Below are positions 1 to 64,000 of a DNA stretch of 64,000 nucleotides, in pieces. The notes under the pieces were generated by a model. That model made no database searches. It was given only the letters and a program-made list of their open reading frames with translations, and had not been told where the DNA came from. The DNA comes from Isosphaeraceae bacterium EP7 (GTDB lineage: Bacteria; Planctomycetota; Planctomycetia; Isosphaerales; Isosphaeraceae), in NCBI GenBank assembly GCA_038400315.1, contig CP151667.1:2119174-2183173 (forward strand). Reading direction: 5' to 3'. The first letter of the stretch is position 1. Each line of letters begins with the position of its first letter. Both the position numbers and the translations under genes were made by a program.

Positions 1-1598
1 GAGTCTTGCTTGTTGGCCTTCATGAAGAGATAGCTGTCATACGAGCCCGGGTAGATCGTGGCCTTGCCGCGCTCGACCTCGATGACCTTGTTAGCCACGG
101 CTCGGATGAAGTGCTCGTCGTGGCTGATGAAGCAGAGCGTCCCCTCGTAGCCTTGCAGGGCCTGCTCCAGGACGTCTCGGCTGGCGATGTCGAGGTGATT
201 GGTGGGCTCGTCCATCATGATGAAGTTGTGGGCGACGGTGAGGATCTTGGCCAGGCAGAGGCGGGTCTTCTCGCCGCCGGAGAGGGCCGAGACGGGCTTG
301 TCGATGGCGTCTCCGCCGAACAGGAAAGCGCCCGCCATGTGACGGAGGGCCCCCTCGCTGGCGTGCGGGTGCACCTCGCGGAGACTCTGAATCACGGTGT
401 CCTTGGGCTTCAGGCTCTCGACGCGGTGCTGGGCGAAGTAGGTGGAGAAGACGTTGTTCCCCAGCGTCATCTTGCCGCGGGTCGGTTCGTGGATGCCGGC
501 CAGTAGCTTCATCAGGGTCGTCTTGCCGGCGCCGTTGGGCCCGACGAGGACCAGCTTGTCGCCGCGTTCGATCTCGATGCTGAGGCCCGAGTAGACGACC
601 TTGGTGCCGTAGGCGAAGGAGGCCTCCTCGACCTTGGCGACGATCTGGCCGCTGCGGGGGGGCTCGGGCAGCTTGATCCGAAGCGAGCTGTTGTCGGTCT
701 GCGGGGCGTCGATGCGCTCGATCTTCTCGATGGCCTTCATGCGGCTCTGGGCACGCGACGCGGTGGCGGCGTTGGCCCGGTTGCGATCCACGAAGTCCTG
801 CATCTGCTTGATCTTCTTCTGCTGGCCGTCATACGAGGCCTGCTGCACCGACATCCGGTGCTCTTTCTGCGGGATGTGCGCCGAGTAGTTGCCCTGATAG
901 GTGTTGAGCTTACCCATGTCCAGCTCGAACGTCTTGGTGATGACGCGGTCGAGGAAGTCGCGGTCGTGGCAAGTAATCAGGATGGCGCCGGGGTAGGTGA
1001 GGAGGAAGTCCTCGAACCACTTGACGCTGAGCAGGTCGAGGTGGTTGGTCGGCTCATCGAGCAGCAGCAGGTCGTGCTGGAACGCGAGCAGACCTCCCAG
1101 CGCGAGCCTCATCGCCCAACCGCCGGAGAGGGTGGCAACCTGGTTCTCCAGGCCGTCGACGGTGAAGCCAAGTCCGAGGAGGATCGCCTTGGCTCGCGAC
1201 TCCATCTCATAACCGCCGGCGACGAGGAACGACTCCATGGCGTCGTCGTACTCGTCGAGCGCCTTGGGATCGCCCTGCTCCAGGCCGAGCATGACCTGCT
1301 TGAGCTTGCGGTCGGCGACGGTCCAGGGTCCGAGGTGGCCGAGCATGGCCTCGAAGACGGTCCCCTCGCGCAGGGGGTGGATTTCCTGGGGGAGGTAGCC
1401 GATGGAGGACCGCCGATCGCGGGTGACCTCGCCCGAGTCGACGTGGTCGACGCCCATGAGGATCTTGAAGAAGGTGGACTTGCCCGCGCCGTTCTTCCCC
1501 AGCAGGCCGATCCGCTCGCCGCGGACGATCGACGCGTCGACGCCGTCGTACAAGACCTGATGTCCGTAGCTCTTGCGCGCGTTGGTCAGGCGGATCAT
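1..1598 (-). CDS. ABC-F family ATPase (Uup/EttA/YheS-like), C-terminus cut by window edge
   Basis: Cytosolic ATPase of the ABC-F family. These proteins have two ABC domains and no membrane segment, and act on the ribosome or confer antibiotic resistance. About 532 residues are visible, starting [12 protein letters not shown]. Domain 1 has Walker [10 protein letters not shown] (about residues 34-42), a signature LSGGW and Walker [14 protein letters not shown] linker rich in Lys, Arg and Gln follows. Domain 2 has [18 protein letters not shown] and [10 protein letters not shown]. The start is the ATG at 1598. The reading frame is still open at base 1, so the C-terminal tail is missing. Which ABC-F subfamily it belongs to cannot be settled here. 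It is not a transporter, because no permease is fused or adjacent. Confidence 0.93.
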
Positions 1599-1889
1599 GG
1601 GGGCGGCGTCTCGACGGGGTGGGGGAGGTCGGCGGAGGACTTGCTCGCGGACCGGGGAACGGGAGGAGAAGGGCGAGGAGCCCCTCGATGGGATTGAGCG
1701 CGCATCCGCGGCGGCATCGCCGGACAAACGAAGCTCATGATTGTAGGCCGGACGCCCATCCGCATCAAGTCGATCTTTTCATGGACACCCGATGATGGGG
1801 AGCCGGGGCACGCTGGCCGGGCGGCCCGTGGGGCCGTAGACTCGCCTTCGATAGCCAGGGTGACAACCCGCGAGGAGGAGGCAGCCGCC

Positions 1890-3584
1890 ATGACGTGTCG
1901 GACGTTTATCGGGATTTGCGCGTTGATGCTGGGGGCCATTCCGCGGCCCGTTTCGGGCGCCGAGGAGCCCTACGACTTGATTGTCCGCAATGGACGGCTG
2001 GTCGATGGCACGGGCGGCCCCTGGAGGCGCGGGGACCTGGCGATTCGGGGCGACCGGATCGCGGCCATGGGGGTCATCCCGGCCGACGCCCCGACGAAGC
2101 GGACGATCGACGCCGGCGGGCGGATGGTCTCTCCCGGATTCATCGACGCCCATTCGCATTCCGACATGCTCATCCTGGAAGACGGCTCGGCGCAGAGCAA
2201 GGTCCGGCAGGGTGTAACCACAGACGTCCTGGGCGAGTCGCACTCGGCAGGCCCGTCGAAGGGGAAGCGACCCGCGGAGACGGTCGAGTTCGGCGGCGTG
2301 ACCTATCGGTGGTCGACCCTCGGCGGCTATCTCGACTCGGTCGACAAGGCGGGCGTGGCCATCAACGTGGCCTCGCACGTCGGGATGGCCACGGTCTGGG
2401 AGTGCGTCATGGGCGACTCGTTCGATCGGCCCACGCCGGCGCAGTTCGACGAGATGAAGGCGCTCATCGCCGAGGCGATGGACGAAGGGGCGTTCGGCAT
2501 GTCCAGCATGCTGGCCAGCCCGCCCGGCTTGCTGGCCACCACCGACGACGTCGCCCTGATGGCCTCGGCCATCAAGGCCAGGGACGGCCTGTTCTCGTCG
2601 CACATTCGCAACGAGGGGCCGGATGTCTTGAAGTCGATCGACGAAGCGATCGCGGTCGGCGAGAAGGCCGGCGTGCGGGTCGACGTGATCCACCTGAAGA
2701 TCGCCGACAAGTCGAACTGGGGCCGCATGGCCGAGGTGGTCGCCCGGTTCGAGGCCGCCCGCGCCCGGGGGGTCGACGTGCAGGCGAACGTCTATCCGTA
2801 CACCCGAGGCAACAACGACCTGGTGACCATCCTCCCCCCCTGGGCCCACGAGGGCGGGAAGGCCGACCTGCTGAAGCGACTGGCCGACCCCGAGGCCAGG
2901 GCCAGGATGAAGCGCGACATTCGAGGCGGAATCCCAGGCTGGTACAACCACTTCACGGCCGTGGGCGGAGACTGGTCGCGGATGTTGCTAAGCGCCAAGC
3001 TCAGTTCCAAGAACCAGAAGTACGAGGGGAAGACGATGGACGTCATCCTGCCCTCGATGGCCATCGGACGTAATCCGGCACCCGAGGACCTGGACCTGCT
3101 CTTCGACTTCCTGATCGACGAGGACGGGTCCATCGGCACGATCTACGCGCATCACACCGAGGAGGACATGACGACGGCAATGCGTCAGCCCTGGTGCTCG
3201 ATCGGCTCCGATGGGTCGGCCATGGCCATCGAAGGTCCCCTGAGACGCGGGCATCCGCACCCGAGGAACTTCGGCACCTTCCCGCGCGTTCTCGGCGTCT
3301 ACGCACGCGAGCGGGGCGTCCTGCGGGTCGAGGAGGCGGTGCGGAAGATGACCTCCCTGAACGCCAACAAGCTCGGCCTCACCGATCGAGGGCTGCTGCG
3401 GCCCGGGATGTACGCCGACGTGGTCGTCTTCGACCCCGACACGGTCATCGATCGGTCGACCTTCCTTGAGCCGTTCGCATACAACGAGGGGATCGAGGCT
3501 GTGATCGTCAATGGTGTTCCGGTGCTGGAAGCGGGCAAGCCCACCGGCGCAAAGCCCGGCCGGGCCCTGCGCAAGGGGCGTTGA
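1890..3584 (+). CDS. Secreted N-acyl-D-amino-acid deacylase family amidohydrolase
   Basis: Metal-dependent amidohydrolase of the D-aminoacylase/dihydroorotase-like group, which hydrolyses amide bonds of N-acylated D-amino acids or related compounds. The protein has 564 residues. A Sec-type signal peptide ends near VSGAEEP (residue 25). The metal site DAHSHSD spans residues 86-92. Later family motifs are IHLKIADK, the ANVYPYTRG region, YAHHTEED and the catalytic-Asp segment IGSDGSA. The ATG at 1890 was chosen because GAGGAGG lies 9-15 bases upstream and it opens directly into the signal peptide; an in-frame upstream start at 1737 lacks both. The substrate is not defined by the sequence. A hairpin follows the stop codon. 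Confidence 0.9.
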   Translation: MTCRTFIGICALMLGAIPRPVSGAEEPYDLIVRNGRLVDGTGGPWRRGDLAIRGDRIAAMGVIPADAPTKRTIDAGGRMVSPGFIDAHSHSDMLILEDGSAQSKVRQGVTTDVLGESHSAGPSKGKRPAETVEFGGVTYRWSTLGGYLDSVDKAGVAINVASHVGMATVWECVMGDSFDRPTPAQFDEMKALIAEAMDEGAFGMSSMLASPPGLLATTDDVALMASAIKARDGLFSSHIRNEGPDVLKSIDEAIAVGEKAGVRVDVIHLKIADKSNWGRMAEVVARFEAARARGVDVQANVYPYTRGNNDLVTILPPWAHEGGKADLLKRLADPEARARMKRDIRGGIPGWYNHFTAVGGDWSRMLLSAKLSSKNQKYEGKTMDVILPSMAIGRNPAPEDLDLLFDFLIDEDGSIGTIYAHHTEEDMTTAMRQPWCSIGSDGSAMAIEGPLRRGHPHPRNFGTFPRVLGVYARERGVLRVEEAVRKMTSLNANKLGLTDRGLLRPGMYADVVVFDPDTVIDRSTFLEPFAYNEGIEAVIVNGVPVLEAGKPTGAKPGRALRKGR

Positions 3585-3597
3585 GATCCGACAGCGG

Positions 3598-3627
3598 GAC
3601 CCCCGATCACTTCAACGGTCGGGGGTC
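3598..3627. terminator. Bidirectional hairpin between convergent genes
   Basis: A perfect 9-bp inverted repeat, GACCCCCGA at 3598-3606 and TCGGGGGTC at 3619-3627, encloses a 12-base loop. It sits 13 bases after the amidohydrolase stop and 9 bases before the stop of the convergent EF-hand gene, so it can serve both. There is no long U tract. Confidence 0.65.
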
Positions 3628-3636
3628 TCGCGTGCT

Positions 3637-4281
3637 TCATTCCTGGGGCTGCTCGAACCCTTGATCCTGGCCATTCTGGCCACCGAAGCCGTCGGGCGGA
3701 GGGCCACCGGGTCCGCCGAAGCCGCCCGGAGGAGGGCCACCAGGACCGCCGAAGCCGCCGGGGCCGCCTCGACCGCCAGGGCCACCAGGCCCGCCGGGAT
3801 TCGTCTTCATCTGGGCGAGAAGCTTCTCCTGGCTCTTGTCGAGGATGGCCGCGAGCTTGGTGTCGACGTCCTTCTGCAACGCGGCGATCCTCTTCTCCTG
3901 CGTCGCAGTGAGCTTCAGGCGGCGGCGAACCGGCTGGGAGAGGATCTCGCCGGGACGGGACATGCCCCCGGGTCCGCCGGGGCCACCCGGGCCACCGCGT
4001 GGTTGCTGGGCGGCGAAGGTTGTCAGTTCGTCCTTGCTCACGGATCCGTCATTATCCGCGTCGGCCCTCTCGAAGAGCCGCTGGAGGCGCTCGTCGGTCA
4101 CCTCAACCTTGGTGATCTTGCCGTCATTGTCCGAGTCGAAGGCCATCATCCGGGCCGTCAGGTCGCCGCCCGGGCCCCCCTGGCCGGGGGGCGGACCGCC
4201 TCCAGGTCCTTGTTGGGCCCAGGCATTCGTGCTGAGGAAGAGCAGTCCGCCGGTCATGGCGATTTTTCGCAGGGATTGCAT
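3637..4281 (-). CDS. Secreted EF-hand protein with Gly/Pro-rich tail
   Basis: A 214-residue exported protein. A signal peptide ends near NAWAQQ (residues 19-24). Two EF-hand calcium loops follow: D49/D51/D53/E60 in DSDNDGKITKVE and D74/D76/D78/E85 in DADNDGSVSKDE. After a GGPGGPGG spacer comes a helical segment (RRRLKLTATQEKRIAALQKD), then a tail of repeated GGPGGPP/GGFGG units from about residue 163 to the end. The ATG at 4281 is preferred because it opens the signal peptide; the frame continues upstream in low-quality sequence. Two-EF-hand secreted proteins with this kind of composition are common in planctomycetes. Its role is unknown; calcium binding is inferred from the loops only. Confidence 0.85.
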   Translation of the reverse strand: MQSLRKIAMTGGLLFLSTNAWAQQGPGGGPPPGQGGPGGDLTARMMAFDSDNDGKITKVEVTDERLQRLFERADADNDGSVSKDELTTFAAQQPRGGPGGPGGPGGMSRPGEILSQPVRRRLKLTATQEKRIAALQKDVDTKLAAILDKSQEKLLAQMKTNPGGPGGPGGRGGPGGFGGPGGPPPGGFGGPGGPPPDGFGGQNGQDQGFEQPQE

Positions 4282-4805
4282 CAATTTCCTCGTTGGTTCG
4301 TTGTTGTCTTGCCTGCCGGCCCGTTGCCGAAGGTTTGGATCCGCCGATCCTTCTCCTCTACCTGGGACGGTCGCAGGGTAGCCCGCGGACCTCACGGCGT
4401 CCGTCGGAGCATCGGGGGAGGTTCGCCGGCGAGTGAGAATCGTCCGGCCGCGGAGCCCTCGGGACCGGCTCCGTCCGAGATACGACCCGCCTCTTCCTGG
4501 GATAACGCCGGCCGCCTCCGGTCGGAGACACCCGTGCGTCGATATTCCAAGGACCCGGCCGGAGCATCTCCGCTCGTAGGTCAAAGCGGATAAGGCCTCG
4601 GCTTGCCGATCGGCCGTGATGTTCGTCGAGTCGTAGAAACGCCCGGAAATCCCGGGAGATCCGAGTGAGCGTCCCGGGGGAAATGTTCGTCTACGACGGC
4701 GAAGTGGATCATCCGTTCAGGCGTGGAGGCCGGATTGACCGATTTCAGCTCGCCGCCCCGCTCCGAGAGCCGAAGTGGGTCCGCGGGCCGAGCGGCTCGG
4801 ATCTC
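4282..4805. other. Intergenic region, no confident gene
   Basis: The stretch lies between the start of the EF-hand gene and the end of the dioxygenase-like gene, both on the minus strand. It should hold the EF-hand gene promoter. Open frames here are shadows or extensions with implausible composition. No RNA gene or clear promoter hexamers were found. Confidence 0.5.
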
Positions 4806-5714
4806 TCAGGGAGTCGGAGGTATGCCGGTGCCGCCATTGGGGGGAGGGCCTGTTGGGGGAGTGCCGCCTGTCGGGGGGAAGGTGCCATCGGGGGGCACGC
4901 CTCCACCTCCGTCGGGGGGGAGCATTCCACCGCCGGGGGCGCCGCCGACCTCATTCGCCTCGTTTGTCAGGTCGAGCACGATGTTGAAAGACGCAGTTGC
5001 GCGGGAGCGATTCTCGAAGAGCCGGAGCATCAGGTAGGTGCCGGCGTTCGAGGCCGGGGTCCCGTCGTTCGACCCGCCGTGGTAGATCGCGTCGATGGCG
5101 TTGTTGGTGTCGCGGCCAGGCCGGGCGACGTAAGGCGCGACGTACGTGTAGACGTCGTCGGTGACTGTGTCGTCGAAGAAGAACTGAGTGGCGAAGTTAT
5201 AAGTCACCGTCGTGCCATCAGCTTGATAGGTTCTCACTTGCGCGTGGATGTGAGTGGTACGTCCGCTGTACCAGCCCGGGTAGATGGAATAGAACCGGAC
5301 GTTGCCGCGGGAATTGCTGACCTGGTAGCCGCGGAGGAACTTCTGGCCGAGTGTCCCCTCGACGGCCATATCCGAGTAGATTCCCAGGGCATTGCAGTGC
5401 CAGATGTCGACCACTGCGCCGGACAGGGGTGAGACCGTTCCGTCGGCATTGAGCTGCGAGACGTTGACAGCGAGGGCTGTCGGCAGGCCGGACTGGACCA
5501 CACCGGTGGTCGGGTCGCTGCGGACGTCGGAACGATTAAGCAGTTCGTCCACCCAGTACGGGCCCTCCGTCAGGCTCGGAGTGTCATCGATCATGTTCTG
5601 GGCGAGGACGGTCCCCTTCAAGGACAGGAAGGCCAGGGCGGCGGCGCCTGCGACCCCACTGGTCAAGAAGTCGCGGCGATTTGGCGGAGTGTTAGGCTCG
5701 TGGTTCAGTTCCAT
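4806..5714 (-). CDS. Tat-exported intradiol ring-cleavage dioxygenase-like protein
   Basis: Member of the intradiol (catechol/protocatechuate) dioxygenase fold, Fe(III) enzymes that open catechol rings. The protein has 302 residues and an N-terminal twin-arginine signal NRRDFLTSG (residues 12-20) followed by a hydrophobic stretch. All four expected iron ligands are visible: Tyr113 (LGIYSD), Tyr149 (PGWYSGR), and His155 and His157 (THIHAQ). The last 45 or so residues form a Pro/Gly/Thr-rich tail of PPDGGG/PPTGG units not found in classical enzymes. The ATG at 5714 has an AAAGGA ribosome site. Characterised intradiol dioxygenases are mostly cytoplasmic, so an exported form points to a cell-surface or periplasmic substrate. 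The true substrate is unknown. Confidence 0.85.
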   Translation of the reverse strand: MELNHEPNTPPNRRDFLTSGVAGAAALAFLSLKGTVLAQNMIDDTPSLTEGPYWVDELLNRSDVRSDPTTGVVQSGLPTALAVNVSQLNADGTVSPLSGAVVDIWHCNALGIYSDMAVEGTLGQKFLRGYQVSNSRGNVRFYSIYPGWYSGRTTHIHAQVRTYQADGTTVTYNFATQFFFDDTVTDDVYTYVAPYVARPGRDTNNAIDAIYHGGSNDGTPASNAGTYLMLRLFENRSRATASFNIVLDLTNEANEVGGAPGGGMLPPDGGGGVPPDGTFPPTGGTPPTGPPPNGGTGIPPTP

Positions 5715-5799
5715 CGCGGAATCCTTTCAAGGCGGGGCAATCGTTGAATCGCCCGGATTTTCGTGTGCACTTCAACTGATCGTCTGGACGCGCCGAGCC

Positions 5800-6435
5800 T
5801 CAGCGGCGTCGGGCAGCGATGAAAACTCCCGCGAGGCCCACGCCGATCAGGACCATTGAGCCCGGCTCGGGGACTGCGGCGGCCGAGACACGCATCTGCT
5901 GCGGGTAGTAGGTTTCTTGCGTGAACCAGGTGCCTCCCGCGTCGTCGGTCGAGCCGAACGTGCTCTGGAAGCCTTCGCCACTGCCAGCGTTGTTCGACGC
6001 CCAGGCCCAGCCGACCGAGCCGCTGGTCGCCTTGAGGACGACCCAGTAGGTGGTGTCCGCCGACAGCACGATGCCCGAGGCGCTGAAGGTGACGGCGGAG
6101 AGGGCTGTCGAGAACGAGCCGTCCTGGATCAGGGTGCCGATCAGGTCGCCGGGCTGGAGGCCGGAGTCGGAGTAGATGGCCAGCGCGGCGACTCCCGCGT
6201 CGGCGCTCGAGAGCAGGAGCGTGATCGACGAGAGGGCCGTGGCCGAGGAACCGCCGCCGAAGCTGGAGGTGATCCAGGTGTCACCGGCGGCGGTCTCCTG
6301 GCCTCCCGTTGGTGCATCGAGATTGCCGGACAGGACGAAGTCCGCTCGTGCCGAGCCCGGCGCGTAGAACGATCCCACCATGGCCAGGGCCGCGAGCATC
6401 AGCCCGGCCCGCCCACGCTGAAGATGCAGGTTCAT
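5800..6435 (-). CDS. PEP-CTERM sorting-domain protein, choice-of-anchor R type
   Basis: A 211-residue exported protein. After a signal peptide (AALAMVGSFYAPGSARA) comes a beta-rich ectodomain, with TWITSSFGGG, SSITLLLSS, LAIYSDSGLQPGDLIGTL and TYWVVLKATSG, resembling the choice-of-anchor R domain. It ends with the PEP-CTERM signature VPEPGS, a hydrophobic helix and a basic RRR terminus, which is recognised by exosortase-type sorting enzymes in other bacteria. No exosortase lies in the window. The ATG at 6435 is used; an in-frame TTG precedes it. It is probably a surface or extracellular-matrix protein; its ligand is unknown. Confidence 0.85.
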   Translation of the reverse strand: MNLHLQRGRAGLMLAALAMVGSFYAPGSARADFVLSGNLDAPTGGQETAAGDTWITSSFGGGSSATALSSITLLLSSADAGVAALAIYSDSGLQPGDLIGTLIQDGSFSTALSAVTFSASGIVLSADTTYWVVLKATSGSVGWAWASNNAGSGEGFQSTFGSTDDAGGTWFTQETYYPQQMRVSAAAVPEPGSMVLIGVGLAGVFIAARRR

Positions 6436-6774
6436 CAATGCTGTTCTCGGTTGCGACGTGAAATTGCGTTGATATTGATGCGAGAGGGAGAAGGGCCGGA
6501 CTGCGCCGGTCTCCGTCTCAGCATGTCAGTCAGCGTGAAGGGGAAAGCCGGGCGCGCGCCGAGGTTCCTTGCGAGACTTCCCATACGACGAAGTCGTCGC
6601 CATCGCCTGGAATTCACGCATGCTGATTGTCTTCGGAGGAACGAATCCGTCGACGTTCGTGGATCTGAGCGGACGCGGGAGCGAAGCTGCCGGAATGTTC
6701 CGGGGCGAGTCATCGGCCGAAAATCGAATCGACCGGACCGCGTGTGTCCCCGCCGTGCCATCCGGTCGGGCCGA
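6436..6774. other. Intergenic region, no confident gene
   Basis: This stretch separates the PEP-CTERM gene from the end of the kinase gene. It is less GC-rich than its flanks and should contain the PEP-CTERM gene promoter. Open frames here have no recognisable protein character. No terminator or RNA gene was identified. Confidence 0.45.
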
Positions 6775-9195
6775 TCAGGGGCCTTGCGGCGGGCCGCCCT
6801 GCCTGGGCCTTCCCCTCATGGCGGGCCCACGTTCATGCGGCCCGACTTCGTCGCGCCGGTCCCGAATCAACTTCAGTAGCGCCTCGGCCTGATCCGACTC
6901 GCCGAGGTCGACGTGGAGCTGCGCCAGGCTCCGAATCCGGTCGGCAATCGGGGGGGCCGACGGGTATCCCATGGCGGCGGCCATCAGGTCGGCCCTGGTC
7001 GCCGCCAGCATCCCACGGGCGTCCTCGGTCTCGCCTCGCTCCATGCGGAGCCGGCAGAGTTCCTCGCGCACGTCGGCGCGATCGAGTTGCCCACGGAAGT
7101 CGCCGGGAGAGAGGGCGAGCAGCCTGTCGGCAGCCTCGATCGCCCGTCGATCGGCGGCCTCTGCCTCGTCGAGCCGTCCGAGCCGGTGCAGTGCCGCGGC
7201 GAGCTTGGCGTCGACGTGGACCCTCGATCGAAGAGTCTCGGAGTTTTCGGCCCGAGAGTCTCCGCGATCAAGCAGTTCCCCGGCCCGCCTGAGGCGGATG
7301 ACCATCGGCTCGAGGCCCGCCTCGTCGGCCGTCCAGGGGTCGGCCATGATGAACAGCTTGACGAGCTCGGCGCGATACTGGGGCTCCTCCGGATAGCGGG
7401 CGACGAGCTCTTCGAACCGGCCGATCGCCAGCCCGTAGGCGGCCAGGGACTCGTCCTCCTTGCCCATCGCCTCGCGGATCACGCCGACCCGGAAGTAGGC
7501 CCGGGCAGCCTCGAACTGGAGCTTCGGATTGGTCGAATTCTGCCTTGCAAACCGGTCGTAAAACGACAGGATGCTCTCGAGCAATTCCGCGTCACGGGCC
7601 GAGGTGCGGCTGCCGCCTCGCGGGCCACCCTCGCCGTGAGCCTCTGGGCGACCTCTCCCGATCTCGATCGGGCGATGCCCTGACGGAGGGAGCGGGGGCC
7701 GATCCATTCCCGAACCGGGCGGGCCCATCCCCCTTTCGAATGGCGGCCCGAACTCGTCCGATCGTGGAGCGAAGCCGTCGCGCGGCCCGCGTCCGCCCGG
7801 CGGCCGGACTCGGCCGGTCGGCGGCGGGAGGAAGTCGACGTGCGGGGAAAGTTTGTCGAATAGCTCCCCGAAGACCTGGAGCGACAGGGTCACGTTCTCG
7901 TCGGCACGACGAGTGGCCCGCTGGGCCTCCTCTTTCTTGGTCGACTCGCCGAGGAGCGCCTTCGTTGTCGTGACGTAGCCGGCCCAGCCGACGATCGCCG
8001 CGAGCAGGAGCGAGCCGACGGCCGCGGCCGAAAGCGCCGCGACGGCCCGATTGCGACGTCCCCAGCGCCAGACTTTTTCGAGGGGTGTCGCGCGCCGCGC
8101 CAGGATCGGCCGGTCTTCCAGGTAGCGGGCCAGGTCGTCGGCCATCGCGCGTGCGGTCTGGTAGCGATGGCCCGGCTCGCGGGCGATCGACTTCAGGACA
8201 ATCGTCTCCAGGTCGCGAGAAATCCCCGCGTCCAGCCTCCTGGGGGCGAGCGGCTGGCCCTCGCTGACCTGACGCAGCAGCTCGCTGGCGCTCAGCTCGA
8301 TGCCGAACGGGGGGCTGAGTGTGAGCAGCTCATAGAGAGTGAGGCCCAGGCTGTAGACGTCACTGCGAGGGCCCGACTCTCCGCGTAAGGCCTCGGGGGC
8401 CAGGTAGCGCAGGGTGCCGATGACGTCGCCGGTGTTGGTCAGGTCATCCTCGCCGGTCATCTTGGCCAGGCCGAAGTCGGTCAGCCAGACGGCGTCGTGC
8501 TTGTCGACCAGCAGGTTGGCGGGCTTGACGTCGCGGTGCAGCACCCCCTGCTCGTGAGCGTAATGGAGCGCCAGGGCCGCCTGCGCGATGATTCCCGCGG
8601 CATACTCGGCCCGGTCGGAGATGGGGGGCGGGCCGTCGGCCCTCCAGCTTGCGAGCAGGGCGTCGAGCCCTCGGCCGCGGATGTGCTGCATCGCGTAGTA
8701 GGGGAAGCCCTCGTGATCGCCCACGCCGAAGATTGGCACGATGTTGGTGTGGTGGAGCCGTGCCACCGCCTGCGCCTCGCGGCGGAAGCGGCCGAGCCGC
8801 TTGGGGTCGACCAGGCCATAATGCAGGACCTTCAGGGCGACGTGCCGCCCTAGTGACTCCTGCACGGCCTCGTAGACGACGCCCATGCCGCCGCGACCGA
8901 GCTCGCCGACGATCCGGAACTCCCCCAGCCGTGTCGGGGGGGCGGCCAACGGGCCGCGCGGCGAGTTCGAGCGATCGGTTCGGCCGAGCTGCTCGAGCTT
9001 GGCGATGGCCGGGAAGAGCTTGCGAATCCGGTCGGCGAACTCGGGGTGACGCTCGGCATCGTCGGAGATCGAGGCCACCTCGCCGCGTCGGCATCGCCTG
9101 GCGAAGTCTTCGGCGAGCGCGTCGAATGGGTCGTCGGAGGCGTCGTGCCAGCCCACGTCGAGGGTCGGGTCGTCCCGGCTTGCATCGTGGCTCAT
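6775..9195 (-). CDS. Transmembrane Ser/Thr protein kinase, Hanks type
   Basis: An 806-residue kinase. Residues 1-90 hold a short region typical of planctomycete sigma-linked kinases. The kinase domain begins about residue 92 with the glycine loop GELGRGGMGVVYEA. Lys122 is in ALK, the catalytic loop HRDVKPAN has Asp222, and DFGLA has Asp240, so it looks active. One transmembrane helix lies near 384-407. A Pro/Gly/Arg-rich linker (about 455-540) leads into a helical, TPR-like C-terminal part that would lie across the membrane. The start overlaps the stop of the upstream ECF sigma gene by 4 bases, so the two are probably cotranslated. The likely role is sensing coupled to control of that sigma factor (inference from the known planctomycete association). 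Confidence 0.93.
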   Translation of the reverse strand: MSHDASRDDPTLDVGWHDASDDPFDALAEDFARRCRRGEVASISDDAERHPEFADRIRKLFPAIAKLEQLGRTDRSNSPRGPLAAPPTRLGEFRIVGELGRGGMGVVYEAVQESLGRHVALKVLHYGLVDPKRLGRFRREAQAVARLHHTNIVPIFGVGDHEGFPYYAMQHIRGRGLDALLASWRADGPPPISDRAEYAAGIIAQAALALHYAHEQGVLHRDVKPANLLVDKHDAVWLTDFGLAKMTGEDDLTNTGDVIGTLRYLAPEALRGESGPRSDVYSLGLTLYELLTLSPPFGIELSASELLRQVSEGQPLAPRRLDAGISRDLETIVLKSIAREPGHRYQTARAMADDLARYLEDRPILARRATPLEKVWRWGRRNRAVAALSAAAVGSLLLAAIVGWAGYVTTTKALLGESTKKEEAQRATRRADENVTLSLQVFGELFDKLSPHVDFLPPPTGRVRPPGGRGPRDGFAPRSDEFGPPFERGMGPPGSGMDRPPLPPSGHRPIEIGRGRPEAHGEGGPRGGSRTSARDAELLESILSFYDRFARQNSTNPKLQFEAARAYFRVGVIREAMGKEDESLAAYGLAIGRFEELVARYPEEPQYRAELVKLFIMADPWTADEAGLEPMVIRLRRAGELLDRGDSRAENSETLRSRVHVDAKLAAALHRLGRLDEAEAADRRAIEAADRLLALSPGDFRGQLDRADVREELCRLRMERGETEDARGMLAATRADLMAAAMGYPSAPPIADRIRSLAQLHVDLGESDQAEALLKLIRDRRDEVGPHERGPAMRGRPRQGGPPQGP

Positions 9196-9845
9196 CGGGG
9201 CTCCTCGCCCTGGTCCGGGAACGCCTCCATCGTCTCCTGGAGCCGCTCGATGGCGCGGACGTAACGCTTGCTGGCGGCGGCGGTCTGGATGCCGAGCACG
9301 GCGGCGACCTCGCGGTTGCTCAGCTCCTCGAAGTGGCGGAGGGCGAGGACCTCGCGGTCGCCGGGCTCGAGGCGGTCGAGCGCCTGGCGCATCCGTGCGA
9401 TCATCTCGCCTCGCTGGGCGGCCAGGCTGGGCGACGTAAGATCGCCCATCAGCTCGGCCATCTTCTCGGAGCTGGGGTCGATCGATTCGCCCCCCCCACC
9501 ATGTCCGAGCGAAACCTCTCGGGTCGCTGCGCGCGCCTGGGCGCCGATGTGCTTGCGGTGGACCTCGATGAGCCGCTGGATCGTGACGGTCCGCATCCAG
9601 ACGAAGAAGGGGACGTCGCCGCCGACCGGGTAGTGCTTCAGGCGCTTGAGCGCCTCGATGTACGCCTCCTGCATCACGTCGGAGGCGGAGACCCGGCCGC
9701 GCAGGCGGGCATCGAGCCGGAACTCGACAATGCGGCGAAGGCGGTCGCGTTCGCGTGAGTAGAGGGTCGCCAGGGCGTCCTGGTCGCCCACGCCAAGGCG
9801 TTCGACCAGGTCCCGGCTCACCTCGTCGTCAGTCTCATCGGACAT
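9192..9845 (-). CDS. ECF-type RNA polymerase sigma factor
   Basis: A 217-residue sigma-70 family factor of the extracytoplasmic-function class. Region 2 includes SASDVMQEAYIEALKRL (core binding and -10 recognition). Region 4 is a helix-turn-helix in DREVLALRHFEELSNREVAAVLG. No anti-sigma gene is adjacent; instead the next gene, overlapping by 4 bases, is a transmembrane kinase, an arrangement described in Planctomycetes. Control by phosphorylation or by contact with the kinase is therefore likely but unproven. The ATG at 9845 is preceded by GAGGCG. It could direct transcription of the neighbouring DUF1501/PSD1 or PEP-CTERM genes; nothing in the sequence proves this. Confidence 0.9.
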   Translation of the reverse strand: MSDETDDEVSRDLVERLGVGDQDALATLYSRERDRLRRIVEFRLDARLRGRVSASDVMQEAYIEALKRLKHYPVGGDVPFFVWMRTVTIQRLIEVHRKHIGAQARAATREVSLGHGGGGESIDPSSEKMAELMGDLTSPSLAAQRGEMIARMRQALDRLEPGDREVLALRHFEELSNREVAAVLGIQTAAASKRYVRAIERLQETMEAFPDQGEEPR

Positions 9846-9933
9846 CGGTCGCCTCGGCCCAGGACCGCGGAATTGGTCTGGACCGAATTGTAGGCCTGGC
9901 CCGGCCCGGTGGGAACGGCGACCCGATCGGGTC

Positions 9934-11388
9934 TCAGGCGAGCAGGCCTGTGATCACCTCGCCGTGCACGTCGGTCAAGCGATAGTCTCGGCCGCTGTAG
10001 CGATAGGTCAGCTTGGTGTGGTCGATGCCCATCAGGTGGAGAATCGTCGCGTGCAGGTCGTGGACGTGCACCTTGTCGACGACCGAGTTCCAGCCGAATT
10101 CGTCGGTGGCGCCGTGGGTATGCCCCCCCTTGGTGCCGCCGCCGGCCATCCACATGGTGAAGCCGAACGGGTGATGCTCGCGGCCGTCGGTCCCCTCTGC
10201 GGTGGGGGTCCGGCCGAATTCGCCCCCCCAGACGACCAGGGTCTCGTCGAGCTGGCCGCGTGCCTTCAGGTCGGCGAGAAGCCCGGCGATCGGGGCGTCG
10301 GTGGCGGCACAGTTGTTGGGCAGCTCGGTCTTCAGGCCGCCGTGCTGGTCCCAGAGCTGGCAGCTCTTGCGCTTGGATGTCTCGGTGTGATAAACCTGCA
10401 CGAACCGGACCCCGCGCTCCGTCAGCCGCCTGGCCATCAGGCACTGGGTACCGAACGTCGCGGTCGTCGGGTCATTCAGGCCGTATAGCTCGCGGGTTGC
10501 GGGGCTCTCGCCGGTCAGGTCGAACGTCTCGGGTGCCCTCGACTGCATCCGGTAGGCCAGCTCGAACGACTCGATCCGGGCGGCGAGCCTCGAATCGTCC
10601 TCACGCCCGTTGCGATGGTGCTCGTTGAGTTCCTTGAGGGCATCGAGCTGCCTGCGGCGTAAGCCGGGGGCCAAGCCCGGAGATTCGGTGTTGTCGATCG
10701 GCCGCTTCAAATCGGAGACGAGCGTCCCCTGGTAGGAGGCCGGCAGGAAGCTGGACGACCAGAGCGGGGCCCCCTGGGCCGGCTGGGCGGGGCTGATGAC
10801 GACAAAGCCGGGCAGGTCACGGTTTTCGCTGCCCAGCCCGTAGGTCAGCCAGCTCCCCATGCTGGGGCGTGAGAACGTCTGCTCCCCGGTGTTCATCTGG
10901 AGGCAGGCGCCGTTGTGATTGATGTTGTCGGCGACCATCGACCGGATGATGCACATGTCATCGACATGCTTGGACAGCTTAGGAAACAGCTCGCTGACGT
11001 CGGCCCCGCACTCGCCGTGCTTGGAGAACTTGAACGGAGAACGCAGCAAGTTCCCGGTTCGGGTGCGTTCCAAGTGCGGCATGGCAAACGGCAGAGGTTT
11101 GCCGTTGTCGAGGTCGAGTCTCGGCTTCGGGTCGAACAGGTCGACGTGCGACGGTCCGCCGGACATAAACAGGAAAATCACCCGCTTGGCACGAGCCGGG
11201 AACATCGGCGGGCGGACCGCCAATGGGTCGCTTGAGGCCTGGGATGACCCCTTGGTCGAGGCGCTCGCCCCTGCGGCCTCTTCGGCAAGCAGGCCGGCCA
11301 GGCTGAGGTAGCCGAAGCCTGCACCAAGTCGCCTGAGGGCCTCGCGCCGCGTGGGCATCCCGAGCATATTCGTGTCATCGAGTGTCAT
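9934..11388 (-). CDS. DUF1501 (sulfatase-like) exported protein
   Basis: A 484-residue member of the DUF1501 family, which has an alkaline phosphatase/sulfatase-like fold and is strongly expanded in Planctomycetes. The N-terminus PTRREALRRLGAGFGYLSLAG looks like a Tat-type export signal. Family segments seen include FLFMSGGPSHVDLFDPK, NHNGACLQMNTG, and near the end LVVWGGEFGRTP with GREHHPFGFTMW. The ATG at 11388 has AGGGG upstream; a TTG at 11442 would also be in frame but lacks support. It follows the DUF1549/DUF1553 gene by 50 bases, and the two form a conserved pair. Biochemical function is not known; a role in handling sulfated polysaccharides has been proposed for the family. Confidence 0.9.
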   Translation of the reverse strand: MTLDDTNMLGMPTRREALRRLGAGFGYLSLAGLLAEEAAGASASTKGSSQASSDPLAVRPPMFPARAKRVIFLFMSGGPSHVDLFDPKPRLDLDNGKPLPFAMPHLERTRTGNLLRSPFKFSKHGECGADVSELFPKLSKHVDDMCIIRSMVADNINHNGACLQMNTGEQTFSRPSMGSWLTYGLGSENRDLPGFVVISPAQPAQGAPLWSSSFLPASYQGTLVSDLKRPIDNTESPGLAPGLRRRQLDALKELNEHHRNGREDDSRLAARIESFELAYRMQSRAPETFDLTGESPATRELYGLNDPTTATFGTQCLMARRLTERGVRFVQVYHTETSKRKSCQLWDQHGGLKTELPNNCAATDAPIAGLLADLKARGQLDETLVVWGGEFGRTPTAEGTDGREHHPFGFTMWMAGGGTKGGHTHGATDEFGWNSVVDKVHVHDLHATILHLMGIDHTKLTYRYSGRDYRLTDVHGEVITGLLA

Positions 11389-11438
11389 CGGGGAACCCCT
11401 TCGTCTGACTGAAGTCGTTCGTCTGGATGTCCGGCGAT

Positions 11439-14400
11439 TCAATCGATGAGGACGAATTCGTTGGTGCAGAGAAGGACGTGCGCATAGGCCGCCCAGCTCT
11501 CGGCTTCCGCGTCGGAACCCGCCTTGCGGGCATCGGCGAGCAGATTCAGGCCCGCCTGCCGCTCCTCGGAGTCGGCCGGGCGGCCGAAGAGCAGGGAATA
11601 CAGCCGGCCGATCCGGGCCTCGTCGTCCTGCGCCTCCGCCATCACGCGGGCGGCGAGATCGTGGGCCCGGGCCAGCACGAACGGGTGATTGAGCAGGAAT
11701 AACGCCTGCGGGGCCACCGTCGAGACCGTCCGCGTGTCGATGATCGCCGCGCTATCGGCCGCGTCGAAGAGCGGGCCGTACGACGACCGGTCCGAGCGGA
11801 TTGTCATCAAGTAGAGCGTCCGCCTGAACGAGTTCAGGTCTCGGATCGACGGGCCGCCCAGCGACGGATCCAGCTTGCCCGAGACAGCGAGGAGGCTGTC
11901 ACGCAGTGCCTCCGACTCGAGACGCCGCCGATTCATCCGGCCGATGAGTCGGTTGGCGGGGTCGAGCTTCGCCCCGTCGCCCGACGAAGTCGTCGACTGT
12001 TGATAGGTTTTCGAGAGCATGATCCGCCGGTGCATTGCCTTGATCGACCAGCCCTCGGCCGCAAACCGGCTGGCCAGGTGGTCGAGCAATTCAGGATGGG
12101 TGGGCGGGACGCCGAGCTTGCCGAAGTTGCCGGGAGTGCTGACCAGGCCCGCGCCGAAATGGTGCTGCCAGATCCGGTTGACCATCACGCGCGCCGTCAG
12201 CGGGTTTTCCGGCCGGGCGATCCAGCGGGCCAGCTCCAGCCGGCCGCTCCCCGTTAGTTCGGGCGGCGGGACATCGCCGGCGGCGATCCTGGGGAAATGG
12301 CGTGGGACCGATTCGCCAAGGCGTCGATAATCGCCGCGAACCTGGATCCTGGCGTCATTGATCCCCTCATACACCGATTTGGGCACGCCACCATCTTGCG
12401 CGGCCAGGGCCAGCGGGATCGGCGGGGGCGGGTTGGTCGCTAGCGAATTGCGCTCGGCTTCAAGCTTACTCAGATGCTCTCGTTCGGTCGGGGGGAGATC
12501 TCCGAGGGAGTCGGACCAGGTCGGGCCGGCGGGAGAGGCGATGGCGGCGGCAAACGCCGGAGACTCCGCGACTCGGCGCCCGATCAGGTCGGCGGCTTCC
12601 TCGATCTTCGCGGGATCATCCGATTGGGTCGCCGCGTCCCAGCTTGCCCAGACCGGGTCATCGGCCAGCGGACGAACCGCATTGATGCCGCCGGCCTCGA
12701 CCTCGACGAATGACCAGACGGCGACATGGCCCTGGCCGTCGGAATGGGGATTGCCGGCGTGCAGGTCGGAGAGCAGGTCCGCGGCCAGGTCCCAGGTGGT
12801 CGATTTCCCGCCGGGCTCGACGGCCTCGATGACCAGGGTCACGGCGGTCGTGTCGCAGGTATATTCGGCCTTGGGCCCGACGGACAACTCGATGACGTCG
12901 CCCTCCTTCACATCGACCTTCTTGAGATCGATCGGCTGCGATCCGCCGTTGGCGACATCCCCCCTGGCCAGATTCCGGAGGACTCCGGATCGCCCAAGGC
13001 CGATGGACCAGGCCACGCCGTCGCCCCCGGCTGGATCGCCGTCCGCCAGCTTCCCGCGGAGGCTCAAGGTCGCCTGGATCGGACTACGCCAACGAATCGC
13101 GGCCGGATTGCGCGGGGCGGGGTGGAGGTCCACCGACCGCGGAGGAAGGGTGTATGTGGCGATGGAGGCGGCCTCGGCCTTGGTGTTCACACCGACCCAG
13201 GGGATCCCGCCGGGGGCCGACCAGGCGTGGACGCCCGGCATGCCCCCCATGTTGGTGACCACCTGATCGAGCATCTTCGTCGGTCCGACCAGGCCCAGGC
13301 AGGCAAGCCATCGACCAAGTGCGACGGGTGAGATACCTCGTGCGGCCGCGAACACGGGCAGGCTATTCGCCGGGCCGTTCGGTGAGGCTTGGGCAAATTC
13401 CCAGGCCGCATTTACATAGGAAGAGGTCGCGGGAAGCTGCCCCTTGGCCCAGGCGGCGAAGGCCGCGTCGCGTCCCGCATTGATCTGCGGAGTCAGCTCG
13501 GCCATGCGGGCCCTGTACCGCTCGGCTGCCGCGAGTTGTGCCTTGGTGGCGATCGGAGTGCGCAACATCGGCGAGCCGCCGGTCTTGGCCCCGGGCTCGG
13601 GCAAAATCCGGGTGCTGAAGAAGATGCCCGCCAGGCCGTAGTAGTCGGCCGTCGGGATCGGGTCGAACTTGTGGTCGTGGCAGCGGGCGCAGGCGATGGT
13701 CAGGCCCAGGAACCCTCGGCTCACCACGTCGATCTGGTCGGACACGATGTCCGTCAGCATCTTCTCCTTGTCGGCGTCACCCGTCCCCCACTCGCCGATC
13801 GTCAGCAGGCCGGTGGCAACAAGTCCGTCGACATTCGTCTCGCCCGGAGTCGTCGAGGGGAGAAGGTCGCCGGCGATCTGGTTGACGATGAATGCGTCAT
13901 AGGGGAGGTCGCGGTTGAAGGCATCGACGACCCAGTCTCGGTAGCGATAGGCCTCGCCGATATCGTCGGCCCCGCCCACCCCTCGGGAGTCGCGGGAGTC
14001 GGCATACCGGACGACGTCCAGCCAGTGGCGGCCCCAGCGCTGGCCGTACCGGGGACTAGCGAGCAGGCGATCGACCAGCCGACCGAAGGCTCCGGGGGAG
14101 GTGTCGGCGAGGAACGCGGCAACTTCCTCTGGCGTGGGAGGGAGCCCGTGCAAGTCAAACGTGGCCCTGCGGATCAAGGTCGGCTTGTCCGCGGCCAACG
14201 CGGGAGTCAACCCCGCCGCTTCCAACCGAGCCAGGACGAAGCGGTCAACGTCCGACACAGGCCAGGCTGCGTTACGCACGGCCGGCGGTGCGGGGTCGAC
14301 GACGGGCAAGAACGACCAGAACCTCCGCTGCTCGTCGGTGATCGGGGTCATGCCTCCTTTGGCGACGACCAGGGCAGCGGCCGCAGGCGTGCCCGAGTCG

Positions 14401-14789
14401 GGCCAGGGCATCCCGTCGGCCACCCAACGCGTCAGGATGGCGACCTCGTCGTCGGGCAGCTTCTCCTTCGGGGGCATCCGCGGCTCGTCGACGTATTTGA
14501 GGACCTCGACGAGCATGCTCTCCGAGGGGTTCCCCGAGACAGCCGCGGGCCCGCCGTCGCCACCGGCCAGGATCAGCTCGCGCGAGCTGAGTCGTAGTCC
14601 TCCCTTCGGCTTGCCGGCGTCCCCGTGGCACTCCAGGCAGCGCTTGACCAGGAGGGGGCGCACCTTCAGCTCGAAGAAATCGGCGTCCTCCGCCGCAAAG
14701 GCCGGGGTTGCAACCAGCAGGAAGGCCAGCACCTTCGCCGACGGCACGAGGGACCACGGCCGGAAGGCCTGGTTCGACACCATAGTCAT
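11439..14789 (-). CDS. PSD1 / DUF1549-DUF1553 protein with cytochrome c-type motif
   Basis: A 1116-residue exported protein. After a signal peptide (residues about 15-33) comes a cytochrome c-like domain with the haem motif CLECH at residues 51-55 (PSD1 type), followed by DUF1549 with a second CxxCH-like motif in ACARCHDHKFDP. A beta-rich middle domain and DUF1553 (WIARPENPLTARVMVNRIWQ and LNHPFV) complete it. The architecture is characteristic of Planctomycetes and is nearly always paired with a DUF1501 gene, as here. The start at 14789 (MTMVSNQ) is chosen because it opens the signal peptide; the frame stays open to 14975 in unlikely sequence. It is presumably periplasmic and redox-active; its substrate is unknown. 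Confidence 0.92.
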   Translation of the reverse strand: MTMVSNQAFRPWSLVPSAKVLAFLLVATPAFAAEDADFFELKVRPLLVKRCLECHGDAGKPKGGLRLSSRELILAGGDGGPAAVSGNPSESMLVEVLKYVDEPRMPPKEKLPDDEVAILTRWVADGMPWPDSGTPAAAALVVAKGGMTPITDEQRRFWSFLPVVDPAPPAVRNAAWPVSDVDRFVLARLEAAGLTPALAADKPTLIRRATFDLHGLPPTPEEVAAFLADTSPGAFGRLVDRLLASPRYGQRWGRHWLDVVRYADSRDSRGVGGADDIGEAYRYRDWVVDAFNRDLPYDAFIVNQIAGDLLPSTTPGETNVDGLVATGLLTIGEWGTGDADKEKMLTDIVSDQIDVVSRGFLGLTIACARCHDHKFDPIPTADYYGLAGIFFSTRILPEPGAKTGGSPMLRTPIATKAQLAAAERYRARMAELTPQINAGRDAAFAAWAKGQLPATSSYVNAAWEFAQASPNGPANSLPVFAAARGISPVALGRWLACLGLVGPTKMLDQVVTNMGGMPGVHAWSAPGGIPWVGVNTKAEAASIATYTLPPRSVDLHPAPRNPAAIRWRSPIQATLSLRGKLADGDPAGGDGVAWSIGLGRSGVLRNLARGDVANGGSQPIDLKKVDVKEGDVIELSVGPKAEYTCDTTAVTLVIEAVEPGGKSTTWDLAADLLSDLHAGNPHSDGQGHVAVWSFVEVEAGGINAVRPLADDPVWASWDAATQSDDPAKIEEAADLIGRRVAESPAFAAAIASPAGPTWSDSLGDLPPTEREHLSKLEAERNSLATNPPPPIPLALAAQDGGVPKSVYEGINDARIQVRGDYRRLGESVPRHFPRIAAGDVPPPELTGSGRLELARWIARPENPLTARVMVNRIWQHHFGAGLVSTPGNFGKLGVPPTHPELLDHLASRFAAEGWSIKAMHRRIMLSKTYQQSTTSSGDGAKLDPANRLIGRMNRRRLESEALRDSLLAVSGKLDPSLGGPSIRDLNSFRRTLYLMTIRSDRSSYGPLFDAADSAAIIDTRTVSTVAPQALFLLNHPFVLARAHDLAARVMAEAQDDEARIGRLYSLLFGRPADSEERQAGLNLLADARKAGSDAEAESWAAYAHVLLCTNEFVLID

Positions 14790-15521
14790 GTCCCGCAGGT
14801 GGGTGGGCAGGTAGGGCGGGGAGGTCGAGGAACGCGGCGGGGTCGGGGCGGCTGCCGCCTTCCGACTGGCCTGATTTTGGGACGCCCGGGAGCCAATGGT
14901 CAAGGCGTCAGAAGGTCGGATCGACAGGACTGTGAAGTTTCGTCGCCATCTGAAAGCCGATGAAAGGCTGACCAATGATTGCAGACAATTCGTTTGACAA
15001 CAGTCGGTTATGACAAGAAACCGCGATCGACTCGATGCAAGGGGTTGGTTAGCAACTACCGCTAGAAAAGTTCGACAAAAAACGACCCTTGATTCAGTTC
15101 AATTCACCGCCCACTAACGCGGGGTCGTCCGGAAATCGGAGTCAGGCCGAGGCAGCCAGGGAACATGCCTGGAAGGAGCCACGGGCGGATGATCGGCCGT
15201 AACAGTGGAGTGCGGGCCGCTCGAGTCCGCCGAATCGATGGGCGAAGCGCGCCGAACGCCACCAGGCATACCACGTCGCCCTGGCGAAGTCCCGCTCCCG
15301 CTCCTTGGCCGTCTGGAGTCTCCTGCGTCGTCCCCCGTCCATCTCCGGCCCCCTTCAATGCGATCAACTTATCGCGTCGCTCGATTCCGCATGCGTCTCG
15401 TCATGCGCTTTCTTTACGTACCAATCGCCGGAGATGGGACACACGACCCGGCAACTCACCACTCGACCGATCGAGATGGCGTGACAAGACGCTATTCCAG
15501 CGTAGTCCATGTTTCGCAGAG
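14790..15521. other. Long intergenic region, relatively AT-rich
   Basis: This stretch lies upstream of the PSD1 gene and downstream of the MfnE-like gene. Bases 14930-15110 are clearly richer in A and T than the flanks and should carry the PSD1 promoter, but no confident hexamer pair was found. A possible 66-residue gene lies at 15142-15342 and is listed separately. No tRNA or terminator was found. Confidence 0.45.
15142..15342 (-). CDS. Possible small basic protein, 66 aa
   Basis: The ATG at 15342 is preceded by AAGGGGG at a normal distance. The 66-residue frame keeps high GC at third positions. The product is Arg-rich, starting MDGGRRRRLQTAKERERD, with an aromatic patch ATWYAWWRS. No family is recognised and no neighbour suggests a role. 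A second frame (15104-15367) overlaps it in another phase, so chance coding cannot be excluded. Confidence 0.3.
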   Translation of the reverse strand: MDGGRRRRLQTAKERERDFARATWYAWWRSARFAHRFGGLERPALHCYGRSSARGSFQACSLAASA

Positions 15522-16166
15522 TCAACCTGAAGATGGGCCAGGTTCCCGCGAGTGGGTCGACGGGAAGGGAGCGAGAAGGACGGTCGAGGCGTTGTCGTCC
15601 CTCAGGTTCCGGTAGCAAACCCGACCCAAAGACGCTGCGGTCTTCTCGAAGGCGGTGTCGACGAGCCCGAGCCTGGCGGCCTCGGAACGAGTGGTGGGGA
15701 CCGGGGCCGGGGCACTCTTCAGCATCAAGAGGCACGAGGCGTCCAGGCGGACGGCCAGGCGGGCGGCGATCGTATCCGTGGTCACCGACCAGTCGTGCGG
15801 CAGCGGATCCGTCGAATCACGATCTTCATCATCGAGGAACCGCCGCGGAGCCAGCACGGGAATCCGGCCCGAAGCCCGCGCAGACTCGAGCAGATCGAGT
15901 CGATCGACGACGACAAGACCGGGCATCATCGAGGCCAGGGCGTGCGCCGTCAGGTCGAGTGCATGAAGCGCCAAAGCGTGCGCGGCGGGCTCGCCCAGGC
16001 CGTGGACCAGGTCCAGGGTCCGGACGAAATCGGCGGCGGGACCTCCGCCCACGATGAGGACGGGCCGTCGGTCACGAAGCCCTTGCAGCAGAGTCGCCAG
16101 GCGGCCGGGCAGCGGGGGCCAATCGAGCAGGCTCCCCCCAAGCTTGACGACGAGCGGCCCGTTCAT
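15522..16166 (-). CDS. MfnE-like amino acid kinase family protein (methanofuran biosynthesis)
   Basis: A 214-residue protein of the amino-acid kinase/uridylate kinase fold: VVKLGGSLLD at residues 6-15, VLIVGGGPAADFVR, and an Asp-containing segment SVTTDTIAARLA. Archaeal MfnE (MJ0458), a uridylate-kinase relative, phosphorylates aminomethyl-furanmethanol phosphate to the diphosphate in methanofuran synthesis, and homologues recur in bacterial H4MPT/methylofuran clusters. Its start overlaps the stop of the MfnF-like gene by 4 bases and the MfnD-like gene precedes that, so the three form one operon. The function is inferred from fold plus context. The C-terminal 15 residues (STHSREPGPSSG) look disordered. 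Confidence 0.8.
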   Translation of the reverse strand: MNGPLVVKLGGSLLDWPPLPGRLATLLQGLRDRRPVLIVGGGPAADFVRTLDLVHGLGEPAAHALALHALDLTAHALASMMPGLVVVDRLDLLESARASGRIPVLAPRRFLDDEDRDSTDPLPHDWSVTTDTIAARLAVRLDASCLLMLKSAPAPVPTTRSEAARLGLVDTAFEKTAASLGRVCYRNLRDDNASTVLLAPFPSTHSREPGPSSG

Positions 16167-17188
16167 CGCTCCAGCTCATCCGCGAGGACGACCAGGGCGT
16201 GGGCGCAGGCGGCCCCTGATGCGACGGGCCCCCAGGCATCATCGAGCCGCACGATCGGGCTGCCGGCCCCGACGATCCGGGCTGCTAATCGCGCAGCCAG
16301 GAACGAGCCGGTCCCGGCGACGACGACCGCCGCTGGCGGGCCGCCTGCGGCCGCGAATACGCGTCTGGCCGCGATTTCAAGCCGGTCGAGTAGCGCCGAA
16401 TCGGCGGCCAACGCCAGAGCTCGCGCCTCGTCGAGCGAGAATCCTTCGCGGTCGGCGCCGACCATCCTGGCCAGACGGTCGCGGGCGTCGTCCACCGTTG
16501 CGGGACGACCGTCGGCGGTCGAGTCGTCGAGGGGGTCGGGCGAGATGTCGCCCAGAGACAGATAGACATCCAGGGTGGTGGCGAAGAGTTCGGCGGCCAG
16601 CCCCGTGGGCCTGCCCCGGTGAGGCAATTCGGTGGCCAGGGCGCAAACGGGCGTCCGCCGCACCCCGGCGTAGACCAGCTCGCCGGTCTGAAGCCGCTCG
16701 GTGTCGGTCCGGCCCTCCGGGACGGCGCGACCGTCGCGCGTCGGGATCAGGTCGGCGGTGGTCGAGCCGATGTCGACGAGCAGTCCGGGTCCTTCTGGGA
16801 TCAGCCTGGCGGCCACCTGGGCGAGCGCCAGCCAGTTCGCCGCGGCGGCGAGCATCGGGCGGGCCCGGATCTCGTCGGGGGAGTGGAACTCGCTGTCGAC
16901 TCCCCAGACCAGGGGTGGGGCGACCGGGACGGCGTTTTCCACCGCGGCGAGCACGGCCAGGACGCCCGCCGTCTTCGTCTCGTAGCAGTCGCAGAGCTCC
17001 GCGGTCATCGTCAGCGCCAGAACTTCGGCCGCGGGCATCGACGCAGCAAGCCGGGCCAGGGCGCCACCGAGCTGGTCTGGCTGCTTCCAGAGCTCGAAGG
17101 GCATCGACCTCGCCATGCCCGAGGAATGGGCCGCCTTGATATTTGCCCCCCCAACGTCGAGCGCCAGGGTCCGTTTCGTCGCGGCCAT
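16163..17188 (-). CDS. MfnF-like H4MPT-linked C1 pathway protein (hydantoinase/oxoprolinase fold)
   Basis: A 341-residue protein with an actin/hexokinase-like ATPase fold: LALDVGGANIKAA near residues 8-20, GLLVDIGSTTADLIP in the middle and VVVAGTGSFLAARLAAR near the end. It matches the family annotated as 'probable H4MPT-linked C1 transfer pathway protein', which includes archaeal MfnF, the enzyme that couples the furan diphosphate to gamma-glutamyl-tyramine. The ATG at 17188 lies one base after the upstream stop (TGAGATG) with AGGGGG ten bases before it. An ATG at 17230 is possible but overlaps the upstream gene. The exact bacterial reaction is inferred. Confidence 0.85.
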   Translation of the reverse strand: MAATKRTLALDVGGANIKAAHSSGMARSMPFELWKQPDQLGGALARLAASMPAAEVLALTMTAELCDCYETKTAGVLAVLAAVENAVPVAPPLVWGVDSEFHSPDEIRARPMLAAAANWLALAQVAARLIPEGPGLLVDIGSTTADLIPTRDGRAVPEGRTDTERLQTGELVYAGVRRTPVCALATELPHRGRPTGLAAELFATTLDVYLSLGDISPDPLDDSTADGRPATVDDARDRLARMVGADREGFSLDEARALALAADSALLDRLEIAARRVFAAAGGPPAAVVVAGTGSFLAARLAARIVGAGSPIVRLDDAWGPVASGAACAHALVVLADELER

Positions 17189-17189
17189 C

Positions 17190-18272
17190 TCAGGCGGTCC
17201 CCCTGGGGTTGCTCGTGTAAACCCGCACATGGCCGGCGGCGGAGAAGTCGATTCGTGGCGTCTTGCGGACGTCGTCCCAGATGCGCCGGAGGTCCTCGAG
17301 GTCGAAGTCGGTCAGGCCGAGTAGCCCCAGCCAGGCCCGTGCCAACCGGCCGGGGGTGAGCTTCGCCCAGAGCCCGACGATTGAAGTTGTCACCCGCGGG
17401 TTGACCTCCAGGATCACCACCTTCCCGTCGTCGGCGGCGATCAGGTCCACACCGATGAGCCCGCGCAGGCCCGGGATCTTCTCCAGGGCCCTCTGGCCCA
17501 GCTCGGCGGCGGCCTTCGCTCGGGCCTCGTCGGGATCGGGCAAGGTCCCCCCCTCGTAGCGAAACCGACCCCCTTCAAAGGCCATTCGCTGGGTCCCGAC
17601 TGTTAAGGGGTAGACCCGTCCCGCGTTGCAGACGAGGAAGATTGCGCCCAGCAAAACGCCGGGGAAGTAAGGCTGGGCCACCATCTCCCCCTCGGGGATG
17701 ACATCAAGGGGGATCGGGTCGCCGTAGGCGTCGATGCGCACGGTGTCCACCGCGCCAGCTCCGTCGATCGGCTTGATGACGATGGGGAAGGGGAGGTCGG
17801 CGGGCAGGCCTTGGGCGAGGTCCACCAGGCGGGTCGGCAGCGTCGGCAGCCCCCGCAACTCAAGGTAGCCTGCCATGGTCAGCTTGTTCCCTGCGAGTGC
17901 GATCGCGCCGCGGTTGCTCCCCATCATGGGCTTGCCCGAACGCTCGATGATGCGGACCCGTTCGAGTAGAATGCCGCCTGCCTCGGGGGCAACGAGCACC
18001 GTCGCGTCGCAGGCGGCCGACAGCCGCTCGAGTTCGGCCAGCTCCTGACCGGGGCCGACGCGCGCGACCGTCCAGGCGCCAGGCTCGTCGGGCAGCTGCT
18101 CATCGAGCGTCATCACGACGTCGACGCCGGCTGCCGAGAACTCTTCGGCCAGGACACGCCTCATCGTGCTCCCCTCGCTCACCCAGTAGGAAGGGAGCTT
18201 GACGCCAGCAAGTCCTCCGCCGGTCGCGTATTCGTGGATCAAGACCGTCCGATTCGCGGAGCGATCGCCCAT
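17190..18272 (-). CDS. ATP-grasp ligase, MfnD-like (H4MPT/methylofuran cluster)
   Basis: A 360-residue ATP-grasp protein. The N-terminus reads MGDRSANRTVLIHEYATGGG. ATP-grasp features include KPMMGSNRGAIALAGNKL, LPFPIVIKPIDGAGAVDTV and the metal-binding segment GVDLIAADDGKVVILEVNPR. Archaeal MfnD (MJ0815) is an ATP-grasp tyramine-glutamate ligase. In bacteria the equivalent probably joins glutamate to tyrosine or a related acceptor of methylofuran, since characterised methylofuran has tyrosine. It heads the MfnD-F-E operon. Its ATG at 18272 shares bases with the ATG of the divergent HisA-like gene; the family's N-terminus begins close to this point, so no better start exists downstream. Confidence 0.85.
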   Translation of the reverse strand: MGDRSANRTVLIHEYATGGGLAGVKLPSYWVSEGSTMRRVLAEEFSAAGVDVVMTLDEQLPDEPGAWTVARVGPGQELAELERLSAACDATVLVAPEAGGILLERVRIIERSGKPMMGSNRGAIALAGNKLTMAGYLELRGLPTLPTRLVDLAQGLPADLPFPIVIKPIDGAGAVDTVRIDAYGDPIPLDVIPEGEMVAQPYFPGVLLGAIFLVCNAGRVYPLTVGTQRMAFEGGRFRYEGGTLPDPDEARAKAAAELGQRALEKIPGLRGLIGVDLIAADDGKVVILEVNPRVTTSIVGLWAKLTPGRLARAWLGLLGLTDFDLEDLRRIWDDVRKTPRIDFSAAGHVRVYTSNPRGTA

Positions 18273-19017
18273 GCCTATCAGGCTCATCCCTGTCCTCGAT
18301 CTGAAGGGTGGCCAGGCCGTCCATGCGGTCGCCGGCAATCGGGCCCATTATCGCCCGATCCGCGGTCGCTTGCATCAGGGTTCCGACCCGATCGGCCTGT
18401 CCCTCGCTTATCGAGACTCGCTCGGCCTCGAGGACCTCTACCTGGCCGACCTCGACGCCATCGAGGGGCAGGCGCCGTCATATTCACTCTATCATGAGAT
18501 CTCACGCCTCGGAATCAACCTCTGGGTTGATGCCGGACTCGCGGGGCCTGGGCCCGTGCTCGCCCTGCTCGACGCGGGAGTCCGCACGATCGTGGCCGGC
18601 CTGGAATCGCTGGGAAGCCCGCTGGACCTCGCCGAGATCGTCCAGACCGCGGGGGCTGGTCGGGTCGCCTTCAGCCTCGACCTCCGGGACGGGGCCCCGA
18701 TCGTGGCCCCTGGATCGGCCTGGCGCGAGCCCGGAAATCCCGACTCGATCACCCGAGAGGCCGTCGAGGCGGGGGTCGGTCACGTCATCGTGCTCGACCT
18801 GGCACGCGTCGGTCTGGGCCGGGGCACCGGCGCCTCGGACCTGATCCGTCGACTCAGTCCATCGCTTCCCGGCGTCCGCTGGGTCGCTGGCGGGGGGGTC
18901 GCTGGCGTCGAAGATCTCGACGAGTTGGGACGCGCGGGGGCGGTCGGTGCGCTCGTCGGGACGGCCCTGCATCGCGGAGTCCTGACGCGCACCGACCTCG
19001 AACGCTTCCGTCACTGA
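18271..19017 (+). CDS. HisA/HisF-family TIM-barrel protein of the H4MPT cluster
   Basis: A 248-residue TIM barrel related to HisA: MPIRLIPVLDLKGGQAVHAV at the N-terminus, DLYLADLDAIEG in an early strand, and the phosphate-binding loop WVAGGGVAGVEDLDEL with GALVGTALHRG near the end. Histidine genes are not adjacent. HisA/HisF-like proteins of this type occur in methanogens and in bacteria using H4MPT, next to methanofuran genes, so a role in pterin or furan cofactor synthesis is more likely than histidine synthesis. The ATG at 18271 fits the family's N-terminus. It is divergent from the MfnD-like gene and convergent with the pirin gene, 13 bases away. Confidence 0.82.
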   Translation: MPIRLIPVLDLKGGQAVHAVAGNRAHYRPIRGRLHQGSDPIGLSLAYRDSLGLEDLYLADLDAIEGQAPSYSLYHEISRLGINLWVDAGLAGPGPVLALLDAGVRTIVAGLESLGSPLDLAEIVQTAGAGRVAFSLDLRDGAPIVAPGSAWREPGNPDSITREAVEAGVGHVIVLDLARVGLGRGTGASDLIRRLSPSLPGVRWVAGGGVAGVEDLDELGRAGAVGALVGTALHRGVLTRTDLERFRH

Positions 19018-19030
19018 GGCCCCCGTCGGT

Positions 19031-19744
19031 TCAACCGAGGTCGAAGAGCAGGACCTCGGCCGGGAATTCGCTGGACCCGACCGTCGCCTCGATCACGATC
19101 TCCGAAACGTCGTCGACCCCGAGCGCATCGCCGGTTCCCAGAGTCTCACCGGCGACGCGGACCTGACCCCGGACGACCTGGATCCAGGCCGACCGACCCT
19201 CCGCCAGTGCGTGGCGGGCGGGAGTTCCCGGGGTGGCCTGGCCGATCAGGACATCCGCATCCTGGTGGATTCGCATCGACCCCTCACGGGCGTCGGGCGA
19301 GGCGACCAGGACGAACTGTCCGGGCTTCGTGGCGCCGGCGAACGACTTCTGCTCATAGCCGGGCTCCAGGTCATGGGCGTCCGGCAGGATCCAGATCTGC
19401 AGCAGGTGGACGGGATCGGTCTTCGAGGCGTTGGCCTCGGCGTGCATGATTCCTTTGCCCGCCGTCATCCGCTGCCATTCACCGGGCCCGATCGTCGAGC
19501 CGTGGCCCAGGCTGTCGCGGTGGGCTAGTGCGCCGTCGATCAGGTACGTCAGAATTTCCATATCGCGATGCGGGTGGGCGCCGAACTCGCCGCCCGGAGC
19601 GATCCGGTCCTCGTTCAAGACCCTGAGCGTGCGGTAACGCACCCAGGCGGGGTCGCGATAATCGCCGAACGAGAACGTGTGATAGGTGTCGAGCCAGCCG
19701 TGATCGAAGTGGCCTCGCTCGGTCGAACGTCGGACGCGGACCAT
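19031..19744 (-). CDS. Pirin family protein (YhaK-type)
   Basis: A 237-residue bicupin of the pirin family; some members have quercetinase activity and some act in redox sensing. The metal site is complete: His57 and His59 (GAHPHRD), His101 and Glu103 (IMHAEA). FSFGDYRDPAWVRYRTLRVL is the usual N-terminal cupin strand segment. The ATG at 19744 has GGAGAT upstream; a longer in-frame start at 19816 overlaps doxX. It follows doxX by 40 bases and marR lies before that, all on one strand, which suggests a single stress-responsive operon. Confidence 0.9.
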   Translation of the reverse strand: MVRVRRSTERGHFDHGWLDTYHTFSFGDYRDPAWVRYRTLRVLNEDRIAPGGEFGAHPHRDMEILTYLIDGALAHRDSLGHGSTIGPGEWQRMTAGKGIMHAEANASKTDPVHLLQIWILPDAHDLEPGYEQKSFAGATKPGQFVLVASPDAREGSMRIHQDADVLIGQATPGTPARHALAEGRSAWIQVVRGQVRVAGETLGTGDALGVDDVSEIVIEATVGSSEFPAEVLLFDLG

Positions 19745-19784
19745 GATCGGATCTCCTTCAAGCGTGGGGGCATCATAGCCCGGG

Positions 19785-20255
19785 TCAGTCGAGGCGAGTG
19801 GCTTCTGTTGCTCCAATTGACCGATGCCGGCGGCGGGCGAGCAGGGCGTCGAGCGACAGGCCCCCTGCGCCGGTCAATCCCAGGCCGAGGACGACGACCA
19901 GCAGCGTCAGGGGATACTCCATTCCGCCCGTGGCGGCGTTGAAGCCCTTGGAATGCACCGTGAGGATTGCCACCGCCATCGTCGCCACCATCGGGATGGC
20001 CGCGAGGCGGGTGAGCAGGCCGAGCACCATCGCCGCCCCGCCGAAGAACTCCGCAGACCCGGCCAGCACGGCGTTCACCCCAGGAGCCGGCACACCGAGC
20101 GAGGTCAGGAAGCCCGAGAACCCCGCAAGCCCAGGTCCGCCGAAGGCCCCGAACAGCTTCTGGCTGCCATGGTAGAGGAAGACCACCCCAATGATCAGGC
20201 GGATCGCCAGTAACCCCAGGTCACGCGCCGTCTTTTCCCGTTCGATCGTCGCCAT
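19785..20255 (-). CDS. DoxX family membrane protein
   Basis: A 156-residue inner-membrane protein with four predicted helices: LLAIRLIIGVVFLYHGSQKL, the VLAGSAEFFGGAAMVLGLL region, IPMVATMAVAILTV and LTLLVVVLGLGLTGAGG. The YHGSQKLFGAFGG segment after helix 1 is typical of DoxX/YphA-like proteins. Family members take part in quinone or thiosulfate redox reactions and in oxidative stress tolerance. The ATG at 20255 has GGGGTGA upstream. Its upstream gap carries a copy of the motif found in the marR promoter, which suggests direct control by that regulator. Confidence 0.9.
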   Translation of the reverse strand: MATIEREKTARDLGLLAIRLIIGVVFLYHGSQKLFGAFGGPGLAGFSGFLTSLGVPAPGVNAVLAGSAEFFGGAAMVLGLLTRLAAIPMVATMAVAILTVHSKGFNAATGGMEYPLTLLVVVLGLGLTGAGGLSLDALLARRRHRSIGATEATRLD

Positions 20256-20280
20256 GAGAATCACCCCTTTTCACGACTAA

Positions 20281-20291
20281 TGTGACAACAA
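20281..20291 (-). promoter_or_regulatory. Candidate MarR half-operator upstream of doxX
   Basis: On the minus strand this reads TTGTTGTCACA. It matches TTGTTGACACA in the marR promoter (20869-20879) at 10 of 11 bases and ends 26 bases before the doxX ATG. It is probably a regulator half site at an internal promoter. Confidence 0.45.
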
Positions 20292-20337
20292 GCAATATCG
20301 ACCGAGAAGCAGCCGCCACCGAAGCGGCCTTCCCGGG

Positions 20338-20841
20338 TCAGGACGCGTCGAATCGACGAGCCTTGACAAGCAGACGATTGAGCTCGGCAAGCTCGGCCGG
20401 GTCCAGATGCCCCAGGAGCCGCCGCTGCAAGTCGCGGACCGGCGTATCCAGCCCGGAGAGCACGGCCCGTCCCTTGTCGGTGATGCCGACCCAGACGACC
20501 CGCCGATCTTCGAGGCTCCTGGTCCGCTCGACCAGCCCCGACTCTTCCAGGCGGTCGACCAGCCGAGTGATGTCCGGCAGCCTCGTGATCATCCGCGAGG
20601 CCACCTCCAGGCAGGGGAGCGGGCTCCCCTCGCCGCGCAAGATCCTCAGGGCGTTGTACTGCGAGGACGTCAGGCGATGCTCGCGGAAGAGGGCCGAGAA
20701 CGCAGACTCGAGCACGTCATTGGTCCGGGCGAGGTTGAGCAACGCTTCCTCCTCGGCCCGCTCGAACGCGTCTCGCTTCTTGATCTCGGCCTTCAGCCCC
20801 TCGTCGCCGGAACTCGAAGGCTTGCGGTCGGCGTCACTCAT
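20338..20841 (-). CDS. MarR family transcriptional regulator
   Basis: A 167-residue winged-helix regulator. After a charged N-terminal helix comes LTSSQYNALRILRG, then the recognition region CLEVASRMITRLPDITRLVDRLEESGLV and the wing RTRSLEDRRVVWVGITDKGRAVL, ending in a C-terminal dimer helix. MarR proteins usually repress their own and adjacent genes and are released by phenolic or oxidising ligands. The genes downstream encode DoxX and pirin. The promoter in front of it contains a palindrome in the spacer and a -10 box only six bases before the ATG, so the message is likely leaderless or nearly so. Confidence 0.92.
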   Translation of the reverse strand: MSDADRKPSSSGDEGLKAEIKKRDAFERAEEEALLNLARTNDVLESAFSALFREHRLTSSQYNALRILRGEGSPLPCLEVASRMITRLPDITRLVDRLEESGLVERTRSLEDRRVVWVGITDKGRAVLSGLDTPVRDLQRRLLGHLDPAELAELNRLLVKARRFDAS

Positions 20842-20847
20842 GACAGA

Positions 20848-20876
20848 ATACTACGACACAACAATGGTTGTGTCAA
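20848..20876 (-). promoter_or_regulatory. marR promoter with palindromic operator
   Basis: On the minus strand, TTGACA (20871-20876) and TAGTAT (20848-20853) are separated by exactly 17 bases. The spacer is filled by the inverted repeat GACACAAC-n4-GTTGTGTC (20855-20874), which also touches the -35 box. This is the classic layout of an autorepressed MarR gene. The -10 edge lies six bases from the ATG. Confidence 0.75.
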
Positions 20877-20973
20877 CAACAATTCGTCCGTGGCGCTTTC
20901 ACGCGGTCGCTGTGCTAACTTAGCGGGCCTCGGCATGCGGTCAGGGCGCGAGAACCGATCGGGCGGGAAATCA

Positions 20974-22485
20974 ATGAGGATCGCGGGCCTGCTTCTACGG
21001 GTTCTGGGCGGGCTCTGGGCGATCCTGGCCCTGGCCCGCGCGAGTTATTACCTCATCTACGCGGGCATCACGGTCACGACCCCGCTGGAGGCGTACCACC
21101 TTGAGGCCCAGTTCGTGCACCTGGCCTGGAGGGTGATGGCCGGGTTGCCCCTCTACCCCGCCAACTGGCACGCGCCGCACGTGACGAACATCTATGGCCC
21201 CCTCTATTTCTGGGTCGTCGGGGGGATCGGCAGACTGTCCGGCGCGAGCATCGACGACCTGTTCACGATTGGCCGCGCGACGAGTCTGGGCGCGACGATC
21301 GTCGGGTCATTAGCGATCGGGATCGCGGCCGGCCTGCGATACGGCCGGGGAGCGGGGGTGATCGGCTGCCTGGCGAGCCTGGGTGTTGCGCCCCTGTACG
21401 GGTTCTCGCCGATGGTCCGGCCCGACCTGCTGGCCGAGTTGCTGGGCATCCTGGGCTTCCTGGCCATGGGCAAAGGGTCGGGCCCCCGGCTCTGGCTTGC
21501 GGGCCTGCTGCTGGTGCTGGCGGCCCTGACCAAGCAGACGGCGGGCATCTTCCTCGTCACGTCCTCGCTGGTCCTGGCCCTGGAAGGGCAGCGGCGTCCG
21601 GCGCTGGCACTCGGCCTGGGCGGACTTGCGGCGATCGGCACCGTCGTCGGCGTCTTGACCCTGACGGCGGAGCCCGAGCTGGCCCGGGGTCTGGTCGGCG
21701 AGGTGCGCACACCGGTCAATCTCTTCATGTGGAAGCAATTGCTCTGGAGGATGGCGGCGGGCGGCCTCGACTTGTTCCTGATCCCCCTGATGGCGCTGCC
21801 GCTCTGGTGGCAGGGCGGGGGACGCGACCGCCGTTGGGCGGTCCTGACGGTGGTTCTCGCGGCGACGAGCCTGATCACTTCGGCAAAGCTGGGGTCCGAC
21901 GCGAACTACTTCCTCAGCTTGCGCCTGGCCGAGGGGATGGCCTCCGCGACGCTGTTCTCGTGGGGCCTCGGTGCCGCCCGCAAGAGCGGCCCGGCGATGG
22001 GCGGGGCCCTTGTCGCCTTCGTCGTCGCGGGACTGCTGACCGCTCAGGGGACGCAACTGGCCATCGCGCAGGCGGCCCAGGCCGCGGTGCTCCAGGCGTT
22101 TTATGGGTCGCCGCGAGGAAAGGCCGTCTTGGGCGTCTATCACGAACTCTACGCCCTGGCGGCCGACCCCAGGCGGCAAATCCTCACCGACAGCGGTCTC
22201 GTGGCCCTGCACCAGAAGGAGCGAGCGCCGTTTGTCGACCCCTTCCTCTTCAGGATCCAGGTCGTCGATCAGCGGATCAGGCCCGAGGGGATCGCCTACA
22301 TGCTCGAGCACCAGGTGTACGAGCTCTTGATCCTCACTGCCGACGTCGGCTCCCCGACCTACGACGATTACACCTTCGGGCTCCCGCCCCTCCTGGCACG
22401 CGTCGCGCGGGCTCGCTACCGCCTCGTCGAGGTGCAGGCCGGCCTCTTCTTCTTCAAGCCCAACTCGAAGGCAGACAGCCGATGA
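20974..22485 (+). CDS. Polytopic membrane protein, glycosyltransferase-39-like
   Basis: A 503-residue integral membrane protein with about ten hydrophobic helices and an early periplasmic loop with acidic and aromatic residues (LEAYHLEAQFVHLAWRVMAGLPLY, cut by helices). The NIYGPLYFWVVGG and FSPMVRPDLLAELLG segments resemble lipid-linked sugar glycosyltransferases of the GT39/GT83 (PMT/ArnT) superfamily; the substrate is unknown. The ATG at 20974 starts directly at the first helix; the longer in-frame extension overlaps marR and is rejected. The stop overlaps the next gene's ATG by 4 bases, so the two membrane proteins are likely made together. Confidence 0.75.
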   Translation: MRIAGLLLRVLGGLWAILALARASYYLIYAGITVTTPLEAYHLEAQFVHLAWRVMAGLPLYPANWHAPHVTNIYGPLYFWVVGGIGRLSGASIDDLFTIGRATSLGATIVGSLAIGIAAGLRYGRGAGVIGCLASLGVAPLYGFSPMVRPDLLAELLGILGFLAMGKGSGPRLWLAGLLLVLAALTKQTAGIFLVTSSLVLALEGQRRPALALGLGGLAAIGTVVGVLTLTAEPELARGLVGEVRTPVNLFMWKQLLWRMAAGGLDLFLIPLMALPLWWQGGGRDRRWAVLTVVLAATSLITSAKLGSDANYFLSLRLAEGMASATLFSWGLGAARKSGPAMGGALVAFVVAGLLTAQGTQLAIAQAAQAAVLQAFYGSPRGKAVLGVYHELYALAADPRRQILTDSGLVALHQKERAPFVDPFLFRIQVVDQRIRPEGIAYMLEHQVYELLILTADVGSPTYDDYTFGLPPLLARVARARYRLVEVQAGLFFFKPNSKADSR

Positions 22486-24059
22486 GCTCGACGGCGGAAA
22501 ACGACGAGCCTGGATGGCTGGGCCTACCCGCCACAACCGCGGTCACGCTGCTTGCCGCGGCCCTTCTGGCCACCTGGATCCCTCACTATCTCACCTGGCC
22601 TTGGTGGCCCGATCTGGACACTTACGCCACCATGGCCCGGCAGTGGGAACTCGGTCTGGTTCCCTACCGCGAGACCATCGCGTTCAACTTTCCCGGTCAG
22701 ATCTACCTGTTCCGCATCCTTGGCGCGACCGTCGGCTGGGGCCGAACGCATTGGATCTATGCGGTCGATGCGGGGCTGCTCGTCGCCTTCGGGCTGGTTC
22801 TGGCCGCATGGAGCAAACGTGTGTTGGGCCGGGCCTTGCCGGGCCTGATCGGTTACGTCGGGTTCCTCGGTTATTACCTGGGGCTGGACATCTCGGCCGT
22901 CGCCCAGCGCGACTGGCACGGGCCGGTCCTCTCGCTCTCGGGTGTCCTGCTGGCCCAGGCGAGCGGGTCGAAGGTTGCCCGACTGGTCTCGGCCCTCCTC
23001 TTCGCCGCCGGCGTCGTCTTCAGGCCCCACGTCGTCCTGTTCCTTCCCGCGCTGGCCCTGGCGCTCGACGAGAGGGCCCGCGATCCCGGCGAACCCTTGC
23101 GGCGCACGATCGGCCCGTTGCTCGGCTGGTCCATCATCTTCGGCCTGGCGCTGCTCGCCGCGTTTGCGCCCCTGATGCTCGCCGGGGCGTTCCCCGACTT
23201 CATCCGCGGGGTGCGCCTGGCAGGTTACGGCGGGACCTACAGCCGAAGCTCCGGCGGTGTGGTCCTCGCCGAGTTCGCACGCGAACTCTCCCAGCCCCGG
23301 CTCATGGTCGTCCCCGCGCTGGTCGTGCTGCTCGGGCGGGCGGCCGATCGAGGAATGCGTCGGTCGACTCTGACCTGGCTCGTCCTGATGGGCGCAACCC
23401 TGTGGTACCGGCCGCTCTGCCCGATGCAGCATGCCTACCTGGACCTCCCATTGCGGCTCACCTGGGCCGTCGGACTGGCGTACGTCTCCGCCCTGGTCCT
23501 GCGTGCTCGCGCCACGCCCGCGTTGAGGATGGCGACGCTCCTGCTGATGCTCGCCCTGGTGCTCCCCGCACGCCCGGCCAACTGCGGCGTCAGGGCCAGC
23601 CTTAGGGCGGTTGCGTCGATGATGCGCGGCGAGGAACCGGCCGAGACGCCCCCGGGTGCGCTCGCCCTGTTCGCGCCAGGGCGTCCCGACGGCCTGGACT
23701 GGCCCGACTATCGAGCGACGCTCGACCACCTACGACGGTCGGTCCCCCCCGATGTTCGGGTGGCCAACCTCCTCATGCCATTCGTCGGCCTAGACGGGCC
23801 GACGGGGCATCCTTCGCCTTTTACCAACGAGGCCGGCCTCATCTGGCTGAATCTCGTCCACGCATCCGACGAGCCAAGGCTCGTGGCCGACCTGGAGCTT
23901 GCCGACGAGAGTTCGCTCGTCGTCTGGGTCCCTGTGGCAGTCATCGGAAACGCGTACTTCCAGGCTCCCGAGTTGACCCGGGCCGTCCGCCGTCTTTACG
24001 AACCCGATCGGGCCTTCGGTCGCATCGAGGTCTGGCGGCGGAAGCGTGAACCCAGCTAG
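22482..24059 (+). CDS. Polytopic membrane protein, glycosyltransferase-39-like
   Basis: A 525-residue integral membrane protein related in plan to the gene before it. It has a helix-rich body and a first loop with WPDLDTYATMARQWELG, where the acidic pair and following YRETIAFNFPGQIYLFR are typical of lipid-sugar-dependent GT-C enzymes. A soluble C-terminal part follows (about residues 390-525). The ATG at 22482 overlaps the upstream stop in ATGA. The TAG stop shares bases with the TAG of the convergent pterin synthase gene (CTAG at 24056-24059). It may glycosylate envelope lipids or proteins; no neighbour names the substrate. Confidence 0.72.
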   Translation: MSSTAENDEPGWLGLPATTAVTLLAAALLATWIPHYLTWPWWPDLDTYATMARQWELGLVPYRETIAFNFPGQIYLFRILGATVGWGRTHWIYAVDAGLLVAFGLVLAAWSKRVLGRALPGLIGYVGFLGYYLGLDISAVAQRDWHGPVLSLSGVLLAQASGSKVARLVSALLFAAGVVFRPHVVLFLPALALALDERARDPGEPLRRTIGPLLGWSIIFGLALLAAFAPLMLAGAFPDFIRGVRLAGYGGTYSRSSGGVVLAEFARELSQPRLMVVPALVVLLGRAADRGMRRSTLTWLVLMGATLWYRPLCPMQHAYLDLPLRLTWAVGLAYVSALVLRARATPALRMATLLLMLALVLPARPANCGVRASLRAVASMMRGEEPAETPPGALALFAPGRPDGLDWPDYRATLDHLRRSVPPDVRVANLLMPFVGLDGPTGHPSPFTNEAGLIWLNLVHASDEPRLVADLELADESSLVVWVPVAVIGNAYFQAPELTRAVRRLYEPDRAFGRIEVWRRKREPS

Positions 24060-24559
24060 GAGACGTCATCCCGCCGCCATTCCATCACGGCGAGTTGACC
24101 GAAGCTTTCCTCGATCTCGATGCGGATCAAGGGGGGGATCACCAGCCCTCGGGCCTCGAGTTCCTCACGCAGGCGTTCGGCGAAGTAGCTGGCCAGGAGT
24201 TCGGCGGTGGTGTTGGCGATCGGCAGCAGGACGCATTCCTCCTTGGGGAAGCTCCATCGCCGCCCTTTGTACCGGGCCATCCAGTTCTCGCCGTCGTCCT
24301 CCAGGCGGATGAGCGGGCTCTGCGTAGGCAGGAGCATCCGATGATCGAGCGCCAGCGCGATCTTCTCGCCCAGCTCCTTCAAGGCGATGAAGTCGAAGAC
24401 GTAGTGGTTCTGATCCAGTTCCGCCTCAACCTCGATCGCGGCCCGGTAGTTGTGGCCGTGGATGCGCTCGCAGTGGTCACCGTCGTAGGTGATGAAGTGG
24501 CCCGAGCAGAAGACGAGCGAGTCCTTCTCGACTCGGACCTTATAGCGCGACGCAGGCAA
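24056..24559 (-). CDS. 6-pyruvoyl-tetrahydropterin synthase / 6-carboxytetrahydropterin synthase family
   Basis: A 167-residue T-fold enzyme acting on dihydroneopterin triphosphate or related pterins. Zinc-binding histidines are in FCSGHFITY and HGHNYRAAIEVE; a Glu in RIEIEESFGQLAV fits the pterin-anchoring position. The usual catalytic Cys-His pair is partly visible (GDHCERIHGHNY). The first motif begins FCSGHF rather than the F-x-A-x-H of many family members. PTPS-like genes recur in bacterial H4MPT clusters, so a role in dephospho-H4MPT synthesis is likely; queuosine (QueD) remains an alternative, but no que genes are nearby. It is the last gene of the FhcC-Mch-RimK-CitG run, 45 bases after the CitG-like stop. 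Confidence 0.82.
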   Translation of the reverse strand: MPASRYKVRVEKDSLVFCSGHFITYDGDHCERIHGHNYRAAIEVEAELDQNHYVFDFIALKELGEKIALALDHRMLLPTQSPLIRLEDDGENWMARYKGRRWSFPKEECVLLPIANTTAELLASYFAERLREELEARGLVIPPLIRIEIEESFGQLAVMEWRRDDVS

Positions 24560-24604
24560 GGGCGGGCTCCGACTTGAGGGCGGGAAGCGAAGGGCGACTT
24601 GACC

Positions 24605-25468
24605 TCAACCCGACCAGCCCGGAGGACCGCCGGGCCTGGGCAGTTCGATTGTCCCATCGGTGACCGCCGCGAACAAGGCGGCCGTCACCAGGTCGGCCGA
24701 GGCGCCAGGGTTGCGGGCATGGCCGTCGTCGCGCATCCAGGCGTCGAGGCGATCGAATCGTGCGGCCGAGCCCGGGGCCTCGGGCCAGCCGCCGGCCACC
24801 ACGTCCGAGGCGAGCCGGCGGGCCTCGTCGGCCATCTCCGCGCCCAGCTTGCGGGCGATCAGCGTCTCGGGCCGCGACGCCAGCAACGCCAGGTGCGCCC
24901 CGATGATCGCCGTCTCGAGCGGCAAGCCGGCCGACAGCCGAGCCCGAAGCGCGGGCAAGGCGCAGTCGAACACGTCCGCATATCCATTGGCGTACTGACG
25001 CGCGACGAGGTCCCGATCGGCGGCCAGCCTCATCGCATCGACCAGCCCGATCGTCGGCTCCCCGGCCACGTCCTGGTCGTCGACCTCGCCGAGCCCCCCC
25101 GGTCTGGCCATGCGGATGGCCCGATAGACAAGCCTCGTGTCCTCCACGGTCGTCGATTCCAGGACCTCGGCCACGCCGGTCCGAAGGTCGCTCCCCTCGG
25201 GAACCGCAGCCAGCGGGGCGAGCAGCAGGATCATGCCCAGATTGGTGTTGGTCCGCACCACCGCACGCGTCACTCCGACGGCCTCAAGAATAGTCCGGCC
25301 CACGCCGAGCTCGCGGGCGCGGCCCATCGGCCCCGCGATGGCGGCCGCGGAGAGCAGGAAGTCGACCAGGCCGACGTCCTCGAAGTCGGCCCCGCGGTGG
25401 ACATTGCCCGGCTTGCGCGCGCAGACCTCGAATGTGCACGCGATCTGGGCGATCAGGCCTGGATTCAT
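24605..25468 (-). CDS. Triphosphoribosyl-dephospho-CoA synthase (CitG/MdcB) family protein of the C1 cluster
   Basis: A 287-residue protein with CitG-family landmarks: EVCARKPGNVHRGADFEDV at the N-terminus, LGVGRTILEAVGVTRAVVRTNTNLGMILL in the middle and the GLVDAMRLAADRDLVARQYANGY segment. CitG joins ribose phosphate and dephospho-CoA for citrate lyase, but no citrate or malonate decarboxylase genes are present. Homologues are regularly found in methylotroph H4MPT clusters, where they are thought to serve cofactor assembly; the reaction is not known. Its ATG overlaps the upstream RimK-like stop by 4 bases. Confidence 0.85.
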   Translation of the reverse strand: MNPGLIAQIACTFEVCARKPGNVHRGADFEDVGLVDFLLSAAAIAGPMGRARELGVGRTILEAVGVTRAVVRTNTNLGMILLLAPLAAVPEGSDLRTGVAEVLESTTVEDTRLVYRAIRMARPGGLGEVDDQDVAGEPTIGLVDAMRLAADRDLVARQYANGYADVFDCALPALRARLSAGLPLETAIIGAHLALLASRPETLIARKLGAEMADEARRLASDVVAGGWPEAPGSAARFDRLDAWMRDDGHARNPGASADLVTAALFAAVTDGTIELPRPGGPPGWSG

Positions 25469-26358
25469 CGCCGGGCCTCGCCCTTCAGATGATCCAGCAG
25501 CGCCGCGGCGACGTCCACGCCGGTCGCCGCCGCCAGCGCCTTCCAGCCGGGCACGGCGTTGACTTCCAGCACCACATCGCCGTCGATCGCGGGATCATGG
25601 AGCAAGTCAACGCCAGCCATCGACGCCCCGACGGCCGCCGCCGCGCGGATCGCGAGGTCGGTTTGCGCCCCGGAAAGCGAGACCCTCTCGGGTCGCCCCC
25701 CCACGGCCACGTTGGTCCGCCAGTCGCCCGCGGGGGCATGCCGCTTCATGGCGCCCAGCACGCGGCCGGCCAAAACGAAAACGCGGATGTCGTATCCGGG
25801 ATGCCTCACGTACTTCTGGACGTAGAGAACCGATCCGATACGCTCGATCGCGGCGAACACTCGGCGGGCGACCTCGGGTTCCTGCAGCCGGACCAACCCC
25901 CGGCCTTCCGACCCGAACAGGGGCTTGAGCACAACATCGCCACCGAATGCCTCGAAGGCCGCCATCGCCGACTCGGACGTCTCACCCGCCCAGGTCGCCG
26001 GCACCGGAAGGCCGGCCGCGGAGAGCCGGGCGGTGGCCAGATACTTGTCGACGGCCACCTCGACGGCCCTCGGCGCATTGAGCAACGGGACGCCGGCGGC
26101 TTCGAGGCGATGCAGGGCGTCCATCCGGAAGACGACCTGCTCCAAACTTCCAGGCGGCATCATCCTCACGAGGACCCCGTCGACCCGGGTCAGGTCGAGC
26201 GCATCGCCGGCCTCGACGCGGTCGGCCCCTGCGCCGATCGTGCCGTTGAGCGTGGGGAAGGGGACGGGGTCCAGGAAGACGCCCACGCTCTTCGAGGCCC
26301 GCAGGAGGTCCTGGACGTGCCAGCCCAGCCCCGAGACCAAGGTCACCAGCCGCGTCAT
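25465..26358 (-). CDS. RimK-like ATP-grasp glutamate ligase of the C1 cluster
   Basis: A 297-residue ATP-grasp ligase of the RimK/MptN type. It shows FGGDVVLKPLFGSEGRGLVRL (ATP-binding lysine and glycine loop, cut by short insertions), YVQKYVRHPGYDIRVFVL and the metal site GVDLLHDPAIDGDVVLEVNAVPGWKAL. RimK-type enzymes add glutamate residues to proteins or cofactors; MptN does so on H4MPT, and bacterial methylofuran carries a long polyglutamate chain. Either carrier could be the substrate here. The ATG at 26358 is preferred to an in-frame TTG at 26373. It lies 27 bases after the mch stop and overlaps the CitG-like gene by 4. Confidence 0.87.
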   Translation of the reverse strand: MTRLVTLVSGLGWHVQDLLRASKSVGVFLDPVPFPTLNGTIGAGADRVEAGDALDLTRVDGVLVRMMPPGSLEQVVFRMDALHRLEAAGVPLLNAPRAVEVAVDKYLATARLSAAGLPVPATWAGETSESAMAAFEAFGGDVVLKPLFGSEGRGLVRLQEPEVARRVFAAIERIGSVLYVQKYVRHPGYDIRVFVLAGRVLGAMKRHAPAGDWRTNVAVGGRPERVSLSGAQTDLAIRAAAAVGASMAGVDLLHDPAIDGDVVLEVNAVPGWKALAAATGVDVAAALLDHLKGEARR

Positions 26359-26385
26359 CGCGTTGCGTCCCAATCCTGATCGAGG

Positions 26386-27336
26386 CTAGGACGGATAGAA
26401 CGAGCGGACGAGCACGTCGGACTCGACCCGGCCGAAGGAATGCACGAGGCCCGTCTCCAGGTTGTGGAAGGCGACCTCGGCCGGGCTGAACAGGTGGGGA
26501 TCAACCTTGTAGAAGTCGTTGTTGTAGCGGGCGAAGATCGCCGAGAACGGCTCCCCATGGTCGGTCGAGGAGCACGAGGGAACCTTGGACCCGACCTCGA
26601 TGAGGCTGGCATCGTCGCCGACGACGTAGAGGACGACCCGGGCACCGTATAGGATCGCGTCGTTGGTCCGGCCGATGGCGGCGAGGTCGTGCTTTGCGAC
26701 CGGGGGCAGGGGGACCACTCCGTGCGCCGAGATGATCCGGCTGATGTCGAAATGCAGGGTATGGAGCTTGTGCAGGGCGGTCTCGATGGCCCGAGCCACG
26801 ATCTGGACACCCCCGGCCAGGCTCGCGGTGGGCGCCGCCAGCAGCGTGACGCAGGAGGGAGGCACCCCGCAGGCCGTCGCGATCGAGGCGATCACCGCGT
26901 GCGTCGGCGGCTTCCGACCTTCGAGCACACCGACGACGCAGGAGGCGTCCTCGGGGCCCAGGTGGAGGTCCTTGAAAATCGGCTCGCGGGCCGCGGCCAG
27001 CCGCATCGGGCCGGAACCCATCGCGAAGAACCCGGGCTCGTCGATCGCCCAGCCGGCGTACTGACTGGCCAGGCAGGCGAACACGGGATGGTCGGTCACC
27101 ACCTGCACATGGGGGCAGGGCCTTCCGCCGACTTCGCCGGGGACGATCGTGACCTCGGCGAGCCCTGACATGCAAATTCGGGCCAGTTCGAGGCCGGCAA
27201 GCAGGCCGCCGGGCGCCTGGATGCCGCAGTCGATGAAGCGGCCCCCCTTTTCGATCGGCACGGCGCGCACTCGCCGCTCCTCGGCGCACGCCAGGAATGC
27301 CTCGACAAGGGTCGACGCCCGTGCATTCAAGTCCAT
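26386..27336 (-). CDS. mch: Methenyl-tetrahydromethanopterin cyclohydrolase
   Basis: A 316-residue cytosolic enzyme that interconverts 5,10-methenyl-H4MPT and 5-formyl-H4MPT. Family features are GGRFIDCGIQAPGGL, VQVVTDHPVFACLASQYAGW, FFAMGSGPMRLAA and the C-terminal VHSFGRVESDVLVRSFYPS. Length agrees with characterised Mch (about 310-325). Either ATG, 27336 (MDLNAR) or 27345 (MPDMDL), is possible; the first has GGAG at a wide spacing and the second has it too close. It lies about 31 bases after the fhcC stop, within the C1 operon. Confidence 0.95.
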   Translation of the reverse strand: MDLNARASTLVEAFLACAEERRVRAVPIEKGGRFIDCGIQAPGGLLAGLELARICMSGLAEVTIVPGEVGGRPCPHVQVVTDHPVFACLASQYAGWAIDEPGFFAMGSGPMRLAAAREPIFKDLHLGPEDASCVVGVLEGRKPPTHAVIASIATACGVPPSCVTLLAAPTASLAGGVQIVARAIETALHKLHTLHFDISRIISAHGVVPLPPVAKHDLAAIGRTNDAILYGARVVLYVVGDDASLIEVGSKVPSCSSTDHGEPFSAIFARYNNDFYKVDPHLFSPAEVAFHNLETGLVHSFGRVESDVLVRSFYPS

Positions 27337-27367
27337 GTCCGGCATCGCTCCACGGGGCCCACCCACC

Positions 27368-28216
27368 TCAGACTTGAATCATCGCCGGGCTCAGTTCGTC
27401 GGCGACCAGGATCTCGCCCTGGCCCCCCTCCGTCAGATCGCCATTGTAACGGGCAAACGTCGTGGCGAAAGCGTCCAGGGCGACCGGAAACCGCAGTCCA
27501 TCGAGCAGTTTCCGATAAATCGCCAGGAACGGCGGCTGGAACCGGCCGCTGAACGCGAAGGTCGGCAAAACCCGGACGCCAGCGGAGCCCGTCCCGAAGA
27601 GTGCAATCGTCCCCCGCTTCATCCCCGCACCCGGTCGCGGCCCGACCGGACCGAAGGCGAAGATCGAGCCCGCGACCATGGCGCGGCCCAGGTCGGCCCC
27701 GACCCCCGCTCCCAACGCGATCAGGCCACGCCGCATCCGCAGCCCGGCGTCTGCACCGGTCGTTCCGTGCACCAGGACCGTGCCATCGCGCATCCCCAGC
27801 CGGCTGCCGGGAAGGGCCGCGGCCAGGCCCTCGCCGGCGTTCGCAAGGACCCGGAGCACCCCCCCGCGCATCTCCGCCGCCGCCCAGTCACCGACCGAGC
27901 CCTCGACGGAGATCGATCCCCCAAGCATCCCGGCGCCCAGCAAGGCCCCGGCGTCGCCTCGAACGATCAGCGAGCCGGATGTCATCCCGCGGCCGATGCC
28001 GACGACTCGGGACAGGTCGCCTTCGAGGATGATCTGCCCGTCGCGACCGTCTCCATCAATGCGAAAGAGGTCGCCGAGAGGAATCGGCATCCTCCCGACT
28101 CGCGAGGGGATCAGCGCCGCTTCGAGGGGGCCAATCGCAGAGAGCCGATCGGGACTGAGCATCTCGCCGGCCACGGGCAGCGTCGTCGCGTCGCGCCAGG
28201 TGAGGGTGAGGGGCAT
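27368..28216 (-). CDS. fhcC: Formyltransferase/hydrolase complex subunit C (formylmethanofuran dehydrogenase C family)
   Basis: A 282-residue subunit with the glycine-rich right-handed beta-helix repeats of FmdC/FwdC/GltB C-terminal domains: GIGRGMTSGSLIVRGDAG, LLGAGMLGGSISVEGSVG, AEMRGGVLRVLANAGEG and GMKRGTIALFG. In bacteria FhcABCD transfers the formyl group from H4MPT to methanofuran analogue and hydrolyses it to formate; FhcC is the structural C subunit. The ATG at 28216 was chosen (MPLTLTW). It is the first gene of the fhcC-mch run. A weak -10-like TATGAT lies on the minus strand at 28309-28314 without a good -35. FhcABD lie 4.2 kb away, beyond a sigma factor/kinase pair. Confidence 0.93.
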   Translation of the reverse strand: MPLTLTWRDATTLPVAGEMLSPDRLSAIGPLEAALIPSRVGRMPIPLGDLFRIDGDGRDGQIILEGDLSRVVGIGRGMTSGSLIVRGDAGALLGAGMLGGSISVEGSVGDWAAAEMRGGVLRVLANAGEGLAAALPGSRLGMRDGTVLVHGTTGADAGLRMRRGLIALGAGVGADLGRAMVAGSIFAFGPVGPRPGAGMKRGTIALFGTGSAGVRVLPTFAFSGRFQPPFLAIYRKLLDGLRFPVALDAFATTFARYNGDLTEGGQGEILVADELSPAMIQV

Positions 28217-28375
28217 GAATGGGCGCCAGGGGGCCTGCGAGGTCGTCGTCCGCCCCACGCGAGGCCGGCGCCGTCGGCCCTCGAGCCGTGATTCCGAGGG
28301 ACCGGCCCATCATAGCGGGCCGGGCGGGGACACGCCTCAGTGCCCCGAGGATTCGAGGTTGGCTCCGGCCGGCGA

Positions 28376-31300
28376 TCAGGGGCTCAGAGGAAGTTTGCCA
28401 AACTTCCAGATCCGGATCCCCCCCTTATGGTCGGCCGACGCGAAAGCCTTCCCGTCGGCCGAGAGGGCCAGGTCATTCAAGCGGGTGCCGTGATCGCCCA
28501 GGCTGATGAGCTCCTGCTGAGCGACCACGTCCCAGAAGCGGAGCTTGCCGTCATGCCCGGCGGTCGCCACTGTCTCGCCGTCGGGAAGATACACGACCGC
28601 CTCGATCCCCTCCCCGCAGACACCGATATCCCGCCCCTCGGAGCCGTCGAGCTTGTACAGCCTTAGGTGTCCGTCTTTGCCGCCGACGGCGAGGGTCTTG
28701 CCGTCCGGAGAAAAGGCGAGCGTCCAGATCTCGTCGTATCCAACCTCGAAGGACGAGATGAGCTCCAGGGTCCGTGCGTCCCAGACGCGGATCTGGCGGT
28801 CCCCGCCCCCGCTGACGAATCGATCTCCCGCGGGGTTAAATTTCAGAGTGTGGAGGCCTGCCGTACTCGTACTCGCAGCGAGCTTTGCGAGCAGGCGACC
28901 GTTGGACGGGTCCCAGGCGCGGATGGAGCCGTCGAACCCGCCGGCGACGAGCAGGCGGCCGTCGGGTCGATACGCGATCGCCCGCGGGTGATACAGATGT
29001 CCAAGCATCTTGGGCGGGGCCTTACCGAGCTTCTTCAGATCCCAGAGAAGGATATTACTTTCGTAGTCGCCCGTGGCGACGTGCCGCCCGTCGGGGGAGG
29101 AGCAGACGACCGAGATCAACGCCCCCGTGCGCTGCGATCGGCCCACCTCCAAACCGGTCTTCGCGTCCCAGATTCGGATCAGATTGTCGTCCCCCACCGA
29201 AACCAGTCTTTTGCTATTGGGGAGCCAGGAGAGCGACCAGGCTTCGGCATCATGGCCGGTAGGCACGACAGGGTTGGGAGAAGGGTTCAATCGCCGGATC
29301 GCGACATGATGATCGCCGCCGCCGGTGATCCAGGATCTCCCGTTGGGCGTGAATGCAGTCCCCCAGACAGACCCACGGATATCGTGGATCGCCGTGTCGA
29401 GGATCGTCCCGGTCGTGGCGTCAATCAGATACGCCTCCTTGATCGACGTCCCGACCGAAATGCTTGCGGAGTCGGGCGAGAAGGTCATCGTCAGCGGCCT
29501 GCTCCCTTCAGGGATCTTGACGGTCAGGCGAGCCGCACCCGTCGCCGTGTCATGGATCACGATCCGGCTGAGATCCCGGCCCAACGCGAGGGCGAGTGAG
29601 CGGCCATTTCTGGAAACAGCGGCCACCGTGCAGGCACCTTTCGCCTCGGGCCCCAGTTTAAGCCAGGCTAGCCCACTGTTCACGTCGATAAGTCGCCCGC
29701 CGCGATCGTTGACCTCGATCGCGGTCAGGCCCCGGCCCGGTAGGTTGACGATCTGATCGACGTTTGTCAGGCCGGTCTCGACCCGCCGCAGCACGCCCGA
29801 CCTGGCGTCGAAGAGGGCGTGTTTGCCCCACTGCTGGGGCGTACCCCCCGTGACCGCGAGGAACTTCCCCGCGGAGTCAAAGGTAACGCTGCGGAGCAGG
29901 TTGAAATCGAGGTCGAAGCTCGAGAGCGGGCGATCCGATCGGCGAGCATTCCAGAGGGAGACCCTGCCGGGCTGCCCGACGTGACCGGTCTCGCAGACGG
30001 CGAGCGTCTCCCGATCGGGCGAGAAGGCTAACGCGGTGACTTCGCTCGGCTTTTTACGAGCCTGGATCCGCGCCAGCGGCGGCCGTCTGGGCTGCGTCGG
30101 ATCCCAGATCGTCACCCACGCTGGCGCGTACTGGTCGGCCCATCCCGTGGCCAGGAGCCGGCCGTCTGCGGAAATAGACATCGCGGTGACGCCCCCCATG
30201 CGCGAGGGGAGGAAGGCGACGTCGGTGTAACAGAGGTTGTTCATCAGCCGCCAGGCGAGGCCCCTCACGTCTCGTTCGCCGGCGGCAGGCGTCTCCTGGG
30301 CCAGGAGCGCCTGCGCCTCGGGGATCCGGCCGGCCTCTCGCTCGCGGGCGACGGCCGTGAGGCGAGCTGAATGCAGGGCCCGGCGATTGAGCCAGGACTG
30401 GGCCTCGGCCGCCTCTCGATTCCGCTCCGCCTCGACCGCGTTGGCGCGTTCTCGCACCGCCGAGGCCCAGAGCGAGGCGTTGGACCAGGCCAGGCCGGCC
30501 CAGATTCCCGCCGAGGCCAGCAGCAAGGCTGCGGCCAGGCCCCCGACCGCCGGTCTCTTCTTCAACCAGCGATAGGTGGTCCACCAGCGAGACGGGGCGC
30601 GCGCGAGGATCGGCTGATCCGCTTCGAAACGACGGAGGTCGGCCGCCAGGTCGCCGGCCGAGGCATAGCGCGAGCTCGGGGACTTGGCCAGGCAATTCTG
30701 CACGATCGTCTGCAAGTCGAGGGAGAGACCCGGGCGGAGCCGGCAGGGGTCGATCGCGTCATCCTGGATGACCTGGCGGATCGTCTCGTGCGGCGAATCC
30801 CCGCGGAACGGGACGCGGCCCGTCAGCATCTGATAGAGGATGATGCCCAGCGAGTAGACATCGGCCATCCGGCCGATCTCCGACGGTCTGCCCAAGGCCT
30901 GCTCGGGTGACATATACGGATAGGAGCCGATCGGATGGCCGCTGATCGTGTCATCCCCGACTTCGTAGAGGATCTTGGCCAGTCCGAAATCGACAATCTT
31001 GGCCGTCAGTCGCGGCTCGTCACCGGGCAGCTCCTCCACATCGTCATGGAGTAGGATGTTAGCGGGCTTCAGGTCCCGGTGCAGCACGTCATGGTCGTGC
31101 GCGTGCTGGACGGCCTCGGCCACGTCGGCGATCAGCGCCACGGCCGTGCCGATCGGCACAGGCTCGGTCCTGCCGTGCAGCCATTCGGCCAGGTTCATCC
31201 CTTCGATGTAGGCCGAGGCGATGTACGCAACGGGCCCGACCTCGCCTGCCTCATAGATCCGCACGATCCCGGCGTGGTCGAGGCTCGCCGCGGCGCGGGC

Positions 31301-31717
31301 CTCCCTCAGGAATCGCCTGCGCGAGTCGTCCTTGGCGAGCATATCGGCACGGGGCAGCTTCAGGGCCACGTAACGGTCGAGGACCGGATCCCTGGCCAGG
31401 AAGACCACGCCGAATCCCCCGCGTCCCAACTCACGCAGCACCCGAAAGCGGCCGAACCGACCCGGCGTGGATCGCACGTCGGACTCACCGCTCGTCATGG
31501 CCCAGACGCCGGTCCTGGGCAGCAGTTCCTCGACCACGCGCAGGAGGTTGCGGGCACGACCCAACTCCGGGTCATCATCAACTTCCTCTAGCGGAGATAC
31601 CCCCGCGGCCAGAGCGTCATCGAACTCCGCCAGCCGGCCGATGAACGGGGTCTCGGATGCCGGATCGGCCTTCCCGGGGGGGCGCCCGAAATTCGACGAT
31701 CGATCAGGTGGGCTCAT
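28376..31717 (-). CDS. Ser/Thr protein kinase with C-terminal WD40 propeller
   Basis: A 1113-residue protein. The kinase domain has GRGGFGVVFLA, the ALKLP lysine, HRDLKPANILLHD and DFGLA, all intact. One transmembrane helix lies after the kinase (GLAAALLLASAGIWAGLAW), then a coiled, Arg/Ala/Glu-rich segment. About a dozen WD40 repeats follow to the end, for example FSPDGKTLAVGGKDGHLRLY and LPDGETVATAGHDGKLRFW. The repeats would lie across the membrane as a sensing or protein-binding propeller. The ATG at 31717 overlaps the end of the ECF sigma gene by 14 bases, so the two are a unit. It separates fhcC from fhcD. Whether it regulates C1 genes is unknown. Confidence 0.93.
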   Translation of the reverse strand: MSPPDRSSNFGRPPGKADPASETPFIGRLAEFDDALAAGVSPLEEVDDDPELGRARNLLRVVEELLPRTGVWAMTSGESDVRSTPGRFGRFRVLRELGRGGFGVVFLARDPVLDRYVALKLPRADMLAKDDSRRRFLREARAAASLDHAGIVRIYEAGEVGPVAYIASAYIEGMNLAEWLHGRTEPVPIGTAVALIADVAEAVQHAHDHDVLHRDLKPANILLHDDVEELPGDEPRLTAKIVDFGLAKILYEVGDDTISGHPIGSYPYMSPEQALGRPSEIGRMADVYSLGIILYQMLTGRVPFRGDSPHETIRQVIQDDAIDPCRLRPGLSLDLQTIVQNCLAKSPSSRYASAGDLAADLRRFEADQPILARAPSRWWTTYRWLKKRPAVGGLAAALLLASAGIWAGLAWSNASLWASAVRERANAVEAERNREAAEAQSWLNRRALHSARLTAVAREREAGRIPEAQALLAQETPAAGERDVRGLAWRLMNNLCYTDVAFLPSRMGGVTAMSISADGRLLATGWADQYAPAWVTIWDPTQPRRPPLARIQARKKPSEVTALAFSPDRETLAVCETGHVGQPGRVSLWNARRSDRPLSSFDLDFNLLRSVTFDSAGKFLAVTGGTPQQWGKHALFDARSGVLRRVETGLTNVDQIVNLPGRGLTAIEVNDRGGRLIDVNSGLAWLKLGPEAKGACTVAAVSRNGRSLALALGRDLSRIVIHDTATGAARLTVKIPEGSRPLTMTFSPDSASISVGTSIKEAYLIDATTGTILDTAIHDIRGSVWGTAFTPNGRSWITGGGDHHVAIRRLNPSPNPVVPTGHDAEAWSLSWLPNSKRLVSVGDDNLIRIWDAKTGLEVGRSQRTGALISVVCSSPDGRHVATGDYESNILLWDLKKLGKAPPKMLGHLYHPRAIAYRPDGRLLVAGGFDGSIRAWDPSNGRLLAKLAASTSTAGLHTLKFNPAGDRFVSGGGDRQIRVWDARTLELISSFEVGYDEIWTLAFSPDGKTLAVGGKDGHLRLYKLDGSEGRDIGVCGEGIEAVVYLPDGETVATAGHDGKLRFWDVVAQQELISLGDHGTRLNDLALSADGKAFASADHKGGIRIWKFGKLPLSP

Positions 31718-32321
31718 CAAAGAACGGCTCCAGGTCACCGCGCAGCTTGGCGATCGCTCTCGCCCAGGCCTTCCGACCGCCGTCGGCGCCGATCCCGAGC
31801 CGTCGTCCGATGACCTCGAAGCTGCAACCTTCCTCATGCCGCCAGCTGAAGACCTCGCGGTCGCGCGGGTTCAACTTGTCGATGGCCGCTAGCAGCGCCC
31901 GCCTCAACTCGCTTCGCGAAGCCACATCCTGCGGGGTCGTCGAGGTCGCCACCGGGTCGTAAGCCCCACCCGGCTCGTATCGAACTTCGCGGTACAGGTT
32001 CTGCTTCTGAAGGGCGTAGTAGCTGCGGCGGAAATTCCTCAGCTTGTTGAAGAGGACCCGCCTCAGCCATGCTTGCAACTGGGCAGGCGACTCGCACCGG
32101 ACCGCGACCAGCTTCCGCTGGGCGAGCATCATCGTTTCCTGGACCAGGTCGGAGGCCCCTTCCTTGGCTCGCAGGCTCGGGCTGATTTGACGATTGGCGA
32201 TCAGCGTCAGATATTGCCGACACGCCTCGACGGCCGACCATTCCAGCTCCTCGACGACGGGAGACTTCGAACGGTCGTCCACAGTCATCTCGATCTCGGA
32301 GCGTCGCATGCGTGTCGGCAT
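31704..32321 (-). CDS. ECF-type RNA polymerase sigma factor, kinase-linked
   Basis: A 205-residue sigma-70 family factor of the planctomycete ECF/STPK group. Region 2 reads EGASDLVQETMMLAQRKL, with RRVLFNKLRNFRRSY after it; region 4 is in LNPRDREVFSWRHEEGCSFEVIG. No anti-sigma factor is adjacent; the next, overlapping gene is a transmembrane kinase with WD40 repeats. The ATG at 32321 has GGAG seven bases upstream; ATGs at 32309 and 32288 are alternatives. It is on the same strand as the fhc genes but is followed and preceded by C1 genes, so its target may include them. Confidence 0.87.
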   Translation of the reverse strand: MPTRMRRSEIEMTVDDRSKSPVVEELEWSAVEACRQYLTLIANRQISPSLRAKEGASDLVQETMMLAQRKLVAVRCESPAQLQAWLRRVLFNKLRNFRRSYYALQKQNLYREVRYEPGGAYDPVATSTTPQDVASRSELRRALLAAIDKLNPRDREVFSWRHEEGCSFEVIGRRLGIGADGGRKAWARAIAKLRGDLEPFFDEPT

Positions 32322-32456
32322 CGAGGAGCTCCACGACACATTATGGACCAGCATCCACTATGCGACTCCTCAACTCGCCGATCAAGAGCCGAAGTCGCCT
32401 CATGGTTCGAGCGTTGCGTTCCGGCAACATTTGTTGGCCTGTCACGTCATTGATAT

Positions 32457-33362
32457 TCAAAATTTAGCTAAAACATCATGCAGGCGGAGATGGTGTGGAC
32501 CAAGCTTGCCGCCATAGTTCCCCGAGGTCACGCGCAAGATGCCAGGCAGGCAGGCGGCACGGACCCCGACGGCCGTGGCTCGACCGACTGCGTCCAGGTC
32601 CAAACCGTCGATGACGATCTCGTAGGCCGCCCCAGCCGCATCGGGCAGTTCCGATGTGACCAACCCCCGCAAGGTCGGCGAGAAGGCGGCATTGCTGCTG
32701 GCCCTCAGTCCTTTGTACTTACTCCCGACCTTCGAGCCCGACCGCGCAATTCCCCCAGGGAACGGCAGGATCATGCCGCCGCCAATCCGGCCAATGGCCT
32801 CGACGGCAGCCTCGGCCGCGGCAAGGGTCGTCGGGCCGTCCACTCCGGCGATGATCAGGTTGCCGCCGGCCACACCCTTCACGGTGCCGAACAGGTCCTC
32901 GCAGGTGAACTCCCCGTCCATCACCGGGATCCGCCAGAACCTCCGGCCGTCGGGCAGGCGTTTGGAGATCTGCCAGCCGTCGCCGAAATATCGGAGTGCC
33001 CCCCCCACCTTGATCGACTTGTCGGTCAGGGCAAGGCCGTTGTAGCAAGCGCTGGTCGGGCAGGTCATCACACACTGCCCCACCCGGTTGATCATCGCCT
33101 TTTCCAGGGCATCCCGGCTGAACCCGAAGAGCAAGACCGAAACCCCGGGGCGGCCGTCGGGCGTCTCGGCTTCGTCCATCATGCGCTCGACGCCCGCCTC
33201 GGCGTCGCAGCCGATGACGCTCGTACCGTAGCCGGTCATCACCCGCGCAGCGGTGGCCGCCCATCTCGGGGTGTCCGCCGTCAGGATGGCGCGGGCCGCC
33301 GTCATCGGGAAGGCCTCGGCGAAGGTGTCGACGATCTCGACTCCGTCGATACTCAGGCTCAT
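32457..33362 (-). CDS. fhcD: Formylmethanofuran:tetrahydromethanopterin formyltransferase (Fhc subunit D)
   Basis: A 301-residue formyltransferase of the Ftr family, moving the formyl group between H4MPT and the methanofuran-type carrier. Typical segments are IVDTFAEAFPMTAARAILTA, GQCVMTCPTSACYNGL, GALRYFGDGWQISK and MDGEFTCEDLFGTVKGVAGGN. Length fits the family (about 297-312). Its ATG at 33362 overlaps the fhcA stop (ATGA), a sign of translational coupling. It forms the end of the fhcB-fhcA-fhcD operon; an intergenic gap of about 135 bases and the sigma factor/kinase pair come after. Confidence 0.95.
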   Translation of the reverse strand: MSLSIDGVEIVDTFAEAFPMTAARAILTADTPRWAATAARVMTGYGTSVIGCDAEAGVERMMDEAETPDGRPGVSVLLFGFSRDALEKAMINRVGQCVMTCPTSACYNGLALTDKSIKVGGALRYFGDGWQISKRLPDGRRFWRIPVMDGEFTCEDLFGTVKGVAGGNLIIAGVDGPTTLAAAEAAVEAIGRIGGGMILPFPGGIARSGSKVGSKYKGLRASSNAAFSPTLRGLVTSELPDAAGAAYEIVIDGLDLDAVGRATAVGVRAACLPGILRVTSGNYGGKLGPHHLRLHDVLAKF

Positions 33363-35023
33363 CTCGGTCCCCCCGTCTCGCGCGTCAGTGCCCGAGCGTT
33401 GGGCAACTCGTCGTCGGCAAGCGGGTAGTTGGCGAAGGACATCGAGTAGTGCTCTCGAAACCAATCGCCGATCGGCCCGACCTCGGCCTCGTCGTAACCA
33501 GGGGCCGCGTGCAGGGTCTGCCCCGTCGGTACGTCGCGCAGAGCTCCATCGTCCAGAACGACGCGTCCTGCCTTGATCAGGTAACGCGGCAGGCTGAACA
33601 TCCGCCGCTTGTCGACATCGGGCCTGTAGATGGTCACGTCGCCGTCGGCCCCGGGACCCAGGTGCCCCTTGCGGTCCAGGCCAAGGAGCCTGGCCGGCCC
33701 GGCCCTGGTGATGATCGCGATTTCCGAGAGGCTGTACTCGCGGCTCAGCTCCCCCAGCCCGCAGCGGTCCCGGACCGACGCGGGCAGGCGGTCGAGCATC
33801 TCCGTGCGGAGTCCTCGGTCCATCAGCAGCGCGATCACCTGGGGATAGGCCAGGAACGACCCTCCGTTGGGGTGATCGGTGCTCATCACCACCCTCCAGG
33901 GATCATCGACCCGCAGATACCACTCCAGGCCGATCGCCCACTGGAGGGCATGGACGGCGTTCGTGTCCTCGTAGGTGATCGGCACCACGCCGCAGCCCGT
34001 CTCCATCTCCACGTCGGAGGAGTACCACTTTCGGCCGGTCAGCTCGTGGAGGAACTGCCCGACGGCGCCATCCGCCGTCATGCTGGTCGTCTCGCCGAAG
34101 ACCAACTGGCCCACGTCGACGCTCACCCCCTCATGGGTGTTCACCCAGTCGGCCAGTTCCGGCACCCCCGACCCGAACTTGTTGAGGTCGCCCGGCTCGC
34201 CCGAATAACTGTGGAACTGGATGTGAGCGAAGTGGGCCCGCAGGCCATCCATCGCCTTCAAGGTCTCCAGGGTGATCCCGGCGTTGCCCGGCACCCCCAG
34301 GTTCAGGCCATGCAAGTGCAGCGGATGCGGCAGCCCGAGCTCGGTCGAGGCCCGCGCGATCTCGGTCAGGATCTGCCTGGGACTGACGCCGAAGCCGTCG
34401 ACCGTATCATCCAGGCCGGCCAGCGTCCCTTTGCCCTGCTTCCAGGTCTCGACTCCGCCCGGATTGACCACCTTCAGGCCATACCCTCGAGTCGCGCCCA
34501 GTACCCAGGCCAGATAATCCTTCAACCGGCCCCGGGCCCCCTCGCGGATCCGGTCCATCGCGTAATGGTTGTTGCCCATCAGGATGAGCATCGCCTTGTC
34601 GATGACCGGCGTGTCATCCAGCTCCTGGTGCGCATGCCTCGCCCCCAGGGCTGGCACGGCGGCGTCCACGGCGGTCGCATAGCCAAGGCCAGCGTAGCGG
34701 TAGCCCGTCGTGAACGTGCTCGGCACGCTGCCCAGGGTGCCCGACCGCATCGACCCCGCCCGAGGTTCCGGCGCAACCCGAGCCTCCTCAGGGCGCATGA
34801 TGCGGGCAGCGTTGACTTTCGGGCCGGCGATGTGGCAATGCAGGTCGACCCCGGCGGGCATCACCGCATCACCCCTGGCATCGATCGTCAGGTCCGCACG
34901 GGCTCCCGGATCGTCGGGAGACGGCACCACCCGGCCGTCGACGATCCAGACATCCGCCACAATCCCGTCGACACCTCTGGCCGGGTCGTAGACCGTCCCG
35001 CCCTTGATCCGCAGAACGCCCAT
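33359..35023 (-). CDS. fhcA: Formyltransferase/hydrolase complex subunit A (amidohydrolase)
   Basis: A 554-residue amidohydrolase-superfamily subunit that hydrolyses formyl-methanofuran analogue to formate. The dinuclear metal site starts at GVDLHCHIAGPKVNAARI (His-x-His); FHSYSGEPGDLNKFG and the catalytic-Asp segment STDHPNGGSFLAYPQV follow. C-terminal segments match FwdA (ARLLGLDRKGHLGPGADGDV). The ATG at 35023 is chosen for its GGTGAG site; one at 35053 is also in frame. It lies 69 bases after the fhcB stop and overlaps fhcD by 4 bases. Confidence 0.95.
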   Translation of the reverse strand: MGVLRIKGGTVYDPARGVDGIVADVWIVDGRVVPSPDDPGARADLTIDARGDAVMPAGVDLHCHIAGPKVNAARIMRPEEARVAPEPRAGSMRSGTLGSVPSTFTTGYRYAGLGYATAVDAAVPALGARHAHQELDDTPVIDKAMLILMGNNHYAMDRIREGARGRLKDYLAWVLGATRGYGLKVVNPGGVETWKQGKGTLAGLDDTVDGFGVSPRQILTEIARASTELGLPHPLHLHGLNLGVPGNAGITLETLKAMDGLRAHFAHIQFHSYSGEPGDLNKFGSGVPELADWVNTHEGVSVDVGQLVFGETTSMTADGAVGQFLHELTGRKWYSSDVEMETGCGVVPITYEDTNAVHALQWAIGLEWYLRVDDPWRVVMSTDHPNGGSFLAYPQVIALLMDRGLRTEMLDRLPASVRDRCGLGELSREYSLSEIAIITRAGPARLLGLDRKGHLGPGADGDVTIYRPDVDKRRMFSLPRYLIKAGRVVLDDGALRDVPTGQTLHAAPGYDEAEVGPIGDWFREHYSMSFANYPLADDELPNARALTRETGGPR

Positions 35024-35092
35024 GCCCGGCTCACCCCCGCCAATCCAGTCCATCGCGCTGGCCACTCGACGAGTCGAAGCATACCCGACCCG

Positions 35093-36427
35093 TCAGGCAA
35101 CCGGCAGGCTGGCGAGCAGCCGCTCGAGACGGTCGGCTTCGGTGGGCACCGTTCCGCCCAGGGGTGGCCGCAGCGGTAGCATCACGCCGTCGACCCTCGC
35201 GACCGTCCCGCCCCCCTCCAATCCCGGCCTGGCGGCATCGATCGCAACGCTCGCTCCCAGGGCCGCCGGGCTCGTCGTGGCATCCGGGCCGATCACGATC
35301 GTCGGGATCCTGCCGATGACGCCGACCGGGATCGTCCCGCAATCGCCCAGGACCAGCAGGGCATCGGCCTCGCCCCGCTCCAGCCGCTCGCGTGCCGAAG
35401 TGACCCCGAGGTCAGAGGTCGGCGCGCCCGACTCGAAGCTGACGGCCGAGGCAAAGCCGGCCTGCCAGCCCAGGACCGCCTCGGCCCCCGCAGGGTTGCC
35501 CGGCCCTCCCAGCCCCAGCGTCACGAAGCGTCGGCCCGCGTTCAGGTCGCGAACCAGGGAATAAGCCGCCTCGACCGTCGCTGTGCCCTGAGACGTCAGC
35601 CGGTCATCGTGAAAGAAAACGCCATATCTAGCCGCCTTCAGACGCTCCAGCCAGCCCTGGAGCGACTCCAGCGAGAGGCCGGTCGCCTCCAACACACCGG
35701 CGGCATCAAGGGGCACGCCCCTCAGCAAGGCCCGCAGGGTCCAGAGCACCTCGAACTGGCGATCATCGGCCACCGGAAGGAGCGTGTCGGCGAGCTCGGA
35801 GGTGGGCGTCGGGCGATCATCGGCCACGAGAAGGACCCGGCCGGCTCGACCCTCGGGTATGAACCGCCCGGCCGGCTCGACCGAATAGCGTTCGAGATGC
35901 CTGGGATGCGTGGTGACCGGGTCGCACGCCCAGAAGACGACGACGTCGGCCCGGTTCTTGACCTCGCCAAGGGTGGCCGTGACCCGCCCGATGCGCTGGA
36001 TTGCCTGCAAGCGGGCCCTCGAAGAATGGGCGTGGTCGACCGCGCCGCCGATCCGATCGGCCAGGCCCACCGCCAGGCGTTGTGCTTCCAGGGTCGAGCC
36101 CGAGAGCCCGAAGACCACCGGCGCCGACGCTCCGGCCAGGATCCTCGCCGCCTCGGCGATTGCCGCGTCCGACCCGACCTCCACCCCGTCGATCGTGGCC
36201 AGGGGACGCCGCCCCCCCCCCGACAGGAATAGTGCCCGCCCGATCGCGCAGGCCCGCGCCACCTCGACCACCTGCCCATCCCTGACGATCACGCTCAGGT
36301 CGTCGCACAGGCAACCGCAGCCCAGGCAGGTGACGTCCGTCACCTCCCGATCCTCTCGGCCGACCTTCTCGGGCCCGCTCTGGTTCGGCGTGGACATCGA
36401 GGGCGCTTCCCGGGGAAGGCTGGCCAT
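35093..36427 (-). CDS. fhcB: Formyltransferase/hydrolase complex subunit B (formylmethanofuran dehydrogenase B family)
   Basis: A 444-residue protein related to the FwdB/FmdB subunit. An N-terminal cluster motif CLGCGCLCDD is followed by molybdopterin-oxidoreductase-fold segments (VVFGLSGSTLEAQRLAVG and VVFWACDPVTTHPRHLERYS). In the characterised bacterial Fhc complex this subunit no longer does redox catalysis and the complex acts as formyltransferase/hydrolase. The sequence here is shorter than archaeal FwdB plus FwdD. The ATG at 36427 is used, with MSTPN at 36397 as alternative. A good promoter lies about 65 bases upstream, and the gene heads the fhcBAD operon. Confidence 0.93.
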   Translation of the reverse strand: MASLPREAPSMSTPNQSGPEKVGREDREVTDVTCLGCGCLCDDLSVIVRDGQVVEVARACAIGRALFLSGGGRRPLATIDGVEVGSDAAIAEAARILAGASAPVVFGLSGSTLEAQRLAVGLADRIGGAVDHAHSSRARLQAIQRIGRVTATLGEVKNRADVVVFWACDPVTTHPRHLERYSVEPAGRFIPEGRAGRVLLVADDRPTPTSELADTLLPVADDRQFEVLWTLRALLRGVPLDAAGVLEATGLSLESLQGWLERLKAARYGVFFHDDRLTSQGTATVEAAYSLVRDLNAGRRFVTLGLGGPGNPAGAEAVLGWQAGFASAVSFESGAPTSDLGVTSARERLERGEADALLVLGDCGTIPVGVIGRIPTIVIGPDATTSPAALGASVAIDAARPGLEGGGTVARVDGVMLPLRPPLGGTVPTEADRLERLLASLPVA

Positions 36428-36492
36428 GGCGAGTCATGCCGGAGCCAGACTTCACCATTATGCTTATCTTGGCAATTCGGAGCCATCGATGC

Positions 36493-36521
36493 ATTCTGGC
36501 ATGGGTGACAATTCCTGTCAA
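36493..36521 (-). promoter_or_regulatory. fhcBAD promoter with overlapping inverted repeat
   Basis: On the minus strand TTGACA (36516-36521) and CAGAAT (36493-36498) are 17 bases apart. An inverted repeat TGACA-n5-TGTCA (36506-36520) overlaps the -35 box and could be an operator. Predicted start of transcription is near 36486, giving a leader of about 60 bases. Confidence 0.55.
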
Positions 36522-36550
36522 CCAACCGTGGATGCCCGAATTTGTCACGC

Positions 36551-36595
36551 GGGAGGATCGCCACGCTTGCGCCGTCTGGCGTGGCGATCTCTCCC
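36551..36595 (-). terminator. Strong hairpin after the PqaA-like gene
   Basis: GATCGCCACGC (36556-36566) pairs perfectly with GCGTGGCGATC (36579-36589) around a 12-base loop, and the stem is extended by GGGAG/CTCCC with one bulged base. It lies 24 bases past the stop of the PqaA-like gene and upstream of the fhc promoter, so it likely insulates fhcBAD from read-through. Confidence 0.7.
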
Positions 36596-36618
36596 GTTAA
36601 CGGCCCCTCAGCGTCCGA

Positions 36619-37980
36619 TTATTCCGCCTTGGGGTCGGCCTTGTTATCGGTTTTCTCGGTAGCCCCGGCCTGGCGGACCTGGGTGGAGAGGTGGTAGCTG
36701 ACGCCCTCGATCTCGAATTCGAGGTCGCCGACCAGCCCGATGAAGCCGGAATCGGGACGGGCAACGACGCCGGAACGGTTCCCCCCCTCACCTTCCATGG
36801 GGACGGATTCCCAACGGGACTTGCGGAAGTCCTTGGTCGCCGACCGGGCCACCCAGAGCTTCGCCGACTTGGGCGTCTCATCGCCGGAGACGGTCAGCTT
36901 CAGGGCCCCTTCGCCGGTGTTCGAATGCTTCCAGTCGAGCTTCGGCAGGGTCTTGCCCTGGACGGCGTGTCGGAAGAGGGCGCCGATGCCATGCAGCGCG
37001 TAGTCGCGGTTCTCGCCCAGGTTGTGCCCGGCATTGGGGAGATACACGACCGACTTGGGACCCTGCAGGTCGCCCCAGTAAATGTTCAGCGCGTCGAGGG
37101 TCCAATAAGGGTCATTGGTCCCGTTGATGATGAGCTTGGGCAGGCTCAGGCGGTGGCGATAGCTGAAGGGGTCGACCATCGTCCAGAGTTTCTTGCCGTC
37201 GACCGTGTCGAACTGCTCGGTCAGGCCCCTGCCGGTGTAATCGCCGATTTCCTCGCTCTGCTCGCCCCACATCTTCTTGGCGTGGTCGAACTGGGCCTTC
37301 ATGTTCAGGGTATCGATGACCATCGGGGCGCAGGCGATGACGCGGGGATCAAAAGCGGAGGTCAGCCAGGTCGTCCAGCCGCGCTTCGAGGCGCCGGTGA
37401 CCACGAAGTGGGAGACCTCGGGGGCCTTCTCGTCGCGGGCCAGGGCCTGGAGGGCGTCCATCGCTCGCACGGCGCTCTTGACCATGGGGAAGAGCAGGGG
37501 CCAGTTCTTGTCCTTCGTCTCCAGGTAGCGGACGAAGGTCTCGGCGATCAGGGTATCCTCGGACTTGTCGCCCAGCAGCGGCTGGTTGGGCACCTGCGAG
37601 AGGACGGCCACACGCGCCCCGGTGAGCTTGGACAGGTTGAACCCGAGCACGTCATCCTGAGGGCTCGACTTGCTGTCGATATTGCCGACGCCGCCGCCGG
37701 TGATGAACAGCAGCATCGTATCCTTGGTCTTGGCCTCGTTGGCGGTGAAGACCTGGAGCCGGTGCCCCCAGGTGATCCCCTGCCAGACCTGCGAGGTCAG
37801 CTTCAAACGCTTGCTCGAGCCGGCGGGGGTCTCCCTCGACTCCTCGACCGTCCAGGCGAAGGCCGCATCGGGCTTTTTCACGTACTCGTCAAGGTCCGCG
37901 CGGGCCCGTGCAGCGCCCTGGAAGGCCACGAACCCGGCCGCGATGGCGACCGCCAGCGATGAGAATCGACACCGACGCAT
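36619..37980 (-). CDS. Exported PhoPQ-activated pathogenicity-related (PqaA) family protein
   Basis: A 453-residue exported alpha/beta-hydrolase-like protein. It has a Sec signal peptide (SSLAVAIAAGFVAFQGAARARA). A nucleophile-like turn is HFVVTGASKRGW, and LPKLIINGTNDPYWTLDAL carries the Asp-type strand end typical of hydrolases. Family members are called PqaA after a Salmonella gene; planctomycetes encode several copies and no substrate is established. The ATG at 37980 has GGGGAG upstream, while the in-frame upstream extension is unlikely. A hairpin terminator follows. Confidence 0.85.
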   Translation of the reverse strand: MRRCRFSSLAVAIAAGFVAFQGAARARADLDEYVKKPDAAFAWTVEESRETPAGSSKRLKLTSQVWQGITWGHRLQVFTANEAKTKDTMLLFITGGGVGNIDSKSSPQDDVLGFNLSKLTGARVAVLSQVPNQPLLGDKSEDTLIAETFVRYLETKDKNWPLLFPMVKSAVRAMDALQALARDEKAPEVSHFVVTGASKRGWTTWLTSAFDPRVIACAPMVIDTLNMKAQFDHAKKMWGEQSEEIGDYTGRGLTEQFDTVDGKKLWTMVDPFSYRHRLSLPKLIINGTNDPYWTLDALNIYWGDLQGPKSVVYLPNAGHNLGENRDYALHGIGALFRHAVQGKTLPKLDWKHSNTGEGALKLTVSGDETPKSAKLWVARSATKDFRKSRWESVPMEGEGGNRSGVVARPDSGFIGLVGDLEFEIEGVSYHLSTQVRQAGATEKTDNKADPKAE

Positions 37981-38121
37981 GCGAAAAACTCCCCGGTGAG
38001 CACGTGCCCCGGGCCGACATCGGCCCCCGGCCCATTGCACCACGAGGGCGGCCGTGACGCCAGGCATCGCGCCGCTCGATTCCACCAGATATCTCGATCG
38101 GGCCCCGCCCGACTGGCCGCC

Positions 38122-39681
38122 TCAGGCCATCACGCCCGGGTCGCGCCGGGCGTCGTCGGGGGATTCCATCAGGCCGTATTTGTAGAGCTTCTTGTACAGG
38201 GTCATCCGACTGATGCCCAGCTCCGAGGCGGCCCGCAGGCGATTGTTGCCGTGCTTCTCGAGGGCCTCTGTGATGCAGGCGAGTTCCGCCTCCCCCTTGA
38301 CCCGGGCCAAATTTGGCTCCGAGGGACGAACTGTGGCGGGCTCGGCCGGCTCCGCTCCGGGCCGGCTGGCAATGCCCCGGATCAGGGACTCGGGCAAGTC
38401 GCACGGCGTGATCTCAGGGCCCGGGCAGAGCACGGAGGCCCGCTCGATCACGTTGCGCAGCTCCCGGATGTTGCCCGGCCAGTCGTAATCGAGCAGGGCC
38501 TGGGACGCCGCGGCCGAGATCGCCAGTGGCATCCTCCCATTCCGCGCCGAGAACTCGGCCGCGAACCGCTCGGCGATCGGCAGGACTCCCTCGATCCGCT
38601 CTCGCAGGGGGGGCAGCTCGAACCCGACCACATTGAGCCGGAAATACAGGTCGCTGCGGAATCGGCCCGCGGCGACCTCGTCGATCAGTGGCCGGTTGCT
38701 CGCCGCGATCAGCCTGGCCCGCAGCGCGGTCGGCCGATTGGAGCCGACCTGCTCGAAGACGCGATCCTCGACGACCCTCAGCAACTTGGCCTGGATTTCA
38801 GGGCTGAGCATGTCCACCTCGTCGAGCAGGAGCGTGCCGCGCCCCACCTCGGCGAATCGCCCCACCCGGTCCCGGTCGGCGCCGGTGAAGGCCCCCTTCA
38901 CGTGGCCGAACATCTCGGTCTCGATCAGCGTCGAGGAGAGGGCCCCGCAGTTGACGATCAGGAAAGGCTCCGACCGACGCGGCGAGAGGTCGTGCACCAG
39001 CCTGGCCAGCCGCGTCTTGCCCGTGCCGGTCTCTCCGCCCAGAAGCAGCGTGACGTCCTGCGCCGCGACCCTCCGGACTTGCCCGACCATCCGGATCATG
39101 TCGGCCGATTTCGTGATGAAGTCGAACTCGCCCGATTCCCCGGCCATCGACCCGGGGACGCGTGAGACGCGGGCGGACGTTGACACCGCTCTCGGAGCCG
39201 GCTGGAGTCGGGGCTCCTCCTCGATGCACGGATCGGGGCGAACGACTCCGGCCCCATTGATGCCCAGCGGTGCCCGGTGTCTGAGCGTCAGCGTCTCGAT
39301 GAGGTATCCCAGGCGGCCCGTATCCACCGGCTGCGCCAGAGCATCGACGGCCCCAAGCCTCACCAACCCGTAGGCCTTCTCCGACATCGGCCTCTCGGCG
39401 ATCAAGATCATCGGCACCGGCCGCCCCATCGCCATGACGGTCCTGAGCAGCGCCACGGCCCCCCCCACCTGACACTCCTCGGTCAGGTGGATAACCACGA
39501 CAGCGGCATCGGCCCAGGTCGCCAGCAATGCCTCGTCGATGGTGCCGATCGACTCGACGCAGAGGCCCCCGAGTGACCTGACGACACACCCGATCGATGC
39601 GGCGAGGCGCGAGTCCGAGCCGATGATGACAATCTTCGATTGGGGCACCGAACAGGCTCCTTGGATGATCGCCGACATCAT
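38122..39681 (-). CDS. Sigma-54-dependent activator with degenerate receiver domain
   Basis: A 519-residue NtrC-family regulator. Residues about 15-130 form a receiver-like domain in which the phosphoacceptor position is His65 (VVVIHLTEE) and the usual Lys is Gln118 (ALAQPVD), so phosphorylation is unlikely. The AAA+ domain has GETGTGKT (216-223) and an intact GAFTGA loop (263-268), needed to contact sigma-54. A Fis-type helix-turn-helix closes the protein (NRLRAASELGISRMTLYKKL). The ATG at 39681 is preferred; a TTG at 39789 is in frame. No histidine kinase is adjacent. The target genes are unknown; the PqaA gene lies downstream on the same strand. Confidence 0.9.
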   Translation of the reverse strand: MMSAIIQGACSVPQSKIVIIGSDSRLAASIGCVVRSLGGLCVESIGTIDEALLATWADAAVVVIHLTEECQVGGAVALLRTVMAMGRPVPMILIAERPMSEKAYGLVRLGAVDALAQPVDTGRLGYLIETLTLRHRAPLGINGAGVVRPDPCIEEEPRLQPAPRAVSTSARVSRVPGSMAGESGEFDFITKSADMIRMVGQVRRVAAQDVTLLLGGETGTGKTRLARLVHDLSPRRSEPFLIVNCGALSSTLIETEMFGHVKGAFTGADRDRVGRFAEVGRGTLLLDEVDMLSPEIQAKLLRVVEDRVFEQVGSNRPTALRARLIAASNRPLIDEVAAGRFRSDLYFRLNVVGFELPPLRERIEGVLPIAERFAAEFSARNGRMPLAISAAASQALLDYDWPGNIRELRNVIERASVLCPGPEITPCDLPESLIRGIASRPGAEPAEPATVRPSEPNLARVKGEAELACITEALEKHGNNRLRAASELGISRMTLYKKLYKYGLMESPDDARRDPGVMA

Positions 39682-40759
39682 GTCGGCTGGTCCACCCTTG
39701 GTCCTCGTCCCCTCAGCCGGTCCGCGGGAGGCCGAGGCCCCACTGGCTGATGGAGATTCCTGGCAAATTTCGTCCGCGGTGAGATTCAACCCGAGAAGGG
39801 TGGGACCGATTGAAACCCGTCGGGCTCAATTCAATCCGGTGTGTGTCGGGCGGAAGGGAGAGGTGAAACGTCGGCAACTCTGGATGCCTTATTAAGAATA
39901 ATATGGCGTCGCAGAATTAAAGCTAGCACCTGGATTTCGATTCGAACCAGATTCTAGTTCGAGTCTTCCGGACGTTCAAGCGCTAACGTGACGATCGTCG
40001 AACTTTTCAGGACCCGTTCCCGGACAATCCTAAGCCCCCAGGCTTGATCGCCCCCAAGGTCACTCGCATGCACTCACAAGTATGATCTCGGGGCGACCGG
40101 GATGCGGGCGGCGACCGCATAACGACTCCATGATACGTCAAAAACCCCATATTCTCGGCGAGATGGGCCGAAATCATGCGTCCGAGGGGCCGAGACGATC
40201 CGGTATTCCTCGATCGACCCTCTGCACTTCCGCCCGGCGAAGCAGGTCCGATCGAACTGACTCGAAAGCCCCCACGATGCCCACGCCCCGCCGACTAAGA
40301 AGCGTCCAAGAACAAAATAATAATGACCTGAAGATAGGTGAATAGTTCGGAATCGATCCGGAATCGGGAAGTGACCGCGGGGAACCTTCCGGAGAAATCG
40401 CCCCAGAAGCCGTTCAAATAATCGCTAGACCGAGGGAAGTTCTAGCCAAACTGAACGTAACAGAGCCGTCGATCTACGCCACAAAGCCGGCGAACCGAGA
40501 CGACGAAGGACTTGTGCGAGCATGTTAAGCTCAACTCCTACAGCCGAGCGAGGACGCATGCATCGCCCAGGCGATGGACAACGTCCAAGAAAATGGGCAG
40601 CTGAGAGAACTCTTGCGGGCCGCACGGATTGCGATGCCGAGGCCCGATCCGAACCCGTTACGTTCCTCAGCCTGAAGGCAAGGCGTGGAGTAGGATTCAA
40701 GGCGGATTCACCGAGGGTCGTTCCGGCCCGGCAAGCGTGAGTCGAAAGGAAGTCACCTG
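39682..40759. other. About 1 kb without a confident gene, AT-richer
   Basis: This is the largest gap in the window. Its composition is lower in GC than the flanks, especially around 39890-40080 and 40310-40450. Short frames exist on both strands without recognisable families. One plus-strand frame from 40346 to 40675 translates into protein-like sequence (IIARPREVLAKLNVTEPSIY and, after an internal TAA at 40526, MDNVQENGQLRELLRAARIA), which may be a decayed gene. No tRNA or known RNA was recognised. Confidence 0.4.
40346..40675 (+). pseudogene. Possible decayed gene with one in-frame stop
   Basis: A single reading frame runs from 40346 (after a TAG) to the TGA at 40673-40675, interrupted by one TAA at 40526-40528. 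Both halves look like amphipathic protein: APEAVQIIARPREVLAKLNV before the stop and AMDNVQENGQLRELLRAARI after it. The first half could be a helix-turn-helix remnant (VLAKLNVTEPSIY). Third-position GC is only about half, unlike surrounding genes, which favours decay, a foreign origin or chance. No start codon with a ribosome site is clear. Confidence 0.25.
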
Positions 40760-41143
40760 ATGCGCTCCTCACTCCGACGATCGCTGCCTCCGGTCGCGAC
40801 GGCCCTCCTGGTCGCGAGCCTCCTGTCCGGCTGCCAGGGGGGTAGCAAGGGTATGTTCCGACGTTCGGCCGCCAAGGAACCCGCGCTGGTAGTCCCCGAG
40901 GGAGGGGTCGTCGTCGGCGAGACCATCCCCGCCAAGCCCGCGGCCTTCGCCGACCGGCATCCGATCCTGTCCAGGCCCAAGGAATACTACGTGGAGTCAG
41001 GCGGCGCCAACGGTGGCATGAGCAAGGTGGTCGCCACTGGTCGAGCGGCCTTCATCGGCATCCCGTCGGGCATCGGGGCCGAGATCAAGCAGATGGTCAC
41101 CGGGGTACCCGCCCCGTCCCGGGGTACCTCCGTCACCTATTGA
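40760..41143 (+). CDS. Predicted lipoprotein, hypothetical
   Basis: A 127-residue exported protein. A signal peptide (TALLVASLLSGC) ends in a lipobox, LLSGC, so it should be lipidated on Cys24. The mature part carries no known domain; the ending is rich in Gly, Pro and Ser. The ATG at 40760 is preceded by AAGGAAG. It is followed by the BON-domain gene, with a gap of about 160 bases, so a shared envelope role is possible. Function is unknown. Confidence 0.7.
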   Translation: MRSSLRRSLPPVATALLVASLLSGCQGGSKGMFRRSAAKEPALVVPEGGVVVGETIPAKPAAFADRHPILSRPKEYYVESGGANGGMSKVVATGRAAFIGIPSGIGAEIKQMVTGVPAPSRGTSVTY

Positions 41144-41304
41144 TCCCAGGTAATCAGGCCGCCCGACTCGCACGGCCTGATTCCAATTTTCTCCAAGTCC
41201 CTGGCATGCTCGCTGCCGATCGAAGGAGGGTGAAATCGATGGGCACTCGTCGAGGCGGGAACGGGTCGAAGCTCGGTTGTGGATCTCGCGAGGAGGGGGC
41301 GCGG

Positions 41305-42144
41305 ATGCGCTGGACGGCCGGCCTACTCGGTCTCGTGCTCACGTCGGCCCCGGACGCCCTGGCGACGGCGGCTGGGAATGACGAGCTTCCCCCGCTTACC
41401 GCGCCCGCCGACCTTCCCGCGCCGGCCGAGGCAACGGCGTTGCCGGAACTTCCCCCCGCGCCGGCCCAGGCCGAACCGGATCCAAGCTCGAGCCGCTCAC
41501 TCCCAGGGCTTCCGCTCTATCCGGGCCCGAGGCGGCCGCCGACCCGCCGATCGCCCACGTTGCAGGCACGGGCCGCGTCTTCGGCCGAACTGCCCGCGCT
41601 TGACGGCCCCGCCGAGATGACCGAGGGGACCTCATCCACGCCCGCTCCCAAGGCCGATACGGCCCCGTTCACGATTCAGCCCGGGCGCGGGGCCAACCTT
41701 CCTCCAGGATCCTCTCGCCGCCCGCTCATCATCGAGTCGGAGGTGGGCGGCCCGACTTCAGAACTGGACGATCTCGACCGCATTCCACCACCTCGCGGCG
41801 GTCGGAACCTTGCGCCCATCCCCCCGGTCGAACGCCGATCCCGATTCTTCGGGATGGTCCCGCCGGCAATGACGAACACCCCGAAATCGATCGAAGATCC
41901 CGCACCGAATGAGCCCGACTTGGACAGCGACCCCGCCGCAGATGCCGCGTTGAAGCGTCGGATCGAGAAGACGGCAAAAGAGGTCGTCGGCACGAAGGTC
42001 AGGACAATCGACGTCTCGGTGATCGGCCACAAGATCACGATCCGAGCCCACGGAACTCGACTTCTCCAGCGGCGGGCCGTTCGGCGAACCTTGGAAGGTC
42101 TTCCGCCCATTGCCGGATATCGCACACAGATCGAAGTGAACTGA
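41305..42144 (+). CDS. Exported Pro-rich protein with C-terminal BON domain
   Basis: A 279-residue protein. A signal peptide (GLLGLVLTSAPDALATAAG) is followed by about 170 residues of Pro/Ala/Arg-rich, probably disordered sequence. The last 70 residues form a BON-type domain, DAALKRRIEKTAKEVVGTKV then TIDVSVIGHKITIRAHG, associated with membrane or phospholipid contact in other proteins. The ATG at 41305 is preferred because AGGAGG stands eight bases upstream and the signal peptide begins there. The frame extends upstream to 41140 without support. Its partner is not known. Confidence 0.75.
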   Translation: MRWTAGLLGLVLTSAPDALATAAGNDELPPLTAPADLPAPAEATALPELPPAPAQAEPDPSSSRSLPGLPLYPGPRRPPTRRSPTLQARAASSAELPALDGPAEMTEGTSSTPAPKADTAPFTIQPGRGANLPPGSSRRPLIIESEVGGPTSELDDLDRIPPPRGGRNLAPIPPVERRSRFFGMVPPAMTNTPKSIEDPAPNEPDLDSDPAADAALKRRIEKTAKEVVGTKVRTIDVSVIGHKITIRAHGTRLLQRRAVRRTLEGLPPIAGYRTQIEVN

Positions 42145-42217
42145 GTCTCGACGGCCCAGGCTCCGCCTAGCTCATTTCGGCCCTAAATCCTTCATCAATG
42201 AAGAGTTAGAGCGAGAG

Positions 42218-42559
42218 TCAAGACGCCCGGATCGATTCCGACCATGGACGGACGAGGGCCGTGACCGTCAGGCTGAGGTCATCTCCGGCGGCCAGCACGA
42301 AACGAAGCCGGGGCTCGACCGGCACGGGCAGGGCGAGCTTCAGGCTCAGGCAGAGGCAGACCCGCTCGTCGAATGAGCCAAGGGGGGCGCGGGCACGGAC
42401 GGTGGCCGTGACCTCGGCGGTCCTGATCTGGGCGAGCCATGCCGAGCCCGGCTGGCATCGGGCGAGGAATTCATCGACCCGTCCGGGGTCATCGACCGTG
42501 ACCAGGGCCTCGACCCGGTCCACCTCGCGTGCATCTGGGTCGGGGATCGCGGCGGGCAT
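42218..42559 (-). CDS. Hypothetical protein, 113 aa
   Basis: A cytosolic-looking 113-residue protein without signal peptide, starting MPAAIPDPDAREVDRVEALV. It is acidic at the start and has alternating beta-like segments (VRARAPLGSFDERVCLCLSL). No family is recognised. It lies 40 bases after the M24-like gene on the same strand and is probably cotranscribed with it. Opposite-strand frames here are weaker. Confidence 0.55.
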   Translation of the reverse strand: MPAAIPDPDAREVDRVEALVTVDDPGRVDEFLARCQPGSAWLAQIRTAEVTATVRARAPLGSFDERVCLCLSLKLALPVPVEPRLRFVLAAGDDLSLTVTALVRPWSESIRAS

Positions 42560-42599
42560 GGTCTGGCCTCGGTCGATCGGGCGTGGCGGGGTGTCCGGC

Positions 42600-44195
42600 T
42601 CAGCGTTCGAGGATCCCCGGCCTGTTCATCGCGTAACCCTTGACGGTCACCTCGATCATCGGCCAGTGCTGCGCCTGGGTGACGACCTCGAAGCCGCGGG
42701 CGTCGACCACGACGGTATCCTCCGACCGCGCGGTCCCCACGCTGGGCCCCCAGCAGAGGGCCGTCCCGGGCTGCAACTTCAGCGGGCTCTCGGGCAGCAG
42801 CAGCCCTTCATTGGGCGAATACCCGATGAACTGGCCGGCGTAGTCCAGGGTCCACTCATGGGGATGGTCATTCTTCTCGAACAGCCGCTTCGTGCGGCCG
42901 AGGATCGCCCCGACGGTCTCGCCCGGCCTGGAGAAGAAGATATTGCTTGCGGAGATCATCGACGCCAGCGCCTGGTCGGTCTTGAACGGTTCTTTGGCGA
43001 GCCCGAATGTGACGCAACGGCCCACCGAGGCGCACAGGCCAAACCGACGGCCAATGACCGAGATCAAGGCCTTCTCGCGGATCGGGACCCCCTTCAGGCC
43101 GGGTCTCCGGTACCGATCCGGCCGACCGTCGGCGGCGATCTGCAGGCCAACGGGAGCAACCCCCTCGCGCAGAAGCCGATGGGCCAGGTGGCCCGCCACG
43201 TCGGCCTCGGTCTCGCCCGGGTGGAAGTTCCGGCAGGTGGCCTCGACGGCCAGCGTCAGGGTCCGGCCCAATTCACGCAGTCGCTGCCGCTCTAGCTTGG
43301 TCAGCGGGCGGCGTAGGTTGATCAACGCCGCGGCCGAATCGTGCCCTTCGCGGCTCCAGGGGGAGGTACCCGCCAGGTCGCTGACCAGGGTCTTGTTGTG
43401 ACCGAGCTCTTCGAGGACCCGGGCCGGGTCCTCATGCCAGGGGCGTTCCTTAAGTTGGAAACCCAGCCCGGCGAGTTCTTCCTCGAAGATCCGGGCGCTC
43501 TGGACGTTGTCGGTGACCACCGCCCGGCAGGAACGAGTGATGTAGATGAGCGCGGAGGCAATCTCGCCGGAGAACTCGCGACCAAGCTCGCCGCCCGAGG
43601 TGAACCAGGCGATCGAGTCAACCCGCCCCAGGGCCATCGCGTCGAGGTTGTGCGCGTCGAGATACTCTCGGACCCGCCGGTGTTTCTCCTCCACGTCGGC
43701 CCGCCGGTCGCGGAGTGCCGCGTCCTCGTGGTCGAGGGTCGGGTCGACGACCGGCGGCATCGTGTCGGTCACGGGCCGATCGGCGGCCGTGCTCAGCACC
43801 CGCTCGGTCTCAGCCTCAGCCTCCGGGCCCGATCTCAGGGCCGGCAGGTCGTGATAGCTCAGCACGTCGCCAAACCGGGAGCCATCCCCCTGATCGTGGA
43901 AGGCTGCCAGCGTGCTCAGGTCGAATTCGGAGGACAAGGGGCGTTCTCCCTCGATACTCCGCCCGGCGCGGTCGTCCTCGGAGACGGTCAGGAACGTCGA
44001 TTCCTGGCCGACCTCATCGAGCCGCGGACGGATCGGGATTGGACCTGACGGGAGCAGGCGGGGATGACGACTTGCCGCAGACGAGGACCCACGGCAGCCT
44101 GACAAAGACGGCGGAAATGCCGATGGGGCCGCCCGAAAGAACTCAGGCCGTCCCGCCTTTATCCTTCCAAGCCTCCCGGAGAAAAGCAAGCACAT
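42600..44195 (-). CDS. M24-like (creatinase fold) protein lacking metal ligands
   Basis: A protein of up to 531 residues with the two-domain aminopeptidase P/creatinase layout. The N-terminal creatinase domain includes VREYLDAHNLDAMALGRVDS and the C-terminal pita-bread domain includes GRTLTLAVEATCRNFHPGET. The five metal ligands of active M24 enzymes are mostly absent: the Asp-Asp region reads GLCASVGRCVTFG, and the Glu before the final strand is replaced in LQPGTALCWGPS. Only an Asp/Glu in SEDTVVV remains. Peptidase activity is therefore doubtful; a binding role is possible. The start is uncertain: ATG 44195 gives the full length, and ATG 43760 would give 386 residues beginning MPPVVDPTL. 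The region between them has no known domain. Confidence 0.72.
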   Translation of the reverse strand: MCLLFSGRLGRIKAGRPEFFRAAPSAFPPSLSGCRGSSSAASRHPRLLPSGPIPIRPRLDEVGQESTFLTVSEDDRAGRSIEGERPLSSEFDLSTLAAFHDQGDGSRFGDVLSYHDLPALRSGPEAEAETERVLSTAADRPVTDTMPPVVDPTLDHEDAALRDRRADVEEKHRRVREYLDAHNLDAMALGRVDSIAWFTSGGELGREFSGEIASALIYITRSCRAVVTDNVQSARIFEEELAGLGFQLKERPWHEDPARVLEELGHNKTLVSDLAGTSPWSREGHDSAAALINLRRPLTKLERQRLRELGRTLTLAVEATCRNFHPGETEADVAGHLAHRLLREGVAPVGLQIAADGRPDRYRRPGLKGVPIREKALISVIGRRFGLCASVGRCVTFGLAKEPFKTDQALASMISASNIFFSRPGETVGAILGRTKRLFEKNDHPHEWTLDYAGQFIGYSPNEGLLLPESPLKLQPGTALCWGPSVGTARSEDTVVVDARGFEVVTQAQHWPMIEVTVKGYAMNRPGILER

Positions 44196-44362
44196 CGGGG
44201 ACTAAATCCCTGCGCCCCACCACCAACGGTAGCCATGGGTGATCTCCACCACGGGGACCAGCCCATCGGCCGTCCCAAGGACCACAGGCGTCGGTGCATC
44301 GCCGGGCGCGATGAGGTCCGATCGCCGACGCATCAAAGGGGCATTGAAGGCGGACTGGACCG

Positions 44363-45319
44363 TCAAAGAACCTCGCCGGGCACTCCATCGCCCCAGACAG
44401 ATTGCAAGAACGCATGGATTTCGGCCTCCAGATCCCGTCCGCCCGGTTGCAGGCCAAATCCGTGACGTGCCCCATCGACCCGGATCAGGCGATGAGGCAC
44501 GCCCGACTCGGCGAGCGCTTCCGCCAGCACCTCCGATTGTTCCAGCGGCACACGCGGGTCATCTGTCCCGTGGATCAGGAGCATCGGTGGGTCGCCGCCG
44601 GTCACGTGCGTCAGCGGCGAGGCCGCCCCCAGCAGCCCATCGGTGGGGGGTTCTCCGCCCAGGAACAGTTCCACCGACTCCGATGCCCCCGGACTCTGAC
44701 GCAGGAGCGCGGCGAGGTCCGACGGGCCGAAGAGGACCACCGCGCCGCTCACCCTGGCCGACGGGACTCCCGGCCCCGGCCGATCATCGTCTCCGCGGGT
44801 TGAGAGCAACGAGGCCAGGTGCCCGCCCGCCGACGACCCGAGCACCGCGATCCGGGTCGCGTCCACCTCGATCATCGTGGCGTGACCGCGCACCCAGCGC
44901 ACCGCCTCGCGGGCATCTTGCAGATTCACCGGCCAGCTCGGGCGGTCGGGTCTCGACAACTGATAATCGATCGATGCGACCACGATCCCTCGCCTGGCGA
45001 GGACGGCCATCGACCGGCCATACTCGCCGCGATCACCACCACGCCAGCCTCCCCCGTGGATCACGACCAGGGCGGGCCAGCCGGATCGGGGCGATGCCCC
45101 CTCCGGTCGATAGAGGTCCAGAGCGACCCGGCGTTCGCCCTCAACTCGATAGACCACAGCGCGCCGGGCGAGCACGCCATCGGGCAAGTCAGGGCGAGAA
45201 ACCTCCGCTTTCACGAGATAACCGGTCGCAGCCGCGAGGGAACCCCAAACCAGGATCCTGGCCCAGGTCGAAAGCCCGAGTCGAGGTCGCCCCCCCCGCA
45301 TCCCACTGAAAACAGGCAT
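44363..45319 (-). CDS. Membrane-anchored alpha/beta hydrolase (esterase-lipase, HSL-like)
   Basis: A 318-residue hydrolase with one N-terminal helix (ARILVWGSLAAATGYLV) that anchors or exports it. The oxyanion motif HGGGW, nucleophile GSSAGGHLAS, acid in HGTDDPRVP and histidine in DGARHGFG form a complete esterase triad. The group includes carboxylesterases and acetyl-xylan esterases; the substrate is not evident. The ATG at 45319 is the first in frame. It is divergent from the CheY-like gene, leaving a 307-base shared upstream region. Confidence 0.87.
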   Translation of the reverse strand: MPVFSGMRGGRPRLGLSTWARILVWGSLAAATGYLVKAEVSRPDLPDGVLARRAVVYRVEGERRVALDLYRPEGASPRSGWPALVVIHGGGWRGGDRGEYGRSMAVLARRGIVVASIDYQLSRPDRPSWPVNLQDAREAVRWVRGHATMIEVDATRIAVLGSSAGGHLASLLSTRGDDDRPGPGVPSARVSGAVVLFGPSDLAALLRQSPGASESVELFLGGEPPTDGLLGAASPLTHVTGGDPPMLLIHGTDDPRVPLEQSEVLAEALAESGVPHRLIRVDGARHGFGLQPGGRDLEAEIHAFLQSVWGDGVPGEVL

Positions 45320-45626
45320 CGCCCGCCCCCCCCTTCGGCCGCTTCACTCACCGATCGATCCAGGCCATCGTAGGTGCACCATGGTTGCCATTCAACCTGA
45401 AGCCCCGCGAAGTTTTCCGTCGATCGAAGCGATTCTGCCGGCCAGGCAAGGTATGGGGAACGATCATGCGATTTCGAATTTCCAGGAAGCCGGCATCAAT
45501 TTTGCATTCATCGTCAATCGGCATCTTATTCGTCCATCATCATTCGATGTACGTGCATGTCGTTGCCACGCCAGATCGGGCAAAACCGAGGAGTTGGTGG
45601 CATCGCTGCTGACTCGGAGCATGATC
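45320..45626. other. Divergent promoter region
   Basis: This lies between the hydrolase and CheY-like starts. It is relatively AT-rich from about 45465 to 45560 and must contain both promoters. The plus-strand frame upstream of 45627 is open but has no protein character. No confident hexamers or RNA gene were seen. Confidence 0.45.
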
Positions 45627-46010
45627 ATGCAAACCGATCAACTAAGTATCACGCGAGTCTTACTCGTCGAAGACGCGCCGTTCCTTCGCTACGCCTTCGG
45701 CCGGCTCTTGAGGATGCAGGGGTTCGAGGTTCGCGAGGCAAATGACGGGCGCGATGCGCTGAATTGCCTCATCGACTTCCACCCTCACCTGATCCTTACT
45801 GACTTGATGATGCCGGTCATGAACGGGTTCGAGCTGATCCGTCAGCTCAGGGCCGATCCCAGCACGGCGTCGCTCCCCATCGTCGCGATCACGGCCGATG
45901 CCACCGACTCTGCCGAGCGTCAGGCCCGCCAGGCCGGGGCCATGGACGTGATTACCAAGCCCATTGACCTCCTCGCCCTCATCGCCCGCCTGAGAGCCCT
46001 TCCCAGCTGA
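45627..46010 (+). CDS. Single-domain response regulator (CheY-like)
   Basis: A 127-residue stand-alone receiver. The acidic pair is Glu15/Asp16, the phosphoacceptor is Asp59 in ILTDLMMP, the switch Thr89 is in AITA and Lys111 is in TKPID, so it looks phosphorylatable. There is no output domain and no kinase nearby. The ATG at 45627 has GGAG seven bases upstream; ATG 45621 would be too close. The longer frame from 45381 lacks support. Signalling partners must be encoded elsewhere. Confidence 0.92.
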   Translation: MQTDQLSITRVLLVEDAPFLRYAFGRLLRMQGFEVREANDGRDALNCLIDFHPHLILTDLMMPVMNGFELIRQLRADPSTASLPIVAITADATDSAERQARQAGAMDVITKPIDLLALIARLRALPS

Positions 46011-46043
46011 ACCAAATTGCCTGCAATCACGCAACCGATCGCT

Positions 46044-46063
46044 CAGTCTGGCAGCAAAGACTG
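46044..46063. terminator. Possible bidirectional hairpin
   Basis: CAGTCT (46044-46049) and AGACTG (46058-46063) form a 6-bp stem with an 8-base loop between the convergent CheY-like and CAP genes. The stem is short and has no U tract. Confidence 0.3.
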
Positions 46064-46083
46064 CCCGACCCGATCGTTGACAA

Positions 46084-46635
46084 TCATCGACGCGGCAGGC
46101 CGAAGGTGACGCACCAGTAGGGGATTCCATCCTCGGATTCGGCCAGGGCGATCCCGATCTGGCTGAACCCGCCCAGGATATTCTTCTTGTGAGGGGGGCT
46201 GTCCATCCAGGCCTTCATGAGATCCACGGCGTCGGGCTGCCCGTAGGCGACGTTCTCGCCGGCCCGCTTCCAGACGTACCCTGTGTCGTCGATCCGCTTG
46301 AACGGGGTCGAGCCATCGGTGCCATCGTGGGTCATCTTGTTGTGGGCGGCCATGTCCTTGGCGTGGCGTTCGGCGGCTTGTTTCAGCTTGTCGTTAACCT
46401 CCAACTTGGGCAGCTTTTCCTCGACCCGGATTGCGTTGTGCGCGTCGACTACCTCCTTGACTGCCTCTTCGTTGGTCTTGTCCGACTTGGGTCGGGCCGG
46501 ACGGTCCTTGCTTGAGGGATCCTGGCCGGCGATGAGGGAGCGGGGCGGAGGGCCGACGCAACCGGCTATGGCGACCAGGGTCGTCCCGAGGAATGATCGG
46601 CGCGAGACGCCTCCTGGGTCGCGATCGAGACGCAT
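46084..46635 (-). CDS. CAP-domain (SCP/PR1-like) exported protein
   Basis: A 183-residue protein with a CAP/SCP domain. The N-terminus has a twin-arginine motif SRRSFLGTT followed by a lipobox-like IAGC, so it may be a Tat-exported lipoprotein. CAP motifs are VVDAHNAIRVEEKLP, AERHAKDMAAHNKMTHDG, RAGENVAYG and AWMDSPPHKKNIL, with the final WCVTFG strand. Bacterial CAP proteins (YkwD-like) have unknown or protease-like roles. The ATG at 46635 is used. It is convergent with the CheY-like gene. Confidence 0.9.
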   Translation of the reverse strand: MRLDRDPGGVSRRSFLGTTLVAIAGCVGPPPRSLIAGQDPSSKDRPARPKSDKTNEEAVKEVVDAHNAIRVEEKLPKLEVNDKLKQAAERHAKDMAAHNKMTHDGTDGSTPFKRIDDTGYVWKRAGENVAYGQPDAVDLMKAWMDSPPHKKNILGGFSQIGIALAESEDGIPYWCVTFGLPRR

Positions 46636-46830
46636 GATGCGGATTCCTTCCAGGGTGACTGCGGATCGGACCGGGCACGCTTCAACTCGTCCGGCCCGGT
46701 CCGGGTATGCACGGCCCGTTCCAAACTTCCAAGGTTCCTAGGGGTCGCTCACTTCTCAAAACGCCACGACCCGCCATAATTCAATCGGCAGCGTTCTGTG
46801 CACATCTGAGGCGATGGGCGACTTTGAACT

Positions 46831-47664
46831 TTGACTGACGACCGGCCGACGTTCGTGGCATTCGACCTGGAGACGACCGGACTCTGGGCGGAGACCGACC
46901 GGATCATCGAGATCGGCGCGATTCGCTTCGATCATTCGGGCAAAGAGTCTGGTCGATTCGAGCGTCTGGTCAACCCGAGACGGCCCGTCGGGGCCTCGTC
47001 GCGGGCCATTCACGGCCTGGACGACTCGTTGCTTGCCACGGCCGAGGGCATCGAGAGTGTGCTGCCCGAATTCCTCAGCTTCCTCGGCCCGGCCGATTCG
47101 ACCTTGTTGCTGGCCCACAATGCGGCCTTCGACGCGGGGTTTCTGGGCGCCGAGCTGGGCCGTCTCGGCCTGCCGATGCCGGGCCACGCCGTGGCCGACA
47201 CCCTGGTCCTGTCGCGGAGGCGGCGGCCCGACGCCCCCAATCATCGGCTCGATTCCCTGGCCCGCCTGCTCGGTCTCGACGGCGAGGGCCTGCATCGCGC
47301 GCTGGCCGATAGCCGGCGAGTAATGGACCTCTGGCTGCAACTCGACGACGGCGAGCCGCCGACGACCTACCCGATCGCCGATCCTAGCCAGAACCCCGCT
47401 CCGCCGATTCCACACGGCTGGGAGACGATGTCCAACGCCATCCGCGAGGGCTTGCCGCTGACGATCATCTACAGCGGCGGGACCCAAGGCGACACCCCTC
47501 GGGCGATCAGCCCTCGACGATTCGTGCGTCGTGGTGGGCTGACGTATGTGGTTGCGTTCTGCCATATCAGCAGTCGCGACAAGGAATTCCGTCTCGACCG
47601 AGTGAAATGGCATGGGGTCATGGTCGCCCCCGATACGATTGAAACCGGTGCGAGGAACGGTTAG
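46831..47664 (+). CDS. DEDDh 3'-5' exonuclease fused to a WYL-type domain
   Basis: A 277-residue protein. Residues about 7-170 are a DnaQ-like exonuclease: Asp12 and Glu14 in FDLETTG, an Asp in LLLAHNAAFDAGFLGA, and the HxxxxD pair in GLHRALADSRRVM. Residues about 205-277 resemble a WYL domain, with ISPRRFVRRGGLTYVVAFCH and RDKEFRLDRVKWHGV. WYL domains often sense nucleic acids or nucleotide ligands and usually sit in regulators. The start is the TTG at 46831; the first ATG nearby ends after six codons and GTG 46855 would cut into the domain. The polymerase III subunit dnaE is not adjacent. Confidence 0.85.
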   Translation: MTDDRPTFVAFDLETTGLWAETDRIIEIGAIRFDHSGKESGRFERLVNPRRPVGASSRAIHGLDDSLLATAEGIESVLPEFLSFLGPADSTLLLAHNAAFDAGFLGAELGRLGLPMPGHAVADTLVLSRRRRPDAPNHRLDSLARLLGLDGEGLHRALADSRRVMDLWLQLDDGEPPTTYPIADPSQNPAPPIPHGWETMSNAIREGLPLTIIYSGGTQGDTPRAISPRRFVRRGGLTYVVAFCHISSRDKEFRLDRVKWHGVMVAPDTIETGARNG

Positions 47665-47778
47665 GTTAAGGGGATGCGCGGACCCCGGCCCGACCGAGGG
47701 TGTTCCGGACGTCGACCGAATTTCGTCGAATCGACCCGCCAGCCCATCGCCGCCCCGCACGATTGAGGATGTGTCCCT

Positions 47779-48384
47779 ATGCCGTCGCCCGCCGAACGTC
47801 CCCGAGTGCTCAACGGACCGCCGACGCAACCGACGGCGCTGGGCCTCATCGCGCTATCCGCCCTGAGCCGCTCCGGCTTCATGCCCTGGAACATGGCCCT
47901 CGTCGGGGCAACCTCACTGTTTGCCGGTGCTCGCCTGCCCCTGCGCTGGGCGCTGGCCGTGCCCATGGTGTCGATGCTTGTCTCGGACCTCGTCATCGAC
48001 TCCAGCAATGGCCGCGCCGCCTTTACATTCGAGCGGCTGACCATCTATGCCAGCTACCTGGCGATTGTGGCCCTTGGCCGTTTGATGCGTAAGGACTCGA
48101 ACCTGCTGAAGGCCGGTGCCTTGGGCCTGGCCGGCTCGATCATCTTCTTCGCGGCGTCGAATTTCGGATACTGGGTCTCGGCTCCCGACGTCCCGCACAC
48201 CCCGGAAGGGCTCTGGCTGAGCTACCTGGCGGCCGTCCCTTTCTGGCGTAACACGTTACTGTCAGACGTGATCGGATCGACCGCGATCTTCGGACTTGAC
48301 GCCCTCGCCCGTCGCGCCGGCCTCTACGGTGTCGAACCGACCGCCGTGGCCGACGCCTCGCCGGCCATCGCACGGGCGGACTGA
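47779..48384 (+). CDS. DUF6580-like integral membrane protein
   Basis: A 201-residue membrane protein with five or so hydrophobic helices. The pattern LIALSALSRSGFMPWNMALVG, then GARLPLRWALAVPMVSML and the final FWRNTLLSDVIGSTAIFG, matches the DUF6580 family, small proteins with a fold reminiscent of ECF-transporter S components. Function is unknown. Its stop is five bases before the GTG of mfnB, so the two are probably cotranscribed; import of a precursor is a speculative possibility. Confidence 0.7.
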   Translation: MPSPAERPRVLNGPPTQPTALGLIALSALSRSGFMPWNMALVGATSLFAGARLPLRWALAVPMVSMLVSDLVIDSSNGRAAFTFERLTIYASYLAIVALGRLMRKDSNLLKAGALGLAGSIIFFAASNFGYWVSAPDVPHTPEGLWLSYLAAVPFWRNTLLSDVIGSTAIFGLDALARRAGLYGVEPTAVADASPAIARAD

Positions 48385-48389
48385 CGCGC

Positions 48390-49112
48390 GTGGCTGGCTT
48401 GCTCGTGAGCGTGCGATCGGCGGCGGAAGCTCTCGCCGCCATCGCCGGTGGCGTCACCGTCCTGGATGTGAAGGAGCCCGACCGCGGCCCGCTGGGCCGC
48501 GCCGACCCCGAAGTCTGGGCCGCCGTCGCACGACTGGCGCCGGCCGGAATTCCGGTCAGTGTCGCGCTTGGTGAACTGCGAGAATGGGACAAGCAGCCAC
48601 CGCCTCGCTCGGAGTCCTGGGCGGGGATCACCTACCGCAAACTCGGCCTGGCCGGATCTGGCCCCGATGGCACGGCGGCCTGGATGACCCTGCGACAGGC
48701 GTGGGGCCCCGGCCCCAGGTGGGTCGCCGTGGCTTATGCCGACTGGGCCGAGGCCAATGCCCCCGACCCCGATCAGGTGCTCGACATGGCCATCTCCGCC
48801 CCCGACTGCGTGGGCATTCTGGTCGATACCTGGAGCAAGTTGAAGCCCAGCCCCGTCGACCTGAGCTGGTCGCCCTGGATCGAACGGGCCCGCAAGGCCA
48901 GTCGATTCGTCGCGCTCGCCGGTGGCCTGGATGAGTCCGCCATCGCCCGCCTCGCCCCTCTGAATCCCCACGTCTTCGCCGTCCGAGGCTCCGCCTGCCA
49001 GCGGGGCCTTCGAACCGAAGCTATCAACTCCGAGCGAGTCTCCAGCCTCGTCCGGGCTGCCCGCGATGCCGGGCGAGTCCCGGCTCGGACCCAGTCCGGC
49101 CAGTGGGGCTAG
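48390..49112 (+). CDS. mfnB: (5-formylfuran-3-yl)methyl phosphate synthase
   Basis: A 240-residue TIM barrel of the former DUF556 family. It joins two glyceraldehyde-3-phosphate molecules into the furan phosphate precursor of methanofuran. The N-terminal motif LLVSVRSAAEALAAIAGG with VLDVKEP places the catalytic lysine at Lys28, equivalent to Lys27 of the archaeal enzyme. ITYRKLGLAG and the phosphate-binding end FAVRGSACQRG are also typical. The start is GTG at 48390. It lies about 30 kb from the MfnD/E/F-like genes but in the same window, which supports a methanofuran-type carrier in this organism. Confidence 0.93.
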   Translation: MAGLLVSVRSAAEALAAIAGGVTVLDVKEPDRGPLGRADPEVWAAVARLAPAGIPVSVALGELREWDKQPPPRSESWAGITYRKLGLAGSGPDGTAAWMTLRQAWGPGPRWVAVAYADWAEANAPDPDQVLDMAISAPDCVGILVDTWSKLKPSPVDLSWSPWIERARKASRFVALAGGLDESAIARLAPLNPHVFAVRGSACQRGLRTEAINSERVSSLVRAARDAGRVPARTQSGQWG

Positions 49113-49190
49113 GCCGCGAGGGATCGATTTTCGATCCGATGAGCCCGACAGCCCGACCCCCATCCCGTTTAGAATCGGGCGGGATACCTC

Positions 49191-50582
49191 ATGGAAACTG
49201 AGGCGGGGCAAGTCGTGTCGAAGCTGATTGATCGAGGTAAGGACTCAAGGCGGCCCGCCCGGGTGAACGATCGCACCTGGGTGCTCATCGTCGGGGCCTC
49301 GCTGATCGTCAATCTCTGCTGGGCTCTGGCGGTCAGGCCGCTGGACGCGCCCGACGAGCCGGCTCACTTGCAGGCGGTGCGGCAGGTCCAGTTGAGGCGG
49401 ATGCTGCCTGAGGTGCACTACTCGTTTGCCAGGGACCCGGCCGGCGAGATTGTCCGGACCCCCGACGACCCGGCGACTCGCTACTACGCGATGCGGAGGG
49501 GTGTCCTGGACGAGTACAAGCTGGAACCTTACGAGTCGATGCAGCCGCCGCTCTATTACCTCGTCGCGGGCCTGGCGGCGATGCCCGTCGGTCAGAATCC
49601 GGTCTGGGCGATGGTGACAGGGCGAGTCGTCTCGGCCTGCCTGGGCGCCTCGGCAGTCGGCTGTCTCTGGCTGGCCGTCCGCCGCCTCGCCCCCGGTTCG
49701 CCGGCTCTCGCCCTGGCCGCGGCAGGCTTCGTGGGCCTTTTACCCCAATTCGCGTTCAATAGCGCCAGCGTCTCGAACGACTCTGCGGTGAACTTCGCCA
49801 GCGCACTGGCCGTGGCCGTCTGGATCGGAGCCTTGAGGACGCCAGAGTCGGATCCTCGGCTTCTCCGCTCGGGGGCGGCCGTGGGGCTGGCCCTGCTGGC
49901 CAAACTCAACGCCGTGGCCCTGGTTCCAGGTCTACTCCTGCTGGTCCTGTTCCAGGCCTGGCCTGGGGCCGAAGGATTGGCGCGCGTCGGCCGGATCGCA
50001 CGGCTGGCGGCCTGGACCGGGGCAGGCTTGCTGGCCATCTCGGGATGGTGGTTCGTCCGGAATTTCATCGTCTACGACGGTGATCCGACAGGCAGCCGCG
50101 ACGCGATCCGGTTCTATCAGGCGAACTTCAAGCCGCTCAATGTCTGGTCGAGGGATGACTGGGCGTTGCTGCGGGCGATGAGCTGGGAAAGCTTCTGGGG
50201 CCGATTCGGCTGGCTGACGATCCGCCTGCCGGATTGGAGATACGTCGAAGCTCGATTGGCGAGCGTCCTGCTGCTCGTCCTCTCCGCCTGGGCCATCCTG
50301 AGACGATGGCGGGCCCTGGATGGCGTGCAGGTTCGCGCGGGAATCATCCTGGCGACGGTCTTCGCCACGTTACTGGCGTCCTACCTCCAGTTCAACTTCA
50401 GCGTCGCGTTCCAGTCGCAGTCTCGCTACCTCTTCCCGGCGATTCTGCCGCTGGCCCTCGCTCTGACCGGCGGGCTTGCGACGTTACCCCCCACCCCGAA
50501 CGGACGACGCTGGGCAGTCGGATTGCTGCTCGTCTGGATGGCGAGCCTCAACCTGTCAGGGCTCTGGAAGGTGGGGCCGTAA
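49191..50582 (+). CDS. DUF2142-family polytopic membrane protein
   Basis: A 463-residue integral membrane protein. It begins with a helix (VLIVGASLIVNLCWALAVRP) and then PLDAPDEPAHLQAV, the acidic loop motif of DUF2142/GT-C-like proteins, with PYESMQPPLYYLVAGLAAMP after it. Ten or more further helices follow. DUF2142 proteins are thought to be envelope glycosyltransferases, but no substrate is known. The ATG at 49191 is used; one could start later near the first helix. Transcription converges with the RseP/Dxr operon through a strong hairpin. Confidence 0.82.
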   Translation: METEAGQVVSKLIDRGKDSRRPARVNDRTWVLIVGASLIVNLCWALAVRPLDAPDEPAHLQAVRQVQLRRMLPEVHYSFARDPAGEIVRTPDDPATRYYAMRRGVLDEYKLEPYESMQPPLYYLVAGLAAMPVGQNPVWAMVTGRVVSACLGASAVGCLWLAVRRLAPGSPALALAAAGFVGLLPQFAFNSASVSNDSAVNFASALAVAVWIGALRTPESDPRLLRSGAAVGLALLAKLNAVALVPGLLLLVLFQAWPGAEGLARVGRIARLAAWTGAGLLAISGWWFVRNFIVYDGDPTGSRDAIRFYQANFKPLNVWSRDDWALLRAMSWESFWGRFGWLTIRLPDWRYVEARLASVLLLVLSAWAILRRWRALDGVQVRAGIILATVFATLLASYLQFNFSVAFQSQSRYLFPAILPLALALTGGLATLPPTPNGRRWAVGLLLVWMASLNLSGLWKVGP

Positions 50583-50595
50583 CCCGAAAACAAAG

Positions 50596-50638
50596 CCGGC
50601 CCGCGAGCCTCGGCCGTGGGGCCTGGCTCGCGAGCCGG
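50596..50638. terminator. Strong bidirectional hairpin
   Basis: CCGGCCCGCGAGCC (50596-50609) pairs with GGCTCGCGAGCCGG (50625-50638) at 13 of 14 positions around a 15-base loop. It lies just after the DUF2142 stop and before the RseP-like stop, serving the convergent pair. Confidence 0.7.
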
Positions 50639-50670
50639 GGTGTTGAGTGTCGTCGCTCTGCCCAACAGGT

Positions 50671-52689
50671 TCAGGAGAAGTACTGGCGGGTCAGCAGGAA
50701 GACGTCCTGGAGGTTGGTGAAGAGGATCAGGCCCAGGACGAACGCCACGCCGGCCCACTGGCCGACGACCATCGCCGAGTCGGGCAGGGGGCGGCCGCGA
50801 ATCTTCTCGGCGACCAGGAACAGGAACTGGCCGCCGTCGAGGGGGAAGATCGGCAGGAAGTTGATCACCGCCAGGTTGATCGACAGCATCCCCAGGAACT
50901 TGATCAGGTCGACGAAGCTGCTATCGGCCGCGGCGTACGCCATTCCCGAGATCCGGGGGACGCCCGCCATGCTGCTCATGCTGACGCGCGACTGGAACAG
51001 GCCGCGGATCATCGCGTAGATGTTGACGACATTGTCGTAACCCTCATACAAGGCACGACGGAACGACGCGCCGAGGGGCTGAGGCGGCAACTGGCGGGTG
51101 AGCGTCTGGAATCCCAGCCCGCGATCGGGATAGAACCAGTCGGCCACGGCGACCGGCATGATCTCGACGGGGTTCTCTCGCCCCTTGATGCCGAGCGTAA
51201 TCTGCGTGGTCGGCAGATTTTGGACCATGTTGAACGCATAGGCCCAGGGGCCGACCTGATCGGCCTCGAACTTGATGGTGAACGGCTTGGGCACCTCGGC
51301 CGGCCTGGCCTTCGCGCCTTCCTTACCTTCAAGCGCGGGGGTCGGCGTCGGTGTTAGCACCATCGAGGTCAGGGTGTCGCCCGCCTTGATCCCGGCGGCC
51401 TCGGCCGGCGACCCGACGGTCACGGCTCGCACCTTGGCGCCGACGGGGAAAGCCAGACCCAGTCCGGGGATTTCCAGGGACTCGCCCGGGAAGACCGCTT
51501 CGACCCAGGTGGGCGTCGCGTCGGGGGTGGCCCGGATCGTCTTCGACTCAGCGCCGCGCTTCACCACGAATTCGAGCGGGGTACCGGCATGAGACAGCCC
51601 GAGATCGGGCAGTCGCATCGGGTCGTCGACCGGCTTGCCGTCGATTGTCTCGATCAGGTCACCGACCTGGAAGCCTGCACGCTCGGCCGGTGAATTGCCC
51701 CGGATTGCCGAGATGGGTCCCATCTCCATCCGCAGGCCGAAGTCCAGGAAGTGATTGACCGGGAACGTCAATTCGAGCCGTTCGGGCGTCTCTGAGGGCT
51801 TATCCTTCGCAACAGGCCGGCGGAAGGCAGCGGTCAGCGGCACTCCTCGATTGGCCGAGGCGATCCGGTCGAACCCCAGGGAGTCCTCCGGCACAAGCTC
51901 GGTGAGTGGACCGCCGGCGGGGCCGACGGCGATGAGCCGATCGTCCAGCTTGAGCGTCTCGGCCTCCTTGAGCTCGTCCTTGGCGTCGGTGCCCGGGGGT
52001 CGGATGAACGGAGGCCGGGCCAGGTCCAGGCTCTTGCTGGGAACGATCCCGATGGTCGGGGTCTCGGCCGACTTCTCGCGGCGGGGCTCGAAGTCCATCG
52101 TGATCAGGCCGTCCTGGCCCGGCCGCTTGATCCCCAGGCGCAGGGTCTGGCCGGTGGCGCTCAGGGCCACCTTCATCTTCAAGGTGCCGAAGTCGACCCC
52201 GTCGCGGCCGTCGATCGAGACGATATCGTCGCCCGACCTCAGCCCTGCCTTGTAGGCGGGGGAGCCGGCGACGACCCGGCCGACCTTGGCGGGCAGTTCG
52301 AGGGTGCCGTTCATGTAGACGAACATGAAGAAGGCGATGCCCAGGATCAGGTTCATCACCACGCCCGCGGTGATGATGGCCATCCGGGCTCCGACGGACT
52401 TGTTCTTGTAGGCGCGGGGGTCGTTGGCGGCGTCGGGGTTCTCGGGGTCGTTCTCATCCCCCTCGCCCAGCATGCTGACGTACCCGCCCAGTGGCACCGC
52501 GCCGATGACGTATTCGGTCTCGCCCCAGCGGCGCTTCCAGAGCGCAGGAGGGAAGCCGATCGAGAAGGCCTTCACCTTGACGCCGTTCCACTTGGCCAGC
52601 GCGAAGTGGCCCAGCTCATGAAGGAAGATCACGAAGCCCAGGCCGAGCACGACCTTGGCGACGTTGAGCAGGAAGTTCAGGGTTTCCAA
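50671..52689 (-). CDS. RseP-like site-2 intramembrane metalloprotease with three PDZ domains
   Basis: A 672-residue membrane protease. The zinc motif HELGH is at residues 24-28 in the first helix; the second metal-ligand motif is in NFLPIFPLDGGQFLF near the end. Between them are at least three PDZ-like segments: VVAGSPAYKAGLRSGDDIVS, IRGNSPAERAGFQVGDLIET and TVGSPAEAAGIKAGDTLTS. RseP of E. coli is about 450 residues with two PDZ domains; this one has a long extra region. RseP cleaves anti-sigma factors and signal peptides. It starts 13 bases inside the dxr gene, the usual dxr-rseP neighbour pair, and probably cleaves membrane substrates for envelope stress. Confidence 0.92.
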   Translation of the reverse strand: METLNFLLNVAKVVLGLGFVIFLHELGHFALAKWNGVKVKAFSIGFPPALWKRRWGETEYVIGAVPLGGYVSMLGEGDENDPENPDAANDPRAYKNKSVGARMAIITAGVVMNLILGIAFFMFVYMNGTLELPAKVGRVVAGSPAYKAGLRSGDDIVSIDGRDGVDFGTLKMKVALSATGQTLRLGIKRPGQDGLITMDFEPRREKSAETPTIGIVPSKSLDLARPPFIRPPGTDAKDELKEAETLKLDDRLIAVGPAGGPLTELVPEDSLGFDRIASANRGVPLTAAFRRPVAKDKPSETPERLELTFPVNHFLDFGLRMEMGPISAIRGNSPAERAGFQVGDLIETIDGKPVDDPMRLPDLGLSHAGTPLEFVVKRGAESKTIRATPDATPTWVEAVFPGESLEIPGLGLAFPVGAKVRAVTVGSPAEAAGIKAGDTLTSMVLTPTPTPALEGKEGAKARPAEVPKPFTIKFEADQVGPWAYAFNMVQNLPTTQITLGIKGRENPVEIMPVAVADWFYPDRGLGFQTLTRQLPPQPLGASFRRALYEGYDNVVNIYAMIRGLFQSRVSMSSMAGVPRISGMAYAAADSSFVDLIKFLGMLSINLAVINFLPIFPLDGGQFLFLVAEKIRGRPLPDSAMVVGQWAGVAFVLGLILFTNLQDVFLLTRQYFS

Positions 52690-53843
52690 CGGCGGACCTC
52701 CTGCCTGGCCTTCGCGTCGACGGCCCAGAGGGCATCGAGATCGGGCCGGGGGTCGAACGGGTGATGGTCCAGCGCCGCGCGGCAGGCGCGGGGGATGTCG
52801 AGGAAGCCCAGGGAGCCTTCGAGGAACCGCGCCACGGCGGCCTCATTGGCGGCGTTCAAGGCGGCGCCGGCCGTCCCGCCGCGCCGCATGACCTCGAACC
52901 CTAGCTCAAGTGCCGGGAAAGTCTCGCGGTCGGGCGGCTCGAAATGCAGGGCCATCACGCGGGTCAGGTCCAGCAGCGGGCAGGGGCCCGAGACGCGGTC
53001 GGGGTAGTTCAGAGCATATTGGATGGGCAGACGCATATCGGGCGGCGAGAGCTGAGCCAGGATGCTGCCGTCGACGAACTCGACCATCGAGTGCACCACG
53101 CTCTCGGGGTGCACCACGACCTCGATCTGCGAAGGCTCCAGGTCGAACAGCCAGCGGGCCTCGATCACCTCGAGCGCCTTGTTCATCAGGGTGGCCGAGT
53201 CGACCGAGATCTTGGGGCCCATCCTCCAGGTGGGGTGGGCCAGTGCCTGCTCGGGGGTGACCTCGGCCAACTCACGCGCCGTCTTGCCTCGGAAGGGTCC
53301 GCCCGACGAGGTCAGGATCACCCGCCGGACCTCGCCCGCCTTGCCCGAGCGCATCGCCTGGAAGATGGCCGAATGCTCGCTGTCCACCGGCAGGATGACG
53401 GCCTCGCGGCGCCTGGCCAGATCCATCACCAGGGGGCCGGCGACGACCAAAGTCTCTTTATTGGCGAGCGCGACGGTCTTTCCGGCCTCGAGCGCCGCCC
53501 AGGTCCCGCGTAGGCCCGCGGCCCCCACGATGGCGCTCAGCACGCGGTCGGTCTCGGGGTCGGTCACCATCCGCTCGATGGCGTCCGGCCCTTGGAGCAG
53601 CTCGACCCCGGTGCCGCGGAGCTGCCCGTCGACCTGGGCGGCGGCTTCCGGGTCGGCCAGCGCGATGTACCTGGGCCGGGCCTCGCGGGCCTGGGCCAGC
53701 AGCCCTTGCCAGCTAGAGCCGGCGGCAAGTCCGTGCGCACGCAGGCGGGCACCGCCGTCGTGGGCGATCACGCTCAAGGCGCTCCGGCCAACCGAGCCGG
53801 TGGAGCCGAGGATCACCACATTGTAAGGATCGCCCGACGGCAT
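52677..53843 (-). CDS. dxr: 1-deoxy-D-xylulose 5-phosphate reductoisomerase
   Basis: A 388-residue enzyme that makes 2-C-methyl-D-erythritol 4-phosphate, the second step of the non-mevalonate isoprenoid pathway. The NADPH-binding motif GSTGSVGRSALSVI is near residue 13. NKETLV and the metal/substrate segments PVDSEHSAIFQAM, LTSSGGPFRG and HPTWRMGPKISVDSATLMNK are intact, as is VVHPESVVHSMVEF. The ATG at 53843 (MPSGDPY) is preferred; an in-frame start at 53918 adds 25 residues. It overlaps the RseP-like gene by 13 bases, so both are cotranscribed. Confidence 0.96.
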   Translation of the reverse strand: MPSGDPYNVVILGSTGSVGRSALSVIAHDGGARLRAHGLAAGSSWQGLLAQAREARPRYIALADPEAAAQVDGQLRGTGVELLQGPDAIERMVTDPETDRVLSAIVGAAGLRGTWAALEAGKTVALANKETLVVAGPLVMDLARRREAVILPVDSEHSAIFQAMRSGKAGEVRRVILTSSGGPFRGKTARELAEVTPEQALAHPTWRMGPKISVDSATLMNKALEVIEARWLFDLEPSQIEVVVHPESVVHSMVEFVDGSILAQLSPPDMRLPIQYALNYPDRVSGPCPLLDLTRVMALHFEPPDRETFPALELGFEVMRRGGTAGAALNAANEAAVARFLEGSLGFLDIPRACRAALDHHPFDPRPDLDALWAVDAKARQEVRRWKP

Positions 53844-54172
53844 GGGCTGGCAGAACTCCAAGTTTTCGATGTGGTTGCGTCCAACCGCCGGGGCGAACAC
53901 CTCCGGATGACGCCTCACCCGGCCGCGCAGCCGTCGCGGTTATCATAATCCCGGCGTCCTGCAACCGACAAGCCGGGCCGCCCGACGACCGCACCTGCAA
54001 TGCCTCGAATCCATCCCTGGCGATTTGTCCATCGAAGAATTGCCAGCCCAGCCGCGGTGAGCTATCGTCGGACGGGTCGACTCCTCTCTCACCCCCCGGA
54101 TTACGGTCGCCTCCTGGTCTCTTGCCGGGTGGGTTGGACTCGTCGATCCCAACCCAACGGCGACGATACACC

Positions 54173-57013
<2,841 letters not shown>

Positions 57014-57039
57014 GCGAGACGCGGGGAAGCGGGCCTCGA

Positions 57040-58245
57040 TCAGAGCGTCCGCGTCCCCTTCCAGACCTCTCCGAGCCAGCGTTCACGGCCGCGAATGTGA
57101 TATCGCAGGTCGGCCAGCGAGACGACTTCTCCACGGCGACGGATGCCACCACGCCTCAAGGTGCGCCAGGCCGAGCGGCCGAGGGACCAGGCGAAGAGGA
57201 TCGACCCGACGGGGATTGTCAGCAACGAAGTTCCCGAAACCAGCGTGACCGCCGCGATGGCGAGCAGGCAGGCGAGGCGTGAGAAGATCGGTCCAACCGC
57301 CAGGCCGACGACTGGCGCCAGGCCGAGGATGAGCACAGCCGAGATCGACAGGACCACACGAAGCGTGCTGTCATTCAGGGTGGCGAACGCCGATCGTTCC
57401 AGCCGCCGGGTCACGCCAGATCGACCGGGCCGGGGCCTGACATGGACCGCGCCAGTTCCGTCGAGCACGCGGGTGCGGGCGCCGGCCGCCTTCAGGGCCC
57501 GGCCGAACTGGCGATCGATGTCGACGGAGAGCCTGACACGCCCGAACCCGCCGATGTCGCGGAAGGTCTCGGCGCGGACGAGCCGGAAGGCTCCCACGCC
57601 CAGCATGGCCCGGCTGCGGCGATCGTCCACCTTCCAGGGGGGGGTCAGGACGGCCGCGACAAGCCTCGAGAACTCCAGGACCAGCCGTTCTTCGAGCCCG
57701 CGCGTGACGACCTGCGGCACCGCCAAGAGCTGATCTGCGCCGACTCGATCAGCGAACGAAACGGCGCGACGCACGGAACCGGGTGCGAGCACCACGTCGG
57801 GGTCGGTGAACAGGAGCCATTCGACCCCGGCCGCGATGGCGGCGTCGGAGGCCGACTGAAGGCCGTGGAGCTTCGACAGCCAGCGATCCGGGGTCGCCGC
57901 GGACCGCACGACGAGCAGCCTCGGCTCGGCCGCGGCCAGGCGGTCGAGGATCGCGCCGGTGGCGATTGCGGCGCGAGGGTCGAGGGACACGACGACCAAG
58001 CCGGGCAAGTCCTCGGCAAGCAGCGAATGGGTGCCAGACTCGACCCACCGGCGGTCATCCGATGAGTCAATCACGGCGGCCACCATCGGCCACCCCCCAG
58101 GCGGCGGCTGGTCGGGCATCGATGCCAGAACGGGCGTCAGACGCCATGACTTCCGCACGTTGAATGCGGCCAGGCCCCAGAACGCCAACGCGGCGATGGC
58201 GAGCGTCCCAGCCAGAGCGGACCACCAGACCATGGGACGACCCAT
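57040..58245 (-). CDS. Glycosyltransferase family 2, membrane-bound, HpnI-like
   Basis: A 401-residue GT2 glycosyltransferase with an N-terminal helix (LAGTLAIAALAFWGLAAF). Catalytic signatures are EWLLFTDPDVVLAPGSVRRA (DxD-type), VGAFRLVRAETFRDIGGFG and LSVDIDRQFGRALKAAGART with the VR/QR-type loop RRLERSAFATL. Two or three C-terminal helices follow. The layout resembles ceramide glucosyltransferase and hopanoid glycosyltransferase HpnI, but no hopanoid genes are adjacent. ATG 58245 or 58233 can serve. Convergent with the LEPR protein gene at 26 bases. Confidence 0.82.
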   Translation of the reverse strand: MGRPMVWWSALAGTLAIAALAFWGLAAFNVRKSWRLTPVLASMPDQPPPGGWPMVAAVIDSSDDRRWVESGTHSLLAEDLPGLVVVSLDPRAAIATGAILDRLAAAEPRLLVVRSAATPDRWLSKLHGLQSASDAAIAAGVEWLLFTDPDVVLAPGSVRRAVSFADRVGADQLLAVPQVVTRGLEERLVLEFSRLVAAVLTPPWKVDDRRSRAMLGVGAFRLVRAETFRDIGGFGRVRLSVDIDRQFGRALKAAGARTRVLDGTGAVHVRPRPGRSGVTRRLERSAFATLNDSTLRVVLSISAVLILGLAPVVGLAVGPIFSRLACLLAIAAVTLVSGTSLLTIPVGSILFAWSLGRSAWRTLRRGGIRRRGEVVSLADLRYHIRGRERWLGEVWKGTRTL

Positions 58246-58442
58246 CCTCGGGACAGTCGCCGGGCCCTGAATCCGGGCCCGGGCTGGGCATGAGCTTACA
58301 CCCGGCGGGCCACAACCAACACCGCCCCGCCCCTTGAACCGCGCCCGTCAGCGCGTTAGGTTCGCCGCTCGAGAGAATCCCAACCCGGGCCGACCGCCGC
58401 CGTCCCGTCGCCGAGTGGCGGGCCGGGCACTAAGGACCACCG

Positions 58443-59573
58443 ATGACCAGCGACTTGAAGATCACGAAGGTCGAGGCGATTTATCTGCGACTGCCCGAGG
58501 TCAAGCAGCAGTGCGACAGCGGCCAGGACGCACTGATCGTCAAGGTCACCACCGACGCGGGCATCGTCGGCATCGGCGAGGTCGACAGCGCCCCGCTCGC
58601 CGCCAAGGCGGTCATCGAGGGTCCGTTCTCGCACACCGTCACCTCCGGCCTGGGCCACCTGCTCATCGGCGAGGACCCGTTCTGCACCGAGTATCTCTGG
58701 TCCAAGATGTACAACGCCAACATCTATGCGGGCCGCCGCGGCATCGCCATCCACGCGATGAGCGGCATCGACCTGGCGCTCTGGGACATCAAGGGCAAGG
58801 CCCTGGGCATGCCCGTCTGGAAGGTCCTGGGCGGCGGGTTCACCAAGAGCCTACGCCCCTATGCCAGCACCCTCTTCGGCGCCACCCCCGAGGAGACCGG
58901 CGAGCGGGCCCGCAAGTTCGCCGGCATGGGCTTCTCCGCCGTGAAGTTCGGCTGGGCCCCCATGGGCAAGGACGCCAAGACCGACGTGGCCCTGATCCGC
59001 GAGGCCCGCGCCGGGCTGGGCGACGACCTCGACCTGATGATCGACGCCGGACTCGTCTACGACGCCAAGACGGCCATCCAGCGAGCCAAGGCCTTCGAAC
59101 AGTACAACCCGTTCTGGTTCGAGGAGCCGCTCGCCCCCGACGACTACGAGGGCTACGCCAAGCTCTCCGCGGCCAGCAGCTTACGCATCGCCGCCGGCGA
59201 GGAAGAGAGCGAGCGCAAGAGCTTTGCCACCCTGATGGACGTCGGCAAGGTTGACCTCATCCAGGTCGACCTGACGCGTTGCGGCGGTTTCACCGAAGGG
59301 ATCAAGATCGCCGCCATGGCCGCCGACCGCGGCATCCCGGTGGTCAACCACGGCTTCACCACCTACCTGAACGTCGCCGCCGCCGTCCATTATCTGGCCA
59401 GCATCCCCAATACCCTCGGCCTGCTCGAATTCGTCGTAGAGGAGGGGACCACCCTGCGCCACCACATCAGCGAGCCGATCAAGTCGGTCGACGGCCGGGT
59501 CGCCGTGCCCGACGCCCCCGGGCTGGGCATCGAACTGAACGAGAAGGGCATCGCCAAGTACCGCGTCGACTGA
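58443..59573 (+). CDS. Enolase-superfamily enzyme (mandelate racemase/muconate lactonizing group)
   Basis: A 376-residue enzyme of the MR/MLE group. Metal ligands are in Asp201 (MIDAGL), Glu227 (FEEPL) and a Glu at 253-254 (AAGEEES); Lys168 is in AVKFGW, and a catalytic-type His is in VVNHGF. Mandelate-racemase-type enzymes dehydrate sugar acids or racemise hydroxy acids. The GEEES segment departs from the G-E pattern of some subgroups, so the exact acid-sugar substrate cannot be named. The ATG at 58443 follows a 197-base gap. It is convergent with the next membrane gene, 10 bases away. Confidence 0.9.
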   Translation: MTSDLKITKVEAIYLRLPEVKQQCDSGQDALIVKVTTDAGIVGIGEVDSAPLAAKAVIEGPFSHTVTSGLGHLLIGEDPFCTEYLWSKMYNANIYAGRRGIAIHAMSGIDLALWDIKGKALGMPVWKVLGGGFTKSLRPYASTLFGATPEETGERARKFAGMGFSAVKFGWAPMGKDAKTDVALIREARAGLGDDLDLMIDAGLVYDAKTAIQRAKAFEQYNPFWFEEPLAPDDYEGYAKLSAASSLRIAAGEEESERKSFATLMDVGKVDLIQVDLTRCGGFTEGIKIAAMAADRGIPVVNHGFTTYLNVAAAVHYLASIPNTLGLLEFVVEEGTTLRHHISEPIKSVDGRVAVPDAPGLGIELNEKGIAKYRVD

Positions 59574-59583
59574 CCCGACGCCA

Positions 59584-61161
59584 CTATCGCCGGTCGCCGG
59601 GACCACCACCGGCGACCCGGCTCGCGCCCGACAGGACGCCCAGCGCCAGCGATCGGCTGGGCGAATCCAGGGTTTTGAACGACGCGGGCGGCTTCCAGGC
59701 GGCCTGGCGCTCGGCCACCACGACCAGCACGACGCGCTGGCCTGGCCGTGCACGAGCGGCCAGCCGTTCGGCGTCGGCCGCGTCGACGGCTACCAGTGCC
59801 CCCTGCGAGACGAGCCCGAAATAGGTCGGCAGCGGGATCCGATGCCGGTCTTCGCCCAGCGCCAGGGCCGTCTCGGTGGTCAAGCCGCATGCGCCTGGGC
59901 TGGCGAGCACGAAGTCAGATTCGTCGATCGCTCGACCGATCGCCAGGGCCATCTCCGACTGCACGGCATCGGGCCGACGTGCGAACGCCGCCCGGTACTT
60001 CGGCAGCGACTCCCCCAGCGTGAACCAGGCCACGACCAGCCCGAGGAAGACCGCCCGACGACGGGGCGCCTCGAACCGGCTCGCCAGTCGGCTCGTCACC
60101 AGGGCCAGCGACAGCGCCGCCGACGGAATGAACAGGATCACGAAGAAGTCGTGCAGGTAGGCGATGTTCCGAGCCAGGTTTAGCGGCAACGCAAACGCCA
60201 GCAGCCCCACCATCCAGCTCGCGCCTGGTATCGGCTTGCCTCGCAAGCGACCGAAGACCATCGCCGAGATCAGCACGATCGTCGCGACGAAGGTCGACGT
60301 CCCGATGTTCCGCACCCATCGCTTGATGAGCAGTTGGACGATCAAGGGGTAGGTAATTTCCACCTTGCCGGCGTCGGCGCGGGCCGACGACCGTTCGACA
60401 ACGTGGCGGGCGAAGCCGGCGAGGTCATCGACCACGTTCCCCGAGGCAAGACCAGTCGTGCCGACGTGCACAACCAACGGCACGACGATCGCCAGGAACG
60501 CGGCCGCCAGCGCAGGCGTGGCGCGGTTGCGGCGGGCTTCGACCAGGAGCGCCGGGATCAAGATCAGCCAGCAGATCCAGGAGTCCATCGCCGCCACGAT
60601 CGAGCCGGCAATAACCAGGGCCCAGCCCCCCGCGGATCGGGAAGGCCGGGCCAAGAGCGCCAGCGTGACCATCAAGGGACCGAGTGCCAGGATCTCGAAG
60701 ATGCAGGTCAGGCCGTGTCGCCAGAGCAGGACCGGGCAAAGGCCCGCGAATACGACGGCCAGGTTCGCCACCCGCTGGCCCCAGACAGACCGGGCGAACG
60801 ACCAGAGACCGACCAGGAAGAGGTTGAGCGAGACGAGCACCGGCAGTCGTATCGAGGCGTGATAGGGCAGGCCCATCGCCATCGGTAAGGCGACGGTCCA
60901 CGAGGCCATCGGCGAGTAGGACCGGTGGAGATCCAGCCGACCGTCATCGCGCAGGGTGGTGGCGTTGGCCCCCTTGGTCACGCCAAGCCCGAGCACCACA
61001 TGGTTCCGCGCCACCCGGCCGATCTGCCGGCCGATGAACGCCTCGTGCCCCAGCCGCATCGGCCCATCGAACCTGGCGAGCTGAACGCTATTCCAGGCGA
61101 GCAAGACGGCCAACAATGGCCCACAGCCGGAGAGAACCGTCCGAATTCGCATCGACGACAT
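59584..61161 (-). CDS. Polytopic membrane protein, hypothetical
   Basis: A 525-residue integral membrane protein with about ten helices. The first extracytoplasmic part carries GHEAFIGRQIGRVARNHVVLG and HRSYSPMASWTVALPMAMGL, an arrangement seen in some GT-C glycosyltransferases, although no catalytic DxD is clear. A soluble C-terminal tail of about 120 residues (LASPGACGLTTETALALGED) ends the protein. ATG 61161 or 61152 is possible. It lies 28 bases downstream of the HTTM protein gene and may be cotranscribed. Confidence 0.65.
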   Translation of the reverse strand: MSSMRIRTVLSGCGPLLAVLLAWNSVQLARFDGPMRLGHEAFIGRQIGRVARNHVVLGLGVTKGANATTLRDDGRLDLHRSYSPMASWTVALPMAMGLPYHASIRLPVLVSLNLFLVGLWSFARSVWGQRVANLAVVFAGLCPVLLWRHGLTCIFEILALGPLMVTLALLARPSRSAGGWALVIAGSIVAAMDSWICWLILIPALLVEARRNRATPALAAAFLAIVVPLVVHVGTTGLASGNVVDDLAGFARHVVERSSARADAGKVEITYPLIVQLLIKRWVRNIGTSTFVATIVLISAMVFGRLRGKPIPGASWMVGLLAFALPLNLARNIAYLHDFFVILFIPSAALSLALVTSRLASRFEAPRRRAVFLGLVVAWFTLGESLPKYRAAFARRPDAVQSEMALAIGRAIDESDFVLASPGACGLTTETALALGEDRHRIPLPTYFGLVSQGALVAVDAADAERLAARARPGQRVVLVVVAERQAAWKPPASFKTLDSPSRSLALGVLSGASRVAGGGPGDRR

Positions 61162-61189
61162 CGGCCATCTTCCCCGGACCGGGTTCTTG

Positions 61190-62212
61190 TCAGCGAGTCT
61201 CGGCCAGCGTCACGACCCGATCCGAGCCAACCCGTTCCGGCCGATGCGAGGCGATGCCGATGTGGGGACCATCGACCCTGCCGGCGAACTCGGCACGCAC
61301 CGCAGCCTTGCGTTCCCGAGCCGAGACCAGCGAGCGGAACGGACGGGCCACAGCGGCGAGTTCTTCGGGGGTCATGAAGAGGAGATAGGTGGCCATGCAC
61401 AGCTCGTTGAACAGGGGGATGTTCATCACGAGCATCGCCCCGACGTGCAGTGTCAGGCCGCCGGCGATCATCCAGGAGCGGGTGGACTTGAACCAGAGCA
61501 GGAAGGGCAGGGCACCACCAAGGGCGACCGCGGCGAAGGTCAGCGCGTTGATCACCATCGGCTGCATCGAGAGCGGATCGAGGCGGAAGCGGCCCAGCTC
61601 GGGGTTATTCAGCAGGAAGTGCACCGCCGAGCCGTCAAACCAGTTGATTCCGCGGCCCCGATAGAAGGCCACCATCGCATAGGCGAGCACCAGCTGGATC
61701 TGGATGAGCCGCTGCCCCCAGGGCTCGATCAGGGGCTCCGCCGCCGTCCCCCGTCGCCTGGCCGCACGCAGGGCGTCCAGCGAGAAGGCCGCGCCGCTGG
61801 GGCTGAACATGAGCGCGAACGAAGTGGCGATCAGCAGGATATCGGCATCGTTGGCCGATGCGATGTTGCGATGGTGGAGTGTCAACTGAAGCAGATAGAC
61901 GGCGACGCTCACCAGGCGGGTATGCCAACCGACGAGCAGCAAGACCAGGGCCAGGGCCTGCGCACCGAAGACGATTCCGACCACGGCGGGCGACTGCCAG
62001 GTCTGGAGCAGGGAGTAGCGCAGTGAGCCGGCGACGCCTGGGGCGTCCACCCCGCGGACGAGGCCGGCGGAGGTGAACCAGTGCGTCATGTCCGTCGCCA
62101 GCAGGGCCAGGTTGGCCAGCGCCAGCATGCCGAACGCGATCCGGAAGAGGCCCAGCGGGCGGGCCGAGACCGGGGCGAACCAGAACCGATTCCAGGCACG
62201 CAGGGGGTTCAT
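61190..62212 (-). CDS. HTTM-domain membrane protein (vitamin K-dependent gamma-carboxylase-like)
   Basis: A 340-residue membrane protein of the HTTM domain family, found in vitamin K-dependent gamma-glutamyl carboxylase and in many bacterial proteins. The landmarks are PLGLFRIAFGMLALANLALL, LLLVGWHTRLVSVAVYLLQL, LLNNPELGRFRLDPL and NIPLFNELCMATYLLF. Function in bacteria is mostly unknown. Its start overlaps the stop of the 183-residue protein before it by 4 bases, so the two are made together. Confidence 0.85.
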   Translation of the reverse strand: MNPLRAWNRFWFAPVSARPLGLFRIAFGMLALANLALLATDMTHWFTSAGLVRGVDAPGVAGSLRYSLLQTWQSPAVVGIVFGAQALALVLLLVGWHTRLVSVAVYLLQLTLHHRNIASANDADILLIATSFALMFSPSGAAFSLDALRAARRRGTAAEPLIEPWGQRLIQIQLVLAYAMVAFYRGRGINWFDGSAVHFLLNNPELGRFRLDPLSMQPMVINALTFAAVALGGALPFLLWFKSTRSWMIAGGLTLHVGAMLVMNIPLFNELCMATYLLFMTPEELAAVARPFRSLVSARERKAAVRAEFAGRVDGPHIGIASHRPERVGSDRVVTLAETR

Positions 62213-62760
62213 GAGCGGACGTCCTCCGCGGTCGGGAACCGGTAGGTCTGGAGAGTGAACGGTACGGGGGCCAGCAACGGGTCGCGCGGCGGGCCGTTGT
62301 AGGCGGGCGGGGGAAGCAGCTGATACCGGAGCTGCACCGCCACCGGGTAGGCCGATCCGGGTAGCTTCAGCTCACGCAGGGCATGCTTGGCGCCCAACAC
62401 CCGCAGCGAGTCGCTCTCCTCGGGCGCCAGGCTCGCCGCGAATCGTGCGTGCCGTGCCCGGGTCAGGCCCTGCATCAGGCCAGTGTCGGCATACCTGGGG
62501 AACTGGTAGACGTGAAGCATCCCCCGGGCGTCGACGGCGACGGCCTCCAGGGTGAACGTCTCCTTGGTAGGGTCGGCCCCCAGGATGCCCCAATATTGCC
62601 AGAGCCCGGTCGGCAGGATGTAACGCCCTGCCCAGGGGGCAAACGCCTGCTTCAGGGCACATTCCGGGGCGTTCCAGGCGACGAGAGCCGCCAGGTGCAC
62701 CGCCAAGAAGGCCGAGATGATGCCGCGCCGCAGCACCTGCCCCATCGCCCAACTGCGCAT
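62209..62760 (-). CDS. Membrane-anchored protein coupled to HTTM gene
   Basis: A 183-residue protein with one N-terminal helix (GIISAFLAVHLAALVAWNA) and a mainly beta extracytoplasmic domain, with segments RYILPTGLWQYWGILG, FTLEAVAVDARGMLHVYQFP and PVAVQLRYQLLPPPA. No named family was recognised, but HTTM genes often have such a small companion. The stop overlaps the HTTM ATG by 4 bases. The start at 62760 (MRSWAMG) or 62745 (MGQVL) is possible. It may act as the HTTM partner. Confidence 0.7.
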   Translation of the reverse strand: MRSWAMGQVLRRGIISAFLAVHLAALVAWNAPECALKQAFAPWAGRYILPTGLWQYWGILGADPTKETFTLEAVAVDARGMLHVYQFPRYADTGLMQGLTRARHARFAASLAPEESDSLRVLGAKHALRELKLPGSAYPVAVQLRYQLLPPPAYNGPPRDPLLAPVPFTLQTYRFPTAEDVRS

Positions 62761-62888
62761 CGGTCCGCTCCTCCTTGAGCCAGTGCCCCCAGTAGGGCGG
62801 GCGGACTCTAGAGGAACTCGGACGACCGGTCAAGCTCGACGCGCCGGCAACCCGCGCATGCAACAACCCGACGGGGTCGAGCGGAGTC

Positions 62889-63116
62889 TCAACCGGCCAT
62901 CGGGTCGTCTTCCAGGCTCAGGCCCGCCGCGGCGAGCAGCTCGGGCGGGAATTCGAAGAACCGGCTCAGCAGCCAATCCCGGCCCCAGTCCTCATTCTCG
63001 ATCGCATTGAGCGGCGGCATCCCGGCCATCCCGAACCGCGTCTCGAGTAGCTCATAGGCCTCGGCCACGCCCAGCTCGACGATGGGCGTGAGCTTCGGTC
63101 CGCCGGCGTCCGTCAT
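62889..63116 (-). CDS. Small acidic protein coupled to M50 protease, 75 aa
   Basis: A 75-residue frame starting at the ATG 63116, which overlaps the M50 protease stop in ATGA. The product begins MTDAGGPKLTPIVELGVAEA and ends LAAAGLSLEDDPMAG; it is acidic and helix-rich, with FGMAGMPPLNAIENEDWG in the middle. No family is known. The longer frame to 63443 reads against the protease and is rejected. The tight coupling supports a genuine gene that could modulate the protease. Confidence 0.6.
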   Translation of the reverse strand: MTDAGGPKLTPIVELGVAEAYELLETRFGMAGMPPLNAIENEDWGRDWLLSRFFEFPPELLAAAGLSLEDDPMAG

Positions 63117-63922
63117 TGCCAGGAACCACGACCGCCGCGGCGTCCCTGACCCATCTGGGATTCGGCCGGGATCGGGGCCAGCTTCCAGGTGCCGCTGCCA
63201 TAGCTCCACTTCGTCTCTCGCGGGGGTGTCGCCCAGCGGATCCGATGTCCGCGTCCACCGGGAGGGCCGTTCTGGCTTTCGTCGATCACCTGCCGCAACT
63301 CTGCGCCGGCGGCAATATAGATGAACGCGGCCAGGAACATCTGGAGATAGGCCCCTGAGAAGAAGCAGTAGGCGCCAAACGCGACGGCCAGGCCACGCCC
63401 CAGCCCTGCGGCGATCTCGGTGGCACGCACCCGGCCCAGCCATCCGCTGAGCAACGCGCGGAGCACGCGGCCGCCGTCCATGGGGAAGGCGGGGATCAGG
63501 TTGAACAGGCCCAGCACCAGGTTGATCGCAATCAGGCCGGCGACGAACCGCCCGACCAGGCCTTCGGTCTCGAGGCCGATCACCGAAGAGACCGACCAGA
63601 GCATGGCGACGATGAAGAAATTCACCGCAGGCCCCGCCAGCGCGACGAGCAGCTCGACACCCGGCTTGCGCGGCATCCGCTCAAGACGGGCCACGCCGCC
63701 GATCGGGTACAGGGTGATATCGAGCGTCTCGATGCCGAACCGGCGGGCGGTCAGCGAGTGGCCGAATTCATGCAGCAGGACGCAACCGAACATCGCGACG
63801 GTGAAGGCGACGCCTAGGGTGCCGTCAAGATGCGCCGCGTAGGCGAGCAAAATCAGGAAGGTCGGGTGCATGTACAGGTCAATACCCGCGGCACGTCCGA
63901 GCTTCCAGGAGATGGTCTGCAT
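63113..63922 (-). CDS. Site-2 protease (M50) family metalloprotease, short form
   Basis: A 269-residue integral membrane metalloprotease of the M50 family. The zinc motif HEFGH is at residues 51-55 (CVLLHEFGHSLTARRFG) and the third ligand in NLIPAFPMDGGRVLRALL. The fold is typical of stand-alone SpoIVFB/rhomboid-like site-2 proteases without PDZ. Residues about 215-269 form a basic, Gly-rich tail. The ATG at 63922 is the first in frame. It is coupled to a 75-residue downstream gene. Substrates are unknown; a role in membrane signalling or envelope stress is inferred. Confidence 0.92.
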   Translation of the reverse strand: MQTISWKLGRAAGIDLYMHPTFLILLAYAAHLDGTLGVAFTVAMFGCVLLHEFGHSLTARRFGIETLDITLYPIGGVARLERMPRKPGVELLVALAGPAVNFFIVAMLWSVSSVIGLETEGLVGRFVAGLIAINLVLGLFNLIPAFPMDGGRVLRALLSGWLGRVRATEIAAGLGRGLAVAFGAYCFFSGAYLQMFLAAFIYIAAGAELRQVIDESQNGPPGGRGHRIRWATPPRETKWSYGSGTWKLAPIPAESQMGQGRRGGRGSWQ

Positions 63923-64000
63923 GGGGTCGAGTCGTCCTTTCCTGGGGACAATTCCTCACCATCTATTTCGCTCATCGAGGCCGGAAAGTTCAACCCGATC

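Follow-up and report, generated by a model that had tools for sequence, protein, structure and literature searches.

In the 64,000-nt stretch of Isosphaeraceae bacterium EP7 DNA analyzed here (the window), a HisA-like gene and a divergent MfnD-like gene overlap at their start codons, the overlap is conserved in the family, and -10-like hexamers inside both coding sequences are under synonymous constraint. The reading that we favor, with a probability of about 0.55, is that of a conserved start-to-start pair, probably serving methylofuran/methanofuran synthesis, in which each gene carries the promoter of the other within its coding sequence, in an excludon-like manner. Judged from sequence, the hexamers would be the working promoters of the HisA-like gene and of the mfnD run, and the two promoters would interfere with each other.

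Window positions 18270-18273 form the palindrome CATG, which is common to both start codons, as the preliminary description had it and as the window sequence and its open reading frames bear out. On the plus strand, the ATG at 18271-18273 opens a 248-aa HisA-like ORF (18271-19017), and on the minus strand, the ATG at 18272-18270 opens a 360-aa MfnD-like ORF (17190-18272). The two coding sequences share 2 nt (18271-18272) and are, by that token, a divergent overlapping gene pair. We place the HisA-like start firmly at 18271; the sole other in-frame start is a TTG at 18199, 24 codons upstream, the frame is bounded upstream by a stop at 18187, and the Pfam His_biosynth domain is matched from residue 4 onwards. 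The MfnD-like start at 18272 is less firm. An in-frame ATG at 18287-18285, five codons upstream, scored 0.9 nats better in our own gene caller; its use would enlarge the overlap to 17 nt and would still leave no gap, and the claimed absence of intergenic space is thus upheld with either start. The only later start seen for the MfnD-like gene was a TTG at 18242-18240, which would cut into the conserved RTVLIHEY stretch. The further claim that both protein families begin at about this residue was right for HisA and less so for MfnD, whose conserved core begins about 8 residues in and is preceded by a tail of variable length.

The HisA-like protein matched PF00977 (E 1.1e-29), and its best NCBIfam match was TIGR00734 (hisAF_rel), at 89.4 bits and below the cut-off of 179.85. 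As the HisA of histidine synthesis (TIGR00007) it scored below the cut-off too, with 71 bits against 228.95; a second HisA/HisF-type place exists in the same genome at C1:4427511-4428194. A putative pirin-like gene on the minus strand (window 19031-19816) runs towards the HisA-like gene, the two 3' ends being separated by 13 nt. The MfnD-like protein is an ATP-grasp protein (PF02655 and PF18301) that scored 79.9 bits against NF040722 (MfnD tyramine-glutamate ligase), below the cut-off of 400, and is hence called MfnD-like only. Directly behind it on the minus strand follows an MfnF-like gene (16163-17188; start at 17188 from our own gene caller), whose match to TIGR03123 (H4MPT-linked C1 pathway protein), computed from a longer start at 17230, reached 279.6 bits and exceeded the cut-off of 244.1. 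Third in this mfnD-mfnF-mfnE-like run is an MfnE-like kinase gene (15522-16166, minus strand; PF00696), with 44.5 bits against NF040622 (MfnE; cut-off 300). MfnF was found behind MfnD in 29 of the 30 relatives' loci examined.

In Methylorubrum, deletion of Orf17, a member of the PF00977 family, abolishes methylofuran, and the same work describes the reaction of Orf17 as not known (PMC8141765). Compared with the methylofuran/methanofuran genes as presented there (Orf17, MfnD, MfnF, MfnE), the planctomycete genes show corresponding PF00977, ATP-grasp, TIGR03123 and kinase matches, but they are known by sequence, and all except the TIGR03123 match fall below the NCBIfam cut-offs. The run of MfnD-, MfnF- and MfnE-like genes and the likeness to the Orf17 family therefore make it plausible that both genes belong to one cofactor pathway, that of methylofuran/methanofuran synthesis. 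The earlier label of "cofactor genes" is accordingly plausible, with TIGR03123 as the one family match above its cut-off.

Among the 45 family genomes searched (an order-level search gave the same 45), a HisA-like gene was found at E 1e-20 or better in 43, and in all 43 an MfnD-like match adjoins it divergently. Included in this count is G065 (L067), in whose draft contig the MfnD frame is broken 9 codons past the aligned start, through damage or an assembly error. The overlap called for a check of its conservation: in 24 of the 43 genomes, the window among them, a single CATG provides the start of both frames. These genomes represent 14 of 20 genera and are scattered over deep as well as shallow branches of a rapidly built tree, several of whose forks are weak and on which the three layout states require at least 11 changes. 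For the comparisons below, a "tight" set of 38 genomes was used, leaving aside the genomes of g6 (4), g21 (1) and f4 (2), which have wider junctions or belong to a different group. The shared CATG is gone in 14 of the 38 tight genomes, yet the tight layout is kept; in 12 of these 14, the closest start pair ranges from 14 nt overlapped to 5 nt apart, and in G026 it is 24 nt apart. The junction of G029 (L012) has no ATG, GTG or TTG in frame before the HisA core, which an ATT start or a sequencing error might explain. Several relatives carry in-frame MfnD ATGs upstream of the CATG as well, and these vary between genomes. Between the conserved cores, the tight genomes listed span 40-72 nt, and wider junctions measure 90-130 nt in the four g6 genomes and 105 nt in G020; one of the 45 rows of this survey (G044) had no recognized core. 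The core-to-core distance equals 1 modulo 3 in 35 of the 38 tight genomes (one third expected), as would be expected if both variable tails were translated across an undivided junction.

Similar layouts were found beyond the family. In the methanotroph order (that of G067), for which we took the 29 best matches apart from L162 among 98 matching genomes of 121 searched, MfnD is divergent and adjacent in 27 of the 29 best-match loci (L185-L213), the closest start pair lies 9-12 nt apart in 13, and a shared CATG occurs in three (L201, L203 and L206). Among other planctomycete families, the layout is tight in L165 and probably in L182, and in L166 and L167 a spacing of about 270-400 nt separates the genes. 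The proteobacterial records L156 and L158 have MfnD followed by MfnF, in the same order, and the Hyphomicrobiales loci L157 and L160 showed no MfnD match nearby. The spread of the layout across these groups would be compatible with shared descent, block transfer or repeated compaction alike.

Within the own genome, such a junction is unusual. Our gene caller placed 569 genes and 87 divergent pairs on 864 kb; the median divergent gap was 341 nt, with 83 gaps above 100 nt, 2 at 61-100 nt, none at 1-60 nt and 2 at 0 or less. Those two are the HisA-like/MfnD-like pair and, at G000:C1 about 28858-30655, a putative glutaminase-like and a putative riboflavin-synthase-like gene with uncertain starts, called as GTG/GTG with an 8-nt overlap. 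Near G000:C1:44350, another divergent pair has a possible shared CATG that scores within 0.1 nats of the best starts, and a shared CATG by itself is therefore not unique in this genome. Lillo and Krakauer counted 331 divergent overlaps in 58 species and describe them as strongly under-represented, which they put down to the space needed by regulatory elements (PMC2174442). The commonest phase of their divergent overlaps, 123:213 (59% of the 331), is by our own derivation also the phase that a shared CATG gives. The present pair thus resembles theirs in its overlapping opposite-strand 5' ends and in its phase, and differs from them, as far as that account goes, in that the layout is traced here through one family and -10-like hexamers are placed in the partner ORFs by comparison. 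No description of this locus was found in the literature searched, a search that subscription papers largely escape.

The positions at which promoters might lie were approached through a codon-column scan for third bases that are A or T more often than amino acid and genome would predict, covering 38 genomes for HisA and 37 for MfnD (G064 was left out of the MfnD alignments for its aberrantly long frame). In MfnD, the top two of 347 columns are neighbors, residues 90 (z 6.96) and 89 (z 6.91), with 13 of the 347 exceeding a z of 3. Codons 89-91 read GAT TAT ACN in many genomes, and codon 90 has a final T in 30 of 37 genomes, regardless of the residue encoded (Y, C, L, F, H, R or S). In HisA, residues 6 (3.85) and 27 (3.84) lead, residue 26 is third (2.96), and 26-27 form the highest adjacent pair; codons 26-27 are NAT TAT wherever residue 26 is H, D or N (18 of 18 genomes), the gene-wide fractions being 0.38-0.41 (NAT) and 0.53 (TAT). 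Read on the opposite strand, MfnD codons 89-91 give a TATAAT-like hexamer directed towards HisA, and HisA codons 26-28 give GATAAT or CATAAT directed towards MfnD. The A/T pattern thus tracks a -10 element more closely than the protein.

A register scan for hexamers with at least five of six matches to TATAAT, including A2 and T6 and weighted by genus, singled out the same two places. The antisense register at MfnD codon 89 was occupied in 10.4 of 18 genera (shuffled mean 5.0) and that at HisA codon 26 in 11 of 18 (shuffled mean 3.5), values reached in 0 of 400 synonymous shuffles in either case, although the shuffles break shared ancestry, so that they overstate independence and do not give exact probabilities. 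The next best register reached 2.0 of 18 genera, and sense-strand registers reached at most 1.0. Counted by genome, the MfnD site is present in 26 of 37 aligned tight genomes (27 of 38 with G064), the HisA site in 18 of 38, both in 12 of 38 and neither in 5 of 38 (G004, G060, G017, G030 and G012). Hexamer totals point the same way, with 34 antisense hexamers in MfnD codons 1-120 against 17.0 expected (shuffle maximum 26) and 22 in HisA codons 1-60 against 7.5 expected (shuffle maximum 16); totals in other regions and on the sense strand stayed inside the shuffle range. Among genomes without the codon-89 site, G026 and G009 have TACAAT at MfnD codon 104, and genus g9 (G066, G008, G025 and G034), without the codon-26 site, has TACAAT on the MfnD strand at HisA codon 55; both cases may reflect promoter relocation.

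Windowed synonymous conservation rose at the 5' parts of both genes (ratios of 1.28 for MfnD codons 11-20 and 1.38 for HisA codons 21-30), but like peaks elsewhere (1.40 for HisA 131-140 and 1.35 for MfnD 111-120) leave it without a signal on its own. A conserved -10 for HisA, sought in MfnD codons 8-24, was not seen in the family. When sequences were aligned on the -10 hexamers, no TTGACA-like -35 stood at the customary spacing, and positions 17800-18800 gave no hit in a two-box sigma-70 scan. Across the 24 CATG genomes, Shine-Dalgarno duplex energies averaged -5.08 for HisA against -4.41 at a control position (9 versus 6 strong sites) and -4.09 for MfnD against -2.47 (1 versus 1 strong site), which is not decisive. 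In the methanotroph order, scanned without L185 (a near copy of L158), L198, L204 and L211, the antisense register at MfnD codon 14 was occupied in 18 of 27 loci (shuffle maximum 16), the sense reading of codons 14-16 was also high (14 of 27; shuffle maximum 10), and no HisA register exceeded the shuffle maximum (9 versus 15). These registers differ from those of the family and are not decisive for promoter placement.

Gene order provided a control. In other planctomycete families in which the two genes lie apart, none of the 13 MfnD registers that could be located had such a hexamer (another 6 of the 19 non-adjacent controls had no recognized motif), and the HisA register carried one in 1 of 18. 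Among the g6 genomes, with their wider junctions, 0 of the 3 that were readable at the MfnD site had the hexamer; these three and the 13 MfnD controls were judged by eye under the rule of the script. The motif thus accompanies the tight layout, being missing from nearly all non-adjacent orthologues and from these three g6 genomes. Within 120 nt upstream of 373 genes of the own genome, TATAAT-like hexamers numbered 57 in forward and 25 in reverse orientation and were enriched at 20-100 nt before the genes; the leader proposed for HisA, of about 265-300 nt, would be longer than this.

In the window, the proposed -10 of the mfnD run lies at 18347-18352, inside HisA codons 26-28, in the family register and 74 nt from the MfnD start; the plus strand there reads ATTATC, which gives GATAAT in the direction of mfnD. 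The counterpart register in MfnD has been lost here: codons 89-91 (18000-18008, read towards HisA on the plus strand), mostly TATAAT-like in relatives, are GAC GCG ACG and degenerate (CGTCGCGTC), and only the HisA-internal register is kept. A TAGAAT at 17967-17972 (plus strand), inside MfnD and 298 nt upstream of the HisA start, is a candidate -10 for HisA, with no other match in that stretch of the window. It occurs at this place in this genome alone, and the candidate is weak because shuffled genes yield about 0.45 such sites per genome in this stretch (17.0 in 38). The preliminary description had concluded that each promoter must lie inside the other gene. For the family, the registers, the synonymous constraint and the non-adjacent controls argue for such a placement, and for the window half of it is supported; "must" went too far, given that leaderless or unconserved promoters are possible.

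According to the reading that we favor, the promoter of the mfnD-mfnF-mfnE run would lie about 75 nt inside the HisA-like gene, and that of the HisA-like gene would, for most of the family, lie about 260-300 nt within mfnD (in the window perhaps about 300 nt), so that the two would face each other some 340-380 bp apart. Each mRNA would start in the partner gene and cross the CATG, its leader being antisense to the 5' part of the other. With starts 6-8 nt after each -10, the predicted transcripts of the window would overlap by about 360 nt, and mutual damping could follow, either because RNA polymerases collide head-on or because the two 5' ends pair. The preliminary description saw the expression of the two genes as linked; face-to-face promoters would more naturally entail interference, co-expression is not indicated, and regulation by the overlap is plausible. 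This predicted arrangement recalls an excludon with long overlapping 5' leaders (PMC7154746), where the mRNAs of divergent neighbors are antisense to each other at their 5' parts; here, in contrast, the transcripts are predicted from sequence, and both promoters would sit in the partner's coding sequence. The bidirectional bacterial promoter described in PMC10268837 also yields two divergent transcripts from one small region, but a single near-symmetric -10 there gives starts spaced by 7-25 bp, whereas the -10s proposed here are about 340-380 bp apart and face to face, with no sigma-70-like site near the CATG.

The palindromic nature of the shared start, together with the commonness in bacteria of bidirectional promoters with such closely spaced starts (PMC10268837), might nevertheless suggest that the CATG itself is the site of one symmetric promoter or the origin of two leaderless transcripts. 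We regard this as highly improbable: the region 17800-18800 holds no sigma-70-like site, and within about 40 nt of the CATG most of the family has no conserved antisense -10 register (MfnD codon 14: 2.0 of 18 genera). Rather unlikely is also an MfnD start elsewhere, at ATG 18287 or TTG 18242, with the exact shared CATG being incidental in this genome. The better score of ATG 18287 and the upstream in-frame ATGs of several relatives would favor it, but the CATG is common to 23 other family genomes while the upstream ATGs vary; moreover, TTG 18242 would truncate the first conserved stretch, and a start at 18287 would leave no gap in any case. Of similarly low probability is the proposal that the AT-rich registers reflect codon or protein constraint, or antisense-RNA promoters, rather than promoters of the HisA-like and MfnD-like genes. 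HisA residues 26-27 and MfnD residues 89-91 are indeed partly conserved in sequence, the shuffled means at the registers are already appreciable (3.5 and 5.0 of 18 genera), and other MfnD columns have raised A/T third bases (the 13 of 347 noted above); on the other hand, such a constraint would hardly account for a T-ending MfnD codon 90 across seven residues, for non-adjacent orthologues that nearly all lack the hexamers, or for the failure of any other register to exceed 2.0 of 18 genera.

A history of mere compaction deserves more weight, and we hold it possible, if on balance unlikely, that the overlap arose once and was kept as each ATG was needed and only in-phase indels were tolerated, the promoters having had to sit in the neighboring gene and no regulatory coupling being involved. 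Overlapping ORFs alone would lock the phase found in 35 of 38 tight genomes, and both the 14 tight genomes that stay tight without the CATG and the five with neither register are consistent with such a history. By itself, however, it leaves the similar tight layout in the methanotroph order unexplained; it agrees with embedded promoters and departs from our preferred reading only on interference. A bolder version of the embedded face-to-face promoters, in which an evolved two-way interference switch would set a fixed ratio of, or alternate between, the Orf17-like and the MfnD-F-E steps, and the layout would have been kept or re-made from planctomycetes to methanotrophs for the sake of this regulation, appears doubtful to us.

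The pair represents a divergent 5' overlap that has no space for promoters and has yet lasted through a bacterial family. It suggests where promoters may go in such a case, namely to positions in the partner gene at which synonymous codons can spell a -10 element, and the combination of an antisense -10 register scan, synonymous shuffles and non-adjacent orthologues is applicable to other conserved divergent overlaps. For these bacteria, the overlap may represent a possible control point on the synthesis of a methylofuran-type cofactor.
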